Source: Deltaproteobacteria bacterium
Lineage (GTDB): Bacteria > Desulfobacterota > Desulfuromonadia > Geobacterales > Pseudopelobacteraceae
Length of the DNA stretch: 42,871 nucleotides
Direction: 5' to 3'
Assembly (NCBI GenBank): GCA_014380135.1
Contig: JACMKN010000037.1
Coordinates: 1-42,871, forward strand
Of this stretch, positions 1-42,871 are shown in pieces (within the stretch, counting starts at the first letter, position 1; each line of letters begins with the position of its first letter). The notes under the pieces are model-generated. The model ran no database searches. It had not been told where the DNA came from and worked only from the letters and a program-made list of their open reading frames with translations. Position numbers and translations under genes: made by a program.

Positions 1-834
1 ATGCGCAATGGTTCTCCCAAGCCGCTGGTTTTTAACCTGGTTCGCGACATCATTAAAATCAAGAGCCTGAAGTCGCGCATGCTCGCAAGCGGATACGGTT
101 TTATCAGGATTTCCCAGTTTCAGGAGCGAACCGGCATTGAATTCAAACAGGCTCTTCACGATCTTCATGCTACAGCGGGTGGCGAATTGAAGGGGTTGGT
201 GATCGACCTGCGCTATAACCCGGGTGGGCTGCTGGAGTCGTCGGTCGAGGTCGCCAACTGTTTTATCGGAGATGATATCAATAATACTGTGATCGTATCG
301 ATCAAGGGGCGCGGACGCGAACACAGTCGCACCTTTAATGCTACGCTGGGCGAAAAGGAAGCGCGCTATCCGATTGTTGTTCTGATCAACGGCGGCAGCG
401 CCAGCGCTTCGGAGATCGTGGCCGGCGCCCTGCAGGACCACAAGCGCGCCATCGTGATGGGCATGCAGAGCTTTGGCAAGGGCTCGGTGCAATCCGTCTT
501 TCCAATGAAGGGCAATGCCGCTCTCAAGCTGACTACGGCTCGCTATTACACCCCCAGCGGTCGCTCGATACAGGCCAAGGGAATTGTCCCGGACGTGGAG
601 GTGCCCAACATCACACCGTTGCCGGCAAAAGAGCAGGGGCTGGAGGTCAAGGAGAAAGATCTGGAAAAAAGCCTTGCTTCAGACGGCAAGCAGGACGCAC
701 CGCAACCAAAAATTCAAGAGTCGCCCCATGGCGGAGTTGCCAAAGATACCGACCTGAAGAAAGACTATCAGCTCAGAAGGGCGCTTGAATTGCTGCAGTC
801 CATCAGCATGTTGAAGGAAAAAGGATATAGATGA
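1..834 (+). CDS. ctpA: C-terminal processing peptidase (S41 family), 5'-truncated by window edge
   Basis: Tail-protease core 'GGSASASEIVAGALQDHKRAIVMG..SFGKGSVQ' with Ser/Lys catalytic context; ORF open at position 1, and the N-terminal 'RNGSPKPLVFNLVRDII' looks like the end of a PDZ region, so the true start is upstream. Confidence 0.9.
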   Translation: MRNGSPKPLVFNLVRDIIKIKSLKSRMLASGYGFIRISQFQERTGIEFKQALHDLHATAGGELKGLVIDLRYNPGGLLESSVEVANCFIGDDINNTVIVSIKGRGREHSRTFNATLGEKEARYPIVVLINGGSASASEIVAGALQDHKRAIVMGMQSFGKGSVQSVFPMKGNAALKLTTARYYTPSGRSIQAKGIVPDVEVPNITPLPAKEQGLEVKEKDLEKSLASDGKQDAPQPKIQESPHGGVAKDTDLKKDYQLRRALELLQSISMLKEKGYR

Positions 835-848
835 TTTTAATCAGGATT

Positions 849-873
849 CCGCGGGCTTCAGGCCAGCCCGCGG
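849..873. terminator. Hairpin between convergent genes (possible bidirectional terminator)
   Basis: Perfect 9-bp stem ccgcgggct / agcccgcgg, 7-nt loop; weak T-tract downstream. Confidence 0.5.
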
Positions 874-1088
874 TTTCTGAAAACCCTCATCAAAAGAACT
901 CCCAGGATCGAGAGACAGAGGCCCACACAAAGAATCAGGTAGCCGATTGAACGCCCCTCACCCCAGCCCCACAGATCCTTGTTTTTCATTAAAAAAATCA
1001 AGGCCAGGCCGCCAAAGGTGCCTATGCCGCCGATGATGTACACTGCAAAGGCGATGACCGCCAAGCCGATTCCATTTTTTTTCACCAT
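858..1088 (-). CDS. Small two-TM membrane protein, hypothetical
   Basis: 76-aa ORF with two hydrophobic segments (IGLAVIAFAVYIIGGIGTFGGLALIFLM; IGYLILCVGLCLSILGVLLM), upstream of trpC stop by about 20 bp. Confidence 0.6.
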   Translation of the reverse strand: MVKKNGIGLAVIAFAVYIIGGIGTFGGLALIFLMKNKDLWGWGEGRSIGYLILCVGLCLSILGVLLMRVFRNRGLA

Positions 1089-1109
1089 ATATTACTTCTC
1101 CCTGGCCTA

Positions 1110-1916
1110 TCAGTCGTTCAGTAATTCCTGCAGCTTTGCCCCGATATCGTTTTCCCGCATCATTGCTTCTCCGACCAGAAACGCCCTGGCTCCGTCGGCC
1201 TGCAGCCGTACGATGTCGGCCCGATTGTTGATGCCGCTCTCGGCCACCAGCAGACAATCTTCCGGCAGCAGGCGGGCCAGGCGACCGGTTGTGTCCAGAT
1301 CGGTCAGGAAGGTGCGCAAGTTGCGATTGTTGACGCCGATCAGTTTGCAGTCGGTCAGCAGGGCCGTTTCCAGCTCGGCCTCGTCGTGGACCTCCAGCAG
1401 CACATCCAGATGGTTTTCACTGGCAACGGCCTGGAACTCCCGCAATTGCTGGAGGTCGAGTATCGCGGCGATCAGCAGGATCGCATCGGCACCGGCTGCC
1501 CGGGCCTCGTAGATCTGGTAGGGATCGATGATGAAGTCCTTGCGCAGCAGCGGCAGGGAAACCGCCTCGCGGATCAGTGCCAGAAAGCGCAGGTGCCCCA
1601 GGAAGAACTTTTCATCGGTCAGCACCGACAGGCAGGTGGCGCCGTTGTCCTGGTAGGTGCTGGCAATATCCAGCGGATCAAAGTCGGGACGGATAATCCC
1701 CTTGCTGGGAGAGCCCTTTTTGACTTCGGCAATGATGGCTGTCCAGTTCGAGGCCGCCGCACTGCGCAGCGCCCGCTCAAAGCCGCGCGGTAAGTCTTCC
1801 AGGTCAAGTATGCGGGACTGTAGCTCGTTGATCGAAGCGGCCGCTTTGGCCGCTGCTACCTCTTTCTGTTTGTGGGCGACTATTTCTTTCAGGATATTGG
1901 GTGTGTCGGTTGTCAT
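1110..1916 (-). CDS. trpC: Indole-3-glycerol phosphate synthase
   Basis: IGPS motifs: 'IIAEVKKGSPSKG', 'LLRKDFIID', 'IGVNNRNLRTF', 'VAESGI'. Confidence 0.96.
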   Translation of the reverse strand: MTTDTPNILKEIVAHKQKEVAAAKAAASINELQSRILDLEDLPRGFERALRSAAASNWTAIIAEVKKGSPSKGIIRPDFDPLDIASTYQDNGATCLSVLTDEKFFLGHLRFLALIREAVSLPLLRKDFIIDPYQIYEARAAGADAILLIAAILDLQQLREFQAVASENHLDVLLEVHDEAELETALLTDCKLIGVNNRNLRTFLTDLDTTGRLARLLPEDCLLVAESGINNRADIVRLQADGARAFLVGEAMMRENDIGAKLQELLND

Positions 1917-2009
1917 GGTTTCATTACCTTTTATTTTTTTAACGCAATTGCCGATAATTGCAATGAAGAGTTTCAGCCAGCTTCTACGCGCGTTCCTCGT
2001 TCTATGAAA

Positions 2010-3065
2010 TCAACCCTGATTCGTCAGCGCCGCCAGTTTCTCCACCTGCTGCAGCGCCCGGCCGGAATCGATGGCCTCGGCGGCCAGGGCCATGCCTTCC
2101 GCAGGTGTGGCAGCCTTGCCGGCTGCCACCAGCGCATAGGCTGCGTTCAACAAAACGATATCGCGCCGTGGCCCCGTTTCCCCCTGCAGGACTGACTGTA
2201 CTATTTTAGCGTTGGCGACCGCATCGCCACCCTTGAGCGCCTCCATCGGACAACGGGAAAGTCCCAGTTGCTCGGGCGTGACGGAGCTCATCTTGATTCC
2301 GGCAGGGGTCACTTCGGCCACCAGAGTTTCGCCGGTCAGCGTCATCTCATCCATGCCGTCCGAGCCATGCACAACGAAACCATGCTTGCAGCCCAGTTTG
2401 TGCAGAACTCCGGCCAGCAATTCCACCAGTTCGGCCCGGTAGACGCCCATGACCTGGCAGTCGGCTCCGGCCGGGTTGGTGAGCGGACCAAGGATGTTGA
2501 AGATCGTGCGTATGCCGATCTCGCGGCGCGGACCGATAGCATGCTTCATGGCGCCGTGCAGGGCCGGGGCGAACAGGAAGCCGATGCCGATCTCGGCGAT
2601 GCAGTTTTCGACCGTTTCGGGGGTAACGTCCAGGTTGATGCCCAGTTTCTCCAGCACATCGGCGCTGCCGCAGGCCGAGGAAACCGAGCGGTTGCCGTGC
2701 TTGGCCACCTTGACACCGCAGGCCGAAACTACAAACGAAACGGTGGTGGAGATGTTGAAAGTATTGGTTCCGTCGCCGCCGGTGCCGACCACGTCCAGGA
2801 TCGTTTCCCGGTCGATGTTGATGTCGTCGCGGTCGATGTCCAGTACACCTCGGCCGACCCGGATCGGGGTGGCCCGTTCGCGCATGACCCGCGCGGCGCC
2901 GGCGATCTCTTCGACCGTTTCACCCTTCATGCGCAGGGCGGTAATGAAAGATCCGATCTGGGCCGGTGTGCATTCGCCCGACATGATCTGGTTCATGACT
3001 TCAATCATTTCACCTTCTGTCAGATTTTCCCTTTCGACAATCTTGGCAATCGCGTTTCTAATCAT
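2010..3065 (-). CDS. trpD: Anthranilate phosphoribosyltransferase
   Basis: '[21 protein letters not shown]', '[21 protein letters not shown]', '[11 protein letters not shown]'. Confidence 0.96.
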
Positions 3066-3093
3066 AACAAATCCTCACGTTTTATCGGTTCGG

Positions 3094-3123
3094 GTAAAAA
3101 AATGGGGATGTGTTAGCATCCCC
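3094..3123 (-). terminator. Rho-independent terminator (REC gene) or leader hairpin for trpD
   Basis: Minus strand GGGGATG-CTAACA-CATCCCC followed by ATTTTTTT; stem arms at 3104-3110 and 3117-3123. Confidence 0.8.
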
Positions 3124-3158
3124 GTCTGCAAGTATTATTTCTGTGGTTTAGACAGTTC

Positions 3159-4391
3159 CTACTGACCTTCCCTGATCTTGCGGATGGCTTCTTTGATCAG
3201 CGCTTCGGCCAGGTCCGGGACTACTTCCCAAACGATCCGTTCGATAACCTCTTTTGAAGCTGCCGAGATGGCCGATTTTAGCTGATCCTCGCTCAATGCA
3301 GCCGGAACTACGGCAAGCGCCGGAAACTCGCCGGCAGGAAGCGCCCAGGGTGTTGAAAACTCCGGAGTGGTAGTCTGATCAGGCTGGAGCTGTTCTTCAC
3401 CGGATGCCAGTGGAGTTGATAAAGCTGGAGCCGGTTCGTCAAAAGAAGAAGAGACAGGCTGCGCAACGCTGAACTCCGCTGCTGCAGTTTCGACAAACGG
3501 AGCAGAAACAGGTGCAGCAATTGTGCTTGTCTGGAGCGGTTCGTCATCTTCAAACGCAATATCGCCGAAGGCAGAATCCCGTGTGTGGGATGTCTGCTCG
3601 CTGTAAGCGCTAACAGGAAGATCCGGGACGGTTTCTTCTTCAAATTCGAAGGTGTGCTCTTCGACCGGGATCCACTGGGATCCTGTATTCTGTGGTGACG
3701 CGTCCGGTACAGCGGCCGGTTGCACAAGTTGAGAACCGGATTCTTCATTGACTATTGCAAAGACATCCGGCTCAGCGGCAAATTCAAAAGGTGCTGCAGT
3801 CTGGGCAGCAGCAAACTGCGCGGCTTCGGCTGTTGGGGTGACCGGTGATTCAATCTCGGGGGTGAACGCTCCCCAAATGTCGGTAGGGGCAAATGTTTGT
3901 GTCGTTGCAGTCTGCTGAGCAAAGACCGGCGTTTCTGAAGCCTCTGCAAATGTGGTCGAAATGACATGAGGAGTTGAATCAACAGGAGTTTGCAGTGGTG
4001 GAACTGCGTGCTCACGTGCCGCGCCAAGTTCCGCCAGTTCCTTTACCTTGTTCACGATCTGTTGTGATTCAAATGGTTTCGCCAGGAAATCGTCTGCGCC
4101 GCATTTTTTAGCCTTCTCCTCATCAAAAGGCTCGAAAGAGCCGGTCAAAATCAGGATCGGCTTGTTTGCCAGGGCAGGAGTGGCTCGAACCGCTTCAGAA
4201 ACTTCATAGCCGGTCATTCCCGGCATAAGGGCATCTATCAATAAAACATCCGGACAAATCTCGCGGGCCTTCTCGATGGCAGATTTGCCGTTATCGACGA
4301 TCGTAAGGGAATAATCTTCTCCTCCGAAAATGATGCCGATTACCTTCTGAATAGTGATACTGTCGTCGGCGACCAGCAATTTAATGCTCAT
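3159..4391 (-). CDS. Response regulator: N-terminal REC, long Pro/Ala/Glu-rich linker, conserved amphipathic C-terminus
   Basis: REC signature 'KLLVADDSITIQKVI...VLLIDALMPGMTGYEV...ILILTG...KPF'; low-complexity linker; tail 'VIERIVWEVVPDLAEALIKEAIRKIREGQ'. Confidence 0.9.
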   Translation of the reverse strand: MSIKLLVADDSITIQKVIGIIFGGEDYSLTIVDNGKSAIEKAREICPDVLLIDALMPGMTGYEVSEAVRATPALANKPILILTGSFEPFDEEKAKKCGADDFLAKPFESQQIVNKVKELAELGAAREHAVPPLQTPVDSTPHVISTTFAEASETPVFAQQTATTQTFAPTDIWGAFTPEIESPVTPTAEAAQFAAAQTAAPFEFAAEPDVFAIVNEESGSQLVQPAAVPDASPQNTGSQWIPVEEHTFEFEEETVPDLPVSAYSEQTSHTRDSAFGDIAFEDDEPLQTSTIAAPVSAPFVETAAAEFSVAQPVSSSFDEPAPALSTPLASGEEQLQPDQTTTPEFSTPWALPAGEFPALAVVPAALSEDQLKSAISAASKEVIERIVWEVVPDLAEALIKEAIRKIREGQ

Positions 4392-4480
4392 CGATCCCTC
4401 CCTTGCTGAGTGGATACGGAAGAATTTGAATGCCGAAAATAACTAGCACAGGAGTGGTAACGTGTCAAGTTATTAACGTT

Positions 4481-5659
4481 TTAGGGGTTTTTCACGTTTC
4501 CCAGGATTTCGTCGGTCATTTTAGGATGGGAAAAAATCGAAACAGCCAAGGTAGATATATCACTTCTGAGTCTGTTAAATTGCCGCACATCCTGATAGTC
4601 CAGGCGAATCGTCAGCAGGATCACAAACAAATCCTGCTCCGGGTCGATCCAGATTGAAGAACCGCTGTAACCGGTATGTCCAAATGACATGTCCGAAAAG
4701 TGGTTACCACGTGGAGCGGAAAAGGGGGAGTTGATGTCCCACCCCAAGCCCCTGACGATGCGGCCGTTACTGTAAAAGTAGGGTGCTGTCATCTGTGCCA
4801 CAACGCGATTGCTGAATAACTGTGTTCCATTGTATCTGCCCTGGTTAAGGATCATGGCGGCAAATCTGGATAAATCTGCTGCATTGCTGAACAGACCCGC
4901 ATGACCGGCTACTCCGCCCAGTCTTTGTGCATTTGTGTCCTGAACAACTCCTGCCAGAAGCATCTTGTTGCTTCCGGTCGTTGGGGCAATTGATACGGAC
5001 ATCCGGGACTGCGGCAGAAACATGGTGTCGGCCATACCGATCGGGGCATAGATGTGTTCTGCACAGAACTTGTCCAGGGAAGTGCCGGTCACTCGCTGAA
5101 CCAGTTCGCCCAGTAGTATGAAATTTATGTCGGCGTAACGGAAACGATTGCCGGGAGTTTTTCCGTTGTTTTGGGCCGCTGTCTTTTTCAGAGTGTTATT
5201 GAGCGAATCATCGCTTGGAATATCCATGTCATCAATTCCTGATGTGTGGGTCAGCAGATTGAGAATCGTAATATCTTCGCAAGCGGAACCTTCCAGTTCA
5301 GGAAACCAGCGGGTCAGTGGGTCCAGCAGATTGATTCGGCCGTTTTCAAGCAGTTTCATAATAGCCGGGGTTGTTGCAATGACCTTGGTCAGCGAGGCTA
5401 TGTCGAATAATGTCCGCTCTGTCAGTTGGGGGGATTCGGGGGGCGGGAAAAGTCGGCCGAGGCTTGTGCTGTAGAGCAGACCTCTGTGGTTGCCGACCGC
5501 AACTACGCCACCGGCGATCAGTCCCCGGCGGATGGCATTGTCCAGCATGAAGTCAATCGATGAGGCTCTTCCGGCATCCATCAGTTCGTCTGTGGCGTAC
5601 AGCAGGGCGGTGGGGGATAAGATGATGGAGAGTGTGAAACAAATCAGGAGAAGGCGCAC
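4481..5659 (-). CDS. Beta-lactamase/transpeptidase-fold serine hydrolase, secreted
   Basis: Signal peptide-like N-terminus; SxxK 'SLTK'; 'FGHTGYSGSSIWIDP' motif typical of class C-like hydrolases. Confidence 0.88.
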   Translation of the reverse strand: MRLLLICFTLSIILSPTALLYATDELMDAGRASSIDFMLDNAIRRGLIAGGVVAVGNHRGLLYSTSLGRLFPPPESPQLTERTLFDIASLTKVIATTPAIMKLLENGRINLLDPLTRWFPELEGSACEDITILNLLTHTSGIDDMDIPSDDSLNNTLKKTAAQNNGKTPGNRFRYADINFILLGELVQRVTGTSLDKFCAEHIYAPIGMADTMFLPQSRMSVSIAPTTGSNKMLLAGVVQDTNAQRLGGVAGHAGLFSNAADLSRFAAMILNQGRYNGTQLFSNRVVAQMTAPYFYSNGRIVRGLGWDINSPFSAPRGNHFSDMSFGHTGYSGSSIWIDPEQDLFVILLTIRLDYQDVRQFNRLRSDISTLAVSIFSHPKMTDEILGNVKNP

Positions 5660-5682
5660 GCTATGTAACCCCGGTATGCGAT

Positions 5683-5709
5683 AAAAAAGCCTCCCAGATG
5701 CGGAGGCTT
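5683..5709 (-). terminator. Rho-independent terminator downstream of argJ
   Basis: Minus strand AAGCCTCC..GGAGGCTT followed by TTTTTTAT. Confidence 0.75.
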
Positions 5710-5737
5710 CGAGAGTTGTTTCTGTTCCGGCTGGAAA

Positions 5738-6919
5738 TCAAGTCCGATAATCGGCGTTGATGCTGACATATTCATGTGACAGATCTGATGTATATACGGT
5801 GGCTGCACCGCTTCCGAGTCCAAGTTCCACCGTGACGGTAAATTCAGCTTTTTTCAATACTTCTGTGCCGCGCGCTTCTGCATCTCCTCCGGCAAAAATG
5901 CCGTTTTGTGCCATGAAAACATCGTCAAAGCGGAGTGAAAGCCGCGACTGGTCAACCGCTGCACCGGAATACCCGACCGCCGCAAAAATGCGTCCCCAGT
6001 TAGCGTCCTGACCGAAAAAAGCGGTTTTGACCAGACTGGAGTTGGCGATGGACATGGCGGCCCGCTTGGCGTCGGAATCGGAGGACGCGCCGGTAACCCG
6101 GATCTCGACAAACTTGGTTGCCCCTTCGCCGTCCTTGACAATCTGCTTGGCCAGCGAGAGCAGCACGTCGCGCAGAAGAGCTTCAAAGGCATCTCCCTCG
6201 GGCGTTGCGCTGATTATTAGCGGATTGCAGGCCATGCCGTTGGCCATTATCAGGCAGGTGTCATTGGTGGACATGTCACCATCAACGGTAATGGCATTGA
6301 ATGATGTATCGACTGCCCGGCGGAATACCTGTCGCAGAAAGACTGGCTCGACGTTGGCATCGGTGATGATGAAGGAAAGCATGGTGGCCATGTTGGGCAT
6401 GATCATGCCGGAACCTTTGGCAATGCCCGCTACGGTATAGCCGACGCCGCCCGCTTCTCCGCTGCGTGCTTCCATCTTTGGAAATGTGTCGGTAGTCATG
6501 ATCGCCTGGGCGATATCGTCGAGAGTGCCGGAAGGCAGTCCTTCTACCAGACCTGGAAGCGCTGCCTTGATCCGATCCAGCGGCATCTGTACACCGATGA
6601 CTCCCGTGGATGAAACCTGTACGGCTTCATCTGAAATGACGAGTTCGGCTGCAACCAGATGTGATGTCTCTTTGGCAACGAGCAGGCCCTGCTCACCGGT
6701 GCAGGCGTTTGCATTGCCGCTGTTAACCAGCAGGGCCTGGGCGGTTCCGGTTTTAATCCGCTCTTCCGATAAAAGTACCGGAGCCGCTTTGACCTTGTTG
6801 ACGGTAAATACGGCGCAGGCTACGGCCGGGACCTCGGTAAATATCAACGCCAGGTCTTTGCGGCCTGGTTTTTTTATGGCTGCCTCAACGGCAGAGAACT
6901 GAAATCCCTTAATATCCAT
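5738..6919 (-). CDS. argJ: Bifunctional glutamate N-acetyltransferase/ornithine acetyltransferase
   Basis: 'MTTDTFPK' autocleavage-region motif, 'KGSGMIMPNMATMLSFI', 'QDANWGRI'. Confidence 0.96.
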   Translation of the reverse strand: MDIKGFQFSAVEAAIKKPGRKDLALIFTEVPAVACAVFTVNKVKAAPVLLSEERIKTGTAQALLVNSGNANACTGEQGLLVAKETSHLVAAELVISDEAVQVSSTGVIGVQMPLDRIKAALPGLVEGLPSGTLDDIAQAIMTTDTFPKMEARSGEAGGVGYTVAGIAKGSGMIMPNMATMLSFIITDANVEPVFLRQVFRRAVDTSFNAITVDGDMSTNDTCLIMANGMACNPLIISATPEGDAFEALLRDVLLSLAKQIVKDGEGATKFVEIRVTGASSDSDAKRAAMSIANSSLVKTAFFGQDANWGRIFAAVGYSGAAVDQSRLSLRFDDVFMAQNGIFAGGDAEARGTEVLKKAEFTVTVELGLGSGAATVYTSDLSHEYVSINADYRT

Positions 6920-6968
6920 TTCACCCTCGAAGAATCAGATTGGAGAATAAACCTGATCCCACCTGATC

Positions 6969-9662
6969 TTATTTGCCGCAGCACTTTTTATACTTTTTTC
7001 CGCTCCCGCATGGGCAGATGTCATTTCTGCCGGCGGTCTTCTGGCTTTTGGCCGGTTCCTGAACCCGTTCGTCGTCTCCGACCAGGTTGAATATCAGTTT
7101 TTTGCTGCGCTGTTCTTCAGCAATTTCTTCAATTTCTTCACCACCATGATCAAGCTGGACCCAGTAAATCCGCTCGACAACTTCTTCGCGGATCCGGATC
7201 ATCAAATCCATGAAAAGGTTGTAGGCTTCTCTCTTGTATTCCTGTTTGGGATCTTTCTGGCCGTAACCGCGCAGGCCGATGCCTTCCTTGAGATGATCGA
7301 TATTCAACAGATGATCCTTCCAGTGGCTGTCAATGGCCTGCAACATCATGACCTTGATCAGATGGTCAATCAGTTCATCTCCCATTTCCTGGACTTTGGA
7401 ATCAAAGATGGCCTGTGCCTGCTCTTTGAGAGTGTCGCTGAAGTTGACCGGGGTGAGTCTGTTCAGTAAATCGCCGGGGAGGTCGAGTTGCAGATTGAAG
7501 CACTTGAAAACCATCTCGCCAATTCCCTGCCAATCCCATTCCTGGGCCGGGGTTTTTTCGATGGCGTAGGTTGCTACGATATCGTCGATAGTTTCGTCCA
7601 GCATCTCGAGAAAACTCTCTCTGATCGCCTGACCGGCCAGAATTTCCCGGCGCTGGGTGTAGATGACCTCGCGCTGTTTATTCATGACGTCATCATATTC
7701 AATCAGATGCTTGCGAATATCAAAGTTATGGGCCTCGACCTTTTTCTGCGCATTTTCAATGGATTTGGTGATCATGATGTGGGTAATAGCTTCACCCTCT
7801 TCGATCTTCAGCAGATCCATTATCTTGGAAACGCGCTCGGATCCGAAAATTCGCAGCAGGTCATCCTCCAGCGACAGGTAGAACTTTGATGAGCCTGGGT
7901 CTCCCTGACGTCCGGAACGGCCACGCAACTGGTTGTCGATCCGGCGTGATTCGTGACGTTCGGTGCCGAGAATGTGAAGACCGCCCAGTTTGGTGACTTC
8001 ATCGTGTTCCGCAGCACATTCGGCCTTGAATTTCTGGATAATCTCCTGATATTGCTCATCTGTGGCTTCAGGATTGGCTTTCAACCATTGCTTGGCCATG
8101 GCTTCCGGGTTTCCGCCCAGAACGATATCGGTGCCGCGCCCGGCCATGTTGGTGGCAATCATGATGGCACCTTTGCGCCCCGCCTGGGAAACAATTTCAG
8201 CCTCACGTTCGTGCTGTTTGGCATTTAGTACATTATGCGGGATGCCCTGCTGCTTCAAAAGTTCGGACAGCACTTCCGATTTTTCGATCGAGATCGTACC
8301 GACCAGGCATGGCTGTCCGGCGGTGTAATGCTCTTTTATGTCCTCAATAACAGCTTTGAACTTCTCCATTTCGGTCTTGTAAATTACATCAGGGAAATCC
8401 GGCCGAAGGAGAGGGCGATTGGTTGGAATAACAGTCACGGCCAGCTTGTATATCTTGTGGAATTCTTCGGCCTCGGTGTCGGCAGTTCCGGTCATGCCCG
8501 AAAGCTTGGCGTACATGCGGAAATAGTTCTGGAAGGTGATGGTCGCCAGAGTCTGATTCTCGTTTTCAATATTGACCCCTTCCTTGGCTTCGATGGCCTG
8601 GTGCAGCCCATCCGACCATCGGCGTCCCGGCATGAGGCGCCCGGTAAACTCGTCGACAATCATTACTTCGCCGTCTTTTACAACGTAGTCAACGTCACGC
8701 TTGTACATGGAATGGGCTCGCAGCGCCTGGTTGACGTGGTGAAGGATCTCGATGTTACGCGGGTCATACAGGTTATCAATTTTGAGCAGTTTTTCTACCT
8801 TAAGGACGCCTTGTTCCGTCAAGGTCGAACTCTTGGCCTTTTCATCAATGGTGTAATCGCCGCTGTACTGTTTGCGCTTGCCGGAAAGGGTATTTGCTTC
8901 TACTTCGATAGCCTCACCCTTTTCCAGCTTGGGTATAATACTGTTGATGAGATAGTATTTGTCGGTTGACTCTTCCGTAGGACCGGAAATAATCAAAGGT
9001 GTTCTGGCTTCGTCGATCAGGATCGAGTCAACCTCGTCAACAATGGCATAATTAAAACCGCGCTGAACATAATCATCCAGGTCAAACTTCATATTGTCGC
9101 GGAGGTAATCGAAGCCGAATTCGTTGTTTGTTCCATAGGTAATGTCTGCGGCATAGTTAAGGCGTCGTTGTTCGTCTTCGATGCCGTGGACGATAATACC
9201 CACGCTTAATCCCAGAAAGCTGTACAGCCTGCCCATCCACTCGGAGTCGCGCTTTGCCAGATAGTCGTTGACGGTTACGACATGGACACCTTTGCCGGAA
9301 ATGGCATTAAGGTAGGCGGGCAGGGTGGCAACCAGAGTCTTGCCTTCTCCGGTTTTCATCTCGGCAATCTTTCCGGAGTGCAGCACCATTCCACCGATCA
9401 GCTGTACATCGAAGTGGCGCATCCCCAGAATGCGCTTTCCGGCTTCGCGACAGACGGCAAATGCTTCGGGCAGCAGCAGATCCAGTGACTCGCCTTTGGT
9501 GTGCCGCTCCTTGAACTCAGATGTCTTGTTTTTAAGTTGCTCATCGGACAGTTTGGAAACAGAAGACTCCAGGCTATTGATCTTTTCAACGATCGGCCAC
9601 ATTTTTTTAAGCTCACGCTCATTCTTGCTACCGATGAATTTCTTGATGAGGGAACTGAACAT
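6969..9662 (-). CDS. secA: Preprotein translocase subunit SecA
   Basis: Start placed at internal Met ([11 protein letters not shown], 24 codons inside the ORF-track entry); '[19 protein letters not shown]', '[20 protein letters not shown]', C-terminal Zn motif '[14 protein letters not shown]'. Confidence 0.97.
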
Positions 9663-9921
9663 TCGCTTATCTCCTGCAGTTTGGATAGTCACAAAATAGC
9701 TTGATAGAATAGCATGTATTAGGTTTATGCTCAATAAAAAATGATGCAGTAGCGTGCTTGAGCTGATTGATATATTTATTCCGGATCGGCATGATTTGTG
9801 ACGTTAATAAAATGAAAACAGCAGTTTTTTTTGCATACAAACTTTAAAAACTATGATATTGATTAGATAAATTGAAGTTAGAGCTTGTCAAGAATTATAG
9901 TACTTTACATAAATTAAATAA

Positions 9922-9952
9922 CGAGTTCGAACACTCGTGGTATCATGAGTGT
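9922..9952 (+). promoter_or_regulatory. Overlapping alternative hairpins in the 5' UTR region of the cold-shock gene
   Basis: CGAGT(9922-9926)/ACTCG(9933-9937), versus ACACTCGTG(9931-9939)/CATGAGTGT(9944-9952, one G-U); both use ACTCG. Confidence 0.4.
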
Positions 9953-9983
9953 ATTACACAAGCAGGACAGAAGGAGAAGTGGC

Positions 9984-10184
9984 ATGACAACAGGCAGAGT
10001 AAAGTGGTTTAACGACAGCAAAGGTTTCGGTTTTCTTGAGCAGGAGCAGGGCGAGGATATTTTCGTACACTTCTCCGCTATTTCTGGTGAAGGTTTCAAA
10101 TCCTTGGCTGAAGGCGATGCGGTTAGTTTCGATATCGTCAAAGGGCCTAAAGGGCTGCAGGCAGCCAATGTAACACGGATTTAA
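9984..10184 (+). CDS. Cold-shock domain protein
   Basis: [33 protein letters not shown] (RNP1/RNP2); start at ATG 9984 after 'gaaggagaag' RBS. Confidence 0.95.
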
Positions 10185-10205
10185 ACAAGCCTATTACCGC
10201 TACAC

Positions 10206-10236
10206 AAAAGCCCCGGCAAAACCGGGGCTTTTGTTT
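10206..10236 (+). terminator. Rho-independent terminator after csp (also symmetric for ychF)
   Basis: aaaagccccgg-caaaa-ccggggctttt then gtttt. Confidence 0.9.
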
Positions 10237-10259
10237 TCCAAACTTTTAATAATCAGGAA

Positions 10260-11354
10260 TCAGACGTTGAAGCGGAAGTGCATGACATCTCCGTCCTTTA
10301 CAACATATTCCTTGCCCTCCAACCGCATGAGCCCCTTTTCTTTCGAGCCACTCTCTCCATTACAGGCAATGTAATCATCGAAGCCGATCACTTCGGCGCG
10401 GATAAAACCCTTTTCGAAGTCAGTATGGATAACGCCCGCTGCCTGGGGGGCCTTGGTGCCTTTAACAATTGTCCAGGCACGAACTTCCTTGACACCGGCA
10501 GTAAAGTAGGTGATCAGCCCCAGTAGCGAGTAAGCGTTGCGAATCAGGCGAGCCAGGCCGGCTTCTGCCAATCCCATGTCCGTCAGAAAGGCCTGTTTTT
10601 CTTCACCGTCAAGTTCGGATATCTCGGCTTCCAGCTTACCACAGATAACGACCACACCGGAATTTTCCGTTGCGGCGATCTTACGTACTTTGGCGACGTT
10701 GGGATGATTTCCTTCCAGGTCGTCCTCGGAAACATTGGCTACATAAAGTACCGGCTTGTCGGTTAAAAGGTGAAGATCTCTCATCCATAGGCGCTCATCT
10801 TCATTCTGGGCAACGCCGTGCAGTTTCTTGACCTGTTCAAGCAGCGCCCTGACACGAAGATAAAACTCAACCTCTTCCTTGGCTTTTTTGTCACCACTCC
10901 TCGACATCTTCTCGGCCCGCTGTATTTTTTTCTCGATGGTGTCCAGGTCAGCCAAGGCAAGTTCGGTGTTGATAATTTCGATATCGTCGGCCGGTGATAC
11001 ACGGCCGTTGACATGAACAACATTGTCGTCGTCGAAACATCTTACAACATGTACTACGGCATCAACGCTGCGTATGTGTCCCAGAAACTGGTTGCCGAGT
11101 CCTTCACCCTGGCTGGCGCCTTTGACAAGTCCGGCAATATCCACGAATTCAATCGTGGTGGGTTGTATTTTCTGAGGATTGACAATTGCAGAAAGCTTAT
11201 CCATTCGGGGATCCGGCACCTGAACAATTCCCACGTTTGGTTCAATGGTGCAGAAAGGGTAGTTAGCTGACTCGGCGCCTGCCGAGGTCAGTGCATTAAA
11301 GATGGTAGATTTGCCGACGTTGGGAAGTCCGACGATTCCACAGTTGATAGCCAT
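10260..11354 (-). CDS. ychF: Redox-regulated ATPase/GTPase YchF (Obg family)
   Basis: '[15 protein letters not shown]', '[21 protein letters not shown]', C-terminal TGS domain. Confidence 0.97.
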
Positions 11355-11358
11355 TGAT

Positions 11359-11940
11359 CTATCCTTCCAGAAAATTTTTGTTGTTATTGAGGCTCATAGC
11401 CTTGGAGATTCCTTCATCCAACATCATCTTGAGCATGTTTATGCCGCCTTCAAGGATATTTGGGAGATGCTCCATCTGATTTGGCGGGATGTTGCCCAGG
11501 ACGTGGCTGGTCGTATCTCCGTGAGGTGACTTTCCAATGCCGATGCGTAACCGGATAAAATCGTTCCTGCCAAGTTGCTCGATGATGGAGCGTAGCCCAT
11601 TATGTCCACCATGTCCGCCACCCTGTTTAAAACGTATCGAACCGTAGGGAAGGTCGAGTTCGTCATGAACAACAATCAACTGGGAAATGGGGAGCTTGTA
11701 GAACTGGAGCGCCTGCATGACCGCTTTGCCAGAGAGATTCATGAAGGTCTGCGGTTTGAGCAGGATCAGCTTATGGCCTGCGTAGCTCCATTCTCCGGTC
11801 AACCCGGAAAACGATGTGCGGGTAATGGAGGTGCTCTCGCTGCTTGCCAATTGATCCAAAAAAAGGAAACCCGCGTTATGGCGGGTCCATTGATAGGTGG
11901 GGCCAGGATTTCCCAGCCCCGTTATGATAAATGTGCTCAT
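11359..11940 (-). CDS. pth: Peptidyl-tRNA hydrolase
   Basis: '[18 protein letters not shown]', '[14 protein letters not shown]', '[23 protein letters not shown]'. Confidence 0.97.
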
Positions 11941-11960
11941 GTTTTGTCGTGTCGCTCGGG

Positions 11961-12578
11961 TCAGGCAGCTGCCGGAGCTACTTTTTCCTCTTTTACTACT
12001 TCAACTTCTTCTTCTTCCTTGATGCGACCGAGGATGCTGACAACCGGAATGTTGGATTTGTCAAGCAGCGTAACCCCTTCAGGAAGAATGATATCACCAA
12101 CATGAATCGAATGCGCTAATTTGAGGTCGGTAACATCTATTTCGATATGGTCAGGTATATTGCCAGGCAGGCACTCTGCGTGCAGTTCGTGATGAGCGAG
12201 ATCGAGCATGCCGCCTTCCTTGACCCCTATTGCAATGCCCGTGATAACAACAGGAACTGTTACACGAATTTTTTCATTGGGATTGATGCGATGGAGATCG
12301 ACGTGCTTATAGGTCTTTCTGATTGGGTCGCGCTGCAGATCTACAACGATGGCTATGCTCTGGTCAAGAGCGCCTCCGCCAACCAGTGTGATCAGATTGT
12401 TCTGGCCACCTTCGCCGGAAATAGCTGCCTGCAGGTCACGAATTTTGATGCTTACCGGCATCGGGTCTACACCCTTGCCATAAACTACACCAGGAATCAT
12501 ATCAGCGTTACGGAGTCTGCGGCTTACGCCAGTGCCGGTCTTGGTGCGTAATTCGATGTTCATTTGTTTCTGTTGCAT
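11961..12578 (-). CDS. rplY: 50S ribosomal protein L25/general stress protein Ctc
   Basis: TL5/Ctc family N-terminus '[23 protein letters not shown]' and C-terminal beta domain; between prs and pth. Confidence 0.93.
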
Positions 12579-12639
12579 AACTATTCCTCCGCTTGTAGTG
12601 ACGGTTCATTCCGCCCTATTCTGATTATATAATTCGTTA

Positions 12640-13584
12640 CTAAACAAAAAGTGAGCTTACCGATTCGTCCTCATGGATGCGTCGGATGGCTTCAGCCAGA
12701 AGGTCGGCTACGGACAGCATCCTGATTTTGGTAGAATTTGCTTCTTTGTCTTCAAGAGGGATTGTGTCGGTTAAAACTACTTCTTCGATGTCAGAGTTAT
12801 TGATTCGTTCGATAGCAGGACCGGAAAGTACGCCATGTGTCGCGCAGGCGTAGATAGCCTTGGCGCCATTTTCCTTGAGGGCCTTGGCGGCCTGGGTCAG
12901 GGTGCCGGCCGTATCAATCATGTCATCCAGAATAATGGCGATTTTACCGCGAACGTCACCAATCAGGTGCATTACTTCGGCTACGTTGGCGCCGGTGCGG
13001 CGTTTGTCAATAACGGCCAGAGTGTAATTCAATCGCTTGGCGAAGGCTCTGGCGCGCTCTGTACCGCCCGCATCCGGAGAAACCATGACAACCTGCTCGC
13101 CGCTAAAACGGTCTTTCAGGTAGTTGAGAATGACCGGTGCTGCATACAGGTTGTCAACCGGAATATTGAAAAAGCCCTGAATCTGGCCGGCATGCAGATC
13201 TGTTGTTACAACCCGGTTTACGCCGGCGGTTGTGATCAGGTCGGCTACCAGTTTGGCTGTAATCGGTGTACGTGGTGCAGCCTTGCGATCCTGGCGGGCA
13301 TAGCCGTAATAGGGGATAACGGCAGTAATGGTCGCCGCCGATGCGCGTTTCAATGCATCAGTAATGACAAGCAGTTCCATCAGGTTGTCGTTGGTCGGCG
13401 CGCAGGTGGACTGGACTACATAAACATCCCGGCCGCGGACATTTTCACCGATTTCGACCAGAACTTCACCATCGGAGAAACGTCGTACCCTGGCAGCACC
13501 CAGCGGAACTCCCAAGCTGGCGCAGATTTTATTGGCCAATACAGGATTGGAGTTGCCGGAAAAAATTTTGATCTTGTCATGCAT
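12640..13584 (-). CDS. prs: Ribose-phosphate pyrophosphokinase
   Basis: '[17 protein letters not shown]', '[21 protein letters not shown]', '[14 protein letters not shown]', '[12 protein letters not shown]'. Confidence 0.97.
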
Positions 13585-13722
13585 GACGATAAACACCTTT
13601 CAAAATCGGAGCAAATTCAAACCCAATCAATAAAGAGATAGATGATATACTAAATACTTTCATAAAATGCAACTTTTTTGCGTAATTTTGCAAACGGCTT
13701 CGGTAATTATTGCCACCTGACT

Positions 13723-15567
13723 TCAGGCGGGTACGATGATTCCCTCCTGCTGGGCAAACAGCAGAAAATCATGAACGTCATCCAGCTTGAGTCCAAGTTT
13801 GTGCAGCAACTCTCCTGTCGTTGATTTTCCATTCATCTGCTCAAGAAGGGAATAGAAGGATACATCCAATGATTCGGTACAGACAAAGCCATCCTTGGGG
13901 TATATGACGGCATGGGAGTCAACCGCCCGAAGATGCTTATATATCCAACTTATATTGGGAGCGCCGCTGTCCAGGATTTCCTGAATTTCATAATGGAAAT
14001 GTGCCGATTGGGTTGAGGGGGTGAGGCGAAAGATTGTATTCAGTAGTCCAACCCCGGATTGTTGAGCCTTGACCTGCTGTGGTTGCGGAGCAAGCAGGGC
14101 GGCGGCGTAATGGTAGTGGTAATCGACCAGGTCCAGAACGATAGGAAGAAAACGCTTCATGTTATTATGGCTGAAAAGTTGCTGAAGGAAAAGTCTCTGC
14201 ATTTTCCAGATATCGTCATCGCTCAAGTCACTTTCGGAAAGGTTTGTTTCCCTGTTGGCGACCAGCCACTCGCCGAAGATCTGCATGAACTCTGATGGTT
14301 TCAGCTGTAATACTTCTACAACAGCATTAAACCAGGCCACCGCTTTGCCCCTGGTAAAAAAAATATCGCAGGCTTTAGCCAGCTGTCTGGCGGTTGCCAG
14401 ATCTGCGCTGCCGAAACTGTCTGTCGATAACAGCGTGTAGGGCGGAGATGTCTGCCACCTCAGGCCATGTTCTGTTCCTTGGGCGGCAAGTCTGGTGCCG
14501 GGCAGGACTGCCAGCGGAAAGATGTCAAGGTGGTTCGGGTAGAGTGACAGGGCGTAATCCAGGCTGTTGAAAAAACCGTTCAGCGTGTCGCCCGGCAATC
14601 CGTAGATCAGGTCGAAACCGAAAACGGCTCCGCTGTCATTCAAGAGTCCGATTCTTCGAGAAAAATCATCACGGTTGAATGAGCGTCCGACCTGTTTGAG
14701 AACTAGAGGGTCGGCGCTTTGGAGGCCAATCTGTAATGAACATGTGATTCGGGCAAACAACTCCGCCATCTCGCGATCGATGAATTCGCTGCGCACTTCA
14801 AAGTGGAAGTGGATCTGCGATGCGATCTTTCTGATCAAACGCAGTATCTGTTTCGCCCGTTTGGCATCCTGATTGAAAGTTGAATCCAGCACAAAAATCT
14901 GGGACACACCGGCCGCGGCGAAGTGCTGTAATTCGGCTTCGACCCGTTCCTGAGAAAAGCGCCGCACACCATGATTGTCACGGGCATCGAAACAGAAATC
15001 ACACGCAAAGCTGCAGCCACGCGCCAGTTGCCAGAGGATGCCGGTATAGTTGCGAGTGTCCAGAACTCCGTTCAGGTAAGGGGAGGGGATCAAGTCGAGA
15101 TTGGCAATGGGCGGGAGTGGGGGGCAGGGTGTTTCTCCGGAAAGGATGACGCCCGGAATACCCGACAGTTCCCTGCCGCCAATCAGTTGCCGGCAGAGTG
15201 CGGCAAAAGGCGCTTCACCTTCGCCGACGATCACAAAATCCAGGGCCCCGTCCTTCAACACTCCGGCCGGATCGGCGGTCGCTTCCGGGCCCCCTGCAAA
15301 TATCAGGGCTGACGGCAGCAGCTTTCTCAGTTCATCAGCCATCTCCAGGCAGGCAGACCGGTTCCAGACGTACATTGAAAAACCGATTGCACAAGGATTC
15401 GATGCAGCGATCAGAGCGGCACTACTGGCAGGATTCTGGCCAATAAAAAAATCGTTCAGGAAGACATCTATAGGCGTTTCCCTGACGATACTCTTCAGAA
15501 AGGCATTTGCCAGTGGCACCGATTGCGGAGAGGGGCAGGGGTGGATTGCAACCAGATTGATAAGCAC
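13723..15567 (-). CDS. B12-binding-domain radical SAM protein
   Basis: N-terminal cobalamin-binding-like domain ('AIGFSMYVWNR..L...LIFAGGPEATADP') and radical SAM CxxxCxxC 'ARGCSFACDFCFDARDNHG'; C-terminal winged-helix-like tail. Confidence 0.9.
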   Translation of the reverse strand: MLINLVAIHPCPSPQSVPLANAFLKSIVRETPIDVFLNDFFIGQNPASSAALIAASNPCAIGFSMYVWNRSACLEMADELRKLLPSALIFAGGPEATADPAGVLKDGALDFVIVGEGEAPFAALCRQLIGGRELSGIPGVILSGETPCPPLPPIANLDLIPSPYLNGVLDTRNYTGILWQLARGCSFACDFCFDARDNHGVRRFSQERVEAELQHFAAAGVSQIFVLDSTFNQDAKRAKQILRLIRKIASQIHFHFEVRSEFIDREMAELFARITCSLQIGLQSADPLVLKQVGRSFNRDDFSRRIGLLNDSGAVFGFDLIYGLPGDTLNGFFNSLDYALSLYPNHLDIFPLAVLPGTRLAAQGTEHGLRWQTSPPYTLLSTDSFGSADLATARQLAKACDIFFTRGKAVAWFNAVVEVLQLKPSEFMQIFGEWLVANRETNLSESDLSDDDIWKMQRLFLQQLFSHNNMKRFLPIVLDLVDYHYHYAAALLAPQPQQVKAQQSGVGLLNTIFRLTPSTQSAHFHYEIQEILDSGAPNISWIYKHLRAVDSHAVIYPKDGFVCTESLDVSFYSLLEQMNGKSTTGELLHKLGLKLDDVHDFLLFAQQEGIIVPA

Positions 15568-15624
15568 TTTAATCGAATCCTTTTGATAGCAGTTCGCGCG
15601 TCTTGTTGCTTGCTGTGGTGGAAG

Positions 15625-16506
15625 TTACAGCGGGATATAGCTCTGTGACGCTGTGAAGCTGGATATTGGGCCCAATAACAGGGCATTTGTAATATCAGTG
15701 AAAACCGTTACACTGATTTCGTTGATGGAAGGCTGGCTGCCCAAGCTGGCAGTCTTGATTTGACCAGTGATGTTTGTGATGTTGTCATTAGCAGAAAAGA
15801 AATGCCCGGAAAAATTGGTTGCGCGGGTAAAAACAAAACCAGACGCCAACGGATTGTTTATCTCTACAACAGGAGCTGTATCAGGTCCGGCACCTGAATT
15901 CGTGACCGTGCCTACAATTGTTCCGGTTGCGGAAATTGCAAGTAATGTATTATCCAAAATAACTGAACCAACGAAGTTTACGTTGTCGCCTGAAACAACA
16001 GAAATTGATAACTCCTGATTTGTGCTGATGGTTCCCCTTGAAAACATCGTGGCTGTCACTGGTTTGCTGATATGTCTGATTATCGGCGGTAACAGTGACT
16101 CCGAACAGCTCTTTTGCCCGGAAACAGTTATGTCAGCCTCATTGCGGGCCGTGTTGATGTTACTCGGAACAATCGTTATCGCCTCATCCGGGCAGGGGTT
16201 GCCGAAATTTTTGTGCCCGATAAGTGTAAGCTGAAAAACTGAATTACCAACGGTTCCGCTGGAAACTATTGTCGCTCCATTTTTAATCGTATAGGCGCCA
16301 TTAACATTCTGGCCAGACTGGTCGGTGGTTATCGTCAACGTGTTTCCGGATGGTAGTGTGGTCTTGTAAACAGCCGCTTTCATGTCAAGTCCTGAAGGTC
16401 CGACAGCAGTGGGGGCATAGTCTATATTTTGAGTGCTGCTGCCGCTGCAGGCAGACAGCACGGCAACGAATAGAAATATAAGAGCGGTCAGAAGGAGCTT
16501 TTTCAT
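15625..16506 (-). CDS. Putative lipoprotein of unknown function
   Basis: Signal peptide with lipobox 'MKKLLLTALIFLFVAVLSACSGSS'; beta-rich remainder, no family recognised. Confidence 0.7.
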   Translation of the reverse strand: MKKLLLTALIFLFVAVLSACSGSSTQNIDYAPTAVGPSGLDMKAAVYKTTLPSGNTLTITTDQSGQNVNGAYTIKNGATIVSSGTVGNSVFQLTLIGHKNFGNPCPDEAITIVPSNINTARNEADITVSGQKSCSESLLPPIIRHISKPVTATMFSRGTISTNQELSISVVSGDNVNFVGSVILDNTLLAISATGTIVGTVTNSGAGPDTAPVVEINNPLASGFVFTRATNFSGHFFSANDNITNITGQIKTASLGSQPSINEISVTVFTDITNALLLGPISSFTASQSYIPL

Positions 16507-16743
16507 GTTTATTAATCTCCATGGGAATATCAGGCTCGTTGAAATATAATGCAGAAGTAGGCATATATGCAGGAATTACAGCTGGAAAAGAATGCAGTCA
16601 AAATAAAAAAAATTCAAGTCTTTATTCCAAACGCATATGGTTGTGAGGGGGAAGGTTCTGCAAAGTTGCTCACGGGCTTTCGGATCATTGCCGCGATCCT
16701 GTGTCAAGCCTGTTAGCGCTGCCGGTTTTTTGAAGGGTTGCAG

Positions 16744-19035
16744 TTACGACGAAAACTTGCGGGCCAGGTCGTTGTCGATCACATATATGCAGACTTCTCT
16801 GGCGCTCTGCTTGGTATAATGGAATTTGGCTCCGCAGAGGTTGTTGATCAGGAACGAGACGTCATCCCGAATGCGCTTGTCGTAGGTCTTGAAGGCATCG
16901 GTCTCGTAATCCTTGATAGCGCGGCGGAAGTTGGGGTTGTCGAGGAACGGGTCCAGTACTTTCTCCTTCAGGTTGTGGACATAGCGATCGTGGAGTGTCC
17001 TGTAAAGACCGGTTTCCCTGGGGTCCAGTCCTTCGGCCAGAATCTCCTGGGTAAGGGTTCTGCCGGCGTATTCCTTCTGGGTCTCCCGCCGAAACAGAAG
17101 CCTTGCATTATCCTCAACGACAGAGCCGATCACTCTTCTTTCGATACTGCGCAGAAACTCTTCGTTGATTTCCAGCTTGTCATTGGTGAAGCGGCAGACC
17201 GCCACCGAGCCCATCTCAAAGCTGACCGCAAACATATAATTGAGAAGTTCCCGGGCAATCTGCTCCTCGTTGTAGTAGTAAAGCGCTTCCTTGACCTCCT
17301 GAAGTACGGTGTAGTTGTAGTTTCGCAGCAGTGAATTCAGAAAACCGTCCGGCAGCATCTCGTACAGATCCTTGCGCCACTTGGTAAAGAAGGAGGTGAG
17401 GGCTGACATCGATATCAGTTCATCCTTGCGGGCATAGGCCGAGTAGAATTCGTTGAAGATTTTGATCGAATCCCGGCCTGAGAAACCGGTTACTCCTTCC
17501 TCTTCCGATTCATCGATAATCCGTCGTCGGCGTTTGGCGGTCAGGCGCTTGCGATCCTCATCCGAGACCCAGGTTGGAATATAGCCGGTGTATATTTCCA
17601 TCTTGAGGATCTGCAGGTTTTCGTCGCAGTATTGGCCGTATCTCATCGGATCGCCGATCCATTCCAGCAGCGCCTCGGATGTGGCTTTCATGCGGGTCGA
17701 GATGATGGCGCGGGCGAAGTTGTGCAGAACTCGGGGGATAAAGCTTTCATCAATATGCTTGCCGAAAATGTTGCGGTAGATTTCGACCTCGGTATTCAGG
17801 TCCATTACATAGGGGATGTTGATATATTCGATCCGGTCGCTGAAGGATTGAAAACCTTCAATGATTTTCTCGTCCTCAGGATTCATCAGGGCGATGAAGA
17901 GCGACCTGACGTTTTCCTCCACATCCTCGACCTTGTGAATCCCCTCGCTGATGATGTTGTGCAGCTCCAGCAGGCGCTCGGCGTTATGGGATTTCACATC
18001 CATCAGGGTATAGATGCCGTTGTTGGTTTTGGCAAAGTTGGAATAGATATACTTGACCGCGTTGCTGTCTCCCAGCAACGTGTCGATCTTGCGCTGCAGT
18101 TGCTCATTGGTCTTGATGTTCTGTTTCATTGGCTTGTCGCCCGGATTGAAAACCGTGATTCCCTCCCCCATACGGCGGTTGAAGCGGTAGGGTCGCGCAT
18201 GGATCATATTGTAGATTTCCATCGAACTGGGCAGGCGCTGGATCAGGGCCTCATATATCGAGCTGCAGATTGTGCAGGGACTTTCGCTGAAGACCCACTC
18301 GAACTCCTTATTGGTGAAGAGTTTCCACTTGAATTCATCATTTTCGAAGAGGTCGTCGAAAAACAGGCGCCGGTCCCGCTTGGGAATCAGGAGCAGCGGA
18401 TTGTCGTGGGATGGGCAGGCTATCTCCACATAATCGCCGGGGCGGTGCAGGGAATTCTTCATCTCGGCCAGTTCGGCCTGACCCAGCTCGTATTCATCCA
18501 GCAGAGTGGAGAGTCGGTCTACAAAAGACGACATCTGGGTTTCATTGATCTGCGCCAATATCCTCCGGTCAAGGCGCCAGACGACCTCATAGCGTCTGCC
18601 GGCGTCACTGTTGGCGTATTCCTCAAATTTCAGCAGCAGGTTGTTCAGGAAGGTGCTCTTGCCTGAACCGGGGGGGCCTTCAAAGATGTAGATCTTGTTC
18701 TGTCGGGCGCTCCCTTTCATCGCATCGACATGGTTGATCAGGCGGTTGGCAAACAGACGGTCGGCAAAGAAGGGGCGGTCCGTATTTTTAACAAACAGGT
18801 TACGACAGTCGTAAGAGACATAGTTGATCGATTCCGGATCATCGGGATACTCGTCGCGTCCTTCGCCGACGGAGGATTTGATCATGTCATGGAAGCATTG
18901 AAACACGTTGCGAACGACTGTCGCCGGTTGCATAGCCAGGATCTTCAGGAAGTCATCGAAGGGGATGGTCTGGCAGTGCTCCCGCTCGCTGATCTTTCGA
19001 TTGAGGTGTTTTATTGCTTTATCCACATTAGACAT
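16744..19035 (-). CDS. PrkA-type AAA/serine protein kinase family protein (PrkA2, 763 aa)
   Basis: Walker A 'FEGPPGSGKSTFLNNLL'; PrkA-like 'CPSHDNPLLLIPK' and 'MNPEDEKIIEGFQSFSDRIEYINIPYVMDLNTEVEIYRN'; operon with DUF444/SpoVR. Confidence 0.85.
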   Translation of the reverse strand: MSNVDKAIKHLNRKISEREHCQTIPFDDFLKILAMQPATVVRNVFQCFHDMIKSSVGEGRDEYPDDPESINYVSYDCRNLFVKNTDRPFFADRLFANRLINHVDAMKGSARQNKIYIFEGPPGSGKSTFLNNLLLKFEEYANSDAGRRYEVVWRLDRRILAQINETQMSSFVDRLSTLLDEYELGQAELAEMKNSLHRPGDYVEIACPSHDNPLLLIPKRDRRLFFDDLFENDEFKWKLFTNKEFEWVFSESPCTICSSIYEALIQRLPSSMEIYNMIHARPYRFNRRMGEGITVFNPGDKPMKQNIKTNEQLQRKIDTLLGDSNAVKYIYSNFAKTNNGIYTLMDVKSHNAERLLELHNIISEGIHKVEDVEENVRSLFIALMNPEDEKIIEGFQSFSDRIEYINIPYVMDLNTEVEIYRNIFGKHIDESFIPRVLHNFARAIISTRMKATSEALLEWIGDPMRYGQYCDENLQILKMEIYTGYIPTWVSDEDRKRLTAKRRRRIIDESEEEGVTGFSGRDSIKIFNEFYSAYARKDELISMSALTSFFTKWRKDLYEMLPDGFLNSLLRNYNYTVLQEVKEALYYYNEEQIARELLNYMFAVSFEMGSVAVCRFTNDKLEINEEFLRSIERRVIGSVVEDNARLLFRRETQKEYAGRTLTQEILAEGLDPRETGLYRTLHDRYVHNLKEKVLDPFLDNPNFRRAIKDYETDAFKTYDKRIRDDVSFLINNLCGAKFHYTKQSAREVCIYVIDNDLARKFSS

Positions 19036-19045
19036 ATATCACCAG

Positions 19046-20674
19046 TCAGAATTTCTTTTTGGATAATACTTTGCCATTCATTGAATATAAGACCCGCTGC
19101 CAGGCGATTTCCCCCTCCAGCGCTTCATCTGTTTTTGCCGGTGCCGCCGGTGCAGGAAGAATCTGGGCCTCACTGGTTTCCAGATGTACCGGGCCGCCCC
19201 ACAGGTATTCGATCCCGACCATAGTGTTGGCGATATATTCCTGCACCAGTTGTTTTCCCTCGAATTTATGTATCAGGTACAAGCTGCCTTCGATTCCTTT
19301 GGTCTGATCCACGCTGATGACAGGCGGGTGATAGAGCGAATCCTGCATCATCTGCAGATAATCCTTCGCCTTGCGGCTCTTGACGTAGTACTGCCAAACC
19401 ATGCGCTGCTGATCAAGCCGCTTGCCGGCGACAAACAGTTTGTGTCTGTCAATGAAATCCTGATCAAGATAATTTTTCAGAAACAGATAATCGGACAGGT
19501 TCTCACGAACTTTGAAAATGAAATCTTTCCCGGTTGAGACACCGGTGTTGAACTGTTTGCGGCTGTCGGCATTTGCCAGTCGCTGATAATCAAAAGATAT
19601 GCGCCCCTTGTCGGCCTGTTCCTCAATATGGGTAAAAAGCCGCATCCCCAGTGCATACGGATTCATACCGACCCGTGGCATGGATGTAACGCCGGCATGA
19701 ACCCTAGCGAAGTCCACTTCATGTCCCTTGATGCGGTCATCCTGCAAAAAAAGTGTTTCGTGCCAATAACTGGCCCAGCCTTCGTTCAGGATCTTGGTCC
19801 GGATTTGAGGCTGGAAGAAGATGGATGTCTTGCGAACGATCTCCAGGATCGAGCGCATCCAGATATTTTCGTCCCTGGCCAGAAATTCCGACTTGTCCAG
19901 CAGGTAACGGAGCAGGTCCCGTTTTTTCGCCGGGCGCGTATCCATGGCTCTGGCAAAATGCGCCTCCAGTTCCGGGTAGCGCCGCTCCGCCTCGGCGAAA
20001 AAGGTTTTTTCACCCAGTTCGCCATAGGTTTTCAGACATTCGTTGTAGCGATTGACCTCTTTGATATATTCGCTGACCGGTATCTTTTTCTCCGATTGCA
20101 GAAACAGATCGAAATAATAGTTGAGACGAGAAGAACAGTCCGCCTCCGGAGGTGTAAAAAGGTCCGCCAGTTCACCATGGAAGTCGACCAGGTTGTCGAT
20201 GCCCCTGGCAAATTCGATCACATAATCTACCCAGCGCCCCTTTTCGGCTCTGAGTCTGGCGATCACCCGTTTGTCCGACAGGGCCTGACCGGTGAAGTCA
20301 TAATCCCAAGTGTGGCGAAAGTACAGATTGTTCTGGAAAAAATCGATGTGGGCCAGGACATGGTAGAAAATCATCACATTCAGCCAGTCCGGGTTGTTGT
20401 CGTTGTAAAAGGAGATCGGCGGGCGGGTGTTGATGACCGTTTCGTAGGGGTTGTTGGGGTAGAGTTCGTACTTGCCCCGCTCCCGCAATACCTCCACGTC
20501 GTGGACCCAGTAGTCGTAGAGCGTCGGAATCATGACCTTGGGGGACAGTTCCAGCAGGTCCCGGTTGGTGACGATATATTCCAGGCTCTCGTCGGTGAAG
20601 GAGAGACCGGCCGCCCGGGCGCGCTCCTTGCACCCCTCCATGATCCGCTTGGTATGTTGATTGATCAGTTCCAT
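19046..20674 (-). CDS. spoVR: SpoVR family protein
   Basis: 'YELYPNNPYETVINTRPPISFYNDNNPDWLNVMIFYHVLAHIDFFQNN', 'LNEGWASYWHETLF', 'NPYALGMRLFTHIEEQADKGRIS'. Confidence 0.93.
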   Translation of the reverse strand: MELINQHTKRIMEGCKERARAAGLSFTDESLEYIVTNRDLLELSPKVMIPTLYDYWVHDVEVLRERGKYELYPNNPYETVINTRPPISFYNDNNPDWLNVMIFYHVLAHIDFFQNNLYFRHTWDYDFTGQALSDKRVIARLRAEKGRWVDYVIEFARGIDNLVDFHGELADLFTPPEADCSSRLNYYFDLFLQSEKKIPVSEYIKEVNRYNECLKTYGELGEKTFFAEAERRYPELEAHFARAMDTRPAKKRDLLRYLLDKSEFLARDENIWMRSILEIVRKTSIFFQPQIRTKILNEGWASYWHETLFLQDDRIKGHEVDFARVHAGVTSMPRVGMNPYALGMRLFTHIEEQADKGRISFDYQRLANADSRKQFNTGVSTGKDFIFKVRENLSDYLFLKNYLDQDFIDRHKLFVAGKRLDQQRMVWQYYVKSRKAKDYLQMMQDSLYHPPVISVDQTKGIEGSLYLIHKFEGKQLVQEYIANTMVGIEYLWGGPVHLETSEAQILPAPAAPAKTDEALEGEIAWQRVLYSMNGKVLSKKKF

Positions 20675-20687
20675 GGAATACCCATCT

Positions 20688-20734
20688 GTAGGAGCTCTGT
20701 TTCAGCGCCCGGTGCGGGGTGACCCCGCTCCTAG
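20688..20734. repeat. REP/BIME-like palindromic element
   Basis: Outer inverted repeat TAGGAGC(20689-20695)/GCTCCTA(20727-20733) with inner perfect hairpin GCGGGGT-G-ACCCCGC (20714-20728); overlaps DUF444 stop codon. Confidence 0.55.
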
Positions 20735-22110
20735 GAAATCAAACGTTTTATGCCTTCGATCAGCCTTGATTCATCGGCATCTTTTTGTATTACATCCAGC
20801 CGCAACAGGTCCGGCTTCTTGCTAAGAAGTTCGGAGCTGTTCAGATAGCGTGCTACAGTAGTGGTTCCCATCTGCCCATGCTCGGCAATGGTTACACCCA
20901 CCCGGCTGGCATAGGTCAGCATCTTTTCCAGTTCAGGAATCGCCTTGGAGCCGGCCTCGTCCCAATCATCGCCATCGGTGCCTTGAAAAACGTAGATGTT
21001 GTAATCCTTGGCCAGATTTTCACGGGCCACAATCTCGTTGACCAGTTGATAGGCGCTGGAAACCTGCGTTCCGCCGGCAACCCTGGAGTTGTAGTATGTA
21101 TAGAAGTCCGGCACCTCTTTGGCTTCTGTGTCGTGCAGTATAAAACGGGATTCCGCCTGGCCACCGTATTGGTAAAGCAGCCAGCTGTAGATCAGCACAT
21201 GTTGGCTTACGATCAGATCCGTGACCTTTCCGACCATGGAGCCGGAATAATCGCGCAGAAAAAAGAGCATGGCCTGCGGCTCATAATCTTTTTCGCGCGA
21301 CAGGATGCGATAGACCTTGTCGCGCGGGGCGATCAGGAACTGGGTAGGATCAATGTCCGATACATCCGGCAGGTTGCCCAGGGCGATGTTCGTTTCAACG
21401 ATCTTGCGCAGTGTAGCCTTCTTGTCCAGCACCTGGCCGAAACCGCGATTTTTATCCGTCAGATCATAGGTGTAGCGCGTAAAGGAACGCTTCTTGCCTT
21501 TGTCCTTAAGATTCGGCAGCTGAAATTTTTCGGAGAGAGTCTTGCCGAGATCGTAAGCGGAGGATTCCATCTCGTGATTCGAGCCACCTCCCTCTCCCGG
21601 GCCGCTACCGTCCTGATCGCCATCATCACGGACCGGTTGTTCACCGATGACTTCTCCCTCCTGCTCATCGCCGGTGCCGCCCGACGTGCCCCCTTCGCCT
21701 GGCGGACGAACCGTCGGATCGTGAAAAAACTTTTCCTCGACCGTGGTCGGTACGACTACGACCTTTCCCTTGCGGCCACGCCCAGGTTTTACCAGTTTGC
21801 CGACCTGTATTTTGCGGGGAAAGCCGTCCTGTTCACGCTGTCGGTCACGCTCCAGCAGTTCGTCCAGTGATTTCGCCAGACCGGCTGCACTTAAATAGGG
21901 CGTCACCGCCTGACGCAGGACAAGCAGATCACCGCTCTCGTAGAGGCCGCGGCTGAAACCTGCCAGATCGGGGTCCATCGGCACATCGCGCGCTGGAACT
22001 GCATGGCTGTCGGTCGCCGTTGCCAACTCCGCCCTCAGTCGCGCCTCCCGTTCGGGGTCAAGACCGGATGCTCTCAGTTCTTCCGGATATGTAGGCAGAT
22101 CATTTCGCAT
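20731..22110 (-). CDS. DUF444/YhbH (YeaH) family protein with VWA-like MIDAS
   Basis: 'MLFFLRDYSGSMVGKVTDL' (DxSGS), 'VAGGTQVSSAYQLVNEIV', 'FQGTDGDDWDEAGS'; Gly/Glu-rich linker typical of the family. Confidence 0.92.
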   Translation of the reverse strand: MRNDLPTYPEELRASGLDPEREARLRAELATATDSHAVPARDVPMDPDLAGFSRGLYESGDLLVLRQAVTPYLSAAGLAKSLDELLERDRQREQDGFPRKIQVGKLVKPGRGRKGKVVVVPTTVEEKFFHDPTVRPPGEGGTSGGTGDEQEGEVIGEQPVRDDGDQDGSGPGEGGGSNHEMESSAYDLGKTLSEKFQLPNLKDKGKKRSFTRYTYDLTDKNRGFGQVLDKKATLRKIVETNIALGNLPDVSDIDPTQFLIAPRDKVYRILSREKDYEPQAMLFFLRDYSGSMVGKVTDLIVSQHVLIYSWLLYQYGGQAESRFILHDTEAKEVPDFYTYYNSRVAGGTQVSSAYQLVNEIVARENLAKDYNIYVFQGTDGDDWDEAGSKAIPELEKMLTYASRVGVTIAEHGQMGTTTVARYLNSSELLSKKPDLLRLDVIQKDADESRLIEGIKRLIS

Positions 22111-22134
22111 ATATTCTTAAAAGGCCTATTGATT

Positions 22135-24189
22135 TTAGTTTTCATCTTCCTGCGTGCAGAAATATTCGATCGTCTTCTGTGCGCAGGTCCGGCAGTAGCC
22201 CAGTTTGTCCAGCATGGTCGTGATCATGCGATCGTAGAGTTTCTGGTTCTCCTCGTTGGTGCGGTTGGCCAGGGCACCGATCAGGCTGCCGGCGCCGGCG
22301 ATATCAGACTTCAGACGAACATCGGTGACCGCTTTGACCAGTTCCAGATTGTCCATGAAGTCATAATTGGGATCCATCGATATCTTCTGGCCGTAGATCT
22401 TGCGGATCGAGGTGCGGAACGAATCCCTCTGCTCCTCGGTTTTCAGACCTATTCTTTCCTCGACACTCTTCACATAACGCTCGTCTATTTTCAGCGCCCG
22501 CAGTTCTCCGCTCTGGGGATCCTTATATTTCCACATCCGGTCCGGCCCCAAGTTTTCGGCATCAATGCCGATGATCATGTTGACATAGTTCATCACGTCT
22601 TTGCGTATGGCATAAGGTTCATCCATGTAGGCGTTGAACATCTCGGTCATGATCCGTTCGCGGTAAAGCCCTTTGGCGATCTTCAAATCCTCCAGATACT
22701 TGGCGCGGTCATTGGTTTCGACCACATAGTCCAGTACAACCCGTTCAAGGGTTTTGAAGACATCGTAGGCGAACATGCAGCGCCCTTCATTGGTTTCCGA
22801 ATTCTCGACCTGCAGCTGGATGGAACGCCCCAGGCTGCGATGTCCCAACCCCTTCTGACCGAAGCGTTTGGTTATGTCCGGGTCCTGCCCGAGGGTGTCA
22901 ATCACCTCCGCCAACGCCTTTATGCTTTTCTCTCCGGCCACTTCCCCGGCCGCCAGCTTCATGGTTTCGATGGGGGTCAGCTTTTCAGAACGGGGAAAAC
23001 GGGTCAGGACAACAGCGACAGAGGCGGCATAGTTCAGGTTCGGATCCTGATGCAGTGCCTCCTTGGTCAGGGTTGTCTTGGCATCGCTGCCGATAGCGTA
23101 GGCTGTCAGACCTTCCTGCATCCGATAGTTGGTGTTGTGCGAGACGTAGCAGATCCGGCAGCGGTCAACGATCGGCGCCTCCTCTTTTTCGGCCAGGAAA
23201 CGGTTGAATTCGGAGTTGTTGCTGGTGGCGATGATCAGCGAATCTATCGGCCACTTGTAGCCGTCGATCTCGATGGCCCGGTTCTGGATCACACCCAGGT
23301 AAACCTGAACCAGATCTTTCTTGTTCTTGAAGATCTCGTCGGAAAAGTGGATTCCGCCGCCGGCGACCCGTGCCAGGGCGCCGCGACGCAGATCAAAACG
23401 GTAGGGGTTGTTGGTGTCGGAGATATGCAGCAGGCGCTGGATCGACTCTTCACCCAGCAGATCCACCGACGATGATGTGATCTTGTCCTTGGCAGGATAT
23501 TTGCCTGTAACGGTCCCCAGGCTTTCGCTCATCGGTACCGGTATCACCTCTATGAATTCCAGCATGCGATTCAGGTCGCCGTCGCAAAAATCGCGTATAT
23601 CGTTCCAGATGTAGCCGCTGCAGGCGCCCAGCGGGCGGTAGTTTCCGTAGAGGGTGTCTATCTCGGTTTCGTCCAACCCGCCCCGTTCAGCCAGAAAACG
23701 GCGGTTATCCGAGGTTGAGTCGTCCAGATTCATAGCCAGTATCAGCGGATCTTCGAAGGTCTGAGAATCGACAATATTGATCTTGCCGTAGTGCCCCAGT
23801 TGTGCCAGGCCGTTGAAGCGGAATGTATAACGGCGATTTTTCGGCTGTGACAGGAAAGCCCGATACTGGGCGCAAAGAAATTCGACAAAAAAAGTCTTGC
23901 CGTTGCCCGGTTCTCCGACCAGAACGAAGGCCATCTCCTTGCTGGAGCCCCCTTCGGCGGCATCCTTGACATAGGAAACGAAGCTGTTGATCTCATCAAA
24001 CATGCCGATGGTATGTTTCCTGCCGCTACGGAATACCTTGAAATCGTAGGTCGTCCGGCCGTTGACAACCACTTTCTCAAAGCCGGATCCCAGAATCATC
24101 CTTGCCACGGATTGAAAGGCATTTTCGAAGACTCTTTCACCTTCTTTTAGTGCAATAACATGCTGAATCAACTTTTCATGGGAAGCCAT
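22135..24189 (-). CDS. PrkA-type AAA/serine protein kinase family protein (PrkA1, 684 aa)
   Basis: Walker A 'VLVGEPGNGKTFFVEFL'; 'GGGIHFSDEIFKNKKDLVQVYLGVIQNRAIEIDGYKWPIDSLIIATSNNSEF'; first gene of the operon. Confidence 0.9.
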   Translation of the reverse strand: MASHEKLIQHVIALKEGERVFENAFQSVARMILGSGFEKVVVNGRTTYDFKVFRSGRKHTIGMFDEINSFVSYVKDAAEGGSSKEMAFVLVGEPGNGKTFFVEFLCAQYRAFLSQPKNRRYTFRFNGLAQLGHYGKINIVDSQTFEDPLILAMNLDDSTSDNRRFLAERGGLDETEIDTLYGNYRPLGACSGYIWNDIRDFCDGDLNRMLEFIEVIPVPMSESLGTVTGKYPAKDKITSSSVDLLGEESIQRLLHISDTNNPYRFDLRRGALARVAGGGIHFSDEIFKNKKDLVQVYLGVIQNRAIEIDGYKWPIDSLIIATSNNSEFNRFLAEKEEAPIVDRCRICYVSHNTNYRMQEGLTAYAIGSDAKTTLTKEALHQDPNLNYAASVAVVLTRFPRSEKLTPIETMKLAAGEVAGEKSIKALAEVIDTLGQDPDITKRFGQKGLGHRSLGRSIQLQVENSETNEGRCMFAYDVFKTLERVVLDYVVETNDRAKYLEDLKIAKGLYRERIMTEMFNAYMDEPYAIRKDVMNYVNMIIGIDAENLGPDRMWKYKDPQSGELRALKIDERYVKSVEERIGLKTEEQRDSFRTSIRKIYGQKISMDPNYDFMDNLELVKAVTDVRLKSDIAGAGSLIGALANRTNEENQKLYDRMITTMLDKLGYCRTCAQKTIEYFCTQEDEN

Positions 24190-24400
24190 GCTTGTCCTCC
24201 GTATGGTTATCGATTGATAGGAAGATTATCTCTTCTAATTATTACCCACTATAAAATATTAGCAAGTCGTATATGGAATATAACTTAAAAAGTTTCGGCG
24301 ACTACCCGCTTTCAATGGCGCAAGGCCTCTTTTGCCTTGCTGTAGCTGTATTATAAATGTTAATTTGCGTCCGGTTTGAATCATCTTCGGAGGTTTTTTT

Positions 24401-25561
24401 GTGAGCGTGTTCCGTTATCTGACGGCCGGTGAATCCCACGGTCCGCAGTTGAGTGCAATTATTGAAGGCCTGCCGGCCGGTATCCGCTTGTCGGCCGAGA
24501 CTGTTAATCTTGATCTGGCCCGCCGCCAGCAGGGCTATGGCCGCGGTGGTCGCATGAAGATCGAAAAGGACACGGCCGATTTGCTTTCCGGTGTGCGCTG
24601 GGGTGAAACGCTGGGATCCCCGTTGACGCTGGTTGTGAAGAACCGCGACTGGGAAAACTGGCTGGAAAAAATGTCGCCGCTGCCGGAACATCGTGACGAT
24701 TCCAGCGCCGTGACCCGTCCACGGCCCGGACATGCCGATCTGTCCGGAGCACTAAAGTACAATCATCGAGATGTCCGCAATGTGCTGGAACGCTCCAGTG
24801 CCCGTGAGACCGCAGTTCGCGTGGCGGTAGGCGGGGTGGCGCGGGCGCTGCTGGCCGAGTTGGACATCCGGGTGGGAGGCTTTGTTACCGAGGTGGGAGG
24901 GGTGAGCGCTTCTATTCCGAATGAGCCGCTGGGTACGCTGTGGCAGCTTGCCGCCGAGTCGGAAATGTTCTGTTGCGATCCGCTTGCCGAAGAGGAAATG
25001 AAGCGGGCCATAGATGCCGCCAAGGCTGCCGGAGATACCCTTGGAGGTGTGGTTGAGGTGCAGGTGCTGGGTGTTCCGATCGGGCTGGGAAGCTATGTGC
25101 ATTGGGACCGCAAGCTGGATGCAAGGCTTGCGATGGCGCTGATGAGTATTCAGGCTATCAAGGGGGTCGAGGTCGGGATCGGCTTCGAGGCCGCCCGTCG
25201 TCCGGGCTCACAGGTGCACGATGAAATTTTCTATCATGGAGGCTATTGCCGCGATACAAATAATGCCGGCGGTATCGAAGGGGGCATGTCCAACGGTGAG
25301 CCGATCGTGCTGCGGGCTGCGATGAAGCCGATTCCAACCCTCTATAAACCGCTCCGCTCTGTAGATATGCGTACTCATGAAGTTTTTGAGGCCACCGTGG
25401 AACGCTCCGATACCTGTGCGGTTCCGGCTGCGTTGGTGGTGGCCGAGGCGGTCGTGGCAATCGAGATTGCCAATGCCCTGCTGGAAAAGTTCGGCGGCGA
25501 TTCGATCGTTGAGATTCGGCGTAACATAGAGGGCTATCGGGAGCAGGTCCGCAATGCCTGA
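24401..25561 (+). CDS. aroC: Chorismate synthase (GTG start)
   Basis: '[25 protein letters not shown]', '[17 protein letters not shown]', '[31 protein letters not shown]'. Confidence 0.97.
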
Positions 25562-26075
25562 TCGCCCGATTATCCTGACCGGCTTCATGGGGAGCGGCAA
25601 AAGCAGTGTCGGTAAAGTGCTGGCTGAAAAACTTTCATGCCGTTTTATCGACCTGGATGCCGAAATTGTTGCGGCCGCCGGACTCTCGATCAACGAGATA
25701 TTTGCCCGGGATGGTGAGGATGCCTTTCGCGGGCTGGAGTGTGCCCAGCTGGAGCGGATTCTTTCATCAGGTGAGGAGTGTGTCATTGCCACCGGCGGCG
25801 GAGTGGTGATCAGACAGCAGAACCGCGAACTGATGCGGAAACGTGGGGTTATTGTCAATCTGAAGGTGACTCTGGAGCAGGTTCTTGACCGTCTGCAGGG
25901 CTGCAGCGATCGCCCGCTGCTGGCCGGTGAAAAGGCCCCGGAGCGAGTCAGGGTGCTGATGGAGGGGCGGGAACAATTATATGCCGACGCAGATATTAGA
26001 ATTGACACGAACGGGAAATCCGTGGAAGATGTCGCGGCAGTGATTCTGTGCCGTTTGAAGGGGCTTTCTGCGTGA
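25554..26075 (+). CDS. aroK: Shikimate kinase
   Basis: '[21 protein letters not shown]', 'FIDLDAEI', 'IATGGGVVI', 'RPLLAGE'. Confidence 0.96.
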
Positions 26076-27151
26076 GTGTGCTGACCGTTAACCTGGCTGA
26101 AAACAGCTATGACATAATCATCGAGCATGGCTCTCTTCCGTCGCTTGGCGCGCGTTGTGCGTCACTCGGTCTTTCCGGTGTGGCAGCGGTCATAACCAAC
26201 CCCACCGTATCCGCCCTGTACGGCCGGAAGGTCATGGATTCTCTGGAAGCGGCCGGTTTCTGTGCCGTTCGGATCGAAATTCCGGACGGTGAGGAATATA
26301 AGAACTCTGCTACTCTGAACCGGGTTTATGATGCCCTTCTGGCAGCCGGAGTCGATCGGAGCTCATTTATCGTGGCCCTGGGGGGCGGCGTGGTGGGGGA
26401 TCTGGCCGGCTTTGCCGCAGCGACCTGGCTGCGCGGCATCCCTTTCGTGCAGGTGCCGACCACTCTTTTGTCCCAGGTGGACAGCAGCGTCGGCGGCAAG
26501 ACCGGCATCGATCACCCGCTTGGCAAGAATCTGATTGGAGCTTTTTTTCAGCCGCGGTTGGTTCTAATAGACGTTGCGACGCTTGATACTCTCGATGCTC
26601 GCCAGTTCCGGGCGGGCCTGGCCGAGGTTGTCAAGTACGGCGCGATCATCGATCTGCCTTTTTTTGAATACCTTGAAACGAACATCGCTGCGATACTGGC
26701 GATGGAGGCGGATGCCTTGGTGGCTATTATCCGCCGTTCGTGCGAGCTGAAGGCTCAGGTGGTGGAGCTGGATGAAAAAGAGTCCGGTCTGCGGGCAGTT
26801 CTGAATTATGGTCATACATTGGGACACGCCTTTGAAGCGCTTTCCGGCTATAGCGGACTGGTGCACGGCGAGGCGGTTGCAATCGGCATGGCTCTGGCGG
26901 CGCAGGTTTCCGCGTCACGAGAACTCTGCAGCCGGGAAGACGCAGCCAGGATTATCGCACTGATAAAGCGTTGCGGACTTTCCGTTACGGTCCCGACCTT
27001 TGAGCGGCAGAAACTGCTGGATTCTATTGCAACGGATAAAAAGGCCAAAAGCGGCACCATCACCTTCATCTGTAACCTTGGCATCGGCATGCATGCCATG
27101 TCGCAGCATACCCCCGAAGAACTGCTCGGATTGAGCGGGTTGGAGGCATGA
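26072..27151 (+). CDS. aroB: 3-dehydroquinate synthase (GTG start overlapping aroK stop)
   Basis: 'IVALGGGVVGDLAGFAAATWLRGIPFVQVPTTLLSQVDSSVGGKTGIDHPLGKN', 'LNYGHTLGHAFE'. Confidence 0.97.
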   Translation: MSVLTVNLAENSYDIIIEHGSLPSLGARCASLGLSGVAAVITNPTVSALYGRKVMDSLEAAGFCAVRIEIPDGEEYKNSATLNRVYDALLAAGVDRSSFIVALGGGVVGDLAGFAAATWLRGIPFVQVPTTLLSQVDSSVGGKTGIDHPLGKNLIGAFFQPRLVLIDVATLDTLDARQFRAGLAEVVKYGAIIDLPFFEYLETNIAAILAMEADALVAIIRRSCELKAQVVELDEKESGLRAVLNYGHTLGHAFEALSGYSGLVHGEAVAIGMALAAQVSASRELCSREDAARIIALIKRCGLSVTVPTFERQKLLDSIATDKKAKSGTITFICNLGIGMHAMSQHTPEELLGLSGLEA

Positions 27152-28200
27152 CCATGCAACAGGATAATTCGTCGTTCTGGACTGACATAAAGAATTTTGA
27201 GGAACGTCTAGCCAAGTCGCCGGCCTCTTTCTGCTTTGCGAGACTGTCCGAGGTCTATCTCAAGGTGGGATTGCTTGACGACGCTTTGCACACTGCACGC
27301 CAGGGGGTTGCGAAGCATCCTGCCTATCTGGCGGGACAACATGCGCTGGCAATGGCCTGTCATGCCAAGGGTTTCAATGACGAATGTCTGGCAGCCCTGC
27401 AGCGGGTGACGGAGGCGATGCCGGAGGATCACGAATCTCTAAAATTGCTGGGACGCATGTCAGACGGAATCGGCGACCGAAACGCTGCCCGGCAGGCTTT
27501 TCAGACGGTACTGGAGTTTAATCCGGATGATGTTGAGTGCCGGCTGGAACTGGAATTGCTCGATCATGCCGGCTCAACCGTACTTTCCAGCAATAATTTC
27601 GATGAGTATGATGAGTACGATGATGAGGAAATCATCGAAGATCTGGAAATGCTGGAAGAACTGGACGTTTTGGAAGAGGATGAATCGTTTTCCGATTTCC
27701 AGTTTCAGGAAACGACCTCCGAGGCAGCTCCTTATGCTTCTTCTATTAAACCGCACCATGATCCTCTTTCTACCAGCACACTGGCTGAACTTTATGTTGC
27801 CCAGGGTTTCATCCATAAGGCGCTTGATATTTATCGCGCCATCCTGACCGCTGATCCGTCCAACTGTGACGTCAGCGCTCGTGTTGCCGAACTTGAATTG
27901 CAGGCTGCGGATGTGGGATCGCCATCGTTGGCAGATGAGTATTTCTGCGAAGAGGAGTTCGCAGAGGAGCCGTATACGGTTCCGGCTGTAATGGCTGATG
28001 TTCAACAGCCTGCCAATTCGTATAACTTGGCTCCGGAACATTCTTGTTTTACAGAGGTTTTAGAGAAGGAGAAGACGGCTTTTATCCCCCCGTTCAGGAA
28101 CTCTGGTTCAGAAGTGCCGCCTCAGGGAACAGCAGATAGTGCGCTTGCTACTCTTGAAGGTTGGCTGGAGAACATCGGGAGGATCAGGTCATGTCGCTGA
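27148..28200 (+). CDS. Tetratricopeptide repeat protein with acidic central segment
   Basis: TPR-like helices near N-terminus and 'STLAELYVAQGFIHKALDIYRAILTADPSN'; acidic 'DEYDEYDDEEIIEDLEMLEELDVLEEDE'. Confidence 0.85.
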   Translation: MTMQQDNSSFWTDIKNFEERLAKSPASFCFARLSEVYLKVGLLDDALHTARQGVAKHPAYLAGQHALAMACHAKGFNDECLAALQRVTEAMPEDHESLKLLGRMSDGIGDRNAARQAFQTVLEFNPDDVECRLELELLDHAGSTVLSSNNFDEYDEYDDEEIIEDLEMLEELDVLEEDESFSDFQFQETTSEAAPYASSIKPHHDPLSTSTLAELYVAQGFIHKALDIYRAILTADPSNCDVSARVAELELQAADVGSPSLADEYFCEEEFAEEPYTVPAVMADVQQPANSYNLAPEHSCFTEVLEKEKTAFIPPFRNSGSEVPPQGTADSALATLEGWLENIGRIRSCR

Positions 28201-28553
28201 GAGATACGCTTAATACGATTGTCTCTTCCGTAGATGGTGCACTCGCAGCTGTTATCATGGCTTATGACGGTATCCCCATCGATGAGGTCGCCGTGGAACA
28301 GGCCGAGTTTGATTTGCAACTTCTTTCGGTTGAGTATGCTTCGGTACTCAAGGAAATCAAGCGTGCCGTCGAAGTCATCAAGGCCGGGAATCTGGAAGAG
28401 GTTTCCATTGCCACTACACAGACGCGGGTTGTTGTGCGGGTGCTGAATGATGATCTGTTTGCGGCATTGATCATGAAACATGACGGAAACTTCGGCAAGG
28501 GGCGTTATCTGCTAAAGCTCAATTCATATGAGTTGGCTCGGGAGTTGTCGTAG
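28191..28553 (+). CDS. Roadblock/LC7 domain protein (MglB-like)
   Basis: '[35 protein letters not shown]...[29 protein letters not shown]'; start overlaps TPR stop. Confidence 0.85.
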
Positions 28554-28555
28554 TC

Positions 28556-28996
28556 ATGAAATTACTGGTACTGCACGGTCCGAACTTAAACATGCTCGGA
28601 AAACGGGAACCGCAGGTATATGGCACTCGGACTCTGGATGATATCAACTGTTCGCTGGAAAAGCTGGCAGATGGACTGGGGTGCTCGCTCTCGTTTTACC
28701 AATCCAACACCGAAGGAGAATTGATCAATGCCATTCAGGGGGCTGCAGTCGACTGCGATGGAATTTTGATTAACCCGGCAGCCTATACTCATACCAGTAT
28801 CGCAATCCGCGACGCGCTTTCCGCAGTTGCTCTTCCCTGTGTAGAGGTACATCTCTCCAATATTCACCGACGGGAAGCTTTCCGGCATATCAGTCTGATC
28901 GCACCAGTTGCGGTAGGCCAGATTTGCGGTTTCGGCAGCGACAGTTATCTGCTCGGTTTGCGAGCGCTATTTAATCATATTAAAACAGAAGCATAA
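28556..28996 (+). CDS. aroQ: Type II 3-dehydroquinate dehydratase
   Basis: '[27 protein letters not shown]', '[15 protein letters not shown]', '[17 protein letters not shown]', '[15 protein letters not shown]'. Confidence 0.97.
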
Positions 28997-29066
28997 GCAT
29001 GTCAGGCGCCGAAGTAGCCGTTTTTTCTATTTATCATAAAAATTGTTTGTAGTCAGGGTTTCATTT

Positions 29067-30134
29067 ATGCTAAAAAACAGGCGCTCCAGGCTGGATCCGC
29101 TCTTTGAAGAATTATCGCTGGATGCTGTTCTTGTCACCGATATCCGGAATATCCGCTATCTGTGCGGTTTCAGCGGTTCCGAAGGTGCGCTGCTGATATC
29201 ATCCGCTACGGCCTGGTTTCTGTGTGATTCCCGCTACACCGCGCAGGCTGCTGCTGAAGTGCAGGGGGCTGAAGTCAGGGAGTGTGTGCTTCGTCTGGAA
29301 ACTCTGCATGCCCTGTCTGTTGAAAATGGCTTGAAGCGGATCGGGTTTGAAGCAGCACACACCTCCGTCAGCGCATTTCGCAAAATAAGCGGTGCTCTGA
29401 GCGGGATCGAGCTTGTGGAGCTCGGGCCGGTTTTTGACGACATTCGGATCTGCAAGGATCCTTTGGAGATTGAACTGCTCTCGGCGGTTGCTACACTTGC
29501 TTCGCAGTCGCTGACTTCGATTTTGCCGCTTGTCAAGCCCGGGGTACGTGAGTCGGATATCGCTCTTGAGCTTGAATTCGAAATGAGGCGGCGCGGCGCC
29601 GACGGTCGCGCATTTGATTTCATTGTTGCCTCCGGCGTACGTGGTGCGATGCCGCACGGTAGGGCCAGTGACAAACTGATCCAATCCGGCGAGCTGGTGA
29701 CAATTGATTTTGGCGCCCTCAAGGACGCTTATCATTCCGACGAGACCGTAACAATCGCTTGCGGTGAACCGGGGGGGCGGGAACGTGAGATTTACGCTAT
29801 TGTCAAGGAGGCCCATGATCTGGCGATCCTGCAGGTTAGACCAGGACTAACATGCAGAGATCTGGATGCGGTAGCCCGCGATTACATTCGCGAACATGGC
29901 TATGGAGATTATTTTGGTCATGGCCTGGGACACGGAGTCGGATTGGAAATTCACGAAATGCCGACCCTGTCGCCGCGCAGTGAAGCAGTTTTGAAAGAAG
30001 GCATGGTGATAACAATCGAACCGGGCATCTATATCCCCGGTTTCGGTGGGGTAAGAATAGAGGATACGCTGGTGGTAACTGGCGACGGTTATCGTATATT
30101 GACAAGTGCCGACAAACATTTGCTGATTCTTTAG
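29067..30134 (+). CDS. pepQ: Xaa-Pro aminopeptidase/M24 family peptidase
   Basis: 'DFGALKDAYHSDETVTIA', 'GHGLGHGVGLEIHEMP', 'GMVITIEPGIYIPGFGGVRIEDT'. Confidence 0.93.
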   Translation: MLKNRRSRLDPLFEELSLDAVLVTDIRNIRYLCGFSGSEGALLISSATAWFLCDSRYTAQAAAEVQGAEVRECVLRLETLHALSVENGLKRIGFEAAHTSVSAFRKISGALSGIELVELGPVFDDIRICKDPLEIELLSAVATLASQSLTSILPLVKPGVRESDIALELEFEMRRRGADGRAFDFIVASGVRGAMPHGRASDKLIQSGELVTIDFGALKDAYHSDETVTIACGEPGGREREIYAIVKEAHDLAILQVRPGLTCRDLDAVARDYIREHGYGDYFGHGLGHGVGLEIHEMPTLSPRSEAVLKEGMVITIEPGIYIPGFGGVRIEDTLVVTGDGYRILTSADKHLLIL

Positions 30135-30193
30135 ATCTGCCTGAACACCGGAATAAACTACAATATCTGATCGTATTCAAAGGAGAGAAACAG

Positions 30194-30670
30194 ATGGATA
30201 TCAAAGATTTGAAGCTGCTTATAAAGATGGTGACCGAGACGGATATCACCGAGTTTGAGATGGACAATTCCGACGAGAAGATTGTTATCAAGCGTGGGCA
30301 GAAGCCGGAGTATATCCAGGTCGGCGCACCCATGATGCAGCCCTACGCGGCTCCCCAGTATACCCCGGTTCCAGCGGCAGCGGCAGCTGCTCCGGCATCC
30401 TCGGCTCCTGCAGCATCCACTGAAGAAATCGGTGATACACTTAACTCCCCTATTGTCGGTAGCTTCTACTGTGCACCGGCTCCCGATGCTGCTCCATATG
30501 TCGAAGTTGGCCAGGTCGTTGAGAAGGGACAGGTGCTCTGTATTGTAGAGGCCATGAAGCTGATGAACGAAATCGAGGCCGAGTGCAAGTGCAAGATCCT
30601 CAAGGTCTGCAAGGAAAACGCCCAGGCTGTCGAGTTCGGCGATCCGCTGTTCGTGATCCAGAAACTTTAA
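30194..30670 (+). CDS. accB: Acetyl-CoA carboxylase biotin carboxyl carrier protein
   Basis: Pro/Ala linker then biotinyl motif 'CIVEAMKLMNEIEAE'. Confidence 0.97.
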   Translation: MDIKDLKLLIKMVTETDITEFEMDNSDEKIVIKRGQKPEYIQVGAPMMQPYAAPQYTPVPAAAAAAPASSAPAASTEEIGDTLNSPIVGSFYCAPAPDAAPYVEVGQVVEKGQVLCIVEAMKLMNEIEAECKCKILKVCKENAQAVEFGDPLFVIQKL

Positions 30671-30697
30671 TTCCACACCAAAGAGGGGTTTACCTTC

Positions 30698-32038
30698 ATG
30701 TTCCATAAAGTCCTTATTGCCAATCGCGGAGAAATTGCTGTCAGGGTCATCCGCGCCTGTAAAGAGCTGGGTATCAAAACTGTTGCTGTCTATTCACAGC
30801 CAGACGTGAATTCGCTGCACGTCAAGATGGCCGACGAGAGCGTCTGTATCGGCCCGGCACCAAGTGCCAAGAGTTATCTCAATATCAACGCGATCATCAG
30901 TGCGGCAGAGTTGACCGATGCCGAAGCGATTCATCCCGGCTACGGTTTTCTGTCGGAAAATGCCAACTTTGCCGAAGTGTGTGAAAAGTGCGGTATCACC
31001 TTTATCGGACCAACGGCCGAGAGTATGCGGATCATGGGTGACAAGATTAGTGCTCGCCAAGCGGTTATCAAGCAGGGCGTTCCCATTTTGCCCGGTACCA
31101 AGGAGGGTGTGCATTCGGTTGAAGAAGCGGTCAAGATTGCCAAGGAAATCGGTTTTCCGGTGATTATCAAGGCCACGGCAGGAGGAGGCGGGCGTGGAAT
31201 GAAAATTGTTCATTCCCAGGCTGCGCTGCCAAATGCTTTTGCCACTGCGCGGGCCGAGGCCCAGGCCGGGTTTGGTAATCCGGAAGTATATATCGAGAAG
31301 TATTGCGAACAGCCGCGCCACGTTGAAATTCAGATACTGGCCGACAAACATGGCAACGTGATCCACCTGGGTGAGCGTGACTGTTCCATTCAGCGTCGTC
31401 ACCAGAAGCTGATTGAAGAAGCCCCTTCTACCGTAGTTACTCCTGAAATCCGCAAGGCAATGGGCGATGCGGCAGTCAAGGCTGCTGCTGCAGTAGGTTA
31501 TAACAGCGTAGGAACCATCGAGTTTCTTGTTGATAAAAATAATAATTTTTTCTTCATGGAAATGAATACCCGAGTTCAGGTGGAGCATCCGGTTACCGAG
31601 ATGGTTACTGGAGTGGATATTGTTCGTGAGCAGATCCGGTCGGCTGCCGGAATACCTTTGCGCTACAAGCAGGAGGATATCCAGATCAGAGGGCACGCGA
31701 TCGAATGCCGTATCAATGCCGAGGATCCCTTCAAATTCACCCCCTGTCCAGGCAAAATTACAGCTTATCACCCGCCGGGAGGTCTTGGCGTCCGGGTCGA
31801 CTCGTTTGTCTATGACCAGTATACGGTTGTGCCTCACTACGATTCGCTGATCGGCAAATTGATTGTGCACGCCGACACCCGTGAAGAGGCCATCAAGCGC
31901 ATGGCGAGGGCACTGGATGAATACTGGATCGAAGGTATCAAAACTACAATTTTTTTCCACAAGCGGATCATGGCCAATAAAGACTTTATTGAAGGTAACA
32001 TCGATACCTCTTTCCTTGAGCGAATCGTACTGGAGTAG
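30698..32038 (+). CDS. accC: Acetyl-CoA carboxylase biotin carboxylase subunit
   Basis: '[23 protein letters not shown]', '[14 protein letters not shown]', '[21 protein letters not shown]'. Confidence 0.98.
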
Positions 32039-32043
32039 CTATC

Positions 32044-32430
32044 ATGGACTTTCCAGAAGAACTGAAATACTCGAAGGAACATGTCTGGGTCAGAATTGAG
32101 CGAGGAACAGCGGTCATTGGTATCACTGATTTTGCCCAGGAAGATCTGGGCCCGGTCAGTGGCATCGAACTCCCTGATGAAGGGGACGAGGTTGAACAGG
32201 ATGATTCGGTCGGCTCCATTGAAGCCCGAAAAACGGTAGCCGAGATTTATGCCCCGTTCAGCGGTACCGTTCGTAGCATTAATCATGAAGTGGTTGATAA
32301 TCCGGATCTGATTAATGATGATCCTTACGATGGCGGTTGGCTGGTTGAAATCTCCCTTGATGATCCTGAAGAACTCAAAGGACTCATGTCGGCCGATGAT
32401 TATGCCGACTATATTGAAAACAGGGATTAA
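32044..32430 (+). CDS. gcvH: Glycine cleavage system H protein
   Basis: 'KYSKEHVWVRIE', lipoyl motif 'DSVGSIEARKTVAEIYAPFSG'. Confidence 0.94.
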   Translation: MDFPEELKYSKEHVWVRIERGTAVIGITDFAQEDLGPVSGIELPDEGDEVEQDDSVGSIEARKTVAEIYAPFSGTVRSINHEVVDNPDLINDDPYDGGWLVEISLDDPEELKGLMSADDYADYIENRD

Positions 32431-32454
32431 TTTCTGACATAAACTGTGCTATAA

Positions 32455-32489
32455 GGGCGAGATAAAGTTTTATCTCGCCCTCTTTTATT
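32455..32489 (+). terminator. Rho-independent terminator after gcvH
   Basis: 12-bp perfect stem gggcgagataaa-gt-tttatctcgccc followed by tcttttatt. Confidence 0.9.
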
Positions 32490-32503
32490 GAAAGGACTCT
32501 AAT

Positions 32504-33991
32504 GTGCGCCTGACAATCCTGTTATTTGCATTGATATTGATTTTCCCGGTTGTTGCCTATTCAGCAAGTGATCCGCTCTCACTGACGCTCCGTGAATCGA
32601 TTCGCATGGCTGTTGAAAAAAATCTGGATGTGAGGGCCGAACTCTACAATCCGGCCCAGTTTGAGGCAGATATCAACCGCAACCGTGCCATATATGAACC
32701 GGTTCTGGATCTTAAAACATCTTTTACCGATTCAACGGCCTCTTCAACCTTCCCAACCGTGACCTCCAGCAATACGCAAAGCTTTGTGCTGGATTCGTCG
32801 GTCAGCACTCTGGTTTGGAGTGGGGCCAGGGTGGGAGTCTTTTATAATAATGGCTACAATGGCAGCAATGCACCAACCGTCATGCCGAATTACTGGAATT
32901 CCGAGTTGGGTGCCAGTCTCAGCCAACCGCTTCTGAAAAATTCCGGACGGGAATCTACCGAGCTTGCCATTAATGTGTCCCGTTTGTCCAAATTTGCATC
33001 TCTGGAGCGCTTCAATGCCCTTTTGCTGGGAACTGTGGCCCAGGTTCGCAATGAATATTACAAGCTCCACAGTCTCCGGGAAGAACTGGAAGTTAAAAAG
33101 GTGTCTTTGGAGCTGGCCCGCAAGATCCTTTCTGATACGCAAGCCAGAGTGAAGGCCGGCGTTCTGCCAGCCATGGAAATCCTGAACGCTGAATTCGGGA
33201 GTGTTACACGCGAGAAAGAGCTGATTGACGCAGAACTTGCCGTGAGTGACCAGTTGGACGTACTCAGACTGCTGCTGCAGATTGAAAACAGGAATGTTGA
33301 ATTGAGTACCGTTGATCTGCCGCCGCGCGACCGTTACGAAATTGTCGAGGAGGATGCTATTCGCGAGGCCTTTGATCGTCCCGATATCCGTGAGCAGAAA
33401 CGCAATCTTGAAATAGCGGAGCTCCAGACTCGTGTATTCAACAGCAAGATTCGCCCTGATCTTGCATTGATCGCCTCCGCAGCACTGACCGGGCGCGATA
33501 GCACTTATCAGCGCAACCTTGACAAGGTAGTTACTTTTGATTATCCGGTCTGGAGCATCGGTCTGAATTTCACCTATCCGCTGGGCAATGGTGCCGCCGA
33601 GAATGATTATCGCAGGAGCCGGTTAAAAACAGAGCAGACCGCCCTGCAGATACGCAGTCTGGAAGAAAGTACCACCAATGATGTCAAAGCTGCCATTAGA
33701 GGAGTAGCGACCGGCTATAAACAGATTGAGGTAGCCGACCGTGGCAGGGCCTTTGCCGAAGAAAGGCTGCGGGCTTTTATTCGCAGGAATGAGGTCGGGC
33801 TGGCCACCACCAGGGATCTGCTGGATGTGGAAAATGATCTGGCGGTTTCAAAGAGCAATCAGATCAAAGCGGTGGTTGGTTATGCCAACGCCTTGACCCG
33901 TTATTGGCAGGTAACCGGCGAACTGCTTGAGCGCGAAGGCATCCGCGTTGTTGAAGGAGACGCAGACAAGCTTTATTCTGCGACTCATTGA
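32504..33991 (+). CDS. TolC-family outer membrane efflux protein (GTG start)
   Basis: Signal peptide; 'LTLRESIRMAVEKNLDVRAE', periodic coiled-coil TolC repeats, 'GYANALTRYWQVTGELLE'. Confidence 0.9.
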   Translation: MRLTILLFALILIFPVVAYSASDPLSLTLRESIRMAVEKNLDVRAELYNPAQFEADINRNRAIYEPVLDLKTSFTDSTASSTFPTVTSSNTQSFVLDSSVSTLVWSGARVGVFYNNGYNGSNAPTVMPNYWNSELGASLSQPLLKNSGRESTELAINVSRLSKFASLERFNALLLGTVAQVRNEYYKLHSLREELEVKKVSLELARKILSDTQARVKAGVLPAMEILNAEFGSVTREKELIDAELAVSDQLDVLRLLLQIENRNVELSTVDLPPRDRYEIVEEDAIREAFDRPDIREQKRNLEIAELQTRVFNSKIRPDLALIASAALTGRDSTYQRNLDKVVTFDYPVWSIGLNFTYPLGNGAAENDYRRSRLKTEQTALQIRSLEESTTNDVKAAIRGVATGYKQIEVADRGRAFAEERLRAFIRRNEVGLATTRDLLDVENDLAVSKSNQIKAVVGYANALTRYWQVTGELLEREGIRVVEGDADKLYSATH

Positions 33992-34809
33992 TGCTGCGGA
34001 TAGGTCAGATAGAATACTCAAACTGTACTCCCCTGTATCATCTGCTCAGGGAACAGTTTGACTGTGGCGGCTATGAATTTGTTTCCGGGGTGCCGGCAGA
34101 GCTTAACGCGCTGCTGGCAACCGGTCAGATTGACGTATGTCCCTCCTCGTCGATAGAGTACGCCCTGCACCCCGAACGGTATCGAATACTCCCGCAGCTC
34201 TCCATATCCAGCAATGGGGCTGTTGCCAGTGTTCTGCTTTTTTCCAGGATACCAATCGAAGAACTGCATGGTCAGACCATAAAGCTCAGCTCCGAATCCG
34301 CCACTTCGGTCAACCTGCTGAAAATTCTGATGGTGCAGCGCTACAACTGCGCATGTAGCTATACCGTTAATTCCCAAAAAACTGCAGATGCACTTGACTC
34401 TTCTCCTGCTCTTCTGTTGATCGGTGATGCTGCCTTGCGTGCTTCAATGACAGGAACCAGTATGTTTGTGTACGATCTCGGCAGTATCTGGCGTGATTGG
34501 ACCGGGTTGCCATTTGTTTTTGCGCTTTGGCTGTGTCGCAATGAAGTTGCTGCCGATCCGCATCTGGTTGAACTTTTCTACCGCTTGATTGAAGCCAAGA
34601 GACTGGCTCCATTGCACCATGAACGAATCCTCCGTTATGCGCATGAGGCAAGTTGGATGCCTCGTGAAAGGCTGCTGAAATATTGGCGTGACAATATTTC
34701 ATACAACCTGGAAGAAGAGAGCGTTGCGGGTCTGATGACCTTTTATGAAAAGTGTTATGAACTTGAGCTTATTAAATCGGTTCCCATATTGAATTTTACT
34801 GCAATTTAA
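33991..34809 (+). CDS. mqnA: Menaquinone biosynthesis protein MqnA/chorismate dehydratase family
   Basis: 'LRIGQIEYSNCTPLYHLL...VSGVPAELNALLATGQIDVCPSSSIEYALHPERYRILPQLSISSNGAVASVLLFS'. Confidence 0.85.
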   Translation: MLRIGQIEYSNCTPLYHLLREQFDCGGYEFVSGVPAELNALLATGQIDVCPSSSIEYALHPERYRILPQLSISSNGAVASVLLFSRIPIEELHGQTIKLSSESATSVNLLKILMVQRYNCACSYTVNSQKTADALDSSPALLLIGDAALRASMTGTSMFVYDLGSIWRDWTGLPFVFALWLCRNEVAADPHLVELFYRLIEAKRLAPLHHERILRYAHEASWMPRERLLKYWRDNISYNLEEESVAGLMTFYEKCYELELIKSVPILNFTAI

Positions 34810-34819
34810 TTCTGTCGAA

Positions 34820-37210
34820 ATGGCGACTACTATGAAAAACCAGCAGCAGGGCAGTGCCAAATGGATCAATACCTTGTCGGCTATAATTCGATCGGCTGGA
34901 GATCCGCTTCGTGTACCGGAATTTCAACGACTTGATGATTATTGCGTCAGAATTGCCATCGTGGTTCGCACCCGTTGGATCATGCTTTTGGCAATTTCAC
35001 TTTATACGCTGTTTGCAGCCCTCAGTTATAAGCTCAGCACAGTTGGGTTCCGTTTCAGTAATCATCAGACCACCTTTCTCGTACTTACGATAGTTTCAGT
35101 CATTCTTTACAATACAGTCCTTAGCTCAAAAAAATCCATTTTACAGAGCTTTTCTCATCTGGTCCATCTTCAGGTTGTACTTGACCTGTTTTTTGTTACG
35201 GTGCTGATTCATTTTACCGGCGGCGTTGTCAGTTGGTTCTGGCCGGTATATCTGCTGGTTACCATTGAGTCCGCATTTCTCTTGGATGACAAGCGGGACG
35301 TATGGCTGATCGGAACGCTTGGCGCTACTTTTTATGGATCTCTGCTGGCGGTTGAGAGCGTTCACCTTGTGCCTCATGTGGCCATGCCTTTCATAGACTC
35401 GTCACTGCATGAGGTTTTTCTGTTTCAATTGCTGATGTGGTGCTGGGTGGCCGGCATGAATGCTACCGTTGCTTTTGTTGCCGCTTTCATGATGGATACC
35501 ATCCGCAGCGATAATCGCAGGGTTAAGGAAGGGGAGGAGGCTCTCCTTAGTTTCATCACATCAGCTAACGACCTGATCTTCAGTTGCGATCAGGCAGGGA
35601 GGATCCTGTATGCCAACCAGGTTTTTCTGGATCTGCTTCACATTGACATCAACAATCCGCGAGAACGCACTCTCTTTGATCTGGTTGACAGCGATTCATG
35701 TATCATTCTTAAGAAGCTAGTTGCATGCGTAGTACGGGAAGGTCAACCTGAACATCTGGATGTTTCATTTCAGCCTGTCGGAGAGCCTCCGGTGGAAGTT
35801 GAGATGAGCCTTTCAATGAGTTTGCGCGATGAAGAGTCCGCCGTTGTGTGGGGAGTCTGCCGCGACATAACTGAACGTAAACGAGCCCAAAACGACCTGT
35901 ATGTCATGGCGCATCACGACGCCCTGACTGGTCTTCCAAACCGTCTACTTCTGGAAGATCGCCTGCAGCAGGCAAAGGCACTTGCCAACCGTCTGCAGGA
36001 AAACTTTGCGTTGCTCTTTCTCGACCTGGATCGTTTCAAGATAATTAACGATACATTGGGCCATTCCGTTGGTGATGAATTATTGCGACTGGTGGCGGGA
36101 CGGCTGAAACGGACTTTGCGCGAAACTGATACGGTTGCCAGAATAGGTGGCGACGAGTTTATCGTTCTGTTGATAAATGTCGATCTGCATTATGTCGGTG
36201 TCCTTGCCGAAAAGATTCTGAAATCACTGGTTCTTCCTTTCCACCTGCGAGACCACGAACTGTTTATCACCACCAGTCTTGGTATCTGCATGTACCCCAG
36301 AGACGACCAGGATACCGAAGCGATGATGAAAAAGGCTGATATAGCTATGTACCATGCCAAGGCATTGGGGAGAAACAACTTCCAGTTCTATGACTCGCAG
36401 ATGGATCAAAATGCTTCTCGACGTTTTGTCATATCCAACAGTTTGAGGAGGGGACTGGAACACAATGAATTCCGGTTGTACTATCAGCCCAAAATCGATG
36501 TTCAGTCAGGACGGATAGTTGCGCTGGAAGCATTGGTGCGTTGGGAACACCCCGAGTTGGGACTACTTTCGCCGCTTGAGTTTATTCAATTGGCGGAAGA
36601 AAACGGTCTGATCATGCAGTTGGGAGAATGGGTGCTGCGGGAAGCTTGCGTCCAGAATGTAAAGTGGCAGGCTGAAGGTCTTGCAAGTATTCGAGTGGCG
36701 GTAAATATTTCGGGCTACCAGTTGCAGCATAAAAATCTGCTGGAGGTGGTAAACAGGATTCTTGGAGAAACCGGAATGTCTCCGAATCATCTGGAGTTTG
36801 AAATCACGGAAAGTGTGATCATGCAGAACCCGGATTTTGTAGTTTCGGTATTGACTGCAATTACTGCCCTCGGCATTCATATTTCAGTAGATGATTTTGG
36901 GACCGGATATTCGTCCCTGGCTCACTTGAAACGTTTTTCAGTCAACACCCTCAAGATTGATAAATCGTTTGTCAATGACGTAAATCTGAACGGTACCGAT
37001 GCGGCTATAGCCACTGCGATCATTGCGATGGGTAACAGCCTTAACCTGAACGTCATCGCCGAGGGTGTTGAAACTCAGGCCCAGTATGATTTTCTCAAGG
37101 ATAACCACTGCGGACAGGTGCAGGGCTATCTCTTCAGTCGCCCTTTGCCTTCGGGTGAAATTGTCAAAGTCTTAAGGCAGAATATGTTTGATCTTGATGA
37201 TCATGGCTGA
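34820..37210 (+). CDS. Membrane-anchored PAS-GGDEF-EAL protein
   Basis: N-terminal TM segments; PAS; 'RETDTVARIGGDEFIVL' (GGDEF plus RxxD I-site); 'ALEALVRWEHPELG' (EAL), 'DDFGTGYSSL'. Confidence 0.96.
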   Translation: MATTMKNQQQGSAKWINTLSAIIRSAGDPLRVPEFQRLDDYCVRIAIVVRTRWIMLLAISLYTLFAALSYKLSTVGFRFSNHQTTFLVLTIVSVILYNTVLSSKKSILQSFSHLVHLQVVLDLFFVTVLIHFTGGVVSWFWPVYLLVTIESAFLLDDKRDVWLIGTLGATFYGSLLAVESVHLVPHVAMPFIDSSLHEVFLFQLLMWCWVAGMNATVAFVAAFMMDTIRSDNRRVKEGEEALLSFITSANDLIFSCDQAGRILYANQVFLDLLHIDINNPRERTLFDLVDSDSCIILKKLVACVVREGQPEHLDVSFQPVGEPPVEVEMSLSMSLRDEESAVVWGVCRDITERKRAQNDLYVMAHHDALTGLPNRLLLEDRLQQAKALANRLQENFALLFLDLDRFKIINDTLGHSVGDELLRLVAGRLKRTLRETDTVARIGGDEFIVLLINVDLHYVGVLAEKILKSLVLPFHLRDHELFITTSLGICMYPRDDQDTEAMMKKADIAMYHAKALGRNNFQFYDSQMDQNASRRFVISNSLRRGLEHNEFRLYYQPKIDVQSGRIVALEALVRWEHPELGLLSPLEFIQLAEENGLIMQLGEWVLREACVQNVKWQAEGLASIRVAVNISGYQLQHKNLLEVVNRILGETGMSPNHLEFEITESVIMQNPDFVVSVLTAITALGIHISVDDFGTGYSSLAHLKRFSVNTLKIDKSFVNDVNLNGTDAAIATAIIAMGNSLNLNVIAEGVETQAQYDFLKDNHCGQVQGYLFSRPLPSGEIVKVLRQNMFDLDDHG

Positions 37211-37653
37211 CGGGCTGATTTCCATTTTGCATAGTCAGCCAGAATCCGGGCATGATCAAAACAAAGTTGATCAGGAAGAGCGTCCATCCTGAATAGCGCG
37301 AGACTCACTGCGTCGTCTGCGGCACAAGGTGTGCCATGCCCGCTTGCCACAAAGACCGTTGATATCGTATGCATCCTTGTATCGCGCCCCGGATCGGAAT
37401 AACATCCCAGCAGGTGCAAGTCCCTAACCTCAAGTGAAGTTTCTTCCCGTGCCTCCCTAATGGCGGCATGCTCAAGGCGCTCCCCATAATCCACAAAGCC
37501 TCCCGGCAAAGCCCAACCCAATGGCGGATTTCTACGCTTTATCAGAATAATGCTGTCACCGATTTCAATGATTATGTCAACTGTTGGAAACGGGTTACGA
37601 TAATTTTTGACATTTGAACCGCAGATTGGGCAGGCGAGTGCATCAAACGACAT
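37201..37653 (-). CDS. Nudix hydrolase
   Basis: Nudix box 'GGFVDYGERLEHAAIREAREETSLEV'; N-terminal CPICG. Confidence 0.93.
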   Translation of the reverse strand: MSFDALACPICGSNVKNYRNPFPTVDIIIEIGDSIILIKRRNPPLGWALPGGFVDYGERLEHAAIREAREETSLEVRDLHLLGCYSDPGRDTRMHTISTVFVASGHGTPCAADDAVSLALFRMDALPDQLCFDHARILADYAKWKSARQP

Positions 37654-37664
37654 GGTTTCTCCGT

Positions 37665-37697
37665 GAATAAAAAAAGGGGGAATGTGAATTCCCCCTT
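37665..37697 (-). terminator. Rho-independent terminator downstream of PxxKW gene
   Basis: Minus strand AAGGGGGAAT-TCAC-ATTCCCCCTT followed by TTTTTATT. Confidence 0.85.
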
Positions 37698-37722
37698 CAA
37701 AAAAGAGTCATAAACTAAAAGA

Positions 37723-38022
37723 TTATTTTTTCTTCTTGGCCGCACCACCGGAAGCTTTTTTGGAAGCTTTGAGCGGGTTGACTTTGGTGTCATCAACCTT
37801 GATTTCAATTTTTACATGAGAAGCAAAATTGCAGATACCGCCAACCCATTTCTTGACCGGCGCAGGGTAAGCACTGCACACCTGTCCGATAGTGCCGGTT
37901 ACGATACGATCACACCCTTCGCAGTTCTCTTCAATCACCTGACATGAACCACCTGTAAAAATACAACCCTGTTTTCCCCAAAAGGTACATTCGACACCTG
38001 GAAGTACTGTCTGACACTGCAT
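37723..38022 (-). CDS. PxxKW family cysteine-rich small protein
   Basis: 99 aa, eight Cys, 'SAYPAPVKKWVGGIC', Lys-rich C-terminus. Confidence 0.8.
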   Translation of the reverse strand: MQCQTVLPGVECTFWGKQGCIFTGGSCQVIEENCEGCDRIVTGTIGQVCSAYPAPVKKWVGGICNFASHVKIEIKVDDTKVNPLKASKKASGGAAKKKK

Positions 38023-38256
38023 GCTTCTTCCTCCTGAGTTTGTTCTTGAACTACAAATAACCTTAACAATTCTTGTCGAGAAAAGTCAACGTAAAAAATT
38101 GCCGGGAAAACAGACTGTTTGAATGTCGAATGATGCAGTTCCTGATTGTCAAATACAGTATGATGAACGCCGTCTATTGCGGTTGTCCGGCAGTGACCGC
38201 CGGTCTCTGGTACGACCCGTTTACTGATAAGGACCCTTATTGATCTAGCCGGTCGC

Positions 38257-38706
38257 TTAGTACAGTACCTTGATTCCGATCAAATCATCCTTGGTTGTAT
38301 CAGACCAGCGCTTCAAAGACCAGTTGCCGATCCAGGCCTTGAACAGTCCCAGGTTTTGTTGACGTTCTGACTCTGTTGATCCCAGATGCTGATACATGTT
38401 GCCCGGCTTGCCGTCCTTCGAGCTTTTACCATCATCCAGCCTCCTCATCATTGCACCGGTGTTTGGCCACCCTACAAAAGAGACCAGATGGCTGTAGCTG
38501 TCCATCCGCATGCCCTGACCTTTGGTAAGCCATTTTTCCTTTTCTTTCTTGAACAACGGGTACTCCGGGGCCGAATCGGCGCCATGGCAGACAAGGCAAT
38601 GCTTTTCAACTATTCCTTTGATGCTGCCGCTCCAGGTCGTTTCCTGTGCACTTGCCGCTGAAGCAGCCAAAACTATCAGGCTGATTGCTGTGATTGCGTT
38701 CTTCAT
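38257..38706 (-). CDS. Periplasmic monoheme cytochrome c
   Basis: Start placed at MKNAITAISLIVLAASAASA (signal peptide); single heme motif 'CLVCH'. The longer ORF-track start (39051) runs antiframe through DUF3793. Confidence 0.82.
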   Translation of the reverse strand: MKNAITAISLIVLAASAASAQETTWSGSIKGIVEKHCLVCHGADSAPEYPLFKKEKEKWLTKGQGMRMDSYSHLVSFVGWPNTGAMMRRLDDGKSSKDGKPGNMYQHLGSTESERQQNLGLFKAWIGNWSLKRWSDTTKDDLIGIKVLY

Positions 38707-38749
38707 ACTTATTCTCCATTTGCCATCTATAGGATACTGAATGTCATTT

Positions 38750-39448
38750 TCACTCAGCAGGTAAAAAAAAGGATTTTGATGCTTCCGATCGGCCCAGACA
38801 GTCAAAGGGTGAACTGCAAATTGACAGCTGTGTACCCATCTTATGTCGGGTATGGCGGAAGGAATTGGCCAGGCAGAGACTCTGGCTGGGTTCACCGTAA
38901 ATTTTCCATGGACCTTGGCAGGCATACGGCAAGTTGACCATTCCCATGAATGCGGCCACATCTTTGGCAGGGTAACCGATGAACAGTCCAATCTCATGCG
39001 GGAATGCGTCAGAATTTTCGATGCGGGAGCACATCTCGGCCAACAGGGCAATACTGTCTTGGGTAGTGTCGTAACCGGCTCTCGCCAGAATCACGCGAAT
39101 TCCGGAGTGAGAAAGGTGTCGTTCCAGGAGTTCAGGATTAAAGCAGAACAGGAGCATGCTGCGATCCCTGGTTTGCAGAACCTTGAAGTTTATGTCGGCC
39201 AGTCGGGTGGACAACTCATTGTAGTGAGTCTGCCATAGTTGATACAGGTTTCTGCCACAGGAGCGTGGGCGATTTACCAGCGAGAGCAGGTTGGCCGGTT
39301 TGATTCCTGCCAGCACCTCGGAACATTCCAGCATCAGGTGTGCGGCCAAGCATTCCAGAGGGTCCGGAAAGCGTGATGAGAGCTGGTGAAAACTGCTAGA
39401 TTTGACGTTTGGTGTTTTAGTAAAGGCGCTAGTGTCGAACTGGGCCAT
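38750..39448 (-). CDS. DUF3793 family protein
   Basis: 'PLECLAAHLMLECSEVLAGIKPANLLSL', 'FPHEIGLFIGYPAKDVAAFMG'; start placed at MAQFDTSAF. Confidence 0.82.
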   Translation of the reverse strand: MAQFDTSAFTKTPNVKSSSFHQLSSRFPDPLECLAAHLMLECSEVLAGIKPANLLSLVNRPRSCGRNLYQLWQTHYNELSTRLADINFKVLQTRDRSMLLFCFNPELLERHLSHSGIRVILARAGYDTTQDSIALLAEMCSRIENSDAFPHEIGLFIGYPAKDVAAFMGMVNLPYACQGPWKIYGEPSQSLCLANSFRHTRHKMGTQLSICSSPFDCLGRSEASKSFFLPAE

Positions 39449-39459
39449 CGCAATCCCCC

Positions 39460-39478
39460 GCAATTGATTTTCGTTATC
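39460..39478 (-). promoter_or_regulatory. Candidate Fur box upstream of DUF3793 gene
   Basis: Minus strand GATAACGAAAATCAATTGC: 14 of 19 match GATAATGATAATCATTATC by hand; embedded in ATTGAT-N7-ATCAAT. Confidence 0.5.
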
Positions 39479-39586
39479 AATAACAGTCTTAAAAAGATGA
39501 GTCAAGAGAAACTTATTGCCGGAGTGTATTTAGAGTTGGGATTTAGCGCTTTAAGGCTACCGCCGCAAAGAATAGAAAGATTAACC

Positions 39587-40159
39587 TCAGCGACGGCTGA
39601 TTGTCAGAAAGTTTTTGAGAAGATCCATGCCGGCCTCGGTCAGGATCGATTCGGGGTGGAATTGCACCCCCCAGATCGGCAATTGTTTATGCCGCATCCC
39701 CATAATTTCGTTGTTTTCTACCCAGGCAGTAACCTCCAGGCAATCCGGAAGGGTGGCGCGATCGACGATCAATGAATGGTAGCGGGTGGCTTGGAACGGA
39801 TTCGGGAGACCGGCGAAAAGTTCTTTGCCGTCGTGGAGGATGGGGGAGGTCTTGCCATGCATCAGGGAGGCGCTTCTGATAACCTTGCCGCCAAAGGCGG
39901 CGCCGATGGACTGGTGTCCCAGACAGACCCCCAGGATCGGGATTTTTCCGGCGAAGTGCTTGATGGCAGACACGGAAATTCCGGCTTCGTCAGGAGAACA
40001 GGGGCCGGGAGATACAACGATGCGTTCGGGGTTCAGCGATTCAATTTCTGCCAGTGTTATCCTGTCGTTGCGGTGGACCTGGACATCTTCTCCCAGTTGA
40101 CCGAAATACTGGACGATGTTGAAGGTAAAGGAGTCATAGTTATCGATCATCAGCAGCAT
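39587..40159 (-). CDS. trpG: Anthranilate synthase component II (glutamine amidotransferase)
   Basis: '[22 protein letters not shown]', '[13 protein letters not shown]', '[12 protein letters not shown]', '[15 protein letters not shown]'. Confidence 0.95.
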
Positions 40160-41635
40160 TTAGACAATACCTCTCTCTGCAGTTTCCACCGCCCGCATGA
40201 CGGCCATCCCCTTGTTAACGGTCTCCTGCCACTCCGCGGCCGGGTCGGAGTCGGCCACAATGCCGGCCCCGGCCTGGAGGTGGACCTTGCCATCCTTGAT
40301 TACCAGGGTGCGTATTGTGATGCACAGGTCCATATTGCCGGAAAACGAAAAGTAGCCGACCGCGCCGCCGTAGATTTCGCGGCGGACCGGTTCCAGCTCA
40401 TCAATGATCTGCATCGCGCGTATTTTGGGGGCTCCCGATAGTGTTCCGGCCGGGAAGGTCGCCCGTACCAGATCGAATGCATCGCGATCACCGGATAATT
40501 CACCCTGAACATTCGAGACGATGTGCATGACGTGGGAATAACGCTCGATCAGCATCAGCTCCGATACGGTAACCGAACCGGTGGAGCAGACCCGCCCCAG
40601 GTCGTTTCTGCCAAGGTCCACCAGCATGACATGCTCAGCGCGCTCCTTGGGGTCAGCCAGCAGTTCTTCGGCCAGCAGGGCATCCGCTTCCGGAGTTGTT
40701 CCACGGGGGCGGGTTCCGGCGATGGGGCGCAACTCCACATGGGACCCCTCCTTGCGGACCATGACCTCAGGTGATGCGCCGGCGATTATGGTATCTTCCA
40801 GACGGAGAAAGAACATGTATGGTGAAGGATTTAGGGTGCGCAGTACCCGATAAATATCCAGCGGATCGGCCGTAAGCTCGCCACTGAAACGCTGGGAAAG
40901 CACTACCTGGATGATGTCGCCGGAGCGGACGTAATCCTTGGCTTTTTCCACTGCTGACTCAAATTCCTCGCGAGAAATGTTTGATTTAAATTCAACCGTT
41001 TTGTCCGGAGCCGTTGCGACAGGCGGCGAAAGCGGCGCCTGCAGGCGGGCGATGATGTCATCGATCTTTTTAGTGGCGCGGAGATAGGCTTGTTCCGGAG
41101 TAGTATTTTCATCAATGTGGGCATTTGAAACAACCTTGATCTTCTGGCGCATCGTGTCAAAGATCACGATCGTGTCGGTAATCAGAAAATAGGAGTCATA
41201 GGCATCCAGAAGGGCAGGCTTTTCAGTCTTGAGATCCTCGAAATTCCGGACCATGTCATAGCCCAAATAACCAACTGCTCCGCCAAAAAAACGCGGCAAT
41301 CCATCAACCTCAACCGGGATGTAGCGTGCCAGCAGTTCACGTATGCAGTCCAGTGGATCGGGCGCATTCCGGCTGGTTGTTACACCATCATTAATTATTT
41401 CAATCAGATTGCCCTTGGAGCGGATAATAACGGAAGGGCTTGATCCCAGGAAGCTGTAACGTCCCCACTTCTCGCCCCCTTCTATACTCTCCAGCAGATA
41501 GGAAAATTGCCCGTCATCAAGCTTTTTGAAAGCCGAGACCGGTGTGTCCAGATCCGCCATGATTTCCCGGTACACCGGAATCAGGTTGCCGGTTTTGGCC
41601 AGTGAGCAAAAATTGTCGAGTCTTGGGAAAAACAT
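40160..41635 (-). CDS. trpE: Anthranilate synthase component I
   Basis: 'VLSQRFSGELTADPLDIYRVLRTLNPSPYMFFL', 'RPIAGTRPRG', 'AGTLSGAPKIRAMQIIDELEP', 'IQAGAGIVADSDP'-type C-terminus. Confidence 0.96.
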   Translation of the reverse strand: MFFPRLDNFCSLAKTGNLIPVYREIMADLDTPVSAFKKLDDGQFSYLLESIEGGEKWGRYSFLGSSPSVIIRSKGNLIEIINDGVTTSRNAPDPLDCIRELLARYIPVEVDGLPRFFGGAVGYLGYDMVRNFEDLKTEKPALLDAYDSYFLITDTIVIFDTMRQKIKVVSNAHIDENTTPEQAYLRATKKIDDIIARLQAPLSPPVATAPDKTVEFKSNISREEFESAVEKAKDYVRSGDIIQVVLSQRFSGELTADPLDIYRVLRTLNPSPYMFFLRLEDTIIAGASPEVMVRKEGSHVELRPIAGTRPRGTTPEADALLAEELLADPKERAEHVMLVDLGRNDLGRVCSTGSVTVSELMLIERYSHVMHIVSNVQGELSGDRDAFDLVRATFPAGTLSGAPKIRAMQIIDELEPVRREIYGGAVGYFSFSGNMDLCITIRTLVIKDGKVHLQAGAGIVADSDPAAEWQETVNKGMAVMRAVETAERGIV

Positions 41636-41800
41636 GGTCGCTCCAGGATGCAGGTGGTGCCCGAAAAGCTAGCACAGGCACATTTGAGAGTCAAGTTTAG
41701 CCATAAGCGATCATTGAACAAGGTTTTCGGTGTCAGCCACTATGCTTTTAATAAAATCGTGCTATAGTGTCGCGACTTTTAGATATGAAAGGCAAATAGC

Positions 41801-42742
41801 ATGGACCAGCGCAAAATTCTTCTGGAGAGTGACACCAACGAACTGGAAATTGTTGAGTTCAGGATAGACGAAATGGATTGGCATGGTAATGTCGTGCCCT
41901 GTTACTATGGGGTCAATGTTGCCAAGGTGCGTGAGATCATCAGACTGCCACAGATGTCGCGGGTGGTCAATGCCAAGCCGGGTGTCGAAGGGATGATCAA
42001 GTTGCGCGACAAGGTCATTACGATCATAAATCTGGCCAAAGTTCTGAACAAGAATACCGGCGACATGGTGGCCGACCGGGTGGTTGTGCTGGAATTCAAC
42101 AATATCATGGTCGGTGTGCTGGTTCATTCCGTTTCGCGTATCTATCGAATTTCCTGGAAAAATGTGGAGGCTCCTGCCAAATCGGTTCACAGTGACCAGG
42201 TGACCGGACTGGTCAAGATGGACGACAGGATCATACTGGTGCTGGATTTCGAGAAGATTGTTGCCGAACTCTGCTCGGAGAGTGCCCTTAAACCGCTCGA
42301 TGAAGCGTTAATGCTGCGGGCCGAATCCAATCCGGAACGAGCTCAAAGAACGATCCTGGTTGCCGATGATTCCGTCTTTATTCGCAAAACACTTTGCGGA
42401 AGCCTGCGGGCGGCCGGCTACATTGTCACAGAGGCTGAAAACGGCGCCGAAGCATGGAGCATAATTCAGCAAACCATGCAGAAGGCCGCAGAGGAAGGCC
42501 GTGCTTTCAAGAATTACATCCAAATGCTGATTACTGATGTTGAAATGCCGCAGATGGACGGTCTTCATTTGACCTCGCTGGTACGCAAGGAGGATACCCT
42601 GAAAGACCTGCCGGTTGCCATTTTCTCTTCCCTTGCTTCCGAAGACAACAAACGGAAATGGATCAATCTGGGCGCCAACTGCATTCTGACCAAACCGGAC
42701 CTGCCGAATCTCGTCAAAGTGGCTGATGAACTGACGTCCTAG
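41801..42742 (+). CDS. cheV: Chemotaxis protein CheV (CheW-REC fusion)
   Basis: CheW-like N-terminus then REC 'TILVADDSVFIRKTL...MLITDVEMPQMDGLHL...LTKPDLPNLV'. Confidence 0.93.
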   Translation: MDQRKILLESDTNELEIVEFRIDEMDWHGNVVPCYYGVNVAKVREIIRLPQMSRVVNAKPGVEGMIKLRDKVITIINLAKVLNKNTGDMVADRVVVLEFNNIMVGVLVHSVSRIYRISWKNVEAPAKSVHSDQVTGLVKMDDRIILVLDFEKIVAELCSESALKPLDEALMLRAESNPERAQRTILVADDSVFIRKTLCGSLRAAGYIVTEAENGAEAWSIIQQTMQKAAEEGRAFKNYIQMLITDVEMPQMDGLHLTSLVRKEDTLKDLPVAIFSSLASEDNKRKWINLGANCILTKPDLPNLVKVADELTS

Positions 42743-42743
42743 A

Positions 42744-42871
42744 ATGCTTTACAGAGTCCTTGACAACGGGCCTGCAGATGTGTTTAAGTATCTTCCCATG
42801 AACACTAACCGCTTCTTTATCGTCTATAACTTTTACTTTTGGTTCGGCTTTTATTTCAGGCCGTCTGCCCA
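42744..42871 (+). CDS. Possible partial ORF running off window end, aromatic/hydrophobic
   Basis: ATG at 42744 (or in-frame 42798) reads MLYRVLDNGPADVFKYLPMNTNRFFIVYNFYFWFGFYFRPSA.. without a stop; no clear RBS. Confidence 0.25.
   Translation, partial: MLYRVLDNGPADVFKYLPMNTNRFFIVYNFYFWFGFYFRPSA

Follow-up and report, generated by a model that had tools for sequence, protein, structure and literature searches.

The window, a 42,871-nucleotide stretch of a Deltaproteobacteria bacterium contig, carries on its minus strand, from 24189 to 16744, a four-gene operon that is most likely a variant of the PrkA-DUF444-SpoVR stress module in which two specialised PrkA subunits replace the single one. 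The three families, PrkA, DUF444 and SpoVR, are linked to stress and sporulation and are widely conserved together, usually with one PrkA. In the window the order of transcription is PrkA1, DUF444 (a VWA protein), SpoVR and PrkA2, and the two PrkAs differ at the catalytic position of Walker B.

Operon layout and gene identities

The four genes (Table 1) are separated by gaps of 24, 56 and 10 nt in transcription order. The original prediction, made from the sequence, had named four same-strand genes with these spacings, and the ORF coordinates reproduce them exactly. Its family assignments were borne out by profile searches. Both Pfam domains of the PrkA family exceed the gathering score of 25 bits in each PrkA, with the AAA domain (PF08298) at 45.3 bits in PrkA1 and 37.0 bits in PrkA2, and the PrkA C-terminal domain (PF06798) at 137.3 and 178.8 bits, respectively. 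PrkA1, DUF444 and SpoVR adjoin on one strand in the order typical of the module; the usual single-PrkA form does not describe the operon, as there are two PrkAs and relatives retain them jointly.

Table 1. Features of the double-PrkA operon in the window
Feature	Position	Strand	Basis
PrkA1, PrkA-type AAA+ ATPase, 684 aa	22135..24189	-	Pfam PF08298 and PF06798 above cut-off; motifs
DUF444 (YeaH/YhbH-type), C-terminal VWA-type MIDAS, 459 aa	20731..22110	-	Pfam PF04285; NCBIfam NF003712
SpoVR family protein, 542 aa	19046..20674	-	Pfam PF04293; invariant motifs; AF2 model
PrkA2, diverged PrkA-type AAA+, 763 aa	16744..19035	-	Pfam PF08298 and PF06798; invariant D346; AF2 model
Candidate promoter upstream of PrkA1	24238..24265	-	Consensus match; alignment of relatives

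The DUF444 protein scores 118 bits against its Pfam family and 754 bits against its own NCBIfam equivalog (cut-off 421). Its MIDAS columns, DxSxS (287-291), T348 and D379, are invariant across canonical operons and both types of double-PrkA module, the second of which is described below. With AAA+ proteins that carry Walker A, sensor 1 and an arginine finger, and a VWA partner with a MIDAS, the operon has the composition of an AAA+/VWA system. SpoVR scores 206 bits against its Pfam family and 93 against the NCBIfam equivalog, for which the cut-off is 679, and has two invariant motifs, HxxxH (105/109) and EGWAxxW (NEGWAxxWH). These motifs are suggestive of a gluzincin-like zinc metallopeptidase, but HExxH and a peptidase fold were not found. 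The AF2 model (pLDDT 82) predicts a mostly helical fold that, at E<=0.001, matches nothing in the PDB; we dropped the peptidase reading because of the missing catalytic Glu and the lack of a PDB counterpart.

Divergence and ATPase motifs of PrkA1 and PrkA2

A BLASTP comparison of the two PrkAs returned one short significant segment, 28% identical over 54 aa, indicating that they are not recent copies of one another. In the tree they form deep, separate clades, each apart from YeaG-type PrkA. Against the YeaG-type equivalog NF011999 (NCBIfam, cut-off 576) PrkA1 scores 46.8 bits, below the cut-off, and PrkA2 has no match. Together these results uphold the earlier claim of two non-identical PrkAs. 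PrkA2 as a recent tandem duplicate, a decaying copy or a feature of a single strain is refuted: shared family membership is all that favours it, and the divergence, the tree, orthologues that are 64-93% identical in the same gene order, and a Walker A motif intact in 66 of 66 aligned copies all stand against it.

PrkA1 has the Walker A sequence GEPGNGKT, a complete Walker B (IHFSDE), the sensor-1 Asn and an arginine-finger-like DR. The Walker A of PrkA2 is likewise intact (GPPGSGKS); in its Walker B, YTLMDV, the catalytic Glu is replaced by Asp (D346), which is invariant among the copies compared. Among distinct sequences that hold the region, PrkA1 reads xDE in 96/96, taking the stretch ungapped where the aligner had placed a one-residue gap beside the Glu, and PrkA2 reads LMD in 97/97. 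The Walker A Lys, the sensor-1 Asn and the finger Arg are invariant in both proteins, and PrkA2 also keeps an invariant sensor-2-like Arg and an invariant arginine-finger DR. Since its Walker B is complete, PrkA1 should hydrolyse ATP. PrkA2, which keeps Walker A and has Asp in place of the catalytic Glu, is predicted to bind ATP and should hydrolyse it poorly, with the proviso that a Glu-to-Asp change can leave some hydrolysis. Loss of hydrolysis is here an extrapolation, because the Walker B of canonical PrkA is itself unusual, reading ExxE without the usual Mg-binding Asp. PrkA2 differs further in a long N-terminal region and a putative zinc knuckle, CPSH...CTIC, whose CPxH...CTxC motif is invariant; the corresponding cysteines are absent from PrkA1.

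The AF2 model of PrkA2 (pLDDT 83) has an AAA+ fold. Its Foldseek matches are AAA+ proteins with low TM-scores (0.1-0.2 of the query) and E above 0.001, and the Mg-chelatase subunit BchI ranks fourth (E 5e-3, TM 0.13 of the query). None of the operon's proteins has a MoxR or chelatase Pfam match. We rejected membership of PrkA2 in the MoxR/Mg-chelatase AAA+ group given the absence of such a Pfam match and the E value and TM-score of the BchI match.

Gene order, co-retention and a possible hetero-AAA+ machine

In the 20 relatives that were retrieved, gene order and content are kept on every contig of sufficient length. The four-gene order was found in 61 of the 80 named loci, most of the others being cut by contig ends, and its conservation is far beyond chance. 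From Geobacterales to KSB1 and UASB270 the order does not vary, and in other phyla its occurrence is patchy. This survey bears out the original prediction as to conservation and order; an order that varied among relatives would have undermined that prediction. The two PrkAs are also retained or lost jointly: 56 relatives have two or none, with the exception of G002 and G013, both draft genomes, which have one each. PrkA2 was present in 20/21 Desulfobacterota genomes with PrkA1, and both PrkAs persist in G187 and G309 even though the operon is broken there. The same Desulfobacterota sample held 19 canonical, 21 window-type and 4 type-C modules with zero overlap between single- and double-PrkA forms. 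We do not take this as mutual exclusion, because chance alone would give only about 1.3 canonical/window-type overlaps, and the zero is not significant.

Type C is a second, far diverged four-gene operon, found in four genomes (L231-L234). It matches the window operon in its four families, in their order and in the asymmetry, with the Walker B of its first PrkA reading HE and that of its second reading HD. Unlike the window operon, its first PrkA groups with canonical PrkA (support 94/93). The second, C2, is larger (832-863 aa), more diverged and weakly joined to PrkA2, with support of 80/51 at a point where long branches meet. We tentatively propose that hetero-AAA+ systems of this kind form a recurrent class, possibly convergent, in which a hydrolysing and an impaired PrkA would surround a VWA adaptor and SpoVR, in the manner of Mg-chelatase I/D, and would replace the single-PrkA form in alternate lineages; we regard this as somewhat doubtful.

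Near-strict co-retention and the Walker B Glu/Asp split suggest a hetero-AAA assembly or a division of labour, as originally predicted. Because PrkA2 has lost the residue on which ATP cleavage normally depends, a paired motor with a working and an impaired subunit is suggested. Mg-chelatase is built in this way, with an active AAA+ subunit, I, and an inactive one, D. We hypothesize that hydrolysing PrkA1 and hydrolysis-impaired PrkA2 form a single hetero-AAA+/VWA remodelling machine that serves SpoVR, and, judging from motifs and conservation, we give this an even chance of being correct. In such a machine PrkA1 and PrkA2 would form a mixed or stacked ring like that of the I and D subunits, DUF444 would link the ring to SpoVR through its VWA domain, and the ATP cycle of PrkA1 would remodel SpoVR, or a target bound to it, at growth arrest or stress. 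Having a Glu-type and an Asp-type PrkA offers a direct handle on the question of a hetero-AAA+ machine, and on the identity of the protein that the module acts on.

Two independent homo-oligomeric rings, each with its own clients, that have DUF444 and/or SpoVR in common but form no mixed complex, would account for the deep divergence, which fits separate jobs, for CxxH/CxxC in PrkA2 only, and for Walker A and the arginine finger kept in both proteins. We consider this unlikely, though the strongest competitor, as near all-or-none retention, the fixed flanking order and the absence of the catalytic Glu from every PrkA2 copy fit a dependent partner better. Less probable still is a regulatory or structural pseudo-ATPase role for PrkA2 outside the motor ring, as an adaptor or substrate receptor acting through its N-terminal and zinc-like parts, with a site that only senses ATP. 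The Glu replacement in all copies, the invariant CPxH...CTxC motif with the long N-terminal region, and the larger, more diverged C2 are consistent with such a role; however, the invariant finger DR, sensor 1 and sensor-2-like Arg would be superfluous in an adaptor that does not join a ring. That the PrkAs are serine protein kinases and the operon a two-kinase phosphorylation cascade, as database names and older phosphorylation reports (cited in PMC3188799) would have it, is very improbable, since purified B. anthracis PrkA showed no kinase activity and its kinase-like domain is reported to lack a P-loop (PMC13001217), and the P-loop found here belongs to the AAA+ domain.

Known systems, upstream region and flanking genes

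The hetero-AAA+ reading can be set beside several described systems. The canonical operon (E. coli YeaG-YeaH, with YcgB elsewhere; Thermomicrobium; Rhizobium etli CH02817-02815) shares with the window the three families, their order, an AAA+ protein with the PrkA C-terminal domain and the VWA MIDAS, but has only one PrkA, with an ExxE Walker B. It is expressed in stationary phase under (p)ppGpp control (PMC3188799), and PrkA has stress and sporulation phenotypes (PMC13001217). All haloarchaea carry two adjacent PrkA-related genes, always with one DUF444 and one SpoVR, as reported in 2011 (PMC3102087). By published gene content these agree with the window operon, but they differ in order, since the window PrkAs flank DUF444-SpoVR. 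Given that report, a pair of PrkAs is in itself nothing new, and the description of the operon as an under-described system stands only in part, for its bacterial arrangement and the Glu/Asp split, neither of which was found in the literature searched. Mg-chelatase I/D/H, RavA-ViaA and NorQ-NorD each combine an AAA+ motor with a VWA partner that bears a MIDAS, and have a dedicated target; NorQD-like pairs are remodelling and metal-insertion machines (PMC13036017). MoxR-VWA and Mg-chelatase systems belong to another AAA+ family, whereas the window AAA+ proteins carry the PrkA C-terminal domain, and the window VWA is a protein separate from both AAA+ subunits, with no known metal-insertion client.

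Upstream of PrkA1 lies a candidate sigma-70-like promoter, TTGCTA-N16-AATAAT within CTTGCyAA...GTAATAATTA. The element is conserved in an alignment of close relatives and matches the consensus in a promoter scan whose number of matches was not above chance. Sigma-54 control, as in R. etli, was rejected: no -24/-12 site occurs upstream of PrkA1 in the window, and the sigma-70-like element is conserved instead. A search of 83 regions for a fifth conserved neighbourhood gene found none. The commonest flanking cluster in these regions consists of response-regulator-like ORFs, which occur at 22 loci in varying positions.

Gene content and conservation of the operon

Profile searches against Pfam agree with the original prediction of two PrkAs, a DUF444 protein and SpoVR, with the main domains of all four proteins above the curated cut-off, and the coordinates bear out four same-strand genes separated, from PrkA1 to PrkA2, by 24, 56 and 10 nt. 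The DUF444 protein falls within its own NCBIfam equivalog (754 bits; cut-off 421), and PrkA1, PrkA2 and SpoVR score far under the E. coli-type equivalogs. The source assembly, 79% complete with 2.99 Mb spread over 336 contigs, contains exactly two PrkAs, both from this operon.

Genes of the four-gene operon, with window coordinates
Gene	Position	Strand	Assignment
PrkA1	22135-24189	minus	Pfam
DUF444	20731-22110	minus	Pfam; NCBIfam NF003712
SpoVR	19046-20674	minus	Pfam
PrkA2	16744-19035	minus	Pfam

Upstream of PrkA1, an element at 24210-24265 (CTTGCyAA...GTAATAATTA) is conserved among close relatives and is a likely sigma-70-type promoter. Beyond PrkA2, a 614 aa protein (13723-15567, minus) lies outside the conserved four-gene set; its CxxxCxxC motif (CSFACDFC) is suggestive of a radical SAM protein.

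The order on which the prediction depended is conserved in relatives. About 24 other genomes of this organism's taxonomic order have PrkA2 orthologues (64-93% identity); in 20 regions retrieved around these, PrkA1-DUF444-SpoVR-PrkA2 runs without a break as long as the contig extends far enough. A PrkA C-terminal family search of 56 relatives found two PrkAs or none per genome, save for single copies in G002 and G013, both draft assemblies. Across the phylum, PrkA1 is present in 21 of 297 genomes and PrkA2 in 20 of those 21, the one exception (G289) being an assembly 78% complete. The full order is found at 61 of 80 named loci, and a contig edge ends most of the remainder. Among the exceptions, PrkA1 and PrkA2 lie about 40 kb apart in G309, PrkA2 is upstream of PrkA1 at L142, and some members are missing within the stretch covered at L139, L141, L154 and L116. 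Genome G187 keeps both halves, PrkA1-DUF444 and SpoVR-PrkA2, at two distant sites on the same contig (L244 7194-10730; L245 5798-9562), with PrkA2 reaching the contig end and its tail elsewhere. The operon at locus L241 is intact except that SpoVR is broken into two ORFs (7886-9562; 326 and 220 aa), through either a frameshift or an assembly error. Beyond Desulfobacterota the module is patchy (KSB1, 2/79 genomes of the phylum; UASB270, 1/4), consistent with transfer as a unit.

Divergence of PrkA1 and PrkA2

That the two PrkAs are non-identical, as predicted, is upheld by BLASTP, in which they have one short segment in common, and by a tree that sets PrkA1, PrkA2 and canonical PrkA each apart by a branch of starred support. 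Stem lengths are 3.7 (PrkA1) and 2.7 (PrkA2) changes per column, and an AU test of whether the two are sisters gave p 0.28. Because the shared segment is so short and the supported clades are separate and deep, on long stems, we exclude PrkA2 as a recent duplicate or a decaying copy. The AF2 model of PrkA2 (pLDDT 83) matches AAA+ proteins including LonC, MCM, BchI of Mg-chelatase and FleQ, all at E > 0.001 and with low TM-scores; that of SpoVR (pLDDT 82) matched nothing in the PDB at E<=0.001.

Elsewhere, the large Thermus phages phiYS40, TMA and YS40_Isch (H40-H45) carry a PrkA-like "serine kinase" gene with 21-23% identity to PrkA1, and the Pontibacillus sp. ALD_SL1 plasmid NZ_CP062975.1 (H24) has two PrkA sites in one record.

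Motifs and the Glu/Asp split

The Walker A Lys, sensor-1 Asn, arginine-finger-region Arg and sensor-2-like Arg are invariant in PrkA1 and PrkA2 alike. Walker B, read without a one-residue gap introduced by the aligner, is NRGxxEFxE in canonical PrkA, GGGIHFSDE in PrkA1 and NNGIYALMD in PrkA2. Among sequences holding the region, PrkA1 ends in DE in 96/96 distinct sequences and PrkA2 in LMD in 97/97; the canonical sequences examined have Glu at this position. A CPxH...CTxC pair is invariant in PrkA2 and absent from PrkA1, and 9xip, the only solved PrkA relative, has a comparable pair (CPMH...CPVC).

A far-diverged module, type-C, has the same PrkA-DUF444-SpoVR-PrkA order in four of the phylum's genomes (G078, G340, G278 and G255; L231-L234); its first PrkA is 739-740 aa long and its second, very diverged, 832-863 aa. 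Since the first reads VEIHE and the second LHIHD in 4/4 genomes, the asymmetry is repeated in all of them. The DUF444 MIDAS (DxSxS, T, D) is invariant across the window, canonical and type-C forms.

Relation to known systems and proposed function

A set of two PrkA genes, DUF444 and SpoVR has been reported as a signature of haloarchaea (PMC3102087), and a highly expressed "prkA2" is annotated in Haloquadratum (PMC9684190). The haloarchaeal PrkA genes are adjacent, whereas those of the window flank DUF444-SpoVR. Our literature search, of incomplete coverage, found no earlier report of the bacterial flanking arrangement or the Glu/Asp split, so these appear to be new, and given the haloarchaeal set we count the operon as a variant of a known system rather than a wholly new one.

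We infer, from the Walker B and MIDAS-type motifs and from AAA+/VWA systems, that PrkA1 would be the ATP-hydrolysing subunit and PrkA2 a hydrolysis-impaired one, with DUF444 serving as the VWA adaptor and SpoVR as the client of the machine. In NorQD, an AAA+/VWA pair drives metal insertion (PMC13036017). Physiological studies of the canonical form indicate growth arrest and stress as the setting. Bacillus anthracis PrkA has no detectable kinase or protease activity, yet the cell needs it to survive osmotic stress and to express sporulation genes normally (PMC13001217); YcgB, YeaH and YeaG form a co-conserved group, and yeaH and ycgB are tied to antimicrobial peptide resistance (PMC2375023).
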